Assembly: GCA_003279445.1 (NCBI GenBank) | Contig: QCHT01000003.1 | Span: forward strand, 1-64,000 | DNA from: Prochlorococcus sp. AG-402-G10 | GTDB lineage: Bacteria > Cyanobacteriota > Cyanobacteriia > PCC-6307 > Cyanobiaceae | DNA length: 64,000 nt | Direction of reading: 5' to 3' | Program-made: the position numbers and the translations under genes | Shown: positions 1 to 64,000 of the stretch, one piece after another | Layout: each line of letters opens with the position of its first letter | Numbering within the stretch: the stretch's first letter is position 1 | The notes under the pieces: generated by a model | The model's input: only the letters and a program-made list of their open reading frames with translations | Database searches by the model: none | Told to the model about the DNA's origin: nothing

Positions 1-2
1 GC

Positions 3-1316
3 TTGATCGAAATGAAACCTCATGTGAGGTCTCCTGCTCATCATTCAAATAATTTTGCAGAACTTGTATGCAGCAACAGTTTCGGGTCTCATAGCAGTGA
101 TCGCGCATCTGGCTTACTCAAAGAAGAGCTAAGACAGTTAGGTTCATTTATTATTAAGACTGCAGATAAATATGCTGTACCAGCTGGGGGAGCACTAGCT
201 GTTGACAGAAGCAAGTTCAGCCAATTCATCACTGAAACAATATCCAAGCATCCATTAATAAATATTAAAAGGCAGGAAAGCAAGTTACTTCCACATGAAG
301 ATCAAATTGCTGTCATAGCATCTGGCCCTCTTACTAGTGATGACTTTGCGATCGATATTAGAGCTTTTACAGGCCTTGAAGAATGCCATTTCTTCGATGC
401 TGCAAGTCCAATCGTTGAAGGTGAAAGTATTGATCTATCTTTAGCATTTAAAGCAAGTCGTTATGACAAAGGAGATGCTGATTACATAAATTGTCCAATG
501 AATAAGGAGCAATATCTTGCTTTTAGAGCCGCATTGCTTAATGCTGAGCAAGCAGAAGTGAAAGGCTTTGATAAAGAATCTGCCACTTTTTTTGAAGGTT
601 GTCTTCCAATAGAAGAATTAGCAAGAAGAGGCGAAGATACGATGAGGTACGGGCCCCTTAAACCTATTGGACTTTGGGACCCTAGGTGGGGTGATTTGAA
701 AAACAAGGAACTAAGACAAGCAAAAAGAGCATATGCAATAGTCCAACTTAGGAAAGAAGATACCGATGGCAGGCTTTGGAACTTAGTTGGATTTCAGACA
801 AACTTGAAATGGGGAGAACAAAAGAGGATTCTTCGATTAATTCCTGGGTTGCAGGATGCAAATTTCATACGTTTTGGTGTAATGCATCGAAACACATTTC
901 TTGAGTCCCCAAAACTTTTAGCTCCAACTCTTCAATTTAGAACAAGATCTAAACTTCTTGCTGCAGGTCAAATTACTGGCACGGAAGGATATGCCGCTGC
1001 CGTAGCTGGAGGGTGGCTCGCTGGAACAAATGCAGCCTTATTAGCAATGAACCGTGAACCAATAACACTTCCGAAAACAACAATGATAGGTGCCTTAATT
1101 AATTTTATAAGTGAGCCTAAACAAGAAAAAAAGTCAAGCCACAAAAATGTTTTCCAACCCATGCCACCTAATTTTGCTCTTTTACCTGACCTGAATCGAC
1201 GAATACGTGACAAACGTTGTCGCTATGGTGCTTATCGTGATAGAGCATTAGAAGAAATTAAAACTATTAAGAAAGAAATGGCAATTCCTAATCCTATTGA
1301 TCCTATAGAGCAATGA
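3..1316 (+). CDS. trmFO: tRNA (uracil-5-)-methyltransferase TrmFO, 5' end outside window
   Basis: The gene is cut by the left edge. TrmFO uses methylenetetrahydrofolate and FAD to methylate U54 in the T loop of tRNAs. About 437 residues are visible. They start just before SPAHHS and [10 protein letters not shown], which in this family follow the N-terminal FAD-binding glycine motif, so roughly 30 residues including that motif lie outside. Other family signatures seen are [37 protein letters not shown] and the C-terminal [16 protein letters not shown]. The first in-frame TTG is not a believable start. The stop overlaps the start of the next gene by 4 nt (ATGA), which suggests translational coupling. 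Confidence 0.95.
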
Positions 1317-2881
1317 ACTTAGACAAAGATATTCTTGAAAATAACAATGAAAATTTTTGGGATGCAATAGTAATTGGCTCAGGAATTGGAGGGTTAGTTA
1401 CTGCAACTCAACTAGCGGCAAAAGGAGCAAAAGTATTAGTTCTTGAGCGCTACACTATTCCAGGTGGAAGCAGCGGTGGCTTTCATCGAGAAGGTTATAC
1501 TTTTGATGTTGGAGCCTCAATGATCTTTGGGTTTGGGAAAAAAGGCTACACAAATCTTTTAACAAGGGCACTCTCCGACGTAGGAGAGGAATGCGAAACT
1601 ATTCCAGATCCAGTTCAACTTGCATATCATCTCCCAAATGGTGAAGAAGTTGTCGTAAGTAAAGATTTTGATCAATTCATATCAAACCTAACTACTCTCT
1701 TCCCTCATGAAGAGTTAGGAATTAAAGCTTTCTATGAAACATGTTGGAAAGTTTTTAAATGTCTTGATTCAATGCCTCTTCTATCAATTGAGGACCCTAT
1801 GTACTTAGCCAAGGTCTTTTTCAAAGCACCCTTAGCATGCTTAGGGCTTGCACGATGGTTACCTTTTAACGTTGGAGATATAGCACGTCGATATATAAAA
1901 GATCAGGAACTTCTTAATTTTATAGACATTGAATGTTTTTGCTGGTCTGTAATGCCAGCTGAGAGAACTCCAATGATCAATGCTGGCATGGTTTTTTCAG
2001 ATCGCCATGCTGGTGGTATTAACTATCCCAAAGGAGGTGTTGGAATTATAGCCGAGAAGTTAGTTAAAGGACTCAAAACAAATGGTGGAGCGATAGCCTA
2101 TAGATCAAGGGTTACAAAGATCATTCTGAAGGACAAAAAAGCAGTTGGAGTAAAACTAGCAAATGGGAAAGAATTCTATGCAAGAACAATAGTTTCAAAT
2201 GCTACTCGTTGGGATACGTTTGGAGGTGAAGGGGTGAAAGAACCACTAATAGGAGAAGAAAATACTCCAAGCACTGAAATCAAATGGAGAAACCGTTATC
2301 AACCCTCTCCATCCTTCTTATCAATTCATCTAGGGGTTAAACAAACTTGCATCCCAAAGGGGTCACACTGCCATCATTTAATCCTTAATGAATGGAAAGA
2401 AATGGAAACTGAACAAGGAGTAGCTTTCATTTCTATCCCAACATTATTGGATAAATCCCTGGCACCAGAAGATCGCCACATTGTCCATGCATTTACGCCA
2501 TCTTCCCTTTCAGAATGGAAAGGGTTGGATCCATCGAGCTATGCAAAGAAGAAAGAACTTGACGGCAACCTTCTGATCTCAAAAATCCAGGGGGTCTTTC
2601 CTCAGTTGAAAAATAATATTGTTCATAAAGAAATTGGGACTCCCAAAAGTCATCGAAGGTTTCTAGGTCGACACAATGGTAGCTACGGTCCAATACCTAG
2701 AATGAGACTCCCAGGACTGCTGCCAATGCCCTTTAACAGTACAGCGATTGAAGGCCTCTACTGTGTAGGCGATTCATGCTTCCCAGGACAAGGTTTGAAT
2801 GCAGTGGCCTTCAGCGGTTATGCATGTGCTCATAAAATAGGCGCCAAACTCGGAATTAACCCTTGGGCTCTTCCAAATTAA
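1313..2881 (+). CDS. crtISO: Prolycopene (carotenoid) isomerase CrtISO/CrtH
   Basis: A 522-residue FAD-dependent enzyme of the CrtI-like family. It isomerises poly-cis lycopene made by the plant-type desaturases into all-trans lycopene, upstream of the carotenes and xanthophylls. An N-terminal dinucleotide-binding motif ([15 protein letters not shown]) is followed by [14 protein letters not shown], which is typical of CrtISO rather than CrtP or CrtQ. The C-terminus carries the FAD-contacting [18 protein letters not shown]. The length fits the family. The ATG overlaps the trmFO stop; no functional tie between the two is known, so the link is probably only co-transcription. Confidence 0.93.
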
Positions 2882-2893
2882 TAAAAATAACGA

Positions 2894-3508
2894 TTACAAG
2901 ATGGAACTAATTGTGATAGTCACCCCTGCACCAAAAAGAGACCAAAGAATAACGTTCTTATTTTCCCAAAAGCGCTTAAGAGCAAACCTAGCAAGATAAA
3001 TAATGAGCGTCTGGATAACTAAAAGTCCTAAGGAGTATGCAATTAAGGGTGTTGGTTCAGCTCCAATCATTGAGTTGCCTAAGACAAAACCATGGCTAAA
3101 AACAAATATCGGGATAAGTACGAGAGGGAGTCTTCCAAAAGCAACTAAGGAAGCACAAACAACGCTAACTCCCATTACTGTCTCTGCTCCTGGAAAAATA
3201 GGTATAAATTGAGAAAATGTTGTCCCCAATAAACCAACAAATAATAATAGTGGAACTCTTGCAAATAGAGAAACACCTCCAATCAAACCAACAGATATAA
3301 GAAAAAGTAAATGATCAAAGCCAAGTATCGGATGAGCTAAACCACTTGCAAATCCCTGGAGAAAATTAAAATTCCCCATTTGAGATTCCCATGGATGATG
3401 AGCTTCAGCAGACAAGGGAATAAAAGCAAAAGCAAGAAAGGTTAAACCAATAGTTGAAAAAATTTTTTTTAATATGGTTTCATTAACCATATTTTCTGAG
3501 CTTTGCAT
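2894..3508 (-). CDS. hupE: HupE/UreJ-family membrane protein
   Basis: A predicted inner-membrane protein of about 204 residues. An N-terminal signal-like helix ends in SAEAHHPW, and five or six further hydrophobic segments follow. The family motif HPILGFDHLLFL is present. HupE/UreJ proteins are linked to nickel or cobalt uptake; the metal here cannot be told from sequence. I chose the ATG at 3508 because GAGG lies about 8 nt upstream, whereas the longest reading frame starts inside the preceding gene. It lies about 25 nt after the QueD-like gene on the same strand, so they are probably co-transcribed. Confidence 0.85.
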   Translation of the reverse strand: MQSSENMVNETILKKIFSTIGLTFLAFAFIPLSAEAHHPWESQMGNFNFLQGFASGLAHPILGFDHLLFLISVGLIGGVSLFARVPLLLFVGLLGTTFSQFIPIFPGAETVMGVSVVCASLVAFGRLPLVLIPIFVFSHGFVLGNSMIGAEPTPLIAYSLGLLVIQTLIIYLARFALKRFWENKNVILWSLFGAGVTITISSIL

Positions 3509-3533
3509 TAAGACATCCTCTTCAATAAGAATC

Positions 3534-4022
3534 TTATAAAGGATTGTCTTCAATAGAACTAAACCAATCAGGAATTGACTCAAAATAACCAGAATTGAAA
3601 TTATTTTCGCTTGCTTTTGCCCGAGAACAACAAGTCCTTCCAGAGTGACTTATCAACAAGATGTTGTTTGCCCATTCCCAAACAAGTTTTGCGGTAGATT
3701 CCATCCCTACGTTCTCCATTATACGAAGATCCAAAGCCTTCTGAGCATGTAACTCCCTCCATTGAGGGATAAGAGGATCATCTTGATTAACTAAAAAAGT
3801 ATGGTCAAATTGTTCTTTCAACTTTTGTCTTAACTGTTTAAAGCTGGAGAAATCAACAACAAACCCATGTTGGTCTAATGACTTAGCTTTAAACCAAAAA
3901 GTAAAGCTTCTACTGTATCCATGCACAAAGCTACAATGGCCAGAATGCTTCCATTGTCTATGGCAACATGGGTAGCCCTCGAAATGCTTACTACAGCTAA
4001 AACTAGTAATTTGATTAGACAT
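3534..4022 (-). CDS. 6-pyruvoyl-tetrahydropterin/6-carboxytetrahydropterin synthase-like protein
   Basis: A 162-residue protein of the PTPS/QueD fold. QueD makes 6-carboxytetrahydropterin for queuosine-type deazapurines, and related enzymes feed pterin synthesis. Visible features are the CCHRQW histidine near the N-terminus, the GHCSFVHGYSR segment that replaces the usual HGH motif, FDHTFL, and a late ENVGMESTAKLVW that resembles the family's PTxE region. The HGY variant occurs in a recognised subgroup as far as I recall, so I do not read it as inactivation. The exact product (queuosine or pterin) is open. The gene precedes hupE on the same strand. Confidence 0.8.
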   Translation of the reverse strand: MSNQITSFSCSKHFEGYPCCHRQWKHSGHCSFVHGYSRSFTFWFKAKSLDQHGFVVDFSSFKQLRQKLKEQFDHTFLVNQDDPLIPQWRELHAQKALDLRIMENVGMESTAKLVWEWANNILLISHSGRTCCSRAKASENNFNSGYFESIPDWFSSIEDNPL

Positions 4023-4091
4023 CTAACTCATGCTTGAGGGAACTCAATAAAAAGATGATCGGAATCAAAGTTTTCTTTCTTTATTAAGAAT

Positions 4092-4748
4092 ATGACGGCA
4101 CTGAACCAAGAATTCATAGAAAAACTTCGTTTTAATGAAAAAGGTCTGATCCCAGCAATTGCTCAGGATTGGTTAGATGGAGCTATTTTAATGATGGCTT
4201 GGGCTAACAAAGATTCATTAAAGAAAACCTTACAAACAGGCGAAGTGCACTATTGGAGCAGGTCAAGAGAACAGCTCTGGCACAAAGGCGAAACAAGCGG
4301 TCACACTCAACGACTTAAAGATATTAGATTCGATTGTGATTCAGATGCATTAATTCTTTCTATTGAACAAATTGGTTCAATAGCATGCCATAAAGGTGCA
4401 AGAAGCTGTTTCTTCAATGACATTTCAGAAAATCCTCCGGAAGCGAGGTCAACCTTCCTTCCTCCAATCGCAGACTCTTGTAGTGAACTCTTTGAAACAA
4501 TAAAAGATAGATCAAAAAACCCAAAGACTAAAAGTTACACAAATAGTCTTTTAAAAGGAGGAGACAATACTATCCTCAAGAAAATCGGAGAGGAATCAGC
4601 TGAATTTGTAATGGCCTGCAAAGACAATGAACCTGAGTCCATTTCGAATGAAGCCGCTGATTTAATTTTCCACTTACAAGTAGCTCTTGAATATCATAAT
4701 GTCGAATGGAGAGATGTATTAGAAGTTTTGAAAAAAAGGCGATCCTAA
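4092..4748 (+). CDS. hisI: Bifunctional phosphoribosyl-AMP cyclohydrolase/phosphoribosyl-ATP pyrophosphatase HisIE
   Basis: A fusion enzyme of 218 residues catalysing two successive early steps of histidine synthesis. The N-terminal HisI half (about 1-115) shows MMAWANKDSLKKTL, HYWSRSR, LWHKGETSGH and the metal/catalytic segment FDCDSDALIL with SIACHKGARSCFF. The C-terminal HisE half (about 125-218) shows LKKIGEESAEFVMACK and NEAADLIFHLQVAL, which carry the acidic metal-binding residues. Length and order match cyanobacterial HisIE. It stands alone here; hisG is elsewhere in the window (near 21 kb), so the pathway is dispersed. Confidence 0.95.
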   Translation: MTALNQEFIEKLRFNEKGLIPAIAQDWLDGAILMMAWANKDSLKKTLQTGEVHYWSRSREQLWHKGETSGHTQRLKDIRFDCDSDALILSIEQIGSIACHKGARSCFFNDISENPPEARSTFLPPIADSCSELFETIKDRSKNPKTKSYTNSLLKGGDNTILKKIGEESAEFVMACKDNEPESISNEAADLIFHLQVALEYHNVEWRDVLEVLKKRRS

Positions 4749-4789
4749 GAAAAAGACTTAAACCATTAATTCCCAATTCTTTTTAAATC

Positions 4790-5281
4790 TTAAGCACCTG
4801 GTAGGCCTATGCCACGTGACATAGAAGTAGCCATTAAAGGAATCAATGAGAACCCAATTAGCTCTACATTAATTATCATCCTAAACCTAGATACTAAATT
4901 TGATGTAAGACAAGGTAGCTTGTTTTTACTTATAGGTATAGCCCAAAGAATATATGTAATGGTTGGATAAAGCGAAAGTAGCCCAATAGAAATGTAAGAA
5001 CCTACTTTAAACCAAAACAATGGATTTTGAGTATAGAACTCTGGCCCTTGTCCAAAATATCTAACTCTTAAAATTCCAGTAACTATTATGATTAGACCTG
5101 CTAAGCCATAAACAATATCTGCCAAGATTATCGCGATAGCATCATCTCTACTTAAATCGACTTTCAAACGTAATCTTTCAAAAAGTAGTGCCCCAAAACA
5201 AAGAACTATGCACAAGTAGTGTAAGTATGCAATGAATGCACTTTGGAAAACTGGCTGATCAAAGAAGGTGCCTAAGACCAT
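4790..5281 (-). CDS. DUF2214-type predicted membrane protein
   Basis: A 163-residue hydrophobic protein with about four predicted transmembrane segments (around residues 13-32, 48-68, 86-110 and 135-152). It matches the DUF2214 family by the LHYLCIVLCFGALLFERL start, the GILRVRYFGQGPEFY segment and a central FWFKVGSY. No function is established. It converges on hisIE and is followed by the intergenic region leading to the sigma factor. Confidence is good for a real gene and moderate for the family name. Confidence 0.75.
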   Translation of the reverse strand: MVLGTFFDQPVFQSAFIAYLHYLCIVLCFGALLFERLRLKVDLSRDDAIAIILADIVYGLAGLIIIVTGILRVRYFGQGPEFYTQNPLFWFKVGSYISIGLLSLYPTITYILWAIPISKNKLPCLTSNLVSRFRMIINVELIGFSLIPLMATSMSRGIGLPGA

Positions 5282-5487
5282 CGGTAAAAAAACAATAAGC
5301 TATGAGCCTAGCCAAAAGATGTCATTTCCGTAATAACTTGGGCCAAAAAGTGGCTAGTTAGTGAGAAATATTCAGAATAAAAAAGACTAGATTATGAACC
5401 TAAGATGAATTTAAAACTCCCACCTGCATTACGCGAAAGTTAATACTTTTATCTTGATTTTACTTATAATAAAAGGAGTTTGAAATC

Positions 5488-6420
5488 GTGAGTTCTTTAA
5501 GTGACTTTCTTGGAGAAATAGGAAGACATCCACTACTGACACCTGAAGAAGAACTCACCATGGGGAGGAAGGTTCAGACTATGGTTGCCCTTCTAGAGCG
5601 ATGTAACCCAACTGATAATAAAGATAAACAATGTAATTACTCAGATCTTGAAAAAAAAGCTATCAAAGTAGGAGAAAAAGCCAAAAATGAAATGATCACG
5701 GCAAACCTAAGGCTAGTGGTCAACTTGGCTAAAAAATATCAAGGGAAAGGGCTAGAGCTACTAGATTTAATTCAAGAAGGTACTATTGGATTAACTCGTG
5801 CAGTAGAAAAATATGATCCCAAAAGAGGTCATCGTTTCTCTACTTATGCATATTGGTGGATTAGGCAAGGTTTAAACCGAGCTTTGTCAACTCAAAGCAG
5901 GACCATAAGGATTCCAGTAAATATTAACGAGAAACTAACAAAACTCCGAGCTGCAAAGTCTCAATTGATGCAACAAAATGGTACTCATCCCACTGTAGTT
6001 CAGCTGGCTCAAAAGATGACTCTCTCTTCTGAAGATGTTGAGGAACTACTTGAGTGTGAGATGAGAAGTATCACAGTCAGCCTTCAAGGAGTTATTCAAT
6101 CAAAATCAGAACCTTCTGAACTGGGTGATCTTTTACCAAGCGATGAGGTTCCGCCTATGGAACTTGCCGAATTAGCTGAAAGGAATGATTCCGCATGGTC
6201 CTTACTGAACAAAGCCAATCTCACATCTAAAGAAAGAACAATTGTTAGCCTTCGTTTTGGTCTTGATGGCACAAATGAATGGAGAACTCTAGCTAAAGTT
6301 GCAGAGCATATGAACTGCAGTAGAGAATATTGCAGACAAGTAGTGCAAAGAGCATTAAGAAAACTTAGAAAAACAGGTATTCAAAGTGGTTTGGTTGAAT
6401 CAAGCCTACAGAATGAATAA
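5488..6420 (+). CDS. Group 2 (alternative) RNA polymerase sigma-70 factor
   Basis: A 310-residue sigma factor without the long N-terminal part of the principal sigma. Region 1.2 (DFLGEIGRHPLLTPEEEL) opens the protein. Region 2 contains NLRLVVNLAKKYQGKGLELLDLIQEG and YDPKRGHRFSTYAYWWIRQ (core binding and -10 recognition). Regions 3 and 4 follow, ending in LRFGLDG and an HTH around AEHMNCSREYCRQV. Such factors steer transcription under stress, light or nutrient change in cyanobacteria; which member of the family this is cannot be decided here. The GTG start is supported by AAAGGAG about 9 nt upstream. Confidence 0.92.
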   Translation: MSSLSDFLGEIGRHPLLTPEEELTMGRKVQTMVALLERCNPTDNKDKQCNYSDLEKKAIKVGEKAKNEMITANLRLVVNLAKKYQGKGLELLDLIQEGTIGLTRAVEKYDPKRGHRFSTYAYWWIRQGLNRALSTQSRTIRIPVNINEKLTKLRAAKSQLMQQNGTHPTVVQLAQKMTLSSEDVEELLECEMRSITVSLQGVIQSKSEPSELGDLLPSDEVPPMELAELAERNDSAWSLLNKANLTSKERTIVSLRFGLDGTNEWRTLAKVAEHMNCSREYCRQVVQRALRKLRKTGIQSGLVESSLQNE

Positions 6421-6472
6421 AAACTTAGACATTCTCATTCCTCACTTTAAAAAACAATAATCACCTATCAAC

Positions 6473-6838
6473 ATGTCAGAAGAAACAAGCAATGAACAGG
6501 AGATTTTCGAAGCAGAAGTAATTGATAGTTCAGTTATTGATGAGAATATTTTCAAGAAGGTTTTACTAAAAGCTGGGAGAACTCTTGCTAAGCCAGCATT
6601 AGAAGCATTTGAAATGATTTTAGATCCTTCAACACCCCCTCAAGCAAGAGTTTCTTTAATTGCAGCCCTTACATATTTAATTATGCCTATTGATTTAATG
6701 CCAGATTTTATTCCCGTCGCAGGATTTAGCGATGATCTTGTTGCGCTTACCGCTGTAATAAGTCTATGGAACAAACATATGAGTCCTGCTATACGTAATA
6801 GAGCTCGTCAAAAACTTGACGAATGGTTTCCCCTTTAA
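6473..6838 (+). CDS. DUF1232 (YkvA-like) small membrane protein
   Basis: A protein of 121 residues. An acidic N-terminal third is followed by the DUF1232 core with ARVSLIAALTYLIMPIDLMPDFIPVAGFSDDLVAL, whose PxDLxPDFIP motif defines the family. The hydrophobic stretch suggests membrane association. No biochemical role is known. It begins about 50 nt after the sigma factor and ends 4 nt before the next small gene, so the three may be one transcript. Confidence 0.85.
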   Translation: MSEETSNEQEIFEAEVIDSSVIDENIFKKVLLKAGRTLAKPALEAFEMILDPSTPPQARVSLIAALTYLIMPIDLMPDFIPVAGFSDDLVALTAVISLWNKHMSPAIRNRARQKLDEWFPL

Positions 6839-6842
6839 AACA

Positions 6843-7157
6843 ATGACTAAATGGAATAAGGAAATAGAAGAAGAAGTTACTCTTCTTGTCAAAGATTGGC
6901 TTAAACAAAAAAAGAAAACCCAAAAAGATCTTAAAAGGATTCTAAATGCAAGCTCAGAGAGAATGCCTGTATTAATAGAAATGCTGAAATTAGAATATTC
7001 TGCAGGAGGTTTAGCTCAACTTTTAAAAGTTCTCTGCGCAGCGGAAGAATACTGGGAACAAGGCAATCAAATCAAGCAAAGTGAAGAAATTTTTTCAGAT
7101 CCATTTGGTCAACTTGATCTTCTTCTAGAAGAACTCAAAGAAGATTGCAATACCTAA
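6843..7157 (+). CDS. Conserved small protein of unknown function
   Basis: A 104-residue protein that I do not recognise. It is rich in Glu, Lys and Leu, looks mostly helical, and has no transmembrane segment or signal peptide. The start used is the ATG at 6843, 4 nt after the DUF1232 stop; a longer in-frame start would overlap that gene. Position and spacing point to co-expression with DUF1232. Confidence 0.7.
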   Translation: MTKWNKEIEEEVTLLVKDWLKQKKKTQKDLKRILNASSERMPVLIEMLKLEYSAGGLAQLLKVLCAAEEYWEQGNQIKQSEEIFSDPFGQLDLLLEELKEDCNT

Positions 7158-7186
7158 TCCAAGATAAATCATCTATGGTCAATTGA

Positions 7187-7573
7187 ATGAAATTCAAATA
7201 TGCATTTAAAAGTTGTTTGGATCAATTTTTAAATGCCATTAAGGTATTTATCCTAAGTACACTGATCATTGCGACATGTGCAAGTCATCCAAGCAAAGTC
7301 TTTGCTCTTAATGAGAACGTAGGGGAACATCTCTTCATCGAAAATTGCGCCGGATGTCACATAAATGGTGGGAATATCATAAGAAGAAATAAAACCTTAA
7401 AGGAGAAAGACTTAAAAAGAAATGGAGTAGATACAACAGAGAAAATTGCAAAGATCGCCAGAGAAGGGATAGGAATTATGGATGGTTATGAAGAAGTTTT
7501 AGGTGAAAAAGGAGATCAGCTAGTTGCAAATTGGATATTGAAACAAGCTCAGAAAGCCTGGGTCCAAGGATAA
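7187..7573 (+). CDS. petJ: c6-type class I cytochrome c
   Basis: A 128-residue precursor with a signal peptide (hydrophobic 18-31, likely cleavage after VFA near residue 40), so the mature protein sits in the thylakoid lumen or periplasm. The haem site is CAGCH (Cys54, Cys57, His58), followed by the c6-like NGGNIIRRNKTLKEKDL. The C-terminal helix VANWILKQAQKAW matches the cytochrome c6 ending. Met98 in GIMDGY is the likely sixth ligand, in place of the usual MPAF context. Cytochrome c6 carries electrons from cytochrome b6f to photosystem I or oxidase. It may be a c6-like variant rather than the main donor. The 3' end overlaps the convergent YciI gene by 25 nt. Confidence 0.82.
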   Translation: MKFKYAFKSCLDQFLNAIKVFILSTLIIATCASHPSKVFALNENVGEHLFIENCAGCHINGGNIIRRNKTLKEKDLKRNGVDTTEKIAKIAREGIGIMDGYEEVLGEKGDQLVANWILKQAQKAWVQG

Positions 7574-7824
7574 ATATCTAATGAAGTCCATATTTGCTCT
7601 TTCCAGTAAACGTCATCCTCTAAAAGTTTCTTTACATCATCAATAGTTGAAGCTTCAAAAACTCCAAATACATATCTATTACATTTCGTAGGTCCCAAGG
7701 TTATGAGTATCCCTTCTTCCTTGAGTTTACTAAGCCTAGATAAATGCTCATCACGAAAAGGTGTTCGCTTTGCAATAGCATTTTGACAATAAGTACCGAA
7801 AAGAACAAATCTCTCCTTTGCCAT
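7549..7824 (-). CDS. YciI-family protein
   Basis: A 91-residue protein of the YCII/dimeric ferredoxin-like alpha-beta barrel family. It shows RTPFRDEHLSRLSKLKEEG, which contains the family histidine, and the central GVFEASTIDDVKKLLEDD. The function is unknown; relatives are small enzymes or stand-alone domains. It runs against the cytochrome gene and overlaps its last codons. Confidence 0.82.
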   Translation of the reverse strand: MAKERFVLFGTYCQNAIAKRTPFRDEHLSRLSKLKEEGILITLGPTKCNRYVFGVFEASTIDDVKKLLEDDVYWKEQIWTSLDIYPWTQAF

Positions 7825-7922
7825 CAGAGTTTAATTAATTGGATGAAAATTATAATTAAATGATTGCACAATTGGCAGACTAATTGCTATGTTATTTAAG
7901 TAGATCAATTTATTACTTAACT

Positions 7923-8291
7923 ATGCTCACAGGTAGCGACCTGCTCACTAAAGTCAAAGAACTTGGTGATGTCAGTAAATCAGATCTTGTTCGTGCATGT
8001 GGATATGTATCCAACAAGAAGGATGGTGGCGAAAGACTAAACTTCACTGCCTTTTACGAAGCTCTACTAGAAGCGAAAGGCGTAAGCCTAGGTGCAACTG
8101 GTGTAGCAGGTATTGGAAAAGGTGGCAGGAAGCTTAGTTATGTTGCAACTGTTCAAGGCAACGGCAATCTATTAATTGGTAAAGCATATACAGCTTTACT
8201 AGACCTCAAAGCTGGAGATGAATTTGAAATCAAGCTAGGTCGTAAGCAAATCAGACTTGTTCCTGCTGGCGCAGAAGATTCTGACGATTAG
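7923..8291 (+). CDS. cyAbrB-type transcriptional regulator
   Basis: A 122-residue DNA-binding protein of the cyanobacterial AbrB type, with the AbrB-like swapped-hairpin domain at the C-terminus (around 80-115, with LKAGDEFEIKLGRKQIRLVPAG). The N-terminal half (GSDLLTKVKELGDVSKSDLVRACGY) is the conserved cyanobacterial extension. In other cyanobacteria these proteins act as global regulators of carbon and nitrogen metabolism. The ATG at 7923 is preferred over an upstream in-frame ATG because the family begins with MLTGSDLL. A strong terminator follows. Confidence 0.88.
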   Translation: MLTGSDLLTKVKELGDVSKSDLVRACGYVSNKKDGGERLNFTAFYEALLEAKGVSLGATGVAGIGKGGRKLSYVATVQGNGNLLIGKAYTALLDLKAGDEFEIKLGRKQIRLVPAGAEDSDD

Positions 8292-8350
8292 GAAAATAAA
8301 TATGTAACTTGATTTTTCAAGAATACATAATCTCAAAAACCTTTAAATCT

Positions 8351-8380
8351 AAGCCTCAGAATAAATCTGAGGCTTTTTTA
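8351..8380 (+). terminator. Intrinsic terminator after the cyAbrB gene
   Basis: A perfect 10-bp stem (AAGCCTCAGA pairing with TCTGAGGCTT) with a 5-nt loop, followed by a T run (TTTTTTA). It lies about 60 nt after the cyAbrB stop and ahead of the convergent trpA end, so it probably serves the plus strand. Confidence 0.9.
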
Positions 8381-8423
8381 TTTGCCTATACCACTTTATC
8401 TTTATCATTTTTTATATCAATCT

Positions 8424-9260
8424 CTAACCAGCTGCTTTACGAAGTTCTCTACAGAAATCACCTGCTTCGTCTACTGCCTTCTTATCAGATGCATTGGAAA
8501 TCCTCTTAACAAGAGCACTGCCAACTATCGCACCATCTGCTCCCCATTCTCTAACCTGACTTACATGTTTAGCATCAGAAATACCAAAACCGACAGCAAT
8601 AGGATTAGAACTAAATTGCTTAATTTTTTGTACTAAGAAATTAACACGATCTTCCAGGTTTGAACGTTCACCAGTAACTCCAGTGACGCTTACAAGATAA
8701 GTAAAACCTTTGCTTCTTGAGCAAATCTTTTTCATACGTTCTAAAGGAGTTGTAGGTGCAACTAAAAGAACTAAATCAAGTTTACTCTCTGCTGCAATTG
8801 AGGATAATTTTTCCGCTTCTTCTAAGGGTAAGTCTGGAACAACTAAACCAGAGGCGCCTGCCTTAGCAGCCTGACAACAAAAGTTCTCCATGCCACAATT
8901 AAGCAATGGATTGCTATATGTAAAAAGTACTACCGGAATAGTTAGTTTTTCTTTCAAATTGAACAGCATTTCTAAAACTGCTTTTGGAGAAGTTCCAGAA
9001 GAAAGTGCACGAGAAGCCGCTAACTGTATTATCGGTCCATCTGCAAGTGGATCGCTGTATGGGATTCCCAATTCGATAATATCTGCGCCTTCAGCCTGAA
9101 GTCTTAATAATATTTGAGCTGATGTATTAAGGTCTGGGTCTCCTGCCATTATAAAAGGCATTAATGCAATTTTCTCTTCTTTTTTTATTCGAGCAAAACA
9201 GGTTTCTAGTTTTGAGGGTTGAATCGAATCACTACTAAGAATTTCTTGCTTAAAATTCAT
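8424..9260 (-). CDS. trpA: Tryptophan synthase alpha chain
   Basis: A TIM-barrel enzyme of 278 residues that cleaves indole-glycerol phosphate to indole and glyceraldehyde 3-phosphate; indole is then channelled to the beta subunit. The catalytic Glu63 is in [10 protein letters not shown] and Asp74 in PLADGP. The phosphate-binding [11 protein letters not shown] and the flexible loop VTGVTGERS are intact. It follows ndhL and a DUF3007 gene on the same strand, an order I recall as common in cyanobacteria. Confidence 0.96.
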
Positions 9261-9293
9261 TAAGAAATAACTGAGAACGAATAAAGACTCTAA

Positions 9294-9635
9294 TTAATTA
9301 GTTTCTTTATTCTTATTGTTATCTTTTTCTAGCTCTTTAAAAAATCGAATCTTATCTTCGTTAGACATTGAATCAAATTTTGCTTCTAGCTCTTTATCCG
9401 TAATCTGTTGATATTCGCTGCGGTAACGTTTACGTTGCTCCATAAAAGTCATCTTGCCAGTTATAACTCTAAGAAAGTAAGAAACAACCCATATCAACAA
9501 AAGTAGTACTAAAACCAATTCAGAAGCAATTCCAGCTTTAGTTAAGTCAAAGCCATAGAACAAAAAGACACTATAAGCTAATCCTCCTAACAGAAAAAGG
9601 AGCAGGCCTAATTGGATAACATTTGCCTTAGTCAA
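9294..9635 (-). CDS. DUF3007 membrane protein
   Basis: A 113-residue protein with two hydrophobic segments (about 7-27 and 36-56) and a charged, probably helical cytosolic tail rich in Glu and Lys. It matches the DUF3007 family, known in cyanobacteria and plastid-bearing organisms without a settled function. It starts 3 nt after the ndhL stop and precedes trpA, so it is almost certainly co-transcribed with ndhL. A role with the NDH-1 complex is inference from position only. Confidence 0.8.
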   Translation of the reverse strand: MTKANVIQLGLLLFLLGGLAYSVFLFYGFDLTKAGIASELVLVLLLLIWVVSYFLRVITGKMTFMEQRKRYRSEYQQITDKELEAKFDSMSNEDKIRFFKELEKDNNKNKETN

Positions 9636-9638
9636 GCT

Positions 9639-9878
9639 TCATCTATCTCCTTGGCCATACATGCGCAGATTGAGGAAAGGAGCGAACAAGAGCATCCCAG
9701 GGAAGAAAAGGAAAACTAGACCGTAAATAAATAACCTCTCATATTTACCCATGAAATTCCACCTCGCATTCATCCAAAAGTAAAGGAAAAGTGGAATAAT
9801 CACCAAATAAAGCCCCCCAAGGAATAAATACGTTCCTATTACAAAGAAAGAATTATTAATCACTTCGTTAGGTATCAA
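9639..9878 (-). CDS. ndhL: NAD(P)H-quinone oxidoreductase subunit L
   Basis: NdhL is a 79-residue small membrane subunit of cyanobacterial NDH-1, which drives cyclic electron flow, respiration and CO2 uptake in thylakoids. Two transmembrane segments (about 12-33 and 47-67) flank the conserved [19 protein letters not shown]. The [16 protein letters not shown] ending is typical. It is the first gene of the ndhL-DUF3007-trpA cluster. A 16-bp palindrome lies about 40 nt upstream of the start. Confidence 0.92.
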
Positions 9879-10256
9879 AAGGATGGCTCCTTAATCCGTC
9901 ATTTCTCTCATTGTAATATCAGATTAATCTGATTGGCTAAAGATTTTAAAGTAAAGATTTTTCTTAAACTAAGCACTCTTATTTCAGAATCCTACCAATG
10001 AAAATAATTAAAGGCATGAGCCTTTGAAATGAAAGATTTTCATTATGATTTCTAATTCCTTAATATGAGAAAGCCTCACAGAAGAATTAATCTAAATTCA
10101 AAGGTTCTATTAATTTGAGCTCGCATTTGTTTCAATATTGTGTTTCTATGACAAGAACAAAAAGACTATCTATCAATTCCTTTGGTTGTCCAGAGAGAGT
10201 CCATCCAACATGAAACAAAAAACAATTTCCTTTCGAAGCTTAATTTAAATGACTTA
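9879..10256. other. Intergenic region between ndhL and tRNA-Leu
   Basis: No convincing gene is seen in these 378 bases. They contain a perfect 16-bp palindrome at 9918-9933 (half-site ATCAGATT) upstream of ndhL. A small stem-loop with a 6-bp stem and 4-nt loop lies at 10010-10025 (AAAGGC/GCCTTT). On the minus strand it is followed by an AT-rich stretch and could weakly end transcription coming from the tRNA. Confidence 0.5.
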
Positions 10257-10342
10257 TGCGAGTGGAGGGACTTGAACCCTCACGACCATTGCTGGTCTCA
10301 GGATTTTAAGTCCTGTGTGTCTACCAATTCCACCACACTCGC
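10257..10342 (-). tRNA. trnL: tRNA-Leu (anticodon UAA)
   Basis: An 86-nt cloverleaf on the minus strand. The 7-bp acceptor stem GCGAGTG/CACTCGC ends in discriminator A. It has a D arm, the anticodon stem CAGGA/TCCTG with loop CTTAAAA (anticodon UAA at 10306-10308), a long class II variable arm, and a T arm with GGTTCAAGTCC. CCA is not encoded. The group I intron found in the anticodon loop of this tRNA in many cyanobacteria and chloroplasts is absent. Confidence 0.97.
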
Positions 10343-10539
10343 ACCTACTGACCCTAGCCATCCTAGGTATCTACAACTATCATAGATCCCCTCAAAACAA
10401 AATTCTGCGAATTAACAACTTTTTCTAACACGTTTTGCTTACGTTGATAAATTTTGAAGAAAGTCTGTAAGAGACCTGTCAAAGATTCTCCCTTCAATTA
10501 GAAAAAGCTTTGCTCCCTTTCATTTTTTAAAATCTTACC

Positions 10540-11610
10540 CTAAATAAAATTAGGATCAAAAGACCAATTCAAAGTTTCTCCTGCGTGAAAAGGAACTATA
10601 TATTCAAAGGGATTATCGGATTTTACCAGTTCAAATCGTGAGGAAATAATATGAGGATTTTTAACCAAAGAAATTCTTTTTTCATTAATCGGCAATCCAT
10701 AGAAATTAGGTCCAAAAACACTTGAGAAGGCTTCTAGCTGATCTAAAGCCCCTTCCTCTTCAAAAACTTGTGCATAACTTTCAATAGCATTTGGTGCATT
10801 GAATATGCCAGCGCAGCCACATGAACTTTCCTTAAATTCACGAAGATGAGGCGCCGAATCAGTGCCTAGAAAGAAACAAGGTTCCCCACTGGTAGCAGCC
10901 TGCCTAAGAGCAATTCGATGACGCTCTCTTTTTGCAACAGGGAGGCAAAAGAAATCACTCCTTAAGCCACCGTTAAAAAGAGCATTTCTATTTATATGCA
11001 AATGATGAGGAGTTATTGTTGCCGCCAATGATGCTGAACTGTTCTGAACATATTCAACAGCCTCCTCAGTTGTGATGTGTTCTAAAACCACTCTGAGAGC
11101 AGGAAATCTCTTTAGTAAAGGCTGAAGATGAGATTCAAGAAAGACGGCTTCTCTATCAAAAATATCAATAGAATGGTCTGCCACTTCTCCATGAATTAAC
11201 AATGGCATTCCAACCTCTTCCATTGTCTCAACAACAGAGTAAATATTTTCAATAGTGGTAACGCCTGCCTCTGAATTAGTAGTTGAATTTGCAGGATATA
11301 GTTTTGCTGCAAAGAAAATGCCTCTTTGAAAGCCCTCTCTTAAAACTTCTACAGAAAGGTCATCTGTAAGATAGACAGTCATGAGAGGAGTGAACAAATC
11401 CCCTTCAGGAACAGCGTCCAAGATCCTTTCTCGGTAATCAATAGCAGATTGAATACTGGTAATTGGCGGCTGTAGATTGGGCATTACTATCGCACGTCGA
11501 AACACTCGCGAAGTAGGTGCAACAAAAGTTTTCAGGGCATCTCCGTCTCTGAGATGGAGATGCCAATCATCAGGTTGACGTATTATTATTCGCTCTTGGG
11601 TCAAATGCAA
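10540..11610 (-). CDS. pyrC: Dihydroorotase PyrC
   Basis: An amidohydrolase of 356 residues, the length of type II (E. coli-like) dihydroorotases. It interconverts carbamoyl aspartate and dihydroorotate in pyrimidine synthesis. The zinc motif is HLH in PDDWHLHLRDG. AAKLYPAN carries the lysine that becomes the carboxylated bridge. LEHITT and TPHHLHINRN supply further histidines, and FLGTDSAPH the catalytic Asp. It is isolated; pyrH lies far away at 56 kb. Confidence 0.95.
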   Translation of the reverse strand: MHLTQERIIIRQPDDWHLHLRDGDALKTFVAPTSRVFRRAIVMPNLQPPITSIQSAIDYRERILDAVPEGDLFTPLMTVYLTDDLSVEVLREGFQRGIFFAAKLYPANSTTNSEAGVTTIENIYSVVETMEEVGMPLLIHGEVADHSIDIFDREAVFLESHLQPLLKRFPALRVVLEHITTEEAVEYVQNSSASLAATITPHHLHINRNALFNGGLRSDFFCLPVAKRERHRIALRQAATSGEPCFFLGTDSAPHLREFKESSCGCAGIFNAPNAIESYAQVFEEEGALDQLEAFSSVFGPNFYGLPINEKRISLVKNPHIISSRFELVKSDNPFEYIVPFHAGETLNWSFDPNFI

Positions 11611-11750
11611 AGCAATCAGACGTAAATTAAGCTATGGACTAAATACCATTACCTTTAAAATACACTGAATTACTATGTAAGAGAACACTCAATCAAATTG
11701 GATTAAATATCTAGTCAAACTAAAGCAATTTTTTTCTAGTCTCTCTACAA

Positions 11751-12836
11751 ATGTCAACACTGCTAATACAATCTTTACTAGAAATCATTATCGGAATCTT
11801 TACCCTTTTCGCAGGAGGTGAATTCTTTGTTCAAGGAGCCGCATCACTATCTCTTATTTTAGGAATACCACAACTTGTAATTGGCCTAACTGTTGTATCA
11901 CTTGGTACTAGTGCGCCAGAACTATTTGTCAGTATAGGCTCTTTTCTTCGAGGGTCAGATGCACTTGCTGTTGGGAATATAGTTGGGAGCAATATCTTCA
12001 ACGTCTTGGTTGTTTTAGGAAGCAGTGCTCTTGTTATGCCTTTGAGAGTAGAAAGTCGTCTAGTAAAAAGAGATGTCCCTTTATTACTAGCTGTTTCTGC
12101 AGCAGTCTGGGGGATGGCATCTTCAGGAAGCTTTAGCTGGCAATCAGGCTTTGCACTATTAATTGCTCTTGGAATTAATACAATCTGGGAGATTCGAACT
12201 GCAAGAGAAGAACCGCAAGGACTTCAAGATGCTGAGCCTGAAGTAAAGTTCAATTCATATTCTAAACAATGGATAAGAGCTTTCGGAAAAATCATCGCTG
12301 GGATATTGATCCTAGGATTTGGCTCTAATCTATTAATTAGTGGTGCTAAATCTTTAGCCAGTGCATACGGCTGGAGCGAAACTGTGATCGGACTCACAAT
12401 TGTATCAGCAGGAACCTCAATGCCTGAATTGATCACTTCCTTAGTGGCATCTCTACGTGGAAAGACTGACTTAGCAATTGGCAATGTAATTGGGAGCAGT
12501 CTGCTTAACCAACTATTAGTACTTGGAAGCTGCGCTTTCTTTTCAGGAAACAAAGGACTTGCAGTTGAGGATATATTAATTCAAAGAGACATCCCAATTA
12601 TGATTCTTTCAGTTTTAGCTTGCATGCCAATCTTCTGGACAAAAGGAATAATCAGTCGCATAGAAGGGGCAATCCTTTTACTTCTATATTTATTGTATTT
12701 AACTGATCAAATTATTCCATATACCATACCAACATTTCAAGATGAATTGCATATAATAGCTATATTTTTAATTTTACCAGTTGTACTACTATTCTTTTCT
12801 TTTAAGGCATTTCGTTACTGGCACAAATTAACTTAG
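11751..12836 (+). CDS. CaCA-family calcium/sodium:proton antiporter
   Basis: An inner-membrane exchanger of 361 residues with about ten transmembrane helices in two inverted halves. Each half carries an alpha repeat: GLTVVSLGTSAPELFVS with GNIVGSNIFN in the first and GLTIVSAGTSMPELITS with GNVIGSSLLN in the second. These contain the acidic ion-binding Glu residues. The YrbG/NCX-like layout suggests export of Ca2+ (or Na+) driven by ion gradients. The exact ions cannot be read from sequence. Confidence 0.9.
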   Translation: MSTLLIQSLLEIIIGIFTLFAGGEFFVQGAASLSLILGIPQLVIGLTVVSLGTSAPELFVSIGSFLRGSDALAVGNIVGSNIFNVLVVLGSSALVMPLRVESRLVKRDVPLLLAVSAAVWGMASSGSFSWQSGFALLIALGINTIWEIRTAREEPQGLQDAEPEVKFNSYSKQWIRAFGKIIAGILILGFGSNLLISGAKSLASAYGWSETVIGLTIVSAGTSMPELITSLVASLRGKTDLAIGNVIGSSLLNQLLVLGSCAFFSGNKGLAVEDILIQRDIPIMILSVLACMPIFWTKGIISRIEGAILLLLYLLYLTDQIIPYTIPTFQDELHIIAIFLILPVVLLFFSFKAFRYWHKLT

Positions 12837-12883
12837 CTAGCAATTAATTAACATGTTAATTTATTTTAAACCTTTGTTAATCA

Positions 12884-14245
12884 TCACTTCATAGTAACAA
12901 ATTCTTCTGCAATTGTTGGGTGTAAGGCCATTGTCTTATCAAAATCTGATTTCTTTGCACCCATTTGAATAGCAATAGATGCCATCTGAATAATCTCAGC
13001 AGAATCATCTCCTAGCATGTGGCAGCCAAGAACTAATCCTGATTTACTTTGAACAACTAATTTCAATAGACATTTTTCTTCTGAACTAGTCAGCATTTTC
13101 GACATAGGTCTAAATCTTGCTTTAGAGATAGAAATATTGCCCTCACCATACTTATCTAAAGCTTCTTCTTCTGAAAGCCCAACGCAAGCAATCTCTGGTT
13201 GAGAGAACACTGCTTTAGGGATAAATTCATAATCAACAGATCTATTCTTCTGATTAAAAAGATTATCAGCAAAAACTCTACCTTCTTCGATGGCTACAGG
13301 TGTCAGGTTCACCCTGTCAGTAACATCACCGACTGCAAAAATATGAGGAATATTTGTCTGATTTCTTGTATCTACTACGATCTTATTCTGAATAGTTTTC
13401 AGGCCAATTGATTCAAGATTGAGTCCCTGAAGGAATGGCTCTCTTCCAGTCGCAAAAACAACGGCTCCGCAATTATAGTGACAGCTATGGTTGTCAGTCA
13501 AAATCAGATCTCCAATTTGACCTTCTACAGAAACGATTTGTTTAGAAAATTGAATATCTATTCCCCTGGAAATCATAGATTCTTGTAATTCCGAGGAAAG
13601 CTCTTTATCAAACCCCTTTAATAATCTGCTACCTCTAACCAGTTGTGTTACAGCAATCCCTAAGCCATTCAATATACATGAAAATTCACAAGCAATAAAT
13701 CCTGCCCCAATCACTACAACCTTTTCAGGAAAACTTTTTTGCAAAAAGACATCATCACTTACCCAACCTAAAGAAGCTCCTGGAATATTGGGTCTAAGAG
13801 GGCGCCCTCCAACAGCAATCAAAATATTTCTAGCCTCAAGCTTGATGGGTGAACTTAAGTCAGAAGTTTTAACTCCTACTGAATTTAAATCAGCAACGTA
13901 TCCCCAACCTCTTATAAGTTCGACATTCGCTTTCTCAAGTAAGTCCATATGTAATTTATTTAATCGATCAACTTCCTTTCGAACATTCTCAAATAAAGTC
14001 CCTGGATTTATGCTTATCACATTTAGATCTATTCCAAACCTTGAAGCATTTCTAACATTTTCTACATGCTTAGATCCATACACCAACAATTTTTTAGGAA
14101 CACAACCCCTAATAACACATGTACCTCCTACACGATCACCTTCTATAATGGCGACTCTAGCTCCATAGCTTGCGGCTCTTTTAGCTGCAGCAAGCCCCCC
14201 GGAGCCAGCACCTAATACAATCAAATCAAAAGAATGGTTCTTCAA
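12884..14245 (-). CDS. gor: Glutathione-disulfide reductase
   Basis: A flavoprotein of about 453 residues that reduces glutathione disulfide with NADPH. FAD motif GAGSGGLAAAKRAASYG, redox disulfide GGTCVIRGCVPKKLL, second nucleotide site VVIGAGFIACEFSCIL, and the dimer-interface catalytic His in LHPTIAEE. The TTG at 14245 is chosen as start because AGGAG lies 7 nt upstream and the FAD motif then begins near residue 10; a longer frame would add a non-family basic leader. It is divergent from the GST gene, with only 44 nt between the starts, so they share a control region. Confidence 0.92.
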   Translation of the reverse strand: MKNHSFDLIVLGAGSGGLAAAKRAASYGARVAIIEGDRVGGTCVIRGCVPKKLLVYGSKHVENVRNASRFGIDLNVISINPGTLFENVRKEVDRLNKLHMDLLEKANVELIRGWGYVADLNSVGVKTSDLSSPIKLEARNILIAVGGRPLRPNIPGASLGWVSDDVFLQKSFPEKVVVIGAGFIACEFSCILNGLGIAVTQLVRGSRLLKGFDKELSSELQESMISRGIDIQFSKQIVSVEGQIGDLILTDNHSCHYNCGAVVFATGREPFLQGLNLESIGLKTIQNKIVVDTRNQTNIPHIFAVGDVTDRVNLTPVAIEEGRVFADNLFNQKNRSVDYEFIPKAVFSQPEIACVGLSEEEALDKYGEGNISISKARFRPMSKMLTSSEEKCLLKLVVQSKSGLVLGCHMLGDDSAEIIQMASIAIQMGAKKSDFDKTMALHPTIAEEFVTMK

Positions 14246-14289
14246 AATAAAACTCCTACTAAGCCTTTTAATTATTCTCCTACTAATCC

Positions 14290-15537
14290 ATGAAAGAAGC
14301 CACAGAAGCACTGAGCTGGGAAGAGCTTGAAAGTCTTACAGACAAAGATACAGACTTAATTAATGGTCCGAACAACTCATATTCACTATTAAGACTATTT
14401 GGTCAAGACAACTCTTCGACAAGGGTAACCTTTTATAGAGATAAACATGCTTGGTGTCCGTACTGTCAAAAGGTCTGGTTATGGCTTGAATGGAAGAGAA
14501 TCCCTTATGAAGTAAAAAAAGTAACGATGAGATGCTATGGAAAAAAAGAACCTTGGTACTTACAAAAAGTGCCTTCTGGTATTTTTCCTGCAATAGAGCT
14601 AGACAACAAACTTATAACGGAGAGTGATCGAATTCTTTTAAACCTTGAAAAAGTTTTCGGGACCTTAGGAATGCCACTTGAAAAGCCAGAGATTCTTGAC
14701 TTGCGTAATCTAGAGAGAAAGTTATTTAGAGCTTGGTGCATCTGGTTATGCAATCCATCTTTCAGTAAAGGACAGGCCGTAAGAAAAAAAGAACAATTCA
14801 AATTAATAGCACAAGATTTAGATGACCGGCTATCAAAAACAACTTGCCAATGGCTAGATCCTTCCATTGAAAATTCACCGAAATCATTTCCAGGTAGTGT
14901 CGATGTCGTTTTTATCCCATATTTAGAAAGGATGAATGCTTCTTTGTCATATTACAAAGGTTTTGAGTTAAGAAAAGAATTCTCAAATATTGACAACTGG
15001 TTTAAAGCACTTGAACTACTAGATGAATATAGAGGTACACAAGGAGATTTTCATACTCATGCTCATGACTTACCTCCTCAGATGGGAGGGTGCTGGTCAG
15101 ATAATAATAAACATCAAAAATTACTATCGCATCAAATTGACATCGGGTATGGGCTCGGTGAAAAAGAAACAACCTATCAATCAAGCAAAGCTGATCGCCC
15201 CTGCAGAATTGCATTAAAGAGGGTTTTGAAACATCGTGATCAAATTAAAAAGGTTAACCCTTTAGATGATGAATTATTTGATCAACCCTTAAGAGCAGCT
15301 CTTAGCAAAATGATTTATAAGCAAGATTTTATTCCAATCAAAGGAAGTGCACTGGGGCTAAGATATCTGAGAGATAGAGTCTCAGTACCCAGAGACATGC
15401 CTCTACTTGCTGCAAGAGAATTGAGGAAAGCATTGGAAGAGACTGCACAAATTGATGGGCCTATTCAGGGACCAGCAATTCCCATTAAAAACCGTTTTGA
15501 TCAAAACCCTCTAAATTTTTCAAGGCAAAGTCAATAA
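14290..15537 (+). CDS. Glutathione S-transferase-like protein with extended C-terminus
   Basis: A 415-residue protein. A thioredoxin-fold GST N-domain (about 45-125) carries CPYC in HAWCPYCQKVW and the ESD motif in LITESDRILL that binds the glutathione gamma-glutamyl group. A helical GST C-domain follows to about residue 250. The last 160 residues (LPPQMGGCW onward) form a further region that I do not recognise and that is far beyond the usual GST length of about 210. The back-to-back position with gor supports a glutathione role. The substrate is unknown. Confidence 0.82.
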   Translation: MKEATEALSWEELESLTDKDTDLINGPNNSYSLLRLFGQDNSSTRVTFYRDKHAWCPYCQKVWLWLEWKRIPYEVKKVTMRCYGKKEPWYLQKVPSGIFPAIELDNKLITESDRILLNLEKVFGTLGMPLEKPEILDLRNLERKLFRAWCIWLCNPSFSKGQAVRKKEQFKLIAQDLDDRLSKTTCQWLDPSIENSPKSFPGSVDVVFIPYLERMNASLSYYKGFELRKEFSNIDNWFKALELLDEYRGTQGDFHTHAHDLPPQMGGCWSDNNKHQKLLSHQIDIGYGLGEKETTYQSSKADRPCRIALKRVLKHRDQIKKVNPLDDELFDQPLRAALSKMIYKQDFIPIKGSALGLRYLRDRVSVPRDMPLLAARELRKALEETAQIDGPIQGPAIPIKNRFDQNPLNFSRQSQ

Positions 15538-15552
15538 GGATGTCCAACTTAA

Positions 15553-16932
15553 TCAAAGCTTGCTTCGGGAATCTATTTGCAATAAATCTCTAATTTTCTG
15601 AACCTGACTAGCCATCTGAGGATCACTCGACAACTTCTTCTCAACCTGCTCAATAGCATACATCACCGTCGTATGATCTTTTCCCCCAAAAGCATCGCCT
15701 ATTCGAGGCAAGCTAAGATTAGTCCCTTGACGCATTAGATACATGCCTACCTGCCTTGCCTGGCTAACAGGCCTACGTCTACTTGCACTCTTCATCTCAT
15801 CTGAAGTCACCTGAAAAACCTCTGAAACCTTCTCCAGTACTTGCCTGGGGGTAACCTCAACCCCTTGACCGTTCGGGTCTAACATTGGAGCTATGGACTC
15901 AACTGTCATAGGAAGCCCGGTAATAGAAGCAAAAGCTATAGCTCTAGTCAAGGCTCCTTCCAACTCACGAATATTCGAAGTGAATCGTCCTGCAATGAAA
16001 TGTATTAGGTCTCGGGGTAGCCCCACTCGTTCTTGCTCAGCCTTCTTCTGTAAAATAGCCATTCTTGTTTCCAAATCAGGAGCTTGGATATCCGCAATCA
16101 ATCCCATTGAAAATCTAGACATCAAACGTTCCTGAAGACGAGGTATTTGACTAGGCGGACGATCACTAGCAAGAACAATTTGACTCCCTGCATCATGCAA
16201 AGCATTAAAAGTATGAAAGAATTCTTCCTGGGTATACTCCTTACCTTCAAGGAACTGAATATCATCTACAAGTATTAAATCTGCAGCTCTGTATTTATCT
16301 CGAAAAGATTGCATGCGGTCTTGCCTAATAGCAAGAATCAAATCATTCGTAAAAGTTTCGGTTGATACATAAGAAACTTTCGCAGCAGGGTCAATCTCCA
16401 TTCGGTAATGGCCTACTGCCTGCATTAAATGGGTTTTACCAAGCCCTACTCCGCCACATATAAACAAAGGATTAAATTCACGCCCTGGAGCTTCTGCCAC
16501 AGCCATTGCAGCAGCATGGGCCATACGACTATTAGGACCAACAACAAATCTATTGAAAACATACCTCAGGTTCAGCAATGGGCTTGATTTCTTAGAAAGA
16601 TTCGAAGATTCATCAGATGATCTCTTTACAGGAGAAGCTGAGGAACTTTTCGAACTAGAAGAAGTAAAAGAAGCATCAGAAGTCTCTGATGCTTCTTTTA
16701 CTTTTACATTTACCGTTACAGGCTCTCCAAAAATCTCTTCAGCTGTTTCTTGAATTGTTTGTGAGTAATTATTTCTCAACCAAGCACTGGAAAAACTATT
16801 GGGGGCAATTAAAGTGAGCTCACCATTTTCGAAGCTACTGAATTGAGTGGGGCGTATCCATGTTTCATATGAAGGCTTGCTTAAATTCTTCTTTAACGAA
16901 CTCTGAACTTTTCCCCAAGACTCTTCACGCAT
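15553..16932 (-). CDS. dnaA: Chromosomal replication initiator DnaA
   Basis: A 459-residue protein in four domains. Domain I (about 1-85) is followed by a Ser/Lys-rich linker. The AAA+ domain has Walker [13 protein letters not shown], Walker [11 protein letters not shown] and sensor residues. Domain IV has the DNA-binding signature [15 protein letters not shown]. DnaA opens the origin. I see no cluster of DnaA boxes next to the gene and no dnaN, in line with cyanobacteria where dnaA is often away from oriC. Confidence 0.97.
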
Positions 16933-17225
16933 TAGTCCAGATTCTTCTGATTAGAGGCTGAATCTAAACGTGGTTATCAAATTAGGCATTCAAAAATCTG
17001 AAAACCAGGTTTTTCTTGACACAAAGAATGTCCTTAAGACTCGCTCTAACAAAGGGATGAGGCCAACCGAGCCAAAAAACCTATTTAAAAAGCTTATTAA
17101 AGCGATACAGGATGCAACCAAAAAACACTCAAAGTATCTAAATAATCACAAAACCAATCACAGTTTTTGCGACAGGTCCACTTCCAAAAAGCCAATCTCT
17201 AAACAAGATCAAGTAAAACTATTAC
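16933..17225. other. Divergent intergenic region upstream of dnaA
   Basis: About 290 bases between the dnaA start (minus strand) and the next plus-strand gene. I see no DnaA boxes, strong palindrome or RNA gene. A Lys-rich reading frame crosses it but overlaps the following gene and looks like chance. Confidence 0.4.
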
Positions 17226-17867
17226 ATGAGCAAGCCTCTTCTAATCCTAATGACTCGTTGGCCAGCACCAACTAGATGCAAGAAACGACTTTCTCAAGAC
17301 ATAGGTGCGTCTAGGGCTGCTGCAATACAAAGAAAGTTAATTTTGCACACAATAACTGTAGCGAAAAGTCTTCAGGAGAAGGGCTACCTTGAAATTCGAC
17401 TGGCTGTAGAAGGGATTGGGAGTAAAAAAATCTCACGGTGGGCAAGCTCTCATGGAATAACCCAAGCCGAATATCAAGGCAAAGGAAGTCTTGGATTAAA
17501 AATGAAACGACAGCTCGTTTTAGCTCAACGAAAAAGAAACTTAAACTCGAAAAATCATAGGGAAATTATTTTTATAGGGACAGATGTTCCAGACCTATGC
17601 AAAAACGACATTATCTCTGCCATAAGTTATTTAACTAGAAACGAAATAGTCATTGGTCCTGCAATAGATGGTGGATACTGGCTAATAGGCTTTTCAAAAA
17701 ATATTCTCTGCCCAGTTATTTCTTGGCCTTTTTCAGGCATAAGATGGGGGTCAAGCTCGGTCTTAAAAGAGACTCTTAGAAAGGCTAAAATAGAAGGAGT
17801 TAAATATAAATTAATAGGCAAGAAATCTGATATTGATAAGTTATCAGATTTAGGATTCTGGTGCTAA
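17226..17867 (+). CDS. DUF2064/TIGR04282-type glycosyltransferase-like protein
   Basis: A 213-residue protein of the DUF2064 family (GT-A fold). LILMTRWPAPTRCKKRLS forms the nucleotide-sugar-binding start, IFIGTDVPDL the metal-binding region, and GPAIDGGYWLIGF the conserved core. The family is annotated as arsenosugar biosynthesis-associated (TIGR04282) because of its genomic links in some bacteria. That role is not proven here, since no arsenic methyltransferase or radical SAM partner is in the window. It lies 15 nt upstream of the TIGR04283-like gene. Confidence 0.82.
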   Translation: MSKPLLILMTRWPAPTRCKKRLSQDIGASRAAAIQRKLILHTITVAKSLQEKGYLEIRLAVEGIGSKKISRWASSHGITQAEYQGKGSLGLKMKRQLVLAQRKRNLNSKNHREIIFIGTDVPDLCKNDIISAISYLTRNEIVIGPAIDGGYWLIGFSKNILCPVISWPFSGIRWGSSSVLKETLRKAKIEGVKYKLIGKKSDIDKLSDLGFWC

Positions 17868-17882
17868 TAAAGCTAAATAAAA

Positions 17883-18575
17883 ATGCTTAGTATTATTATA
17901 CCTACAATAAACGAAGCGGAAAGGCTTCCTCTTCTATTAGCAGATATTAATTCCTACCCCCATCAACTCGAGTTAATAATTAGTGATTTCCACAGCTCAG
18001 ACCTAACTGAATTAATTGCAAAAATAGGAGGTGCAAAAGTAATTCATAACGAGACAAAGGGTAGGGGGAATCAATTGCACAACGGGGCCACGAAGGCATT
18101 AGGGGAATGGCTCCTATTTTTACATGCAGACTCCAGGCTAGATGCAGATTGGGCTTGGAAGGTAGATCAAATAATCAAAGAGGATTGCAACAAATCATAT
18201 GCATGGTTCTTTGATTTTAAAATTGACAAAAAAGGTGTCAGCTGGTTTTTACTTGAATTAGCTGTATTTATTAGAAGCTATATTTTTCAAAGACCTTATG
18301 GAGATCAGGGTCTCTTAATCAGTAAAAGTCTATATTTCAAAATAGGAGGCTATAAAAAAATTCCTATTATGGAAGACATTGATATAAGCATTCGCCTGAG
18401 TCAAAAAACAAAAATGAATAGAATAGGGTCAAACATGAAAACAAGTGGTCGAAGATATTCAAGAATCAATATAATTAAAAATGCCATCAAGAATAGCAAT
18501 TTAATAACCAGCTGGAAGCAAGGGGAGAATCCAACTGCATTATTAGAAAGATATTATTCAGATCAAGAAAATTAG
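17883..18575 (+). CDS. Family 2 glycosyltransferase (TIGR04283-like)
   Basis: A 230-residue GT2 enzyme with the N-terminal SIIIPTINEAERLPLLL, the acceptor-region KGRGNQLHNGA, and the metal motif HADSRL (DxD-like). The later GDQGLLISKSLYFKIGGYK and MEDIDISIRL are the usual catalytic-loop features. It pairs with the upstream DUF2064 gene as in the TIGR04282/TIGR04283 two-gene arrangement. The sugar donor and acceptor are unknown; the arsenosugar label is family convention only. Confidence 0.85.
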   Translation: MLSIIIPTINEAERLPLLLADINSYPHQLELIISDFHSSDLTELIAKIGGAKVIHNETKGRGNQLHNGATKALGEWLLFLHADSRLDADWAWKVDQIIKEDCNKSYAWFFDFKIDKKGVSWFLLELAVFIRSYIFQRPYGDQGLLISKSLYFKIGGYKKIPIMEDIDISIRLSQKTKMNRIGSNMKTSGRRYSRINIIKNAIKNSNLITSWKQGENPTALLERYYSDQEN

Positions 18576-18587
18576 AACTAACTAAAA

Positions 18588-19130
18588 CTAATTGGCATAC
18601 CAAAATGCACACCTATAACCCTTCGGTTCAAGAACCCATCCCTGACTCTTATAAAAACTTACAACTCCTGGATCAGCAAAAAGAACTACTCTTTGAATAT
18701 TCATTTCTTTAAGACTTTGAAGGACATAGGCCATCAATTCTTTACCTAAACCAAAACCTTGATAAACTGGATGAATAGCAACATCCCAGACTGTTGCATG
18801 AAGAACACCATCGCCTGTACATCTAGCAAAGCCTACTAAACGAGGAAATCTTGAATCATGTTGCCATAAACCAACTTTAAGCAAGCTATTATCCAAGGCT
18901 TTTTGCACTCTCTTCATTGGTCTTCTACTCCAACCCACAGATTGCAGCAATTGTTCAAGTTCAATCAAATCAAGAGGTTTAGACTGACTAAAGACAAACT
19001 TAAATTTGTCCGACTTAGAAAGACATTCACGGGCTTCTACTCCATAGATCTCTTTAAAATCATTAGAAGGTTGGCGCTGATTCGTCCAACCCATGAGGTT
19101 TATTTTCCCTTGCACTACTTTTCTAATCAT
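18588..19130 (-). CDS. GNAT-family N-acetyltransferase
   Basis: A 180-residue GCN5-related acetyltransferase. The acetyl-CoA pyrophosphate-binding loop is VYQGFGLGKELM, preceded by the ATVWDVAIHP strand and followed by FADPGVVSFYKSQGW. The N-terminal 45 residues lie outside the domain. Similar proteins occur across cyanobacteria and chloroplasts; the target (protein or small molecule) is unknown. It ends just past the convergent glycosyltransferase and lies 19 nt downstream of the ABC transporter on the same strand. Confidence 0.85.
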   Translation of the reverse strand: MIRKVVQGKINLMGWTNQRQPSNDFKEIYGVEARECLSKSDKFKFVFSQSKPLDLIELEQLLQSVGWSRRPMKRVQKALDNSLLKVGLWQHDSRFPRLVGFARCTGDGVLHATVWDVAIHPVYQGFGLGKELMAYVLQSLKEMNIQRVVLFADPGVVSFYKSQGWVLEPKGYRCAFWYAN

Positions 19131-19149
19131 TGATTAGTAGCCTCTCCAA

Positions 19150-20943
19150 TCAAAATTTGGCAAGTCCTTGTTCCTGCAACTTTGCCAACTGGGCATACAA
19201 TCCTCCTTGAGAAACAAGGTCTTGATGATTTCCTTGTTCAATAAGCTTTCCTTTCTTCATTACCAAAATACGATCTGATGATTCTATTGTCGCAAGGCGG
19301 TGAGCAATAACCAAAGCTGTTCTTTTCTCAAGTAACCTATCCAAATCTCGTTGCAAGGTTGCCTCAGTAGAAGGGTCCATAAATGCTGTTGCTTCATCCA
19401 TTATCAAGATTTTCGGGCTACGAATAGCTACTCGAGCAACAGATAGCAACTGCCTCTCTCCAGAAGAAATATTGCTACCTCTTTCTCGTAATGTAGTTTC
19501 CAAACCATTCGGGAACCTATTCAACAATGCTCCTAAACCTAAATCCTTACATATTTGAGCCAATCGCTCATCAGTAATAGACGAATCCAATCTAAGATTA
19601 TCTGCTACGTTTCCACTAAACAAAAAAGTATCTTGCAAAACTACGCCTATTTGTTTTCTTAACTCAGACAAAGGTATGTCCTTTATATCAACTCCATCAA
19701 TAAGTATCCGTCCCTCTTGAGGCTCGTATAACCTACACAATAATCTTATTAATGTTGTTTTCCCAGAACCGGTTGGTCCGACAAGTGCTATATGTTCTCC
19801 CGGGGAAATCTTAAAACTAAGATCACTGATAATCTGATCATCAGGCCTATAGTGAAAGCTAACATTTTCAAAAACTACTTCACCAAGACAAGATTCTTTT
19901 GCACTTTTTAAGCTTATATTTTCCTTATCTCCCTTGAAATCTAGTATCTCTATATCTTCTTCTAATAATTCACCAATTCTTTCAACTGCAGTCAATCCAC
20001 CTTGTATTTGAGTAAATCTTTCTGCCAACTGTCGCAAAGGCTCAAAAAGTCTCTGGGAATAAAGAATAAATGCTGTCAAAGTCCCCAGTCCCATAGAACC
20101 AGCTGTAACTAACCATCCACCCAAAGCAATTACTAATGCAACTACAGCCAAAGAAACCCATTCAATAAAAGCAGATATGCTGCTGTCATAGAAAATAATA
20201 CTATTTACGGCATTTCGATAGGCAATACCAGTTTGATTAAAACTCCTGGCATTTGCGCCTTGTCTTCTAAACATTTGAACAACCTCAATGCCTTGTAGAT
20301 TTTCCTGAAAATCAGCATTAAGTTCAGAGAGCTCTTCTCGGACTCGATAATTAGATCTTCTATACCTCTTCTGTAACCAAAGAATAAAAAGAGTTACCGG
20401 TACCTGTGTAGTTAAAAGTAATAATCCTAATTGCCAATCAATTAGGAGCATTGTAATTGAGATTACAATTAAAGTTACAACATCTGCGAGTACTCCAACG
20501 GCTCCACTTCCAAAGACCTCTGACAGTGCATCCACATCACTTGTTAGCCTTGTAAGCAATTTACCTACAGGCATTGAATCGTGATACCTCAATGAGAGAT
20601 TGATCGCATGAGAAAATAAATCCTTCCTGATTCGAGCAGTTAAGCTTTGACCAACTGTTTGAATGTTATATGACTGAAATCCCTGGAGTGCTAGACGAAC
20701 AAGTACAGAAATTAGCAAAAGGGTTATCAGAATCCTAATTGCAGATTGCATAGGGAGCGCACTCAGCCATGAAAAAGCAGCTTCACCTTTTAAAACGCTA
20801 ATGGCTTGCCCAACTAACAAAGGTTGAATCGCGCCAGCAAAAGAAAGCGGAAGGAGTAAGAATAGAATTATTAATAGTCGTTTTCTGTCCTTCTGAAGGT
20901 AACGACCAAGACGTCTGACTCGTTGGAAATCCTGAAATGCCAT
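19150..20943 (-). CDS. ABC exporter, fused permease and ATPase
   Basis: A 597-residue half-transporter. An N-terminal six-helix exporter domain (about 20-320) is joined to an ATPase domain (about 350-590) with Walker A GPTGSGKTTL, signature ISSGERQLLS, Walker B ILIMDEATAFMD and the H-loop His in VIAHRLAT. The architecture is that of MsbA-like lipid or drug exporters. The second residue of the signature is Ser, where LSGGQ has Gly, a tolerated variant. It starts only 4 nt after the hisG end, so it is probably read from the same message, though no shared function is evident. Confidence 0.9.
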   Translation of the reverse strand: MAFQDFQRVRRLGRYLQKDRKRLLIILFLLLPLSFAGAIQPLLVGQAISVLKGEAAFSWLSALPMQSAIRILITLLLISVLVRLALQGFQSYNIQTVGQSLTARIRKDLFSHAINLSLRYHDSMPVGKLLTRLTSDVDALSEVFGSGAVGVLADVVTLIVISITMLLIDWQLGLLLLTTQVPVTLFILWLQKRYRRSNYRVREELSELNADFQENLQGIEVVQMFRRQGANARSFNQTGIAYRNAVNSIIFYDSSISAFIEWVSLAVVALVIALGGWLVTAGSMGLGTLTAFILYSQRLFEPLRQLAERFTQIQGGLTAVERIGELLEEDIEILDFKGDKENISLKSAKESCLGEVVFENVSFHYRPDDQIISDLSFKISPGEHIALVGPTGSGKTTLIRLLCRLYEPQEGRILIDGVDIKDIPLSELRKQIGVVLQDTFLFSGNVADNLRLDSSITDERLAQICKDLGLGALLNRFPNGLETTLRERGSNISSGERQLLSVARVAIRSPKILIMDEATAFMDPSTEATLQRDLDRLLEKRTALVIAHRLATIESSDRILVMKKGKLIEQGNHQDLVSQGGLYAQLAKLQEQGLAKF

Positions 20944-20947
20944 TTAT

Positions 20948-21596
20948 TTATAAGCAGGAACTAGCAGACTGAGATTGAATAGTATCAACAATTTGCTGAA
21001 GCTTTCCATTGTCTAATCTTAAAGAAAGGGGGTGAGCAATTAATCGAGCGGTTGAATAGAAAAGTTGATCAATCTCAACCAATCCATTTTCACGAAGTGT
21101 GCGTCCAGTGGCGACAAGGTCAACAATCGCCTCTGCAATTCCAGTTAATGGTCCAAGTTCAACTGAGCCTGTCAAATGAACTAATTCAACTGGAAGATCA
21201 ATTCCTTCAAAAAAACGTCTTGCACAATTTGTAAACTTACTTGCTACTCGACAGTGAGGAGGTAATTCTACTGCACTCTTATAGCCACTTGTTGATTTTA
21301 CTGCCACTGACATACGGCAACCCCCCAAAACCAAGGTCAACCAAGTTTGCTACTTGCATTTGCTTCTCTCTAAGGACATCGAAGCCTACAATTCCCAAGT
21401 GAGCCTGCCCATAAGCAACATAAACAGGTACATCTCCATTCCTTACTAGAAGGGCCTTAGCTCGACCACATACTGAAGGAACCATTAACAAACGATTAGA
21501 AGGTTCCAACACTGCTGAAAAATCTAACCCTGCTTTGGCAAATCTTGTAACAGAGTCTTTTAGTAAAGCCCCTTTTGCTAAGGCAACAGTAATCAT
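20948..21596 (-). CDS. hisG: ATP phosphoribosyltransferase HisG (short form), interrupted by a +1 frameshift
   Basis: The first enzyme of histidine synthesis, condensing ATP with PRPP. The two halves lie in different frames: 21596 down to the shift ([46 protein letters not shown]) and from the shift to 20948 ([52 protein letters not shown]). The break falls in a run of six G on the coding strand (plus-strand C 21321-21326). Five G would restore [12 protein letters not shown] and a protein of about 215 residues, the normal HisG short form that works with HisZ. It may be a sequencing error, a real mutation or a slippage site. Taken as written, the gene is broken. Confidence 0.9.
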
Positions 21597-21646
21597 GAGT
21601 CAATTAATCAACGTTTATTTTAACTATTCGAGCTACTTTTAAAGCT

Positions 21647-22408
21647 ATGGAACTAGAAAAACAAGATTTCATAATTCATCCTATCCCTGTACTAACAGAC
21701 AACATCATATGGATTTGGGTAAAAGGAGATCAAGCTGTAGTTGTGGATCCTGCAATTTCTCAACCTGTTATAAGTTGGTTGGAAGAAAATGAGCTAACAC
21801 TTAGCTCAGTATTACAAACCCATCACCACCAAGATCATATAGGGGGGACAGAAGATCTTCTAAAGATCTGGCCATCTTCCTCAGTAATTGCTGCTAAAAG
21901 CGATCTCAATCGAATCCCATTTCAAACTATCTCTGTGTTAGATAATGATTCTTTTGTTCTCTTAGAAGAAGAAATCAAAGTTTTAGAAGTGCCTGGACAT
22001 ACAAAAAATCACGTTACTTACTATTTAGGAGGTTCCAAAATGAGCAGAATGCACCCTGTTCTTTTTTCAGGGGATACATTATTCGGGGGTGGATGTGGTC
22101 GGCTGTTCGAAGGGACTCCCAATCAAATGTTTAATTCATTAAATCGATTAAAGGCTTTACCGAGTGAAACCAAAATTTACTGTGCTCATGAATATACAGA
22201 AGACAACTTGAAATGGGCAAAGTCAATTTATCCGGATGATCCGAATATAAGCTCAAGGTTAAAGAAAGTTATGAAACAAAGGTCAAAAGGGTTACAAAGT
22301 CTACCCAGTACGATTCTAGAAGAAAAAAAAAGTAATTTATTTTTTCTTTCTAAAAACTCCACGGAATTTGCAAAATTACGTTTACATAAAGACAACTGGA
22401 CTAATTAA
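21647..22408 (+). CDS. gloB: Hydroxyacylglutathione hydrolase (glyoxalase II)
   Basis: A metallo-beta-lactamase-fold enzyme of 253 residues that hydrolyses S-lactoylglutathione in methylglyoxal detoxification. The metal motif THHHQDH is at 58-64. VPGHTKNHVTYYL gives the next His, LFSGDTLFGGGCGRLFEG the bridging Asp, and YCAHEYTEDNLKWA the last His. The length is normal. It is divergent from hisG. Confidence 0.95.
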   Translation: MELEKQDFIIHPIPVLTDNIIWIWVKGDQAVVVDPAISQPVISWLEENELTLSSVLQTHHHQDHIGGTEDLLKIWPSSSVIAAKSDLNRIPFQTISVLDNDSFVLLEEEIKVLEVPGHTKNHVTYYLGGSKMSRMHPVLFSGDTLFGGGCGRLFEGTPNQMFNSLNRLKALPSETKIYCAHEYTEDNLKWAKSIYPDDPNISSRLKKVMKQRSKGLQSLPSTILEEKKSNLFFLSKNSTEFAKLRLHKDNWTN

Positions 22409-22454
22409 GTAAGTAGAAGAGATAAATTCATTTTGTAATTTAATAGTTGCCCTT

Positions 22455-22853
22455 ATGACTTCCTTGTCAATAAAAGCAATTGAATCAGGAGAAGCTCCCT
22501 CTCCTGTCGGCCCTTACAACCAAGCAATTCTTGCGGCAGGATGGCTCTATTGCTCTGGGCAGATCGCACTTAATCCATCTACTGGAGAGATGGTTGGGGA
22601 TGGGGATGTTGAAAAAGAAACTCATCAAGTTCTTAAAAATCTTTTAGCAGTACTAAAGACTGCAAAAGCTGATGCTTCAAATATTGTTCGAACTACAATT
22701 TTTTTAGCAAATTTAAATGACTTCAATAAAGTAAACAAAATTTATTCTGAAATTTTCAAAGATAAAGTTAGTCCTGCCAGAGCCTGCGTTGAGGTCTCTG
22801 CACTACCAAAAGGGGGACTTGTAGAGATTGATTGTGTCGCTTGGCTTGGTTAA
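22455..22853 (+). CDS. ridA: RidA-family reactive intermediate deaminase
   Basis: A 132-residue RidA/YjgF protein that hydrolyses toxic enamine/imine intermediates from PLP enzymes. Conserved features are PVGPYNQAILAAGWLYCSGQIALNP, the central TTIFLANLNDFNKVN, and the C-terminal PARACVEVSALPKGGLVEID with the substrate-binding Arg and Glu. It follows gloB by about 45 nt on the same strand and is closed by a stem-loop terminator. Confidence 0.95.
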   Translation: MTSLSIKAIESGEAPSPVGPYNQAILAAGWLYCSGQIALNPSTGEMVGDGDVEKETHQVLKNLLAVLKTAKADASNIVRTTIFLANLNDFNKVNKIYSEIFKDKVSPARACVEVSALPKGGLVEIDCVAWLG

Positions 22854-22890
22854 AAAGTCAGAAATCAATGGATATCTGACTTTTAATTTG
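22853..22890 (+). terminator. Stem-loop terminator after ridA
   Basis: AAAAGTCAGA (22853-22862) pairs perfectly with TCTGACTTTT (22875-22884) across a 12-nt loop. The A-rich and T-rich flanks fit a terminator working in either direction. It begins at the ridA stop. Confidence 0.75.
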
Positions 22891-22939
22891 CATGCCGGTC
22901 ACATGATTGTCTAGATTAAGTCTTGACCTGCGACAAAAT

Positions 22940-23161
22940 ATGTCCGCAGCAAAGCTGACAATTGGCGAACTAGAGGCTGGCTATCCCCTCTATTGCAAAG
23001 CACTAAGGCGTCTCCTTCAATTAGGGCGAACTCGCCAAGAAATTGAGCGGACCGTCTGTTGGAGCCATCTAGAAACACTTAATAGGTGCCTGCCAGGAAG
23101 GTATAAGGCTCCAGCATATTTAATGGCTCTCATCAAAAGAGACCTTTCAGAAGGCAAATAA
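22940..23161 (+). CDS. Small conserved picocyanobacterial protein (DUF3136-like)
   Basis: A 73-residue basic protein with TIGELEAGYPLYCKALRRLLQLGRT and RTVCWSHLETLNRCLPGRYKAP. It has no membrane segment and is predicted mostly helical. I associate it, with moderate confidence, with the DUF3136 family, for which no function is known. The ATG at 22940 is preferred over an in-frame TTG at 22907. It ends 27 nt from the convergent acRAF gene at the edge of the carboxysome locus. Confidence 0.72.
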   Translation: MSAAKLTIGELEAGYPLYCKALRRLLQLGRTRQEIERTVCWSHLETLNRCLPGRYKAPAYLMALIKRDLSEGK

Positions 23162-23188
23162 TGGCCACTTAATCAAAGAGAAGGCCTC

Positions 23189-23443
23189 TTAATTCTCTGT
23201 TAAACCATCTATCTCTGAAGCAAACTTCATATCATCCTCTGACAAAGTGGCATCTTTTTCCTCACTTTCTGGTTGCAAAGTTAAATTCACATAAGTTTTC
23301 CCAAAACTGATATCTGGAAATCTCTTACGTTTTTCAGAAAGCTCGCCAAGGCGATCCAAGAAATCCCTAGTCAACTCATAGGTTGGGAATTCGAATCTTC
23401 TTTCTAGTCTTAAAGGTCTAGACCTTTCATTCCATTTATGCAT
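23189..23443 (-). CDS. Alpha-carboxysome RuBisCO assembly factor acRAF
   Basis: An 84-residue protein with the fold of pterin carbinolamine dehydratase. Visible marks are WNERSRPLRLERRFEFPTY, TRDFLDRLGELSEKRKRFPDISFG and YVNLTLQPE. The catalytic HHP motif of true dehydratases is missing, as expected for acRAF, which has lost that activity and instead acts as a RuBisCO chaperone. It is the last gene of the cso cluster on the minus strand, about 75 nt after csoS1E, which supports the assignment. The C-terminal 20 residues are acidic and probably disordered. Confidence 0.88.
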   Translation of the reverse strand: MHKWNERSRPLRLERRFEFPTYELTRDFLDRLGELSEKRKRFPDISFGKTYVNLTLQPESEEKDATLSEDDMKFASEIDGLTEN

Positions 23444-23517
23444 ATTTAAGAATTGCTATAGAAGAAGATTTAGTGATACAAAGTTAACTATGCATAGCAA
23501 ATATTACCAACTCTCCC

Positions 23518-24024
23518 TCAAAGGCGACGTTTTGCTCCACTGACCTTGAGGACAGGCTCAACTTCCGAATGAGGTCTTGCAATAATATGGGCAGCGACCA
23601 ACCCATCCCCAACTCGCTCACAGGCATCTGCTCCTGCACGTACAGAAGCATTCACAGCACCAGTCTCCCCACGCACTAAAACGGATACATAACCGCCTCC
23701 AACATATTCTCTTGCTACTAGGCTAACCTCTGCTGCTTTGGTCATTGCATCAGCTGCTTCGATTGCTGGAACCATTCCCCGTGTTTCTATCATTCCTAAA
23801 GCAATCCCATTTATTGATTCTGATGATGAAAAGTTAGAAGAATTAGGGGCACCTTTTTTTGAACCTCCTCCAACTCCAGAATTACTTTTAGAAGCTTTTG
23901 AGGGAGACACAACATTTTTAGATACTAAAGGTTCTGAAACCACATCAACTATTTGTTTAGAAGGGTCACCACTTTGTATATTTGCATTTGCTTTTGGACG
24001 AAGTGGAGGGTTAGAGGAAGTCAT
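23518..24024 (-). CDS. csoS1E: Carboxysome shell protein CsoS1E (BMC-H with N-terminal extension)
   Basis: A 168-residue protein. The first 72 residues are low-complexity, rich in Ser, Pro, Lys and Asn. The rest (73-168) is a BMC-H domain: GIALGMIETRGMVPAIEAADAMTKAAEVSLVAREYVGGGYV and VRGETGAVNASVRAGADACERVGDGL, nearly the same as CsoS1. BMC-H domains form hexameric shell tiles. CsoS1E is the name used for such extended homologues in some cyanobacterial alpha-carboxysomes. The ATG at 24024 gives MTSSNPPL; no Shine-Dalgarno is obvious. It follows csoS4B by about 47 nt. Confidence 0.86.
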   Translation of the reverse strand: MTSSNPPLRPKANANIQSGDPSKQIVDVVSEPLVSKNVVSPSKASKSNSGVGGGSKKGAPNSSNFSSSESINGIALGMIETRGMVPAIEAADAMTKAAEVSLVAREYVGGGYVSVLVRGETGAVNASVRAGADACERVGDGLVAAHIIARPHSEVEPVLKVSGAKRRL

Positions 24025-24071
24025 GTGATAGGAGAATGAAATTAGTAAGAGTTTTGTTCGTCTCTCCAGGG

Positions 24072-24323
24072 CTATCCATCTGGAGTCCAATAATCAATAA
24101 TTCCACCAATAGTTAAATCAGTTTGAATAGATGGATTTGGGCATGCAAATCTTGCTGCGGAACCACTTGCAGTAAAGACCCAGTTACCTTCTCGAGCACC
24201 AACAGGATCTACAGCCACCAGATCCTTCCCTTTGTTATTACGAAGAATGCGTAAATGCATATGACCTAAGCCATCAACTCGTTGAGTACAAACTAGACGG
24301 CCCATAACCTGCATAATTTCCAT
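24072..24323 (-). CDS. csoS4B: Carboxysome vertex protein CsoS4B
   Basis: An 83-residue EutN/CcmL-type pentamer protein that caps icosahedral vertices. Marks are MGRLVCTQRVDGLGHMHLRIL, LVAVDPVGAREGNWVFTASGSAAR and the C-terminal TDLTIGGIIDYW. The start ATG overlaps the csoS4A stop (TAATG), so translation is likely coupled. A longer in-frame start inside csoS4A is not used. Confidence 0.93.
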   Translation of the reverse strand: MEIMQVMGRLVCTQRVDGLGHMHLRILRNNKGKDLVAVDPVGAREGNWVFTASGSAARFACPNPSIQTDLTIGGIIDYWTPDG

Positions 24324-24598
24324 TATTGTTTTCCACCAGGTACACCAGCTGAAGCCTCTGGATCCCAATGATCAATAATTCCAACTATGGTCAAATCGCT
24401 TGGATAAGACTTGCTCCCGGCTGCTTCTCTAGCCGCAGAGCTTCCAACACAAATGACCCAATCATCGGGCTTACATCCAACTGCGTCTACCGCAACTTTT
24501 TTAGAGCTGCCATCCAAAACAACCTGAAGATGCTTGTGCTCAAACCCAGGTATACGATTTGTAGAAACAAGTGGTTTAACCACTTTGCAAATCAACAT
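24323..24598 (-). CDS. csoS4A: Carboxysome vertex protein CsoS4A
   Basis: A 91-residue EutN/CcmL-family protein. MLICKVVKPLVSTNRIPGF, VAVDAVGCKPDDWVICVGSSAAREA and SDLTIVGIIDHW match the pentamer fold. It caps shell vertices with CsoS4B. It begins 1 nt past the csoSCA stop and overlaps csoS4B, so the three are tightly coupled. Confidence 0.94.
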   Translation of the reverse strand: MLICKVVKPLVSTNRIPGFEHKHLQVVLDGSSKKVAVDAVGCKPDDWVICVGSSAAREAAGSKSYPSDLTIVGIIDHWDPEASAGVPGGKQ

Positions 24599-24599
24599 G

Positions 24600-26141
24600 T
24601 CAATGTTCCTCCTGAAGAACAGGATCGAGTGAAGACCCTACAACTTCTGCAGGGGATTTTGTATCTCGATCTCGAATAGTAAGGCATGTATGCAAGAGTC
24701 CATCATCTACCAAATATCGATAACGTGAAAAGATAGCGCTGTTTACTCTCTTGCAATCTGACAATGCTCTTTGTCTTGCACCAGGAACTTTCCCTGAATA
24801 ATCAAATCTAATAACAATAGGTATCGGTAAATCTCTAGAAACATTTAAACCCTTAAAAATCTTTATCCCTACATCTAAGTCGGGAGCACCTTCTTCAACA
24901 GTATCTAAATGAGCAAAGTAAGTAAGATTCCTTAAGTGAACTTCTTTAAATCCAATTCCTACACCTATAAAACGTTCGGCATGTCCTGCGTCTGGATACG
25001 AGCCATTGTGAAAGTGACGTACATAATCAATTTGAGAGATATTATTCACTATCAATTTGCGGATAAATTCAACCATTCCAGGTTTAGCTTGACCAGAAGC
25101 ACCTAGATTTATTCTTTCAGAGATTTTAGACATCGCTTGATCAACAGAGAGGTGCTTTGTCTCTTCATAAATCTCAGAAGCACAAACCCAATCCTCAAGA
25201 TTTACATTATTTTTTGAGTCTGGTACATGCACCCTAATTGCATCAGTATCTGTATCAAGGCCAATAAGTAAAAGATCGACAGAAGCTCCGCAACAAAAGC
25301 TATTTTCAATAGATTCTTGGAAATCAAGCAAACGTTGGTAGCCTGAGGCAGCGGCAAGCTTGTCATTACTACCATGAGCTGCACACCCTTGATGAGAAGG
25401 ATCCAGTGAGCTGAAGTGATAAAGAACTACTTTTAAATAACAAGTTTGTTCATTAGGTGAATTTGGGGAACTTTCTCTATAACGCTTATGCTCTGTTTTC
25501 ACCCATCTGTTAACAGTATTTTCAACATCAAACATTGCACCTGCATGAGATCTTCTGCGAACTGAACTAAATGGGATTCTTAATGCATAAGCAATTGAAT
25601 GAGCCAAACGACCATCTGCACAAGGAGTTACATCTAACAAGTGAAAACCACATTCGTAAAGAAATGATTGAAATGATTTTGCTGACTGACTATCAGAAGA
25701 AGCATTTAAAGGGTCTGAATGGAAAAACTTTTCACTTGAATGTTCATGAGCTTTAAAAACACTTGCCGCAAACAAAGCTCGCATATCTAAAGGTTGCACC
25801 CAAGCTTTTTCAAGAATATGAACAGGAAGTTCTATTCCTAATTCTTCTTTTGCAAATAGTTGAGACTTTTCAACAAAATCTTCTTCATGCTGGAGAGCAG
25901 AGATTCTCTTAAGAAAAGGGACAATACGATCAAAACTTTCTTTAGTTTCAGATTCATAACACTGAAGTTTTTTATTTTCAACCAAATCAGTTAGAGGATG
26001 AGAGCTTGTAGAACTTAATCCATTTGGCCTATTAACAGACTTTTGCTCAATTTTATTTTCCGTGGCAGAAGGAAAATGTTTTCTAGGTGCAGTCGGTCCC
26101 AGAAAAGTCTTTCTATTATTGGCCAAACGTCTATAGGCCAT
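24600..26141 (-). CDS. csoSCA: Carboxysomal carbonic anhydrase CsoSCA (CsoS3)
   Basis: A 513-residue beta-class (epsilon subclass) carbonic anhydrase that turns bicarbonate into CO2 inside the carboxysome. Zinc ligands fit the family: Cys174 in VTPCADGR with Asp176 and Arg178, His242 in LYHFSSLDP, and Cys253 in HQGCAAHG. The N-terminal 60 residues are disordered and basic; in studied systems this part binds RuBisCO. The C-terminal third is the degenerate second CA-like domain. It lies between csoS2 (7 nt gap) and csoS4A. Confidence 0.96.
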   Translation of the reverse strand: MAYRRLANNRKTFLGPTAPRKHFPSATENKIEQKSVNRPNGLSSTSSHPLTDLVENKKLQCYESETKESFDRIVPFLKRISALQHEEDFVEKSQLFAKEELGIELPVHILEKAWVQPLDMRALFAASVFKAHEHSSEKFFHSDPLNASSDSQSAKSFQSFLYECGFHLLDVTPCADGRLAHSIAYALRIPFSSVRRRSHAGAMFDVENTVNRWVKTEHKRYRESSPNSPNEQTCYLKVVLYHFSSLDPSHQGCAAHGSNDKLAAASGYQRLLDFQESIENSFCCGASVDLLLIGLDTDTDAIRVHVPDSKNNVNLEDWVCASEIYEETKHLSVDQAMSKISERINLGASGQAKPGMVEFIRKLIVNNISQIDYVRHFHNGSYPDAGHAERFIGVGIGFKEVHLRNLTYFAHLDTVEEGAPDLDVGIKIFKGLNVSRDLPIPIVIRFDYSGKVPGARQRALSDCKRVNSAIFSRYRYLVDDGLLHTCLTIRDRDTKSPAEVVGSSLDPVLQEEH

Positions 26142-26148
26142 TACTTAA

Positions 26149-28542
26149 TCAACCTCTTGCTCCACCTGAGAAAGTAACCAATTGGCCTTCTCCGGTATTT
26201 CCACTTGAGCCAGTTATCAAAAGATCTGGTTTAGATAGTTCTTCATTTCTTTTCTTATCAAATGCAGGCATTGCACTTTGACCTCCAAGTCTAGAAGGAT
26301 TACGTCTTCTTGCAGATGCACCCTCAGTGCCTGTAACGCTTTCACCTCTCGCCCAATCATCTCCGGTAATGTTTAAACCAGCAGATTGGCCTTCACCAGT
26401 AATTCTTGATATTGGGCGAGCAGATGATTCATTGGATTGAGATAAATCAACTTTAGATTGCTCATGAGAAGTTGCTATTAAAGGTTTTTTATTGCCAAAC
26501 CTAAATTGCTCCGTGCCAGTAACCTTATTAGGAGCCATGTCAAAAGGACCAGTTATATTTGTAGATTTCTCATAACTAGTACCTGTTACACCTGAAGCAG
26601 GGTCACGATCTGATTGAGCAGATTTTGCCGGAGATGTAACTGTAAATCTATTACCAAAACTTGATGATCCAGCGTCTTGATAATCACTACTTCCAGCAGG
26701 AGCAGTTGCTCCACAAGCTTGAACAAGTTGATCTGCTCCAACATATGGAGTCCCAGTAAGAGTCTCACAAGCTCCTTTATCTGCTCCAGTCATTACACCA
26801 CCAATGCCTGGCTGAAGTCCTGTCATAGGAGCTGCAGGGGTGCCAATTCTTCTAGGCGTTCTATGTTGGATTTCATCAAGTGCACGACTTTCACAAAGTT
26901 GAGCAGCTTCTTCCAATCCTGTATAAGGAGTTCCAGTAACTGACTTGCATGTTCCAGGCTCATCTCCAGTAACCAAAGATGATCTACCTGTCATTGTTCC
27001 ACTCACTGACTGAGCTTTATTAGTCAAGCTTAATCCAACCTTTTGAGCTTCTGGCGAAGGAGTCCCTCCACAAAAGGAGTCATATTGTTGAGATCCTACA
27101 TATTCATCTCCAGTGACATTCTTGCAACTACCAGCTTCATCTCCAGTGACACTAGAAGCTCTTCCTACTCCGGTACCTGTTACAGCTGTACCATTGAGTG
27201 TATTAAAAACACCTACTTTTCTTGCTGGTCTTCCATCTGGCAAAGGATCAGCTCCCAGATATTGATCGCCAGTAAGATTCTTACTGGAACCAGCTTCATC
27301 TCCAGTGACACTGCCTGAGCGGCCGACCATAACACCACTTACTTTTCGCCCATCTTGAGTAAGACTTTGCCCAACTTTTAAAGGAGAAGGATTTACTCCT
27401 CCACAATAAGAAGTTGATTGATTAGCTGATATGTATTCTGTACCTGTCAGATTCTTACAAGTCCCAGGCTCATCTCCTGTTACTTTCTCGGAGCGACCTA
27501 CTTCATTTCCAGTAACCTGATTTCCATGTGAAGTATTTGTAACGGCAACTTTAAGCGGTTGAGGTGGTGAAGAGGGTGGCGACTGACAGAAAGTATTAAT
27601 TGTATCTGCACCTAAATATTGTGTCCCAGTAACAGAACGACAGGTGCTTGCTTCATTACCAGTGGTTTTAATCGATCTATTAGCTTGTGTACCAGTAACA
27701 ATCTGTCCAGAAGAAGTTTCACTAACTCCTACTTTCCAATGAGCATCTGCAGCTAATGCTGACTCCTTTGATCCATTCTTATTTGGACCACAAGGCCTTG
27801 TTCCACAAGAACGCTTTTTACCTGTAGCACCACTTTTACTTCTAAGTTCTCTAACACGCTGAGATATTTCACGACTGGACAAATCAGGATTACCTTGACG
27901 GGCTACTGCGGCAGGAGTTGTTGGTTGAACAGAAGCAGATTTGCCATGTTTAGATAATGCTTCTCTTCTTGCAAGAACGAGCGCCCTACTAGGATTTTCT
28001 ATTGCTCTTCGTTTAGGAGTGGAATTGCGACGAGGCGTAGCTTTAGAAATATTAATAGCTAAATTATTAGATTTTTCAGAAGCTGACTGACGTGCTTTTT
28101 CTTGTGCACAAGGTTCACAGCAAGCTTCAACTTGAGTATTAACTGAAACTACTTTAGATGATTCTTTTGAAGCATTTTTTGCAACATCTACTCTTGTTCT
28201 GTCTTGACTTTTATCTGCTGACTTACCACGCTGAGAGAGAGCTTCACGACGAGCAAGAACCAACTCTCTACTAGGATTTGTTATTGGCCTAGGATTCCTT
28301 ATTTTGGAATGACTATTTGTTGATGGCACAGAAATAGATGTTTGTGAATGCACTTTTTGGGCTGCACTTATCTGGTTTTCACTTGACTTTATAAAGGATT
28401 TATCAGTCCTAGTAACGCCTACATCTGATGCAGACCTAACGCGATTAGGACTTGATGAGCTTAGTCCAGAGGCCTTTTTACCTCCAGTACTAAGAGCCTT
28501 ACGACGCTCAAGTGCAAGTTCTCTACTAGATTGTGATGCCAT
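26149..28542 (-). CDS. csoS2: Carboxysome scaffold protein CsoS2
   Basis: A 797-residue intrinsically disordered scaffold linking RuBisCO to the shell. Four N-terminal RuBisCO-binding repeats of the form SRxLxLxRRxALS lie near residues 5, 90, 184 and 221. A middle region (269-610) holds six copies of a roughly 50-residue repeat with paired VTG/VSG motifs and cysteines. The C-terminal region (630-797) has further ITG/VTG motifs and ends with TGEGQLVTFSGGARG, the shell-anchoring peptide. It reads as one open frame; I see no sign of the -1 frameshift that gives two isoforms in Halothiobacillus. It starts about 43 nt after tandem hairpins behind rbcS. Confidence 0.96.
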   Translation of the reverse strand: MASQSSRELALERRKALSTGGKKASGLSSSSPNRVRSASDVGVTRTDKSFIKSSENQISAAQKVHSQTSISVPSTNSHSKIRNPRPITNPSRELVLARREALSQRGKSADKSQDRTRVDVAKNASKESSKVVSVNTQVEACCEPCAQEKARQSASEKSNNLAINISKATPRRNSTPKRRAIENPSRALVLARREALSKHGKSASVQPTTPAAVARQGNPDLSSREISQRVRELRSKSGATGKKRSCGTRPCGPNKNGSKESALAADAHWKVGVSETSSGQIVTGTQANRSIKTTGNEASTCRSVTGTQYLGADTINTFCQSPPSSPPQPLKVAVTNTSHGNQVTGNEVGRSEKVTGDEPGTCKNLTGTEYISANQSTSYCGGVNPSPLKVGQSLTQDGRKVSGVMVGRSGSVTGDEAGSSKNLTGDQYLGADPLPDGRPARKVGVFNTLNGTAVTGTGVGRASSVTGDEAGSCKNVTGDEYVGSQQYDSFCGGTPSPEAQKVGLSLTNKAQSVSGTMTGRSSLVTGDEPGTCKSVTGTPYTGLEEAAQLCESRALDEIQHRTPRRIGTPAAPMTGLQPGIGGVMTGADKGACETLTGTPYVGADQLVQACGATAPAGSSDYQDAGSSSFGNRFTVTSPAKSAQSDRDPASGVTGTSYEKSTNITGPFDMAPNKVTGTEQFRFGNKKPLIATSHEQSKVDLSQSNESSARPISRITGEGQSAGLNITGDDWARGESVTGTEGASARRRNPSRLGGQSAMPAFDKKRNEELSKPDLLITGSSGNTGEGQLVTFSGGARG
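26713..27738 (-). repeat. CsoS2 middle-region tandem repeats (six copies)
   Basis: Six protein-level repeats at residues about 269-319, 331-380, 388-435, 442-491, 501-550 and 565-610. The pattern is KVGxSxT, VTG or VSG, xVGRS, VTGDExGxC, VTGxxYxG, then a Cys. The third copy lacks both cysteines (GSSKNLTG, then DPLPDGR). The sixth is the most divergent. Confidence 0.9.
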
Positions 28543-28585
28543 GTCCGCCCTTTGAAAACTTTGTAATTAGAGAAGATTAGATCTC

Positions 28586-28624
28586 CTCTTTAATAAAGAG
28601 ATAGCCTCGAAGAATCGAGGCTAT
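28586..28624 (-). promoter_or_regulatory. Tandem stem-loops between rbcS and csoS2
   Basis: Two adjacent inverted repeats. The first has a 10-bp stem (28601-28610 with 28615-28624, ATAGCCTCGA/TCGAGGCTAT, 4-nt loop). The second abuts it (28586-28591 with 28595-28600, CTCTTT/AAAGAG, 3-nt loop). On the coding strand the strong hairpin comes first and is followed by a short T-rich stretch. They could partly end transcription or protect the rbcLS message 3' end, lowering csoS2 output. Confidence 0.75.
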
Positions 28625-28645
28625 TTAAAATTGGTAGCTGAAAAA

Positions 28646-28987
28646 TCAGCGACCTTGAAAAACTACGAATGCTGTACCTTGACTTTGAGTATAAGCGTCA
28701 TAGCCAACCATTCGAACATGATGATCAGGGTATGCGCGATGGCAAGCTTCAAGCTCGTTAACGACCACATTTAGATCCTTTTCTCCGAAGAAAGGTAGTT
28801 TCCAATAAGACCAATAGGACTGCATGGAACCACTTGGATGAACATGCTCGATAACAGGGCTCCAACCCTGAGCAATGATGTAAGCAATTTGATCGTAAAT
28901 TTCTTCCTGAGACATTGGAGGCAAGAAGCCGAAAGTCTCAAGGGTGGCAACTGTTTGATAGTCACCAACTGTACTCTGGAAAGGCAT
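28646..28987 (-). CDS. rbcS: RuBisCO small subunit (form IA)
   Basis: A 113-residue small subunit. LETFGFLPPMSQEEIYDQIAYII, HPSGSMQSYWSYWKLPFFGE and ELEACHRAYPDHHVRMVGYD match the form IA small subunit of alpha-carboxysomes. It caps the L8S8 enzyme in the organelle. It lies about 100 nt after rbcL, with a hairpin between, and ahead of the hairpins preceding csoS2. Confidence 0.97.
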   Translation of the reverse strand: MPFQSTVGDYQTVATLETFGFLPPMSQEEIYDQIAYIIAQGWSPVIEHVHPSGSMQSYWSYWKLPFFGEKDLNVVVNELEACHRAYPDHHVRMVGYDAYTQSQGTAFVVFQGR

Positions 28988-29054
28988 GGTGAACCTGTGA
29001 GTGAATGAATAAATGCCGGATTTATCGGCAAAGAGTTTTTATGGAAAGCGATGA

Positions 29055-29074
29055 AGGAGACTAAGTTGTCTCCT
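29055..29074 (-). promoter_or_regulatory. Stem-loop between rbcL and rbcS
   Basis: Inverted repeat AGGAGAC (29055-29061) and GTCTCCT (29068-29074) with a 6-nt loop, about 10 nt after the rbcL stop. No T tract follows on the coding strand, so a stability or processing element is more likely than a terminator. Confidence 0.6.
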
Positions 29075-29085
29075 CCTATTCGCAG

Positions 29086-30498
29086 TTACTGAACGTCAAG
29101 TTTGTCTACAGTATCAAACTCAAACTTGATCTCCTTCCAAGTTTCTAGAGCAATAGCCAACTCTGGGCTGTGCTTAGCCGCTTCCATTAGAATGTCGCGA
29201 CTTTCTTTTTCAATCTCTCTTCCTGCATTACGTGCTTTCACGCATGCTTCTAGAGCTACACGGTTAGCAGCTGCGCCAGCGGCAGACCCCCAAGGATGTC
29301 CATGAGTACCACCACCGAACTGCAGGCAAGAATCGTCACCGAAGATTGCTAGCAATGCTGGCATATGCCATACATGAATACCACCTGAAGCAACAGCGAA
29401 AACACCAGGCATAGAACCCCAGTCCTGATCGAAGAAATTACCGCGTGTACGATCTTCTGGAACGAAAGATTCGCGAAGATTGTCTATATATCCAAGGGTC
29501 GTTTGACGATCACCTTCTAACTTACCTACAACTGTTCCTGTATGCAGTTGGTCTCCACCTGAAAGACGTAAGCACTTAGCTAGAACACGGAAATGAATAC
29601 CGTGCTTAGGATGACGATCAATAACCGCATGCATTGCTCTATGAATATGAAGCAACATGCCATTCTTACGGCACCAATTAGCCAATCCTGTGTTAGCAGT
29701 AAAGCCACCAGTTATGTAATCGTGCATGATGATAGGCATATCAAGTTCTTTAGCGAACTCTGCACGCTCATACATCTCTTCAGGTGTAGTAGCTGTGCAA
29801 TTTAGATAATGCCCCTTAACTTCACCAGTCTCTTGCTGAGCAAGCTTTACAGCTTCAGCAACAAACTCAAAACGCTCTCTCCAGCGCTGGAAAGGTTGTG
29901 AGTTTATGTTCTCATCATCCTTAGTAAGGTCTAATCCGCCACGTAAGCATTCATAGACAACTCGTCCATAGTTTTTACCAGACAAACCAAGCTTTGGTTT
30001 AATGGTACAACCAAGAAGAGGACGGCCATACTTATTCAAGCGATCACGCTCTACAACAATTCCGTTAGGAGGTCCACCACATGTCTTAATAAAAGCCATA
30101 GGGAAGCGAATATCTTCTAAACGCAAATGGCGTAAAGCTTTGAATCCAAAAACATTACCGACTAAAGAAGTCAGAACGTTAGTAATAGAACCTTCTTCAA
30201 AGAGGTCTAGAGGATAAGCAATAAATGCATAAAAAGATTCCTTATCTCCAGGAACATCTTCTATTCGGTAGCAACGTCCCTTGTAAAATTCAAGGTCAGT
30301 TAACAATTCAGACCAAACAGTTGACCAAGTACCTGTAGATGATTCTGCAGCTACAGCAGCTGCAACTTCTTCTCTTGGGACTCCTTCTTGACCTGTGCAT
30401 TTAAAGCAAGCCAAAAGGTCTGTGTCTAGGGGTACATAATCAGGAGTCCAGTAGGTGTCTCTGTACTCCTTAACCCCAGCGTCATACTTCTTACTCAT
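29086..30498 (-). CDS. rbcL: RuBisCO large subunit (form IA)
   Basis: A 470-residue large subunit that fixes CO2 on ribulose bisphosphate. [16 protein letters not shown] holds the catalytic Lys167. Lys193 in [13 protein letters not shown] is the carbamylated lysine. [32 protein letters not shown] and GTHGHPWG complete the active site. The N-terminus [21 protein letters not shown] and the short length are form IA traits, matching the alpha-carboxysome context. AAAGGAG precedes the start. Confidence 0.98.
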
Positions 30499-30537
30499 GG
30501 AATAACTCCTTTAGATCGATTTATGGAAATGAAATCA

Positions 30538-30558
30538 CGCTTTCTGTTAGACAAAGCG
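30538..30558 (-). promoter_or_regulatory. Weak stem-loop between csoS1 and rbcL
   Basis: CGCTTT (30538-30543) pairs with AAAGCG (30553-30558) across 9 nt in the 69-nt csoS1-rbcL gap. The stem is short; support is mainly that the next two gaps of the operon also hold stem-loops. Confidence 0.4.
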
Positions 30559-30567
30559 CTTTAGGAT

Positions 30568-30879
30568 TCAGTCCTTTTGACCAAGGAAGTTGCCGTTACC
30601 CAAAGCAGGCTCAACTTCTCTATGAGGGCGAGCAATGATGTGAGCTGCAACAAGTCCGTCACCTACACGCTCACAAGCGTCAGCACCAGCACGAACAGCA
30701 GCATTAACTGCACCGGTTTCACCACGAACTAAAACTGTTACGTAACCACCACCAACAAATTCACGACCTATTAGGCGTACTTCAGCAGCCTTAGTCATTG
30801 CGTCAGCAGCTTCAATAGCTGGTACAAGGCCGCGTGTCTCGATCATGCCGAGTGCGATGCCCATAGTTTCGGTAGCCAT
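30568..30879 (-). CDS. csoS1: Major carboxysome shell protein CsoS1 (BMC-H)
   Basis: A 103-residue BMC-H protein: GIALGMIETRGLVPAIEAADAMTKAAEVRLIGREFVGGGYV and VRGETGAVNAAVRAGADACERVGDG. It forms the hexagonal facets of the shell, with pores for bicarbonate and sugar phosphates. It is the first gene of the minus-strand cso operon, preceded by an unusually long intergenic region and by AAGG near the ATG. Confidence 0.97.
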   Translation of the reverse strand: MATETMGIALGMIETRGLVPAIEAADAMTKAAEVRLIGREFVGGGYVTVLVRGETGAVNAAVRAGADACERVGDGLVAAHIIARPHREVEPALGNGNFLGQKD

Positions 30880-31223
30880 ATGCCTTACGAAAAATAAAGG
30901 ATTGGAATGTTCATGCCAGACAATGGCCTGTTAAGTAGATCTAAGTCAAGAGTTTTTCATTAAAAAGGTGATCACCGTCTCTACTCTCATTGATAAGCTA
31001 TCCTTATCACTGTTGATATCACTAATAAAATAGTCTTTAGCTTTGCATGTTAGGGAGGGGAAACAATTAATTGTTTTAGCGACTCTTTCTGGTTAGGTTC
31101 TTGCAGAGACAGGTGCCCAAGTTATTAACAAGGGATGGAATGTTCGATCCAATCCTGTCTTTAATTTATTGATCAGGTAATCTATATCTCAACATTAATA
31201 AAGCTTTCACAAGCTTAATTATC
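30880..31223. promoter_or_regulatory. Divergent control region between csoS1 and rdgB
   Basis: A 344-bp gap without a gene. It holds three inverted repeats: GGTGATCACC (30967-30976), TGATAAG-N5-CTTATCA (30991-31009) and a perfect 16-mer AAACAATTAATTGTTT (31061-31076). A possible csoS1 promoter on the minus strand is TTGACT (30944-30949) with an 18-nt spacer and a poor -10 CATTGT (30920-30925). The repeats lie upstream of it, where an activator such as a LysR-type regulator might bind. This is inference. Confidence 0.55.
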
Positions 31224-31808
31224 TTGAACAGACCACTACTAACTATTGCTAGTGGAAATCCTAGAAAAGTTGCTGAGATTGAAGCAATGCTAGGTCCTCT
31301 GCCTATTCAAATTCAACGCCAACCAGACAATTTTTCTATTGAAGAGACTGGCTTAACTTATATAGCTAACGCCATTCTTAAAGCTAGGGCAGTATCAGAA
31401 TTAACCCACACATGGACAATTGCAGATGATTCGGGCCTGGAGGTGGATGCACTTAACGGTGCTCCAGGGATTTACTCAGCTAGATATGCGGAAAATAACG
31501 AGCAAAAGCTTAAGAAACTGCTTACCCAACTAGCTGACAATCCTTACCGCAGCGCTAGATTCTGTAGCGCAATGGTTTTGTTCGACCCTAATGGCAATAA
31601 TATTTACGAAGCAGAAGGTACTTGTTGGGGCGAAGTTTTAAGAAAACCTGCATATCCTGAAGGAGAGTTTGAGTCACTCTTCTGGGTAAGAGAAGCAAAT
31701 TGTACTTATGGAGAACTCACTCAAGAGCAATTATCAAGGCTAGGAAGCAGAGGTAAGGCAGCTAGAAAATTGGCCCCATACCTTCTGAAAGAATTAGACC
31801 TAAATTAA
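31224..31808 (+). CDS. rdgB: XTP/dITP pyrophosphatase RdgB (Ham1)
   Basis: A 194-residue house-cleaning nucleotide pyrophosphatase that removes ITP, dITP and XTP. ASGNPRKVAEIEAML at the start, DDSGLEVDALNGAPGIYSARYA in the centre and SRGKAARKLAPYL at the end are family signatures. The TTG start places ASGNPRK near residue 8, as usual. It sits on the opposite strand between csoS1 and csoS1D, a placement I recall from other picocyanobacteria. No carboxysome role is known. Confidence 0.93.
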   Translation: MNRPLLTIASGNPRKVAEIEAMLGPLPIQIQRQPDNFSIEETGLTYIANAILKARAVSELTHTWTIADDSGLEVDALNGAPGIYSARYAENNEQKLKKLLTQLADNPYRSARFCSAMVLFDPNGNNIYEAEGTCWGEVLRKPAYPEGEFESLFWVREANCTYGELTQEQLSRLGSRGKAARKLAPYLLKELDLN

Positions 31809-31822
31809 AAGCTAGTTAATTC

Positions 31823-32593
31823 TTATTGGCGATTAATTTGATCAATTGATCTCATTGCTGCTGCTGCTGCCTCTTCAACATCTCCTTCACGGCCCGCAAG
31901 AGTTAATCGTCCAAAAGCCCCAACGCCCTTTACGTCAACAACTGTGATATTAGAAGCCTTCTCGGCTTCATTCGCTGCCATTAATACATAACCCGCTGGC
32001 TCGGTTTCAAGAATAAACATGCTCATACCAGATTGAATCATTGACCCTCTTCGATTCTGACGATTAATTAAAACAGCATGATCTGGCGTAATTGCTCTAA
32101 TCACTTCCGTCCAACTAACTTCGGGTTTTGTACGTCTACTTACGCTACTTCCGATAGCATCTAGCACAACATCGCCTGAATGAAGAACTGTACTTTGATC
32201 ACGGTGGTATAACGCCAAAGAGCCGAAAGCTCTTTCTACAACCATTTGTCCAAGCCGAACATTACTGGCTTTTAGAGCAATATCAGTAACTCTGTGCACA
32301 GCCATACCTGGAGAGACTTCCATCCACAGACAAGCGTCTCCAGGAATAGGAAGAAAACCTTGGCTCACAGTGCCCATATATGCTGCCAATTGAGGCTGCA
32401 AAGAATCTAAAAAAACGTAACTTCTTAATTCAATTTGTTGGACATGACTGGCCTGACGGGATACGAGTGATTTTTCTGAATCAGTAGTAATAACGCAGCT
32501 TGCACCTGCCTGAGGACCAACCTCAGAACCTGTTACAAGCGACCCCCCAGAGAGTCGTCGCTCACCATTCTTATAGTTAGCAAGAGCGTTCAT
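31823..32593 (-). CDS. csoS1D: Carboxysome shell protein CsoS1D (tandem BMC-T)
   Basis: A 256-residue trimeric shell protein with two fused BMC domains (about 50-150 and 155-256), forming stacked pseudohexamers with a gated pore. Marks are [52 protein letters not shown] and [35 protein letters not shown]. The first 50 residues are an extension containing SLVTGSEVG and SCVITT, which resembles CsoS2 repeats. Divergent from the next small gene; tail to tail with rdgB. Confidence 0.93.
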
Positions 32594-32691
32594 TCCGGAG
32601 ATACTACCTGAAAGATTGTCTTTTTAGCTAATTAAAAGTCTTGCAAGCTCAAATTCAAACCGATATCTTCAAAGAAATATAGTCAAAAAAG

Positions 32692-33063
32692 ATGCCTGCC
32701 TCCCAAAAAAAAATAATCGACTCTCATTCCATACCAAGCGACTTGAACCCTGAACAAGCTCTTGGTCTGGTTGGTCTCGGGATGATGCAAAAAATATCTC
32801 GCAATGGGACCTCAAGATTAAGATTAGTTGAAGATACTGAAGGAAAATGTGATCTACATTCTCTTCGTCAACGTCTCGAACTAGTCGCCTTAGCAATAGA
32901 ATCTGGCGCCCCATTAAGTACTAACGAAGCAGCATATCTACTTGGCGCTCGTCCTGGCTCTTCAAAAACAACGCGAGGGGGACTAATAGCAAGAAGGGTA
33001 AGTAGAAATGTATGGAAACTTTCTAAAGCGGATGCAGAAGATTCTTCGTACTGGAGAAATTAA
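32692..33063 (+). CDS. Small protein with a helix-turn-helix-like segment, function unknown
   Basis: A 123-residue protein that I do not recognise as a named family. The middle is helical and charged (LHSLRQRLELVALAIESG). Residues around 84-117 (LSTNEAAYLLGARPG, GGLIARRVSRNVWKL) look like an excisionase/MerR-type HTH followed by a basic wing, so DNA binding is possible but unproven. It is divergent from csoS1D with a 98-nt gap and may belong to the carboxysome neighbourhood. It lies about 130 nt before chlN on the same strand. Confidence 0.72.
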   Translation: MPASQKKIIDSHSIPSDLNPEQALGLVGLGMMQKISRNGTSRLRLVEDTEGKCDLHSLRQRLELVALAIESGAPLSTNEAAYLLGARPGSSKTTRGGLIARRVSRNVWKLSKADAEDSSYWRN

Positions 33064-33189
33064 TCCAAAGGCTCAAATCAAAGATAATAAATAAAAAGCA
33101 ACAATATATATTGAATCCCAGAAATTCTATTGATCTTAATTACATTTTTTTATTAGTAGATAGAATTCATATATGTAAATGACACCTAA

Positions 33190-34449
<1,260 letters not shown>

Positions 34450-34453
34450 ACCT

Positions 34454-36046
34454 ATGGAACTAACACTTTGGACATATGAAGGCCCCCCTCATATAGGTGC
34501 AATGAGGATCGCAACATCAATGAAAGGACTTCATTATGTTTTGCATGCTCCTCAAGGAGATACATATGCAGATCTTCTTTTCACAATGATTGAGAGGAGA
34601 GGTGCTAGGCCTCCTGTTACCTATACAACTTTTCAAGCCAGAGACCTAGGAGGAGATACAGCAGAGTTAGTCAAGGGTCATATTTCTGAAGCAGTAGAAC
34701 GCTTTAAACCTGAGGCTTTGCTTGTTGGTGAAAGTTGCACAGCTGAATTAATTCAAGACCAACCAGGTTCTCTAGCAAAAGGGATGGGGTTAAACCTTCC
34801 TATAATCAGCCTAGAACTTCCGGCATATAGCAAAAAAGAAAACTGGGGTGCAGCTGAAACTTTTTACCAATTAGTTAGAGGTCTTTTGAAAGACATTGCA
34901 GAAGAAGATCCAAGCCAGCCTAAAACCTCTTGGAAAGAAGAAGGGAGACGGCCAAGGGTAAATTTACTAGGACCATCTTTACTAGGATTTAGGTGCAGAG
35001 ATGACGTGTTAGAAATACAAAAGATCCTTGGCGAAAATGGTATTGATATAAATGTAATTGCGCCATTAGGAGCTGCCCCTAGCGATTTAATTAGACTCCC
35101 AAAAGCAGATGCAAATGTTTGCCTATATCCCGAGATTGCAGAATCAACATGCATTTGGCTTGAACGTAATTTCAAAACCCCATTCACAACAACTGTGCCT
35201 ATAGGAGTTAAAGCAACACAAGACTTTCTTGAAGAACTTTGTTCCTTGCTAGATCTTGAGGTGTCAAACCTAATCAACAAAGCTGAACAATCAAAGCTGC
35301 CATGGTATTCAAAGTCAGTTGATTCCAACTACCTCACAGGAAAAAGGGTTTTCATTTTTGGCGATGGAACCCACGTAATAGCTGCCGCAAGAATTGCAAA
35401 TGAGGAGCTTGGTTTTGAAGTAGTAGGAATGGGAACATATAGTCGAGAAATGGCTCGTAAAGTTAGAACTGCGGCAAAAGAACTAGGATTAGAAGCTTTG
35501 ATTACAAACGACTATTTAGAAGTTGAAGAAGCCATGAAAGATTCAGCTCCAGAACTAGTTCTTGGAACTCAAATGGAAAGGCATAGCGCTAAAAGACTAG
35601 GCATCCCATGTGCAGTAATAAGTACACCTATGCATGTACAAGACGTTCCAGCACGATATAGCCCTCAAATGGGATGGGAAGGCGCAAATGTAATTTTTGA
35701 CGATTGGGTTCACCCTCTAATGATGGGCTTGGAAGAGCACCTAATCGGAATGTTCCGTCATGATTTTGAATTCAAAGATGGACATCAAAGCCATTTAGGG
35801 CACCTAGGAGGACATACAAATCAATCAGCAGAAACATCAAGAGAAATTAATAAAGATGCAATCAATCAGACTTCTTCTAAGGAAGCCCTTCTTTGGACTC
35901 CAGAAGGGGAGTCAGAGTTATCTAAAATCCCTTTCTTTGTTAGAGGGAAAGTACGAAGAAATACTGAAAAATATGCCATTCAAGTTGGCTGTAAGGAAAT
36001 TGATGGAGAAACCTTGCTAGACGCAAAAGCTCATTTTTCGAAGTAA
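34454..36046 (+). CDS. chlB: Light-independent protochlorophyllide reductase subunit B
   Basis: A 530-residue partner of ChlN. It opens with [22 protein letters not shown], has the cluster-binding [17 protein letters not shown], and the conserved [20 protein letters not shown]. The ChlB Asp cluster ligand is expected in the N-terminal part. The C-terminal 70 residues form the DPOR-specific domain. It starts 4 nt after the chlN stop. Confidence 0.96.
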
Positions 36047-36219
36047 ATTATGCCAAAAGATGGCTCTTTAGTTATGAGTATTTACTCCTATTCTTTTGTT
36101 TTAGCTTTTGAAATGTGTAGGTATCAAAACTCTTTCGAAGACTAGTATGTATCTAATTAGTTAAACATTTACTAACTAATGATATTCCTGCTTAAATGTA
36201 TAAGAACTGTTTGAATTAG

Positions 36220-37122
<903 letters not shown>

Positions 37123-37144
37123 ATTTAAATCTTATTTGAGCTAG

Positions 37145-38158
37145 CTAATTAGCTTTAACAAGTTCTAGGGAAAAGTCCCAAACATTTTTAGCCGTTACAG
37201 GATCAGTAATACGTTCAGATAATTTCTGAGAGAACGGCTCTCCATCTTTTTTTTGTCTGTTTCCCCAGCTCCAGTGAACTCCAGATGCTCCGAATTCCGG
37301 GTTGGATACAACCTGTGCAACCCTCTTCCCAGCTAAAGATTGACTTACGAAACCACCTGTTATAAACCTTTGAAATAAAGGGAAAAGCCATTGGAAAAGC
37401 TTTGGCGTATTTCTAAAAAGCTTTGTATTTGCAACACAGCCAGGATAAAGAGAGCTAAAAACAACCGGCGAATCTTGAAATCTTCTGTGAAGTTCTTGAA
37501 TAGTAATCATATTGCAAAGCTTGCTGTCTTTATAGGCTTTTCCAGGCTTAAAGCGTTTCCCACTAGCCATCGAAATTGGATCAGTAAAGCCTTGCTTAAA
37601 CCCTGACAAATCACCTAAATCAGCTGGGGCAGGTATAGGAATCTTCCCCCCAAGTTCTTTGTAATTAGCAGTTACTGTTCCAAGCATCACTAATCTTGAG
37701 GATTCAACCCCCCATGATCTTCCTTGCCAAACAGGTCGCTTGGAATTACTTAGGCTTTCTAATAAAAGTTGAATCAACAGAAAATGGCCAAAATGATTTG
37801 TTGCCATAGATAATTCATAACCCTGAGATGATCGCTCGGGGGTTGACAGTCTTGGCTTATAAACTGCTGCATTGCACACCAATGCATCTAAAGGTCCTTC
37901 CAAAGAATCTAAAAGGTTCCTTACTCCCTGACGAACACTGTTTAAATCAGAAAGGTCTATATAAATATGTTCTAGTTGGTTGGGGGACCCAAAAGGTAGG
38001 CCTAATTTCACTGCTGCTTCTTCAGCTTTTAGAGGCGATCTATTTGCTGTAATAACTTTCCAGCCAAGATCAATCAAAGCTTTCACTGCATACAAACCAA
38101 CACCGGATGTCGTTCCAGTTATGAGGACAGTGCCTGGCGCAGATTGAAATGGAGACAT
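37145..38158 (-). CDS. por: Light-dependent protochlorophyllide oxidoreductase
   Basis: A 337-residue short-chain dehydrogenase that needs a photon for each turnover. NADPH site [23 protein letters not shown], and the catalytic YKDSK motif in [12 protein letters not shown], with the POR-type [25 protein letters not shown] and the C-terminal [14 protein letters not shown] are usual in cyanobacterial POR. It converges on chlL, so both systems for the same step sit end to end. Confidence 0.95.
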
Positions 38159-38229
38159 ATCTAATTCGTTAACATCTCATTAGTTCACAGTCTAATACCT
38201 GCAAGATAAAAGATATTGCAACAAAATCC

Positions 38230-38640
38230 TTAACGCCAAATAATTCTTCTACTTTTAGGGGCTATCCATTGATCTTGCTCTTCCATTAAGCGGCCTTTTC
38301 CTCCTATCGAGAACAAGCTATCAAACCTTAGATGCAATCTTGTTAGTTTTTCTGTTTCTGCCTTAAGAACAGATGTAATTTCATTATTTCGATTGATTCT
38401 TTGATGTGAAGCAATTCCTAAATTTAGTAAACTTGCTATGGCAATGACAAATAATCCTGACTTTATAAAAAGTGATATTAGAGTATAAGTTAATTCTCGA
38501 TGTTCTTCTTGAAGTTGGAATTCCGAAGCCCTAGTAGCCGCATCAACAGAAGCAATATTCTTCTGAGAAAGTTTCCTAAGCGACTTTCTCCCTATTGCAG
38601 ATGGATTTAATTCGTCGGTAATTAGGACCTGAGGTAGCAC
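38230..38640 (-). CDS. Unrecognised protein with one membrane segment and a coiled coil
   Basis: A 136-residue protein that I cannot place in a named family. Residues 1-50 are polar, 51-77 contain a hydrophobic segment (LISLFIKSGLFVIAIASLLNLG), and 78-115 form a helix likely to coil (NNEITSVLKAETEKL). It ends in a basic segment. The layout recalls FtsL/FtsB-type proteins but no specific match is claimed. It lies 71 nt upstream of por and 70 nt downstream of psaM on the same strand. Confidence 0.7.
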   Translation of the reverse strand: MLPQVLITDELNPSAIGRKSLRKLSQKNIASVDAATRASEFQLQEEHRELTYTLISLFIKSGLFVIAIASLLNLGIASHQRINRNNEITSVLKAETEKLTRLHLRFDSLFSIGGKGRLMEEQDQWIAPKSRRIIWR

Positions 38641-38709
38641 AAATGGTAAAAGATAATCTTAACCTGCTTGTACCGTAAAAGAAAGAAGAATGCCAATAAG
38701 GTAGTTTCT

Positions 38710-38814
38710 TTATGCTCTGCTTAGGCTAATACCTAATCTCAAAGCTAAAATTCCTGCATGCATAACTACCACTAAACAAAGGCCAGCAAGATCAATAGTG
38801 GTTGAAGTCTCCAT
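38710..38814 (-). CDS. psaM: Photosystem I reaction centre subunit XII (PsaM)
   Basis: A 34-residue single-helix protein read directly from the minus strand: it begins METSTTIDLAGL and ends GILALRLGISLSRA. One hydrophobic helix (about 8-25) followed by the LALRLG ending fits PsaM, a small subunit near the PSI trimer centre in thylakoids. Close to the length of known PsaM (about 30). The match is by pattern, without a search, so a different small photosystem protein is a minor alternative. Confidence 0.82.
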   Translation of the reverse strand: METSTTIDLAGLCLVVVMHAGILALRLGISLSRA

Positions 38815-38977
38815 GAAAAGCATAATAACTTTATATATTCTCAGCTTAAATCATCAAAAATGGGGATATTCGCAAGACCCTGTCATGGATTAATGCACTT
38901 TCATATAAATCCCAACATAAAACCCAGCTTTTAAGTCAAGTACCAAAAGCCCTGCTCAATCAATATAAAGTAGAAAC

Positions 38978-39742
38978 ATGTCTCAAAACCTAGTCCAAAC
39001 TGCTCAAATTATAAATTCAGCTCCTTTCAGTGGTCCTGCTCAGATGGCTTGTGATGCAATGATGCTTGAAAAGCTTAGAGGAAGTACTGAAATTTCATTG
39101 TCTGTACGTTTCTACAATTGGAAGGGAATATGGCTGTCTATTGGCCATCACCAAAAAAAATTACCTCAGAAATGGGTCGACCTAGCTAAAGAAAAAAAGC
39201 TGAATATCGTTCGCAGACCTAGTGGTGGAAGCGCAGTCCTTCATGCAGGGGGACTAACTTATTCTCTAGCCTGGCAATCACCTCCAAGAAAAAAACGCCA
39301 AGCTTATGAGGAAGCAAGTCAATGGCTAATTGAAAGTTTCGCTGCACTTAATTTCCCTTTGAAATTTGGAACAGAGAAATCTATTTCTCCCACTGGTAAT
39401 TGTTTTTCAAGCTCAAGCATTGCGGATTTGATCGATGCTCAAGGCAACAAAAGAGTTGGTAGTGCTCAATACTGGCAAGGTGGGAATTTGCTTCAGCATG
39501 GTGAAATCCTTTTAGATCCTCCGATTGATCTTTGGAGAGAAGTCTTTAATACAGCCCCACCACAAGCTGCCCCAAGTAATGTTCCAAGGAATGGTCTTAT
39601 CGATTATTTAACTAAACACTGTGTTTCCTATTGGTCAAGATTTAATTGGATACAAAATGAATTAGGGGAAAATGAATTGGAAAATATTTTCCGAAATTCA
39701 AAAAGTTACTTTATCAAGTTATCTGATAAGAAAAATGAATAA
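38978..39742 (+). CDS. Lipoate-protein ligase A-like protein
   Basis: A 254-residue member of the biotin/lipoate ligase (BPL_LplA_LipB) fold. MACDAMMLEKLRG at the start, YNWKGIWLSIGHHQ, and RRPSGGSAVLHAGGLTYSL, the motif that covers lipoyl-AMP. IADLIDAQGNKRVGSAQYW is the expected lysine-bearing region. It could attach lipoate or octanoate to the H protein or dehydrogenase E2, or may act as an octanoyltransferase-like enzyme; sequence alone does not decide. Confidence 0.85.
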   Translation: MSQNLVQTAQIINSAPFSGPAQMACDAMMLEKLRGSTEISLSVRFYNWKGIWLSIGHHQKKLPQKWVDLAKEKKLNIVRRPSGGSAVLHAGGLTYSLAWQSPPRKKRQAYEEASQWLIESFAALNFPLKFGTEKSISPTGNCFSSSSIADLIDAQGNKRVGSAQYWQGGNLLQHGEILLDPPIDLWREVFNTAPPQAAPSNVPRNGLIDYLTKHCVSYWSRFNWIQNELGENELENIFRNSKSYFIKLSDKKNE

Positions 39743-39822
39743 TTGATTTTCTATTCAGGCAATAAGCCTGGAGAAGAGAACAAGACGTGTAACTCAAGCG
39801 CAACTATATTCATCACTAGCAA

Positions 39823-41109
39823 TCATGATTCCGACCCCTTGTTCTCACTAGGTATTTCTACAAACCATTTATCTAATTCAGATTTCTGAATCAAGCTATT
39901 CTTCATCATTTGTTCTACAAGCTTAACTAAAGATATACCCAAGGGATAAGAATTATTTTTTCTAGCTTCTTCCAAAATAGTTTTTGGAAGTTTAAGTCCA
40001 AGTTCTTTTAAAACAATCTCTGAGAGATCGACCTTGTCAATAGTTCCAGATGGTAAACCTGCAAGATTAAAGACCAATAGTCTTTGATCTTTTTGTTTCT
40101 CTAAGGCTAATACTGCTACCCAAAGGGGACTCTTCTCACTAATTGAAGGTAAATCAGATAGAGGTTTTTTGTAATCAGCCAAGAGATACTGGTTCCAGTG
40201 TTCAAGTGGTACATCTTTAAAAAATTCGGGAGTAATATAACCAACCCATCTTCCAGAACTACATAAAAGAACCCATTCTTTTGAACAATTCTCAATAGAA
40301 GAAATCAAACCTAAGTCACTTAACCGTTTTAATGGTTGATCTTGTTCAAGAACACGAAAACGTCTTTTTGAGATTTCTTTGACAGAAGTATTAGATAAGG
40401 TTTTCTGAACAATTGTTATTTGGTCATGAGACCTTATTGAAGTAAGGCCAAACCAACCGAAGGTTATTAGACAGAGAGCTAAAAAAGCTGCTCCTGGAAC
40501 AGTTAAAGTCAATACACCTAAAATAATTACTCCTAAAGAGAAAAAACGTCCAGAAGCAATTGCTACTCGATGACCTTTCCTTTCACTGCCAGTAAAATAC
40601 CAAGCTAATGATTTAAGAATCACCCCACCATCCAATGGTAATGCTGGTAATAAATTAAAAACTGCCAAGAGTAAATTTATAACACCTATCTGTGTAAGGA
40701 GATTTTGTAGTATTGGGTTGATATTTGCTGACAAAGAGAAGCAAACTATCGAGATAGAGATGCTTGTAATTGGCCCAGCTGAAGCAACTCTAAGTTGACT
40801 CATAGCTGTTGAACTTGGGTTCCCTATACTTTTAATACCACTAAAAGAAAAGATAGTTATGCCATAGACTTTCACTCCTTCATTCAAAGCAGCGAAAGAA
40901 TGAGCAATCTCACGCAAAACAACAGATAACAATAAAAATATCGAGGTTAAAAAGCCGATGCACCAACCTTGCCAGGCTGGGAATTGATCCGCAAATGTTC
41001 TCGAGAACTGGACTTGTGCTATCCGGGTGAAAATTATGAGCATCAGCATCCAACTTGGATGAACTTTTATTGAGATGCCCCTTAGTTTGATCAACTCAAT
41101 ACCGTCCAA
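39823..41109 (-). CDS. M50 (site-2 protease-like) membrane protein with altered zinc motif
   Basis: A 428-residue membrane protein of the Spo4FB/S2P type: five or six transmembrane helices (about 1-215) and a soluble C-terminal part (about 220-428) in the place where CBS domains occur in relatives. The family HExxH motif is RExxH here (VVLREIAHSF, Arg66-Glu67, His70), because codon 66 (40912-40914) reads CGT instead of CAT. The second motif NLLPALPLDGG with Asp160 is intact. It may be an inactive, regulatory protease, or the residue may be a sequence error. It lies convergent with the lipoate-ligase gene. Confidence 0.88.
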   Translation of the reverse strand: MDGIELIKLRGISIKVHPSWMLMLIIFTRIAQVQFSRTFADQFPAWQGWCIGFLTSIFLLLSVVLREIAHSFAALNEGVKVYGITIFSFSGIKSIGNPSSTAMSQLRVASAGPITSISISIVCFSLSANINPILQNLLTQIGVINLLLAVFNLLPALPLDGGVILKSLAWYFTGSERKGHRVAIASGRFFSLGVIILGVLTLTVPGAAFLALCLITFGWFGLTSIRSHDQITIVQKTLSNTSVKEISKRRFRVLEQDQPLKRLSDLGLISSIENCSKEWVLLCSSGRWVGYITPEFFKDVPLEHWNQYLLADYKKPLSDLPSISEKSPLWVAVLALEKQKDQRLLVFNLAGLPSGTIDKVDLSEIVLKELGLKLPKTILEEARKNNSYPLGISLVKLVEQMMKNSLIQKSELDKWFVEIPSENKGSES

Positions 41110-41186
41110 GTTCCTTCTCCATATAAGTAAAAAATGATAAGAGGCTGTTTCAATCCTATAAAGGTAATAGTTAATTGAGTTTGATC

Positions 41187-41858
41187 ATGAAAACTCAAAC
41201 ATCACCATCTGTAAAGATCTGTGGCATCACACAAATTGAACAAGCTCTAGAAATTGCTTCCTTAGGAGTTGATGCAATTGGCGTAATAGGTGTAGAAAGC
41301 TCTCCTCGATTCCTATGCGAGAAGAAAAGGCGAACGTTATTCAATGAATTAATTGAAAATGCACCCTCAATTAAGAGGGTCTGGGTTGTCGCCAACTTAG
41401 ACATTAAAGAGATTAGAGAAGGGATAGAGGGGGAAGGCTCACCATCAACTGTGCAACTCCATGGGGGTGAATCAAGAAAGCTTTGCGAAGAGTTGAAAAA
41501 ATCATACCCTGATATTCAATGGTGGAAAGCATTACAAATTCGCCATAAGGCTGACTTGCTTTTAGCAGAAACCTACCAAAACTCTGTCGATGCAATACTT
41601 CTTGATGCTTGGAGTGGAAACATTTTAGGTGGTACCGGCAAGAGACTACCGATAAAATGGCTTGAAAATCTCAATTACAAAATTCCCTGGTGGCTAGCTG
41701 GAGGAATTTCTGATTCTTCTATTGATGAGATTCTTTCAAAAGCTCAACCCTCAGGAATAGATGCTTCTAGTAAGTTAGAAATTGAGCCTGGCATTAAAGA
41801 TATTAAAAAAGTAAAAGCTCTTTTGAACAAATTAAAAAGCCTAAGGAAAATAGATTAA
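41187..41858 (+). CDS. trpF: Phosphoribosylanthranilate isomerase
   Basis: A TIM-barrel isomerase of tryptophan synthesis, about 223 residues. KICGITQ (catalytic Cys), VQLHGGESRKLCEEL, AILLDAWSGNILGGTGKRLPIKW (catalytic Asp) and WWLAGGISDSSI. The ATG at 41187 is preferred over an in-frame TTG at 41175. It is separate from trpA, so the pathway is scattered. It is divergent from the M50 gene. Confidence 0.95.
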   Translation: MKTQTSPSVKICGITQIEQALEIASLGVDAIGVIGVESSPRFLCEKKRRTLFNELIENAPSIKRVWVVANLDIKEIREGIEGEGSPSTVQLHGGESRKLCEELKKSYPDIQWWKALQIRHKADLLLAETYQNSVDAILLDAWSGNILGGTGKRLPIKWLENLNYKIPWWLAGGISDSSIDEILSKAQPSGIDASSKLEIEPGIKDIKKVKALLNKLKSLRKID

Positions 41859-41988
41859 GGGCAGTAGGAACTTACTGAAATTAAATATTAGCTCTCAAAA
41901 TATAAAAAATATTTTCTTCCCTAAATTCAATCAACTATATCTTTCCAATAGATATAAGCAATGAAAACCGCGTCAAGGAATTGTAACC

Positions 41989-42735
41989 CTAATAATTCTT
42001 AGAAGCACTTGATTGTTGTCTAACAAGTTCAAAGAATTCCTGCTTTAAGCTTGAATCATGACGAAAATCACCTCTAACTACTGAGTTAATCATGCTAGTG
42101 TCAGGTTCTTTAACCCCTCGCCATTTCATACAGTAATGTTGCGCCTTTACAATAATCCCCAAACCTTTAGGTTCACATAGACGTTCTATTTCATCAGCAA
42201 GGATCATCACTGCTTCCTCTTGTATATGAGGCCTAGAAAAAACCCAATCAGCAACTCTTGCAAACTTTGAAAGACCAATCACTTTTTCACCTGGTTTAAT
42301 TCCAATCCAACAATCACCTAAAATTGGCACTAAATGATGCGAGCAAGCAGATCTAACAGTAATAGGTCCAACAGTATATATTTCATCTAAGTTCTTATCA
42401 TTTGGGAAACTGGTAACTTTTGGTTGTTCGTAAAACCTGCCTTTGAAAACTTCATTTATATACATTCTTGACACTCTTTCTGCGGTCTCTTGAGTATTAT
42501 GATCATTATCAATATCAATCAATAGAGTCTTTAGTAAATCTCTTACTCGAGTAGCAACTTCCTTTTCAAGAGTAGTTAATTCACCTGGTAAAATGTAATC
42601 GGCAATATTATCATTTGCATGAAACCTAGCCCCTTCAGACTTAATACGCTCACGAATTATTTCTGATACTAATTTGCAGGAGAACTTTTCTTGTAGATCA
42701 TCTTTAATATTCTCATTAGGTGCTGTAGAAGTCAT
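41989..42735 (-). CDS. folE: GTP cyclohydrolase I
   Basis: A 248-residue homomeric enzyme converting GTP to dihydroneopterin triphosphate for folate and pterin synthesis. Zinc ligands are in SACSHHLVP and in the C-terminal HYCMKWRGVKEPD. KVIGLSKFARVADWVFSRPHIQEEAV is the central helix. The CSHH and WIGIKP variants mark a subgroup common in bacteria rather than the E. coli form. The N-terminal 60 residues are variable. Confidence 0.93.
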   Translation of the reverse strand: MTSTAPNENIKDDLQEKFSCKLVSEIIRERIKSEGARFHANDNIADYILPGELTTLEKEVATRVRDLLKTLLIDIDNDHNTQETAERVSRMYINEVFKGRFYEQPKVTSFPNDKNLDEIYTVGPITVRSACSHHLVPILGDCWIGIKPGEKVIGLSKFARVADWVFSRPHIQEEAVMILADEIERLCEPKGLGIIVKAQHYCMKWRGVKEPDTSMINSVVRGDFRHDSSLKQEFFELVRQQSSASKNY

Positions 42736-42833
42736 AAATTCTAGGTTAAAAGAACTGAAACTAAATAACCTTTAATCAAAGAGCTATGACCCTAACATAC
42801 TAAGTTCGCTTTTACCATAAGAAATCACTCATT

Positions 42834-43541
42834 TCAAAGGACACCAGAGGAAGGCATTAAAGTCAAATCATTAATTATTTGAGAATCAGGTTGCATAGCT
42901 AAATGAAGCAATTCTAAGGCTACTTCTTTGACTGAAAGCATTGCTTTACGGTCAAAATCACTTTGGACATATTCAGATTCCCAAAGATCACTATTAACTG
43001 CTCCAAGGGTAAGAGTACATGTCCTGACACCAAATTTCCTCTCTTCTTCAGCCAAGCATTTAGAGAAACTTTCTAAGGCAGCCTTGCTAACACAATAAGC
43101 TCCCCATTGTGGGAAAGAATTTCTTGCTGCATGACTACTCACATTAATGATCAACCCCCTGTTCTTTCTCATCAATGGAACCATTAAAGAACAAATTTGA
43201 AAGATGCTAGTCAAATTCATTTGCATCACCCAATTCCATTTCTCTAATGGCATAGAAACGAGATCCCCAGTCCATGCAACTCCAGCATTATTAATAAGAA
43301 CTGAAGGGTCTAAGCCATTGCTAAGTAATTTCTTAAGTCCTTCCTGGATTTGATTGGGATCCGATAGATCTATGCATTCAAAAAAAACTTGCGTCCCTGA
43401 GGCTTTCAACTCTTCAGAAAGGAATTGAAGTTTTTCTTTCGAGCGAGCTACAAGTAGAAGGTCCCATCCAGCTTTTGCAAATGTCTCTGCAGCAGCTTTT
43501 CCAATCCCTTTAGAGGCACCTGTAATAAGAGCAGTTGCCAA
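42834..43541 (-). CDS. Short-chain dehydrogenase/reductase
   Basis: A 235-residue SDR with TGASKGIGKAAAETFA for the dinucleotide, NNAGVAWTGDL, the catalytic Ser in INVSSHAA and YCVSK for Tyr and Lys. The substrate is unknown. It sits 28 nt after accA on the same strand, in the same run as aar, so a role in fatty acid or fatty aldehyde metabolism is possible but only by position. Confidence 0.86.
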   Translation of the reverse strand: MATALITGASKGIGKAAAETFAKAGWDLLLVARSKEKLQFLSEELKASGTQVFFECIDLSDPNQIQEGLKKLLSNGLDPSVLINNAGVAWTGDLVSMPLEKWNWVMQMNLTSIFQICSLMVPLMRKNRGLIINVSSHAARNSFPQWGAYCVSKAALESFSKCLAEEERKFGVRTCTLTLGAVNSDLWESEYVQSDFDRKAMLSVKEVALELLHLAMQPDSQIINDLTLMPSSGVL

Positions 43542-43569
43542 ATGCAGTCTCCATTAACTTATATAGATT

Positions 43570-44559
43570 CTATGAAATCAACTGGCCTTCTTGCGTGCTT
43601 GGCTCTAAGAAACTACCAATTCTCCGAAATTTCTCGTATCTTTTGTCTCTAAGTGTTTGAACAGGCAGTGCTGATAACTCCATTAAATATTTAAGCAATG
43701 CCTGCTTCAAGGCTTCTCCTGCCTGAAGAGGTGCCCAATTATTCCCACCTGAAGGTTCTTTAATAACTTCATCTACAATCCCTAAACTAAGTAAATCTGT
43801 TCCAGTGATTTTCAATGCTGACGCTGCTTCTGGCGCCTTACCAGCATCTCGCCAAAGAATAGAGGCACAGGCTTCGGGACTAGCAACTGTATAAACACTA
43901 TGTTCAAACATTAGTAACTTATCTGCAACGCCAATTCCTAAAGCACCACCAGAACCGCCTTCACCAATTACTGTTGCTATGATTGGTACCTTCAATCGAA
44001 ACATTTCACGCAAATTCACCGCTATAGCTTCTCCCTGTCCTTGCTCCTCGGCGAGGAGACCAGCATATGCTCCTGGGGTATCAATAAAACAAATAATTGG
44101 CAAATTAAATCGGTCGGCATGATTCATTAATCTCAATGCTTTGCGATAACCTCCTGGCTTAGCCATACCAAAGTTTCTAGCAACATTCTCCTTAGTATCT
44201 CTTCCTTTTTGCTGGCCAATCAACATAACAGCTTTGTCATCAATTCGGGCTATCCCTCCAACTAAGGCGCTGTCATCACTGCAACTCCTATCACCATGTA
44301 ACTCTATCCAGTCTTCGCAAAACATTTGAATGAAGTCAAGAGTACTTGGTCTCTGAGGATGTCTCGCAACTTGTATTTTTTCAGCCGGTGTCAATGCTCT
44401 GAATATTTCGTCCCTTCTTCTTGCAGCAAGTGTTTCCAACTGAAGCAACTGCTGACTAACGTCAACTTCCGAGTCTCTCGCTAACTCTCGAATTTGTTCA
44501 ATCTGCTTTTCAAGTTCAACTAATGGCTTTTCAAATTCCAGAAGATAACGGCGTGCCAT
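43570..44559 (-). CDS. accA: Acetyl-CoA carboxylase carboxyltransferase subunit alpha
   Basis: A 329-residue subunit that transfers the carboxyl group from biotin to acetyl-CoA, the committed step of fatty acid synthesis. [61 protein letters not shown] and [20 protein letters not shown] are hallmark segments. It follows aar by 18 nt, so acyl supply and acyl-ACP reduction are physically linked. Confidence 0.96.
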
Positions 44560-44577
44560 AGATACAAATGCTAATGA

Positions 44578-45618
44578 TCAGGCATAAACAGCCTGCAAAT
44601 CAGGCTGAAGGCCAAGGACAGAGAAACCATGTTTTAAAGAGGCCTCACCTATGAAATCCATTTTTTCCAACGTAATGTTATTTCTTCCCCAACTAAAATT
44701 GGTGTGGCAGTTCTCAAATTCAAGCAGCATAGCCTCAGCGAAACAAGCAAACATTTGCCTCTGAGGAATCTCCATCTCTGCAATTGCCATCATATTCCAA
44801 CCAATGTCAGTAAAGAATTCGACTATTCCCCCTTTAAGAACATGAATTCCTGAGCCAGCAAATTTCATATCAAGATTTTTTGGATAACCTCCATCAATCA
44901 TTAAACAAGGTTTATGAAGATTACTTTTATCAATCTCAAGATTCTTAGGCAAACTAGCAACCCAAACAACAGCATCCGCCTCTGGCAGAGCTTCTTCTAA
45001 GGAGAGAACTCTTCCTCCTTGAAGACCTTGCTGAAGATCCTTTAATGGTTGCTGCTGGCGGGCTACTAACAACAATTCATGAACACCAGTTCGCTGAGAC
45101 AACCATCTACAAACAGCACTGCCAATATCTCCCGTTGCTCCAACGACAGCAACTTTGGCTTTCTTAAGGTCTATACCAAGTCTAGGAGCATTCATCTCTA
45201 GCTGACGACATATAACCCAAGCTGTATGCGTATTCCCAGTAGTAAACCTTTCCCAGTTAAGGGTGGTATTTCTCACCTGACGATGTTGAAGTAGGTTGAA
45301 ATTCTCAAAAATAATCGAAGTAAATCCGCCAAGTGCCGTAATACTTATGCCCTTCTTCTGAGCTAACTCCATTGCATTGAGAACTTTTCTCCTAGCTGTC
45401 TTAAACCTAGTGAGCATTTCCGGAACAAAGCATGAGTCTATATAAGCTCCCTCAATCCTTTTGCCTATGGCACTAACAATCTCAACATGTTCTACCAACT
45501 GAGGAGGGGCACTGCACCATACATCTAAATCACCCTCTGCAATATGGTTATACCCCAAATCCATTGCCTTTTGCCTGGCATCTTTAAAACTTGTTGAGTG
45601 TCCGATCAATCCAAACAT
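44578..45618 (-). CDS. aar: Long-chain acyl-[acyl-carrier-protein] reductase
   Basis: A 346-residue AAR that reduces C16/C18 acyl-ACP to fatty aldehydes with NADPH, the first step of cyanobacterial alkane synthesis. [18 protein letters not shown] at the start, [13 protein letters not shown], the Rossmann motif [16 protein letters not shown] and [11 protein letters not shown] are typical. It is paired with ado about 150 nt upstream on the same strand and followed by accA, the usual layout in marine picocyanobacteria. Confidence 0.96.
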
Positions 45619-45765
45619 CTTTTAACTAAAAACTTCATTAATGAAGCCAAGCCTTAATTGTTGTTTCACAGATTAAACCATTACGCTGCAGAAGAATCAT
45701 TATTAGCAGTTTTTTAGTGCTAATAAACTAATCAATTAAAGATTTGTACTAATTTAAAGTCCAAG

Positions 45766-46485
45766 CTAGACCAGAGCAGCTAACGCCATTCGAGCTATCT
45801 CTCTAGAATCCAATCCAATCTCCAATAGTGAGTCCTGATAAGCAATCATAAACTCTTCCATTAATTCTTCTTTGTCCATATCAAGAGCTTCAGCATCATC
45901 AGCAACCTGATCAAGCATTGATTTAATAATCGGGAGATTTTCTTTATTTGCCTTCATCAACTCTTCTTTACATGTACTTAAGTTTGCTTTTAACCATTCT
46001 TGTCCGTAATTCAGATGAAGATATTCATCCTTGACAACATTTTCAGTAATTTTTTTTGCGAAAGGATCAGCAACTCTTATGTAAACGTGATAAGCAGATA
46101 TTGCAAAAGCTTCGATAAGGATTGCTTGAATAAGGAAACACGTTGTCAACTTCTGCTCTTTAAAGGCTTTCTGGAAATTACCGTGCAAACGTGAAAAAAA
46201 TTCCTCAGCAAAAGGCATGTCAGCCTTTACGCCAAGATTCCTGCCACAAGCGGTGAAACCTTTCATATGTTTTAGTTCCATAATCGCTAGCTTCTTCAAC
46301 TCATCTGCCTTGTCAGGGATAAGGTTACCTATCGAAAGATAATTGTCATGCGCCTCCTTTTCTCCTTCTATAACAATTGCATTAATCCTGCTATAGGCGT
46401 CTTTGTATTCCTCGGATGTGAAATCTGGAAGGCAAGCCTCTAAGTCATTATTAACTGCAACCTCTGTAGATTCTAGGGTAGGCAT
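45766..46485 (-). CDS. ado: Aldehyde-deformylating oxygenase
   Basis: A ferritin-like di-iron protein of 239 residues that converts fatty aldehyde to an alkane one carbon shorter plus formate. Metal ligands lie in IVIEGEKEAHDNY, AIMELKHMKGF, LIEAFAISAYHVY and VVKDEYLHLNYG. The helix pattern and the C-terminal ESSL-type segment fit. It acts with AAR; pentadecane or heptadecane would be the products. Confidence 0.96.
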   Translation of the reverse strand: MPTLESTEVAVNNDLEACLPDFTSEEYKDAYSRINAIVIEGEKEAHDNYLSIGNLIPDKADELKKLAIMELKHMKGFTACGRNLGVKADMPFAEEFFSRLHGNFQKAFKEQKLTTCFLIQAILIEAFAISAYHVYIRVADPFAKKITENVVKDEYLHLNYGQEWLKANLSTCKEELMKANKENLPIIKSMLDQVADDAEALDMDKEELMEEFMIAYQDSLLEIGLDSREIARMALAALV

Positions 46486-46549
46486 GATTTTTGAAATTCA
46501 CAATATGCGGCACTTTACAGAATTAAATGCAAAATAGCGATATTTTTCC

Positions 46550-47404
46550 TTATGAATTATTGGTATTTAATTTTCTCGGATTTTCAACAGGGGGCCATTT
46601 ACTTTTCATAAGATTCGAAAACAATTCAAACCAATGCTCTACCAATACTTTTCTTAAAGCATCTCCCAACTTAGAGTTAGATCCGCGACTATCGCCAATC
46701 ACACCTGACTGACTCAATTCCTTAGTCAGCCACGCACATGGAGCTGCTCCTTCAAGACTCCAACCCAAAGGGACTTTCATACTTGGATTACTAGACATTT
46801 TGTAATCACCATCACATGGTCTGAGTTCCCCAACAAGCTCGGGATCAAATGAAAGCATCAAACTTGTTTCAGCTAAAGCAGCATGCAATCCTTGTTCAAC
46901 CTCTCTATTAGGAATTAAATCCTTTAGTTCCTCAACGCCGCTCCACAAAAAGCATGGCAAAACAGCCATAGAAGGGCATTGGATTCTTAATTCTCTTGCT
47001 ATTGCTTGTAAAAGACCTATTTGGCCTCCATGCGCATTAAAAAGCACAAGCCTTTGGAATCCCATATTTGCCAACTGTTTACCAATTTCACTGACAATTT
47101 CCATCATCAAACTCCCTGACAAAGATAATGTCCCAGGAAAGTCCAAATGCTCGGGCGAGAAACCAATTGTTTGAGGTGGTAAAGACCAGATAGGCAATTC
47201 TGCAGGCAAGCGTTCAAAAACTTCAAACAAAACACTTTCAGCAAAATAAGTGTCTGTAATCAAAGGTAATTGTGGGCCATGTTGTTCACATGCACCAAAC
47301 GGCCAAACAATGGTAGATCCCTCTTTCAACGCAGCCTTAGAAGCATCTGGCCAGCTAAGAAAAGCTAAATTTCGTAAATGAGAACTGATAGAAATAACCT
47401 CCAA
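46550..47404 (-). CDS. Creatininase-family protein
   Basis: A 284-residue hydrolase of the creatininase/creatinine amidohydrolase family. VWPFGACEQHGPQLPLITD with metal-binding Glu, His and Asp, SPEHLDFPGTLSL, and RLVLFNAHGGQIG. Members open cyclic amides in several pathways, including cofactor synthesis; the substrate here is unknown. It lies 64 nt upstream of ado on the same strand. Confidence 0.88.
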   Translation of the reverse strand: MEVISISSHLRNLAFLSWPDASKAALKEGSTIVWPFGACEQHGPQLPLITDTYFAESVLFEVFERLPAELPIWSLPPQTIGFSPEHLDFPGTLSLSGSLMMEIVSEIGKQLANMGFQRLVLFNAHGGQIGLLQAIARELRIQCPSMAVLPCFLWSGVEELKDLIPNREVEQGLHAALAETSLMLSFDPELVGELRPCDGDYKMSSNPSMKVPLGWSLEGAAPCAWLTKELSQSGVIGDSRGSNSKLGDALRKVLVEHWFELFSNLMKSKWPPVENPRKLNTNNS

Positions 47405-47465
47405 ACATGAAATAATTTAACTTTTCCTGCAAGAATGGCTTATTGATAAACCCCCATAAGGCCCA

Positions 47466-48755
47466 ATGGCCGGATCAGGAAGCCCTCAACCTAAACGACC
47501 CAATCCTCCAAGGAAAGAGCAAAGTAATTTGCGGAAGCCTTTGCAGGTAATGCATATTAGTAGAAAAGAAGATGTTCAATCACAAGGAGATCTCGACTCT
47601 AATAATGCTCTTGAGAATACTGACCGCAAAGAAGCAAATACTACGAAAGAAGGTATTGATGCAACTCTTGTATCCCCAGCAAAGCCTTTGGAGATTGTAA
47701 ATCAAGGTAAGGATAATCAAGTTGAAATTAAATCCCAAGGTTCGGCAGAACTGACAATGGGAGATCTTCTTGCTCAAGAAAACCTTTCCCAGCAAAACAA
47801 ACCAGAATTGCCTAATTACAATTCAGACATTTTCTCAGAAAGGACAGTTGATGAATTTGACTTTGATGAAGGAGCTTTCCTTGCTGCGCTAGAAGAAAAC
47901 GCGCCAATTGGGAATACAGGAGAAATCGCCAAAGGATCAGTTATTGGTGTTGAAAGTGACGGAGTTTATGTTGATATTGGCGGCAAAGCCCCTGGGTTTA
48001 TGCCTAAAAGTGAATGTGGACTTGGGGTAATAACAAATCTAAAGGAACGCTTTCAAAAAGGTCTTGAAGTCGAAGTGTTAGTAACGAAGGAACAAAATGC
48101 TGATGGGATGGTGACGATTAGCTGCAGAGCATTAGCTCTTCGAAAAAGTTGGGACAATGCTCTGGAACTTGCAAAGGAAGGGAAAGTTGTAGAAGTGAAA
48201 ATAAATGGCTTCAACCGTGGGGGAGTCACTTGTGATCTTGAAGGTCTAAGAGGTTTCATTCCTAGATCCCAACTAAACGAAGGAGAAAAACATGAATCAC
48301 TTGTTGGGAAATTACTTACTGTTGCTTTTATTGAAGTCAGCCCGGACAATAGAAAACTAATACTCTCAGAAAAGAAAGCAGCCACTGCACAAAAATTCTC
48401 CAAACTTCAAATAGGACAACTTGTTGAAGGAAAAGTAATTTCAGTTAAGCCTTATGGTTTTTTTGTTGACCTTGGAGGGATCAGCGGGCTCCTGCATCAA
48501 TCGATGATTACAAATGGTAGCCTTAGATCACTGAGAGAGGTTTTTGATCAAGGCGATGAAGTTAAAGCTCTAATTACTGATCTTGATCCTGGGAGAGGTC
48601 GAATTGGACTAAATACAGCAATGCTTGAAGGCCTCCCAGGTGAAATTCTCATTGAAAAAGACAAGGTTTTAAGAGAGGCTGAAGATCGTGCTAAGAAAGC
48701 CCAAACTATTCTGAAACCCAAAGAAGAAATAAAAGAAGAAGAAGAAATAAAATGA
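47466..48755 (+). CDS. S1 RNA-binding-domain protein (ribosomal protein S1 homologue)
   Basis: A 429-residue protein. The first 140 residues are polar and probably disordered. Three S1 domains follow at about 152-226 (KGSVIGVESDGVYVDIGGKAPGF), 240-305 and 318-392 (LVEGKVISVKPYGFFVDLGGISG), then an acidic, Lys-rich tail. The domain number and the extension fit the second S1-like protein of picocyanobacteria rather than the main ribosomal S1, but the main one cannot be excluded. It overlaps the Tab2 gene by 4 nt (ATGA). Confidence 0.87.
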   Translation: MAGSGSPQPKRPNPPRKEQSNLRKPLQVMHISRKEDVQSQGDLDSNNALENTDRKEANTTKEGIDATLVSPAKPLEIVNQGKDNQVEIKSQGSAELTMGDLLAQENLSQQNKPELPNYNSDIFSERTVDEFDFDEGAFLAALEENAPIGNTGEIAKGSVIGVESDGVYVDIGGKAPGFMPKSECGLGVITNLKERFQKGLEVEVLVTKEQNADGMVTISCRALALRKSWDNALELAKEGKVVEVKINGFNRGGVTCDLEGLRGFIPRSQLNEGEKHESLVGKLLTVAFIEVSPDNRKLILSEKKAATAQKFSKLQIGQLVEGKVISVKPYGFFVDLGGISGLLHQSMITNGSLRSLREVFDQGDEVKALITDLDPGRGRIGLNTAMLEGLPGEILIEKDKVLREAEDRAKKAQTILKPKEEIKEEEEIK

Positions 48756-49657
48756 GTAATGCTTCGTTAATACCAGAAAATAAAAAGCTTAAAGTAGCTG
48801 ATTGGGAAGTTGACTTCTATTCTCGTCCGATAATAGAAGTTGACGGAAAGAAACGGTGGGAATTACTAATTTCTAGCACTCAGGATTTCTCTGGCGATAA
48901 AACCTTTCGTTGGGAAAAAAAATGTCCTGCCAATGAAGTTAATTCAATCTGGCTAACCCAATCTCTTCAAGAAGCCTTAAACGAAGCCAAAAAACAAGGA
49001 TGGGAGCTTCCAAAAAGGCTCCGATGCTGGCGAACATCAATGAAAACAATGATAAAAAAAGCCGCAGAGAAAGTTGGGCTAGAAGTTCTTGAAAGCAGAA
49101 GAACGTTCTCGCTTTTTGAATGGTTAGAACAAAGAGAGAAAGATTTATACCCAAATGAACCTGGTTACATTTCTAGTCCAATATTGCCCAATAAGATTGG
49201 AATCATTAATCAGCCAGAACCGCTACCAGATGCATTGCGAGGAGATGCTTGGAGTTTCTCTTCTATTTCATTGGGAAACTTACGTGAAGCCAAGGAATGG
49301 TCCATGGAATTCAATTCACTCATACCTATTAAAGACTCACTCGATGAAAGCATTCAAGTCCCTGGACTTCGTTTATTTAGTAAGACGAGAGCATTAGCAG
49401 TTTCTGCTTGGCTCAGTGGAGTTGAGCCGGTAAGGCTTTTAGTTGACAATAATCAACTACTTTTAGAAGCTGGGCAAGAAGATCGATGGCTTGTTACTGA
49501 CATGAGCCAAGACTATGCTCACCAAGTCAATCTTCAATTAAATCAAGCAAAGAATAATGGGGACGGGATTCAATTTATTGCTATTCAAAGTTCACCAGAA
49601 GAACAGAAGTTTACTGGATTCTGGATGCTAAAGGATATTTGCAATTCAATAGTTTAA
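48752..49657 (+). CDS. Tab2/Atab2-family RNA-binding protein
   Basis: A 301-residue protein of the DUF1092/Tab2 family. WEVDFYSRPIIEVDGKKRWELLI at the start, RCWRTSMKTMIKKAAEKVGL, FEWLEQREKDLYPNEPGYI, and FSKTRALAVSAWLSGVEPVRL. In algae and plants Tab2 binds the psaB 5' leader and helps photosystem I protein synthesis; the cyanobacterial role is less settled. Overlap with the S1 gene suggests joint RNA-related function. Confidence 0.9.
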   Translation: MSNASLIPENKKLKVADWEVDFYSRPIIEVDGKKRWELLISSTQDFSGDKTFRWEKKCPANEVNSIWLTQSLQEALNEAKKQGWELPKRLRCWRTSMKTMIKKAAEKVGLEVLESRRTFSLFEWLEQREKDLYPNEPGYISSPILPNKIGIINQPEPLPDALRGDAWSFSSISLGNLREAKEWSMEFNSLIPIKDSLDESIQVPGLRLFSKTRALAVSAWLSGVEPVRLLVDNNQLLLEAGQEDRWLVTDMSQDYAHQVNLQLNQAKNNGDGIQFIAIQSSPEEQKFTGFWMLKDICNSIV

Positions 49658-49673
49658 TGATCCCTTCAGTTCA

Positions 49674-50471
49674 TTGATTAATAATGAAGACCTTGCCAGA
49701 AGTAAAGAATGGAGAAAAGTCACTTTACAAGGGTCAGTATTTTTCCAATCGACTCTTCTTTTAGAGAATGGTTTTAAGCACGCTTTTTTTACAAAGAAAG
49801 TATCAAAAAATGAACCCCGAAAATTATTAAATTTAATAAGTGCTAACAGCAGCATTCACTTCCTAAAACAAGTTCACGGCAACAAAGTAATATTTGCTTC
49901 TAAGAACAATGCTGCAAAAAGAATAAAAGCAGACAGCATTATTAGTGATCAACATTCCCAAAGCTTATGGATCTATACAGCAGATTGTATTCCAATTTTA
50001 CTTGGGGATTCAAAAACGGGTCATGTAGCTGCAATCCATTGTGGCTGGAAAGGTTTGGTTGAAAAAATCATAAAGAATACCATTGAAAAACTTAAACTGA
50101 ATGGATCCAATAGAAAGAATATTTTAGTTGCAATTGGTCCAGCCATAAGCTTAGATAACTATCAAGTTGATGAAGAGATAGTGATGAAAATCTATGAAAG
50201 CATAAAAAAAATAAAGTGCTATCAGAACAAAGATATTCTGAACTATATGAGAAGTATCAACTCTATAGAGCTAGACTTAAAACGACATAAATACCTTCTA
50301 GATATTAGAAAAGTTGCAAAAGAACAGTTCCTCTTAGAAGGTTTTGACAAGAATCAAATTAGCGTAAATTCAAACTGCACTTTTCAAGAAGCTCATATGT
50401 TTGAGTCCTGGAGAAGAGAGCATTCCAAATCAAGACAATGGAGTTTTATACAGTCAAGGATGTTTAAATAA
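49674..50471 (+). CDS. pgeF: Peptidoglycan editing factor PgeF (YfiH/DUF152 family)
   Basis: A 265-residue protein with the CNF1/YfiH-like fold. FLKQVHGNKVIFAS, DSIISDQHSQSLWIYTADCIPILL and AIHCGWKGL supply the His-Cys-His metal site, and a C-terminal TFQEAHMFESWRREH completes the family. PgeF removes wrongly incorporated residues from peptidoglycan precursors; earlier naming was laccase-like. The 5' end follows the Tab2 gene by 16 nt. Confidence 0.88.
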   Translation: MINNEDLARSKEWRKVTLQGSVFFQSTLLLENGFKHAFFTKKVSKNEPRKLLNLISANSSIHFLKQVHGNKVIFASKNNAAKRIKADSIISDQHSQSLWIYTADCIPILLGDSKTGHVAAIHCGWKGLVEKIIKNTIEKLKLNGSNRKNILVAIGPAISLDNYQVDEEIVMKIYESIKKIKCYQNKDILNYMRSINSIELDLKRHKYLLDIRKVAKEQFLLEGFDKNQISVNSNCTFQEAHMFESWRREHSKSRQWSFIQSRMFK

Positions 50472-50496
50472 TACTCTTTATCAATTCAACAATGTA

Positions 50497-50832
50497 TTAA
50501 CATGTAGGGTTTGCATGTCCTAATTCAATCATCTGAGAAGCAAGGTCTTTCCCTGAATCAAGATTAGTTACTCTTGCAAGTAGAGTTCCATCTTCAGATC
50601 CTTTTGGAAAGAAATTTACTTTTGCATGTCTTGGCAACTCATTCTTAAGCCAATTAATGGCATCTTTTCGATTAGATTCTTCAACATTTATACAAGCAAT
50701 TCTTATTTTGTAGTTCCTATTGTTATCTCCAATTTGAATAACTGATGGACTTGAAACCTGAAGAACTTCCGCAGGCAATGCTCTAAATGGAAAGAAAAAC
50801 AAGATCAGCAATGTACATAAAATAAATTTCAC
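50497..50832 (-). CDS. Small exported protein resembling a reduced thermonuclease
   Basis: A 111-residue protein with a signal peptide (hydrophobic to about residue 20, likely cleavage after LPA). The mature part has KIRIACINVEESNRKDAINWLK and LARVTNLDSGKDLASQMIELGHANP, which follow the outline of the SNase fold (VRLxGIDAPE, then NxxLVRxGxA). The usual acidic and Arg catalytic residues are not clearly present and it is shorter than SNase, so activity is doubtful. Confidence 0.65.
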   Translation of the reverse strand: MKFILCTLLILFFFPFRALPAEVLQVSSPSVIQIGDNNRNYKIRIACINVEESNRKDAINWLKNELPRHAKVNFFPKGSEDGTLLARVTNLDSGKDLASQMIELGHANPTC

Positions 50833-50858
50833 AGCAATATGTCAAGGAAAATCAGTAT

Positions 50859-52619
50859 TCAGTTTTGATTAGGTAATCCAACCATTTCAGCATTACTTTT
50901 TCCAGGAGGCACCATCGGATAACAATTTTCATCTCTTCTAACATGAACATCTACTAACATTGGACCTGGGTGATTAAATGCCTCTTGCAACTTAACCCTT
51001 AATTCTTTTCTATCATTAATCAAAATCCCACCAACACCAAATGCTTTTGCTAAAGCAACAAAATCTGGCTCACCTTTTAACATATTTGTAGCGGAATAAC
51101 GTTCATCATAGAAGCGCTCTTGCCACTGGCGAACCATCCCTTGCCAATGATTATTAATAATGATTATTTTTGTATTTAATTGATACTGTGAGATAGTTCC
51201 CAATTCTTGAATATTCATGAGGATACTTGCATCTCCTGCAATACAAATAACTTTGGCATTGGGCAGTGCAACTTGAACACCTAATGCTGCTGGCATCCCA
51301 AAGCCCATAGTACCTAGCCCTCCACTGCTAATCCATTGTCGTGGTCCATTCCTTAAATATTGTGCTGCCCACATTTGATGCTGTCCCACATCTGTCGTTA
51401 TATATGCATCTGGCACTAGATCTCTAATCTCTATTAATATTTCCTGAGGATATAATTCACCTCCCTTAGTAGGTATTAAGAGAGGATACTTCTCCTTCCA
51501 TGAGTTTATTTGCTGCAACCATTCACTCGTATTTTGTTTGACTTTTCTTTTCCTACTAACCTGAAGCAACTTCTCGAGACTCTCACTTAAGTCTCCTAAA
51601 ACAGCTATATCAGCAATTCTATTTTTATTAATCTCAGCTGGATCCACCTCAAAATGAATAACTTTTGCTCCTGGTGCAAATGAATCTAGCTTACCCGTCA
51701 CTCTGTCATCAAAACGTGCTCCAATAGCTATCAGCAAATCACATTCAGTAACTGCAAAATTTGCATAAGCCGTACCATGCATACCTAGCATCCCAACCGA
51801 GAGTGAATCTCGTTCGTCATATGCTCCTTTGCCCATTAATGTTGTTGTCACAGGCAATTGATAACGTTTTGCTAATTCGGCCAAATGTTCATGTGCACTT
51901 GAAGCAATAACTCCGCCTCCTACATAAAGCAATGGTCGCTTAGATTCCTGAATTAAATCAAGCGCACTATTAATAGAATGAAGATCTGCAGATACTGGGG
52001 GTTTAAATCCAGCCGGAATGACTGAGCCAGGTTCAACTGGGATATAATCAAAGAGTTCTTGTCCTACATCTTTAGGAATATCAACGAGTACAGGGCCAGG
52101 CCTACCAGACGAGGCAATAAGAAAAGCTTGTGCAATGACAGATGCAATTTCAGAAGGATCTCTTACTACCCAAGAATGTTTCACAATAGGCAGAGTAATT
52201 CCAAAAATATCGGTTTCTTGAAAAGCGTCTGTTCCGATAGCGGGCCTTGGGACCTGACCAGTAATAACTACTAAAGGGACTGAGTCCATTTGTGCAGTTG
52301 CTATGCCAGTCACCAAATTTGTTGCACCTGGGCCGGACGTACCAAAGCAAACCCCTACCTTCCCTGTTGCCCTAGAGAAACCATCTGCCGCATGCGAGCC
52401 ACCTTGCTCATGTCTAATAAGAATATGCTTAAGCCATCCTTGTTTTTCTGCTTTATAAACAGCATCATATATAGGAAGAATCGCACCTCCTGGATAGCCA
52501 AAAATAGTATTTACACCATGTCTTCGTAAAGAGTCCATAAGGGCATCTGCCCCTAAGATCTGTTTTCGCTCCAGATTCGCAGAATCATCTAGACCTAAAT
52601 GTAAAGACGATAGTGTCAC
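50859..52619 (-). CDS. ilvB: Acetolactate synthase large subunit
   Basis: A 586-residue thiamine-diphosphate enzyme starting branched-chain amino acid synthesis. [15 protein letters not shown], the catalytic Glu in [23 protein letters not shown] region VGGGVIASS, and the TPP/Mg motif GDASILMN...[13 protein letters not shown] use the GTG at 52619 (TLSSLHLG); an ATG 21 codons upstream gives an unusual leader. The regulatory subunit IlvN is not in the window. Confidence 0.95.
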
Positions 52620-52755
52620 GATAGAGAAACAGTTAATCCTAATGATGTTATATGGATAATGGTTGTTTTGACTAGAAAACAATCTAGAGATTTAAAAGAT
52701 TAAACTCTTATAAACATTCCATTCTTTCAAAACTGATTTCATTAAAGAGCAAGTC

Positions 52756-53931
52756 TCAAAGTAATCCAATAAAATGTAATGGGCCATTTCCTATCACTAG
52801 CTCTAAGAAGCAAACAATAAAAACAAACATTGCAACCCTCCCATTCCAAACTTCTGCGCTATTGTTCCATCCCCATTGCCACTTCTCCTGAGGGTAAAGC
52901 TTAACTTTATCTGGCAACTTGGCAGCAGCATCAAGACTTATCTCAGGGCCTTCTAAACAAGAAGTTACTAAATCAGCAAGACCTTTAATAAAAACTGGAT
53001 CCGTATCTAGAGCCTTAACTCTTCTAAAATTAACTATTCCATGCTTAAGGGCAATTTCTTTGTACTCAATATCTATTTCCTGAAGTGTCTCTATATGTTC
53101 ACTAACAAAGCTTATAGGAACAACAATTAACTCTTTTACTCCTTTCAATCCAAGTTCTTCCAAAACATCTTCTGTATATGGCTTAAGCCACTCTTCTGGC
53201 CCAACCCTACTTTGATAAGAAAGAGTATAAGTATTACTAAAGCCTAAAGATCTTTCAACCTTATCGATAATCAATAAAGAGCAGTTTTCTATTTCATCCT
53301 TATAAGGGTCACCTGCTTCTTCTACATAGCTTCTAGGGACGCCATGCGCAGTAAAACAAATATGAGCATCTTCTGGGGATGAGCAAAAAGCTATTTCATT
53401 TTCTATTAGCTTTGCCATAGCCTTAACATATCCAGGATTATCAAACCAACTTCGAATACACCTGATAGATAATTTTTTAAAAGCATTATCAGATTCACTT
53501 AAGCGACGCAACTCTCGAAAACTTGACCCACTTGTACTAATTGAGAAGTGAGGATAAAGCGGAAGTACTACAACTTCACTGATTTTATCTGCTTTTATAT
53601 CTTCTACAGCAGACTCTGTAAAAGGGTGCCAATAGCGCATGGCAACATAACTAGTAGCATCAATCCCTCTCTTTCGAAGTTCACTTTGTAACTCCCTAGC
53701 TTGTTGTTCAGTAATTCTTCTTAAAGGAGAACCTCCACCAATTGCCTGATAAGCTTTTTGAGACTTTGTACTTCGAAGACTACTAATAAACCAAGCTAAA
53801 GGCTTCTGAAATAGCTTAATAGGGATTCTAATTATCTCTGGATCTGAAAAGAGATTATAGAGAAATGGGCCAACATCTTTAATCCTCTCAGGACCCCCAA
53901 GATTCAGTAAAAGGACGCCTACACGAGTCAT
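52756..53931 (-). CDS. hemH: Ferrochelatase with C-terminal chlorophyll-binding-like helix
   Basis: A 391-residue enzyme inserting Fe2+ into protoporphyrin IX at the haem/chlorophyll branch. [45 protein letters not shown] with the conserved His, and [17 protein letters not shown]. After about residue 345 it has a linker and a hydrophobic helix, [15 protein letters not shown], resembling the high-light-inducible/Cab motif (ExxNGRxAM). Such an ending is usual in cyanobacterial and plastid ferrochelatase and may sense pigment or dimerise. Confidence 0.95.
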
Positions 53932-54000
53932 TAATAAAACTTCCTTAGGGGTTGAGCTTAACGCGGAACGACGTCAATGTATCTGTAACTATTTAAACCA

Positions 54001-55152
54001 ATGAGTTTTAAAAGTGAACTTCTGAAAGTCAATGAAAAGCTTGCTCAAAAAGCTATAAAGCTTCGTATTGAGAAACGGGGCCATCGTCTTAGTATAAGGG
54101 GCCCGCTCCCATGCGAAGACAACCCTAAAAAAACAAAAGATCAACGAATCAGTTTAGGTCTAGAGCCAAATGCAATAAATCTAGCGCAGGCTGAAAAAAC
54201 CCTTAATTTCCTTTATTTGCAAATTGAACATAATCAATTTAATTGGAGAAATTGGTCTCAAAGTAAATCTAATTTGAGCCCCAAAAAAGATCAATCCAAT
54301 ATCGAAGATGTAATTGATGAGTTCAAATCAGATTTTTTTAATCACCCAAAGAAAAGCAGCTCAAATTCGAGTAGTCGGTCAAATTGGGGATCTTCATATC
54401 TTCCATATCTCCAAAGACTTAAGATAATAGCTGCTAAGCAGAATAGAAAGCTAAATAAAGCTCTATTTATAGAAACTCTAAAAAGTTATTCAGAGAATAG
54501 TCGCAGCAGGCAACAATGTGGAAGTAGCTTAAAAGCATTTGGAGACTATTGCAAGATTGAACTGCCAAGTAATTGGAGATCTCTTGCTTATGGTTACGGT
54601 TTACATAAAGCACAGTTCAGGCAATTACCAAGCGATAAGCAAATAGAAAAAATATATGAAATGATACCTAATCCAAAATGGAAATTAGTGTATGGCTTAA
54701 TGGCTACTTATGGACTAAGAAATCACGAGGTATTTTTTTGTGACTTATCATGCCTTAAAAAAGGTGGGGATAAAATTTTAAGGGTCTTCCCTAATACAAA
54801 AACTGGTGAACATCAGGTCTGGCCATTTCACCCTGAATGGATAGAAAAGTTTCAATTAAATGATATTTCTGATAAAGAGGATTTTCTTCCGGCAATCAAA
54901 ACTGATCTAACAAAAACAACATTACAAAATGTAGGAAGAAGGGTGTCGGAGCAATTCAGGAGATATCAATTACCTCTTACTCCTTATAACCTGAGACATG
55001 CTTGGGCTATTCGCACAATTCATATTGGTCTTCCCGATACAGTTTCAGCAAGAATGATGGGCCACTCTGTCTCTATTCATACTCAAACCTATCATCATTG
55101 GATTACTAGGAGAGACCAACAGCAAGCTGTTGATAAAGCTTTGAGAGCCTAA
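54001..55152 (+). CDS. Tyrosine recombinase/integrase family protein
   Basis: A 383-residue protein. The C-terminal catalytic part (about 205-383) shows the first Arg in ATYGLRNHEV, the box II region PYNLRHAWAIRT (Tyr replaces the usual first His of HxxR), MMGHS and the presumed nucleophile Tyr in TQTYHHW. The N-terminal 120 residues are charged, followed by a SAM-like helical domain. No phage gene, att-like repeat or IS lies nearby, so it looks like a chromosomal recombinase. Its target is unknown. Confidence 0.85.
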   Translation: MSFKSELLKVNEKLAQKAIKLRIEKRGHRLSIRGPLPCEDNPKKTKDQRISLGLEPNAINLAQAEKTLNFLYLQIEHNQFNWRNWSQSKSNLSPKKDQSNIEDVIDEFKSDFFNHPKKSSSNSSSRSNWGSSYLPYLQRLKIIAAKQNRKLNKALFIETLKSYSENSRSRQQCGSSLKAFGDYCKIELPSNWRSLAYGYGLHKAQFRQLPSDKQIEKIYEMIPNPKWKLVYGLMATYGLRNHEVFFCDLSCLKKGGDKILRVFPNTKTGEHQVWPFHPEWIEKFQLNDISDKEDFLPAIKTDLTKTTLQNVGRRVSEQFRRYQLPLTPYNLRHAWAIRTIHIGLPDTVSARMMGHSVSIHTQTYHHWITRRDQQQAVDKALRA

Positions 55153-55219
55153 TAGATTATTATTAAGAAATTGAGCTATTAAAATTTAAAGATCAAATTA
55201 TCAAACGGTAAAATTTTTA

Positions 55220-55912
55220 ATGAGTACAAAAGTTCCAAAAAGCAAAGAATCGCTGCAAAATCTGGACAAAGAATCAGAAAGACTAGGAATTGGTGGTTTT
55301 TCTAATAATCATTCTAATGAAGATAAATACAAGCGAAGGATGCAACAACGCAAAGAAGTTCAAAGTAAAAGAGTATCCGAGAGAGGCATAGAAAAGGGCC
55401 TGAAAATTGTTTTCACAGGTCAAGGTAAAGGCAAAACCACGGCTGCGCTTGGAATGGCAATTAGGGCCTTAGGACATGGAGAGAATGTAGCAATCGTTCA
55501 ATTTATCAAAGGTGGGTGGGAACCAGGAGAGTCAAAAGCTTTTGAAATCTATGGCGAACAAATTAAATGGCATGCATTAGGTGAAGGCTTTACTTGGGAA
55601 ACACAAGACAGACAAAGAGACAAGGAGCTTGCGAACTTAGCTTGGAAGAAATCTCTAGAGTATCTATCAAGTTCAAAATACAAATTAGTCATCCTTGACG
55701 AAATAAATATAGCTATAAAACTTGGATACCTTTCAGTTAATGAAGTCATCCAAGGAATCAGGGGAAGGCCTAACTTAACTCATGTTGTTTTAACTGGAAG
55801 AGGTGCAAAAAATGAGCTAATAGAGATTGCAGACCTTGTAACTGAGATGAATCTAATTAAACATCCTTTCAAAGAGCAAGGCATAAAAGCCCAGAAAGGA
55901 GTTGAGTTTTAA
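55220..55912 (+). CDS. cobO: Cob(I)alamin adenosyltransferase (CobO/BtuR type)
   Basis: A 230-residue P-loop enzyme that adenosylates corrinoid. KIVFTGQGKGKTTAALGMAIRALGHG, VAIVQFIKGGWEPGESKAFE, and KLVILDEINIAIKLGYL with RPNLTHVVLTGRGA. The N-terminal 65 residues are charged. The gene fits an organism that makes its own pseudo-cobalamin, as Prochlorococcus does. Confidence 0.93.
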   Translation: MSTKVPKSKESLQNLDKESERLGIGGFSNNHSNEDKYKRRMQQRKEVQSKRVSERGIEKGLKIVFTGQGKGKTTAALGMAIRALGHGENVAIVQFIKGGWEPGESKAFEIYGEQIKWHALGEGFTWETQDRQRDKELANLAWKKSLEYLSSSKYKLVILDEINIAIKLGYLSVNEVIQGIRGRPNLTHVVLTGRGAKNELIEIADLVTEMNLIKHPFKEQGIKAQKGVEF

Positions 55913-56114
55913 AAATAGAATTCTTCTTAATTGTTTTTTTAACTTAAGAAAAAGCCAATTAGCCAAGTCACTTGTCTTATATCATCTAGCCAAAGGCCAT
56001 TAGGGTTGATATAGATTCAAAGTGATTTTAATGTGTCTGATCTCACGAACAAATCTCTCTGAGATCAAGCGAAAGATAAATCCCTTGCTACCGTCATTTA
56101 GAACTTGACAGTTA

Positions 56115-56828
56115 ATGGCTTACTCAAGAGTACTCTTAAAACTTAGTGGCGAGGCCCTAATGGGAACAAAGCCATATGGGATAGACCCCGAGATAGTGCA
56201 ATCAATTGCGAAAGATGTTTCAAAAGTCGTTGAAAACGGAACACAGCTAGCAATTGTTGTTGGGGGTGGAAATATTTTCAGAGGTCTCAAAGGATCTTCT
56301 GCCGGAATGGATCGAGCGACAGCAGACTATGTTGGAATGTTAGCCACAGTTATGAATGCAATCACACTTCAAGATGGTTTAGAAAGAGCAGGCGTTCCAA
56401 CAAGGGTTCAAACAGCTATTGAAATGCAACAAATAGCTGAGCCATATATTCGGCGAAGGGCAATACGGCATCTTGAAAAAGGAAGGGTCGTAGTATTTGG
56501 AGGTGGCTGTGGAAATCCATTCTTTACTACAGATACAACATCTGCACTAAGGGCTGCCGAAATAAATGCTGATGTTATTTTTAAAGCCACGAAAGTTGAT
56601 GGGGTTTATAACAAGGATCCAAAAAAACATTCAGATGCTATTAAATATGATTCATTATCTTTTCAGGATGTCCTTAGTCAAGAGATAGCAGTGATGGACA
56701 GTACTGCTATTGCCCTCTGTAAAGATAATAAAATACCCATAGTAGTTTTCAACATTTTTGAACCTGGGAATATTAATAAAGCAGTAGCGGGAGAAGCAAT
56801 CGGATCACGTATTGCAAATTCAAGCTAA
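56115..56828 (+). CDS. pyrH: UMP kinase
   Basis: A 237-residue amino-acid-kinase-fold enzyme phosphorylating UMP to UDP; hexameric in bacteria. [65 protein letters not shown] and [15 protein letters not shown] are signatures. It lies 48 nt upstream of frr, the usual pyrH-frr pair. Confidence 0.97.
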
Positions 56829-56875
56829 TCTTTCTTTACAAGTGATTTTCTCTTCATTAATTTTATATAAATCAA

Positions 56876-57424
56876 ATGGTTACTCAAGAAGTCGAATTAA
56901 GCATGCAGAAATCTGTTGAGGCTTCTCAACGCAACTTCAATACAATAAGAACTGGACGAGCGAATACTTCTCTTTTAGATCGCCTAACAGTTGAATATTA
57001 TGGAGCAGACACCCCTCTGAAATCATTATCAACTATTTCAACTCCAGACTCTCAAACTATTGCAATTCAACCTTTTGATTTAAGTTCATTATCACTAATA
57101 GAAAAAGCTATTTCTACAAGCGACCTTGGTTTTACACCAAACAATGATGGAAAGATAGTTCGTATCAATATTCCTCCCTTAACCGAAGAGAGAAGAAAGC
57201 AATTTTGCAAATTAGCTTCAAAATATGCTGAAGAAGCAAAAATAGCTCTTCGAAATATTAGAAGAGACGCAATTGAAAAGATTAAAGTCTCAGAGAAAGA
57301 AAGTGAATTATCGGAAGATCAAAGTCGAGATCAACAAGATTCGATCCAAAAGCTAACCGATAAATATATCAACGAAATTGAAAAGAATCTTTCAAAAAAA
57401 GAAGCAGAAATTCTAAAAGTGTGA
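56876..57424 (+). CDS. frr: Ribosome recycling factor
   Basis: A 182-residue factor that, with EF-G, splits post-termination ribosomes. [65 protein letters not shown] and [10 protein letters not shown] give the two-domain tRNA-like fold. The stop overlaps the GTG start of the next gene (GTGA). Confidence 0.97.
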
Positions 57425-58548
57425 ACTCTGCTGATGTTGTAATTTTAGGAGGAGGGGCAGCTGGGTGTTCAACAGCCTTTCACTTAGCAAATACTGGAAA
57501 TAAAGTAGTTCTTGTTGAGAAGAATTCAGGTTTTCCTTTACGTTCTTGTGGTGGGGGAATGGCTGCATCAGTACAAAGATTATATCCATTCTCACTTGAG
57601 GCCGCAGTTGAGGAAGTAATTAAAAGAGTCGAATTCAGCTGGTGCTTATCAGATAAAGTCATTGCTGAGCTTCCAGGAGATTCCCCTTTCTGGATAACAA
57701 GAAGGGAAAAACTTGATGAGCTTCTCCTAAAAAATGCAATTGATCAAGGTGCAGAATTTTTCAATTCATTTGAAGTAAACGATATTCAGAAAGACAACAG
57801 TCAATGGCACGTCACGTCCAGAGATGGACGCCAAGTTGAATGTAAATGCTTAGTAATTGCAGATGGCTCAAGCTCACCTTGGGCTGAAAAATTTAACCTT
57901 GGTCCAAGAAAACTTCATTATGCTTCTACAACTTCTGTCCGGTTGCAGGGCAGAGGCTTCTTAAAGTCAAACACTTCAAGATTTGAATTTGGATTAGTTC
58001 AGCATGGTTTTGCATGGGCTTTTCCTTTAAAAGATTCTGTGAATATTGGAGTAGGGACATTCATTGGCAATCAGTTTTCAGACAGCAAGCAAATACTCAA
58101 CCAACTTCTCCCAAGCTTAGGTTTCGAACAAGATGCTGGTATAAGAAAAGATTCTCAATTAAGAGTGTGGAATGGCCATAGTAATCTTCATGGGGAAGGC
58201 ATCGTAGTGGTTGGTGACGCAGCATCCCTTTGCGACCCATTCCTAGCTGAAGGATTGAGACCTTCTTTAATTAGTGGATGTGAAGCTGCAAAATGCATAG
58301 ATCATTGGCTTAAAGGAGACACAAATGACCTAAGAAACTATACATTTTCAATGAAAGAAAAATGGGGAGACTCTATGGCTTGGGGAAGAAGGATATCGCA
58401 AGTTTTCTACCGATTTCCAAAGATTGGATACAAACTCGGTATCAAAAGACCAACAGCTCCTCAAAGAATTGCACAAATACTATCTGGAGATATGGGTTAC
58501 GGGGATATTGCTCAAAGAGTTATAAAAAGATTACTCTTTCAAAGATAA
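57421..58548 (+). CDS. FAD-dependent geranylgeranyl reductase-family oxidoreductase
   Basis: A 375-residue flavoprotein with [46 protein letters not shown] and [22 protein letters not shown]. These match the geranylgeranyl reductase/ChlP-like family, but key ChlP segments are not all present, so the substrate is open. The GTG start overlaps the frr stop; this makes translational coupling likely without implying shared function. Confidence 0.88.
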
Positions 58549-58588
58549 TCAAATGTTAATAAAAAAACTTTTAATCTAAATTACTTAT

Positions 58589-59596
58589 TTATCTTGCACT
58601 TAATACAGCTTCTGTATCACTCTCAATAGAACAAAGTCTTTCTTTTAATTGTATTTCCAACTGTTCAATTGCCTTGCTAAAGTTAACAATACCCTCTTGA
58701 AGTTTCTCAGAAGCCATTCGATCTGCTTTTAGCATTATCTTAAAATCAACTTCATTTAAGTGAATCTTATCTGAAGAGCTTGATAGATCTAAGGGGTCCA
58801 GCTTCCTAGTTAAACTTGAATTATTATTTTCTAATTCCTTTAAAAACTTTGGGGAGATAGTTAGAAGGTCACATCCTGCTAGTTCCAATATCTCATCAAC
58901 ATTCCTAAAACTTGCTCCCATCACTTCAGTCTTATAATTATGGGTCTTATAATAATTATAAATCTTTGATACTGAAATCACGCCAGGATCTTCGTTACCT
59001 GAATAAGACTTCTTTCCAGTTTCTGACTTATACCAATCTAATATACGACCTACAAAAGGTGATATTAATGTCACACCTGCTTCTGCACAAGCTATAGCCT
59101 GGGAAAAGCCAAATAACAATGTCAAGTTACAGTGAATGCCCTCTTTTTCTAAAATCTCGGCAGCTTTAACACCTTCCCAAGTAGATGCAATTTTAATCAG
59201 GATTCTTTCCTTGCTGATTCCAGATTGCTTGTATAGATTAATGATTTTGCGGGCCTTATCAATAGTTTTACCCTTATCAAAACTCAAGCGAGCATCAACT
59301 TCAGTAGACACTCTACCAGGAATAATCTTAAGAATTTCTTTGCCAAAAATTACACATACCTCGTCGATTGCTTCGCTAACAACTTCATCAGCGGATGCGA
59401 GAGAGCCAATTCTCTCTCTAGAAGACTTAAGTGATTGGTCGATTAAATCTTGATAAGCAGGTATCTGAGCAGCCGCCAAGATCAACGATGGATTAGTTGT
59501 TGCATCTCTTGGTTGGAAGTCACGAATTGCCTCTAAGTCACCAGTATCAGCGACTACGACAGTCATTGATGAAAGCTGTTCAAGCAAACTTGCCAT
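58589..59596 (-). CDS. tal: Transaldolase
   Basis: A 335-residue TIM-barrel enzyme exchanging dihydroxyacetone units in the pentose phosphate pathway. [57 protein letters not shown] with the Schiff-base Lys, and [11 protein letters not shown]. The ATG at 59596 is preferred over an in-frame GTG three codons upstream. In marine cyanobacteria this pathway runs mainly at night. Confidence 0.96.
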
Positions 59597-59678
59597 TTTT
59601 TGCACCCATTGCCTTTATTTCCCCTAAAATAGCGATTTTCTATGGTTTTTTCATCCTTATATATCCCTTTCAACAGCC

Positions 59679-61481
59679 TTAACTCTGAGCTGATAGAAAA
59701 TCAGTCTGATTATTTATAGGGGGAATCTTTTCAACAACAATTAAACTTTCAATGATTTTTTTAGCCACTGGCACAGCAACAGTGGAACCATAAGCATATG
59801 ATCTTTTTGGACTGTCTACCGCCACTACTACAACGAACCTCGGATGTTCTACTGGCAAAATTGCGACAAAGCTACATATTTTAGAATCATAATTAATTCC
59901 ATCATTTGTTTGATCAGCAGTTCCTGTCTTTCCACCTATTCGATAATTGTCAATTTTTACACCTTTGCCACTTCCATTCTCTACAACTGATTCCATCCAT
60001 TTTAAAACAATTTTAGTTACATCTTGACTTAAGAGTAAGTCATCCTTCTTAAATGTCTCCTTAGCAGTAGTGATTGTAGAAGGAAGGCCTTTTCTTATAT
60101 GAGGTTCCACTAGTCTGCCACCGTTTGCAATTAAAGCGTGTAATTGGACTAGCTTCAATGGTGTTATAGAAAAGCCTTGCCCGTATGAAGCAACTGCTTG
60201 ATGAATAGGTTGCTTAACAAAGAGCTCCTTTTGTTTAAGGTGACCTGGAACGGCACCCGGCAAATCTGTTATAAGTGCTCTACTTATTCCTAACTGATTT
60301 AATCGTTCCCAATAATTAGAGGGGTTAAGCTTTTGAATAATGTTCACCATCGCAACATTACTAGAAACCTGAAGAACTTTTGCAAAATCAAGAAGTCCAT
60401 TGGGCTTCTTGTTCCAATTAGTTAAAGGCCAACCTCCTACATTTACAATTCCTGAATCATATACAGTTCCATTTTGTTCAATTGCTCCCTCCTCAAGCGC
60501 CAACGCAAGATTTATAGGTTTAAAAGTTGACCCTGGTTCAAACAATTCTTGAACAGACCACTCCTTATATAAAGTTGACTTATATTCCCAATATTTGTTG
60601 GGATCATAAGTTGGGGTTGATGCTAAAACCAGGAGCTCACCATTATCGACATCCATGACAATTGCCGCTCCTTTTCTAGCCTTCCATATATCTAATTGCT
60701 CTCTAAGAGCATTAACAGCAACCTCTTGCAATCGTGCATCAAGAGTTAAGTGAACGTGCTCCTTGTCAATAGCAAATACACCAGCTTCTATATCAGTCGG
60801 CAAAGGAGTTCCATCCCTACCGAACCTATAACTCCTAGATTTCTCTTTCTGTAATAGCTCATTATCTAGACTTAATTCAAGACCAGCTTGAGGGACACGG
60901 TCGTAATCTAAAAAACCAACAACATTTGAGAACAAGTCATCTTGCGGGTAGATCCTCTGCAAATAAGGTTCTAGATCTAATCCATCAATGCGAAGATTTT
61001 CTATCTTCGATGCAATGCTAGGCGTCAATCCCTCTATTAATTTCACACCTGTTTCTTCAGCATAAAAGGCCTCAATTAATTTCTTCTTAGTCAAAGGCAA
61101 TACGCCCTCGAGTTTTGCTGCGACCTCTTCCGGTCTTCGGAATACACCTTGTAGATCCCCGACAAATTTAAACTTTGAAGGGTGTGCATATAATCTATAC
61201 CTCTTCTCATCAAGTGCTATCAATCGTCCTCGGCGATCGACAATAGAACGCCTCCTACCTAATGGTTCAACCTTTCTAGTTTGATAGTCGCGAGCACGTG
61301 CCTCTAGTGCAAAACCCTGAACTAATTGCAACTGGGCAACTCTACCCATTAGTGCTAACAAAGCCAAACAAAGAAGCGAGAATGTGAGCTTTAACCTAAA
61401 AGGTGGGATAGGAGAAAGTGGAGCAACTTTCAGGCGTTTCTTTTTCAACGGTGAAGAGTGGCGAGAATTTTTAATTACCAT
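59679..61481 (-). CDS. ftsI: Septal peptidoglycan transpeptidase FtsI (PBP3 type)
   Basis: A 600-residue class B penicillin-binding protein. It has a basic N-terminus, one transmembrane helix (about 32-52), a dimerisation domain with RRRSIVDRRGRLIAL, and a transpeptidase domain. Catalytic motifs are Ser318-xx-Lys321 in FEPGSTFKP, SSN at 373-375 and KTGTA near residue 515. It makes septal wall with FtsW. It follows the FtsL-like gene with stop and start sharing a nucleotide, as in ftsL-ftsI order elsewhere. Confidence 0.94.
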   Translation of the reverse strand: MVIKNSRHSSPLKKKRLKVAPLSPIPPFRLKLTFSLLCLALLALMGRVAQLQLVQGFALEARARDYQTRKVEPLGRRRSIVDRRGRLIALDEKRYRLYAHPSKFKFVGDLQGVFRRPEEVAAKLEGVLPLTKKKLIEAFYAEETGVKLIEGLTPSIASKIENLRIDGLDLEPYLQRIYPQDDLFSNVVGFLDYDRVPQAGLELSLDNELLQKEKSRSYRFGRDGTPLPTDIEAGVFAIDKEHVHLTLDARLQEVAVNALREQLDIWKARKGAAIVMDVDNGELLVLASTPTYDPNKYWEYKSTLYKEWSVQELFEPGSTFKPINLALALEEGAIEQNGTVYDSGIVNVGGWPLTNWNKKPNGLLDFAKVLQVSSNVAMVNIIQKLNPSNYWERLNQLGISRALITDLPGAVPGHLKQKELFVKQPIHQAVASYGQGFSITPLKLVQLHALIANGGRLVEPHIRKGLPSTITTAKETFKKDDLLLSQDVTKIVLKWMESVVENGSGKGVKIDNYRIGGKTGTADQTNDGINYDSKICSFVAILPVEHPRFVVVVAVDSPKRSYAYGSTVAVPVAKKIIESLIVVEKIPPINNQTDFLSAQS

Positions 61482-61945
61482 TAATAACCATTTGAAATTG
61501 GGTGTACTAAAGAAGTGACATCTCGATACATATTTCCTAAAAAATCCTTAAATGGAGTTTGCCTTTCTTGAGGTTTATCAACATAAATTAGATGTGCAGA
61601 CTTAGTTGAGACCATCGCATTTGGAGAAGAAGCACTTGCAAGAAAATATTTCTCTAATATCGCTGTTGACTCTTCAATTCGATGAATCAAGTCTTTTGTA
61701 AAATGAAGTCTAGAAAAATTAAGTGTCCAAAGATGCTGAGAGTGCAATGCTAAACCTGTCAGCACCGCGCCAGAAATAATAACTCCGGCAAGAGCTCCAT
61801 CAATACCTCTATGCAAACTTAATAGGAGTGGATACTTTCTTGAGATATTAGTAGTAGCAAATGAAGCCTTAAATAAAGCAACTGCTTTTTTTGAGTAATT
61901 CTTTTGAAAGCTCAATTCTGATTTTGTATGCTTAAAAGGAACCAC
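61481..61945 (-). CDS. FtsL-like bitopic membrane protein, function inferred from position
   Basis: A 154-residue protein with a basic N-terminal 45 residues, one transmembrane helix (about 50-70, GALAGVIISGAVLTGLAL), then a helical stretch (SRLHFTKDLIHRIEESTAILEKYFL) like the periplasmic coiled coil of FtsL. The C-terminus is polar. Directly upstream of ftsI and joined to it. No sequence motif proves FtsL; the call rests on size, topology and place. Confidence 0.68.
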   Translation of the reverse strand: MVPFKHTKSELSFQKNYSKKAVALFKASFATTNISRKYPLLLSLHRGIDGALAGVIISGAVLTGLALHSQHLWTLNFSRLHFTKDLIHRIEESTAILEKYFLASASSPNAMVSTKSAHLIYVDKPQERQTPFKDFLGNMYRDVTSLVHPISNGY

Positions 61946-62030
61946 TAAAAGTATCAGCCATTAATCAAGTCAACCATTAGCATCAGGACCATGCAAGTCA
62001 ATGCAAAATATCTGATTTAAAAAATTCCCT

Positions 62031-63386
62031 TTAACCACTGAGTATTAATAAATTTGCGAAAGTCACTCCGTTCCACAAAGAATGCATGAGAACGCATGGC
62101 AATAAACGTCCAGAGGTTAATCGCAAAATCGCAAGCCCCATTCCTAATACAAACAGCGGTGGCATCTCACCAACACTTAAATGTGCTAACGCAAAGATTA
62201 AGGCGCTAACAACTATCGCTAATATCTTTCCTTGTTTATTCAGTAAAACAGGTAACAGTACGCCTCTAAAGATTAATTCTTCAAAAAATGGTGCCATAAA
62301 AACAGTTGTAACAAAAAGAACTGATAAAGCCCCAAAATTTCGACTACTTAAAACCATTTCCAGCAAGGGATTACTCCCTCCAGGGTCTCCAAGAAAGAAG
62401 GTTGTTAACCAACTCACTAAAAGCACCAAAGGCATCACCATTAGCCATCCTTTTAAGGCCTCAAGGAATGATTTCCTGAAAGTTCCAAATCCCCATTGAA
62501 TCCAACCTCCTTCCACAACCTCAAGATTAAGACTCTTTACCTGTTGCCTAAGAATTAGCAAAGGTGGAACAGTCATTGCAATGTATCCAATCAATACTTT
62601 CAAAGACTCTTTGAGAGGGCTAGGGACTTCTCTTATCAAAGATTCACTTAAGGGCAACGCAATCAGAGGAGTAAAGAGTTCTCCTAATACAACAAAGCCA
62701 CCTGCAACTAGCAGCACCAGGTCAATGGTTGAGAGAGGGAGCGAATAGAGCTCTGGCCATGGGAGAGATGTTTTTCGAATAAAAATCCATCCTTGCCAAA
62801 TTAATAAAAATATCCCAAGCAATATTGCCAAAAGAGGTAACAGTTGGCTGAGAGTTAACCTCAGAGCCATTTGCCTTGAAGCACTGACCTCATAACAGCT
62901 CTCAGGAACTCCACCTATAGAAAGGCAAGAAAGCCTATATAACAATGGGTCTGCTTTTACAACTTCAAGGTTCCCCAACAAATCATTAGGGTTCTTTTGG
63001 TTCTGAAGACTCTCTAATAAATTGACTCTAACTTTCTCTAGAGATGGTTCTGGAAATTTTTCATTCAGAAGGGAGCGACGTTCAGTATCCGATTCTTCAA
63101 TCGAAGCAAGCAAAAGCCTTTCTCTGTCATCAAGCTGATTAACATCCAAATCAGTCAGGGTTTTTTTTAGTTCTATTTTTGGATCTTCTCCAACTAATAA
63201 TGGTCTTAAAGCTCTCGGGAGCGAAGGTTCTGCCAAAAGAGCCATCTCTCTTTGATTAAGCACAAGCTTGGGACTAACAGAAGGTCTGTCAAAGCTTTCT
63301 TGCAAACCACGTTGCCAAACCAGAACTGTTAACAAAATAGAAAAAGTTGCCAGCAAGACTTTCCAGCCAGGGGTTTTTTTCTTCAT
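62031..63386 (-). CDS. CPBP-family intramembrane metalloprotease (CaaX/Abi type)
   Basis: A protein of about 451 residues. An N-terminal membrane helix and a long polar region (to about residue 160) precede seven or eight transmembrane helices. Catalytic motifs are EELIFRG (EExxxR), ALAHLSVG and MHSLWNGVTF. Homologues are rhomboid-like, prenyl-protein or bacteriocin-immunity proteases. The ATG at 63386 is chosen (MKKKTPGWK); an upstream in-frame start adds a leader. Transcribed divergently from the next gene. Confidence 0.86.
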   Translation of the reverse strand: MKKKTPGWKVLLATFSILLTVLVWQRGLQESFDRPSVSPKLVLNQREMALLAEPSLPRALRPLLVGEDPKIELKKTLTDLDVNQLDDRERLLLASIEESDTERRSLLNEKFPEPSLEKVRVNLLESLQNQKNPNDLLGNLEVVKADPLLYRLSCLSIGGVPESCYEVSASRQMALRLTLSQLLPLLAILLGIFLLIWQGWIFIRKTSLPWPELYSLPLSTIDLVLLVAGGFVVLGELFTPLIALPLSESLIREVPSPLKESLKVLIGYIAMTVPPLLILRQQVKSLNLEVVEGGWIQWGFGTFRKSFLEALKGWLMVMPLVLLVSWLTTFFLGDPGGSNPLLEMVLSSRNFGALSVLFVTTVFMAPFFEELIFRGVLLPVLLNKQGKILAIVVSALIFALAHLSVGEMPPLFVLGMGLAILRLTSGRLLPCVLMHSLWNGVTFANLLILSG

Positions 63387-63494
63387 GAAAAATAGGCTCA
63401 AAGAAACGAAATGAGCAAAAATCAACCCTCATTCCCAAATCAACATTAGGTTGGCAGAGTATCCATAGGATGAATTCGTAAAAAACCTCTGCCA

Positions 63495-64000
63495 ATGACC
63501 TTACGCCTTCTACTAATACGTCATGGTTTAAGTAGTTACAACCTTGAAAATAGAATCCAAGGTCGTAACGATCTTTCAACACTTACTCCAGAAGGGATTT
63601 CACAAGCTTCAAAGATAGGAGAATCACTTCAAGGTTTACCAATTCACGCAATTTATAGCTCTCCTCTTAAAAGAGCTTCACACACTGCCTCCGAATTACT
63701 GCGGGTTCTCTCTAAAAGCAAAAAAATCATTCTTGACAATGACCTTCTAGAAGTTGACCTGGCTCCCTGGAGTGGACTTACTATTGAGGAAGTTAAAAAA
63801 CAGTTTCCAAATGCATACCTAACTTGGAAGAAATCGCCAAGTGAGCTGACGCTTAAAAGAGAAGATGGAATTAATTATAATCCAATCCAAGAGTTAATGG
63901 ATCAAGCTGAGAAATTTTTAGAGAAAATTTTCTTAACACATGAATCTGATAAGGACGAGAACATAATTCTTGTTGCTCATAATGCAATATTACGTTGTCT
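63495..64000 (+). CDS. gpmB: Histidine phosphatase/phosphoglycerate mutase-like, 3' end outside window
   Basis: The gene is cut by the right edge; about 168 codons are visible from ATG 63495. RLLLIRHGLSSYN gives the catalytic RHG, SSPLKRASHTASELL the second Arg, and NDLLEVDLAPWSG the conserved Glu. ENIILVAHNAILRC holds the second His. Cyanobacterial members often carry two such domains; only the first is seen. It may act on phosphoglycerate or other phosphoesters. Confidence 0.9.
   Translation, partial: MTLRLLLIRHGLSSYNLENRIQGRNDLSTLTPEGISQASKIGESLQGLPIHAIYSSPLKRASHTASELLRVLSKSKKIILDNDLLEVDLAPWSGLTIEEVKKQFPNAYLTWKKSPSELTLKREDGINYNPIQELMDQAEKFLEKIFLTHESDKDENIILVAHNAILRC

Follow-up and report, generated by a model that had tools for sequence, protein, structure and literature searches.

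An S2P homologue of Prochlorococcus that lost its first zinc ligand and is probably retained as an inactive pseudoprotease

Introduction

Site-2 proteases (S2Ps) have been studied as cutting enzymes. Inactive relatives of intramembrane proteases are nevertheless already known: iRhoms, rhomboid pseudoproteases described from eukaryotes, regulate the same signalling as the proteases that they resemble. We liken them to the protein studied here by description, since they belong to a serine-protease family with an unrelated fold. Within the S2P family, the consulted part of PMC9355673 presents EGY3, which is restricted to plants, as the only homologous pseudoenzyme. Like our protein, this chloroplast protein is a conserved S2P homologue of a photosynthetic membrane system, judged inactive by sequence; EGY3 differs in being a plant protein, and the parallel is again one of description. 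Among cyanobacterial S2Ps, Sll0528 of Synechocystis is reported in the sections consulted as an active metalloprotease with stress phenotypes that interacts with RbcR (PMC4284730, PMC12014562), and it may correspond in function to the intact orthologues described below.

A literature search, with most subscription journals and the databases of M50 non-peptidase homologues outside its scope, turned up no publication describing an S2P pseudoprotease from bacteria. No paper on a Prochlorococcus S2P/M50 pseudoprotease or pseudoenzyme was among the matches listed, and none of the best 12 of 40 matches dealt with a bacterial site-2 pseudoprotease with altered HExxH. The available text of a review on bacterial S2Ps (PMC10202637) contains neither 'catalytically' nor 'cyanobacteri' and uses 'inactive' twice, for other matters, and the available text of the SS120 proteome paper does not mention the protein. 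Pseudoproteases are thus not new as such; what is new here is a probable case among bacterial S2Ps, with a graded series of site states inside one genus.

Results

The window, i.e. the whole stretch of 64,000 nucleotides analysed here, belongs to the genome of Prochlorococcus sp. AG-402-G10 (1.62 Mb, 37 contigs, 89.7% complete). Its minus strand carries, at 39823..41109, an open reading frame of 428 amino acids (TTG start, stop included) encoding an M50/site-2 protease homologue. A preliminary description of this DNA had noticed an arginine in place of the first zinc-binding histidine of HExxH, and the codon is indeed CGT (Arg66; 40912..40914, minus strand, where the plus strand reads 'acg'), inside this frame. 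The numbering of the other site residues was borne out as well: the protein has Glu67 at the catalytic position (40909..40911, minus), His70 at the second zinc-ligand position (40900..40902, minus) and Asp160 of LDGG at the third (40630..40632, minus). Its motif therefore reads REIAH, and not an HExxH with both histidines.

Homology to the M50 membrane core was clear (56 bits against Pfam PF02163, cut-off 27.2), and a search of NCBIfam with the protein gave nothing above a cut-off. Used as the sole query sequence, it matched the group III proteins MjS2P of M. jannaschii (MJ0392, PDB 3b4r; E 2.3e-15) and SpoIVFB (PDB 8vjl; E 1.9e-6), with the membrane core aligned over its full length. In profile alignments R66, E67, H70 and D160 fall on MjS2P H54, E55, H58 and D148 (numbers counted along the printed alignment), while R66 falls on the first histidine of the SpoIVFB HELGH and D160 on its LDGG. 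MjS2P H54, H58 and D148 are the zinc ligands of the solved structure. The window protein shares Glu67, His70, Asn152 and LDGG with both proteins but differs from them in having Arg at the first zinc-ligand position, Lys at a position of the reentrant loop, and the substitution G90S. Its C-terminal domain may or may not be a CBS domain: PF00571 was found in 1 of 27 members, at an E of 0.16, and profile searches against PDB gave MJ1004 (0.002) and a CBS protein (0.023). An AlphaFold model built from three sequences had a mean pLDDT of 33.8 and was not used.

Of 14 genomes of the genus, 12 carry the gene, window genome included, and in the wider family 362 of 400 genomes searched have a match. 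It lies between two plus-strand genes named from their sequences, a convergent lipoate-ligase-like gene (38978..39742) and a divergent trpF-like gene (41175..41858). These neighbours flank it at each of the 12 genus loci as well as at 27/27 loci of another genus, g17, in the first batch, and because of this conserved synteny the genes compared are true orthologues and a mix-up of paralogues is ruled out. The two genomes without the gene, G006 and G008, also lack a trpF match, which argues for an assembly gap over gene loss, although the trpF search was run without a separate positive control; probably these assemblies simply do not include the locus. A weak M50-like match in G008 was considered as a broken orthologue and rejected: it is a different protein with HELAH, a separate short frame of 176 codons (L161, 1699-1995). 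In G014, contig C17 bears two equal-score copies of the gene in inverted orientation (10015-11244, minus, and 25617-26846, plus), possibly an artefact of assembly or amplification.

In each of the 12 genus orthologues the reading frame is open throughout. At positions 66, 67, 70 and 160-162 we read R-E-H-DGG in seven, R-E-N-DGG in one, Y-E-H-DGG in two, C-E-R-NGG in one and H-E-H-DGS in one. Arg66 is hence common to 8/12 orthologues rather than private to the window genome, three others have Tyr or Cys, and a single one keeps His. Glu67 is kept in all 12, Asp160 in 11 and His70 in 10, with H70N, H70R, D160N and G162S each confined to a single lineage. One orthologue has lost all three ligands (C66, R70, N160) in an open frame of 433 codons (L011:1501-2742, minus). 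The only member with an intact HELGH (L009:1501-2730, plus) has LDGS and HSSW in place of LDGG and HPSW, and so may be altered too.

Elsewhere in the family, outside the genus and g17, H-E-H-DGG was present in 58/58 complete orthologues read. Of 57 g17 orthologues (three read by eye), 54 have both histidines and the aspartate, one of them with DGA, and the remaining three show independent ligand losses (His70Arg twice, His66Tyr once; L044, L046, L059). Fragments L037, L058 and L066 were dropped from all motif counts, and L013/L014 were set aside as duplicates of L003/L002. The eight aligned g17 sequences all carry Arg or Lys for Gly112 in an otherwise invariant AGP. The preliminary description had given HELAHS as the motif of relatives and a single transition as the origin of the arginine. 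HELAHS holds for genus g56 only (7/7 sampled), most intact relatives having HELGHS and the closest ones sharing Arg; the single transition fits the data, with CAT the most frequent outgroup codon and CGT in the window.

A 63-tip tree that omitted columns 66, 70 and 160 groups all 11 orthologues without His66 in a single clade (aLRT 99.2/UFBoot 100), with L009 as its sister. For this tree 15 of 78 aligned sequences, picked from intact clades, were left out, and the 8 g17 sequences in it (of 57) were picked to include the mutated ones. Histidine may have been lost in the 11-species clade in one event, or in two (an Arg half and a Tyr/Cys half); with the g17 cases, at least four changes from intact to lost states are needed. 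Loss does not extend to M50 proteases generally: the sister protease RseP has HExxH in 13/13 loci and LDGG in all 12 that reach it, so that loss is specific to this protein. Neither does a second group III paralogue appear to take over, since RseP and the present protein are the only matches to PF02163 in the window genome, and across the genus the same two kinds are matched, plus the weak G008 match.

Arg66 comes with companion changes at the active-site cleft, which the preliminary description did not anticipate any more than the recurrent, genus-wide loss itself. All eight Arg orthologues share R29 (41023..41025, minus; first membrane segment), R66, S88, K93 and V194, none of which occurs in the other genus members or in the 58 outgroup sequences. 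Lys93 (40831..40833, minus; membrane-reentrant loop) replaces an Ala found in 57/58 intact outgroup sequences. It aligns with SpoIVFB V70, a residue that lies in a predicted reentrant loop and crosslinks to substrate, according to the consulted parts of PMC9042235 and PMC4597795. Moreover, G90 of a conserved GG is Ser in 6/8 Arg orthologues.

We estimated selection with a one-ratio codon model per set, leaving out gapped codon columns; some sets are divergent and all values are approximate. The eight Arg66 orthologues gave ω=0.154 (neighbours 0.192 and 0.189), two intact sets 0.110 (neighbours 0.184 and 0.188) and 0.090 (0.145 and 0.146), and the Tyr/Cys set 0.160 (0.145 and 0.104). Neutrality (ω=1, fitted with kappa held at its fitted value) was strongly rejected in all four sets tested: in the Arg clade it costs 370 lnL units (−6048.8 vs −6419.0), and still 78 among its four closest members. 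Both halves of the protein are equally constrained (ω of 0.148 for the membrane half and 0.165 for the C-terminal half). Relative to the neighbours, ω rises from ~0.6 in intact lineages to ~0.8 in the Arg clade, showing that constraint is partly relaxed there, and reaches 1.3 in the Tyr/Cys clade. Within the Arg clade, an ω near 0 at codon 66 improves the fit over ω=1 by 7.7 lnL units, and three different Arg codons are in use; Arg66 is hence held and not drifting.

Discussion

The most probable reading, in which we have good though not full confidence, is that the first zinc ligand of this group III (SpoIVFB/MjS2P-like) S2P disappeared in an ancestor of this Prochlorococcus genus and that the protein was retained as an inactive pseudoprotease. 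Two marks of a pseudoprotease are found together in the lineage: loss of the metal motif throughout (11/12 orthologues, in one clade) and purifying selection. The preliminary description held that losing this ligand should abolish proteolysis. This inference is well supported, as the residue occupies a ligand position in the solved homologues and other members of the lineage lost further ligands; there would be no productive zinc binding and no cutting, although conserved E67 and D160, and mostly conserved H70, could allow some residual metal binding. Since the gene is kept under strong selection despite Arg66, it probably has a job that does not involve cutting proteins. The preliminary description had suggested that the inactive protein may still bind substrates, and the constraint on its membrane domain fits a non-catalytic role.

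That Arg66 is a sequencing or assembly error (a CAT misread), or a product of comparing paralogues, has practically nothing left in its favour. The window genome is an incomplete draft, but Arg66 occurs in seven other genomes, two of them 99-100% complete, and the eight orthologues, with the same two neighbours, encode it by different synonymous codons (CGT five times, CGC twice, CGA once). We find it unlikely that the gene, its catalytic activity no longer needed, is slowly decaying toward loss. The variety of states at position 66 (R, Y and C), the additional losses at 70, 160 and 162, the rise of ω relative to the neighbours, the ligand losses in g17 and the orthologue without any ligand (L011) would all fit such a decay. 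It accounts poorly for 12 open frames out of 12, for the rejection of ω=1 in four sets and for the conservation of Arg66 and Lys93 themselves over eight species, and its absence from G006 and G008, where a trpF match is missing as well, is better explained by assembly gaps.

Somewhat less probable still is that the protein remains a metalloprotease of altered activity, in which H70 and D160 bind zinc together with either E67 or a migrated ligand, H180 (40570..40572, minus). H180 occurs in each of the 11 orthologues that lack His66 but neither in L009 nor in the 58 outgroup sequences (only Q47 comes near this pattern, but L009 has it too), E67 and D160 are almost universally kept in the genus, and other pseudoenzymes offer examples of catalytic residues that have migrated, according to the consulted part of PMC10211241. 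A cationic Arg at the ligand position speaks against this, as does L011, which retains H180 though H66, H70 and D160 are gone, and position 180 is variable overall (19 changes on the tree). H180 would moreover lie after the TM4 region, presumably at the cytosolic edge by MjS2P topology, and thus probably far from the site.

Returning to the inactive pseudoprotease, the protein is probably a binding regulator. Arg66, perhaps with Lys93, might supply the positive charge formerly provided by zinc opposite Glu67 and Asp160, keeping the shape of the cleft, and the protein could then bind its former substrate or a partner in the membrane by holding, shielding or scaffolding it. Such binding might be gated by the C-terminal domain, and Sll0528, should it prove to be an orthologue, would suggest stress and RbcR as candidate settings. 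In its full form, our proposal is of a bacterial S2P pseudoprotease in which a fixed Arg66 and a substrate-loop Lys93 replace zinc, the cleft holds the former client uncut, and catalysis disappeared on more than one occasion in relatives of Prochlorococcus with the protein kept, comparable to iRhoms and EGY3; we offer it tentatively, as a reading somewhat less likely than not.

A single bacterial genus thus contains a graded series, from His with an altered LDGG, through Arg alone, Arg with His70Asn, and Tyr, to the loss of all three ligands. This series opens a direct way of asking which roles S2Ps may have besides cutting, and how a fold can outlast the dismantling of its metal site, in an organism that ranks among the ocean's most abundant phototrophs.
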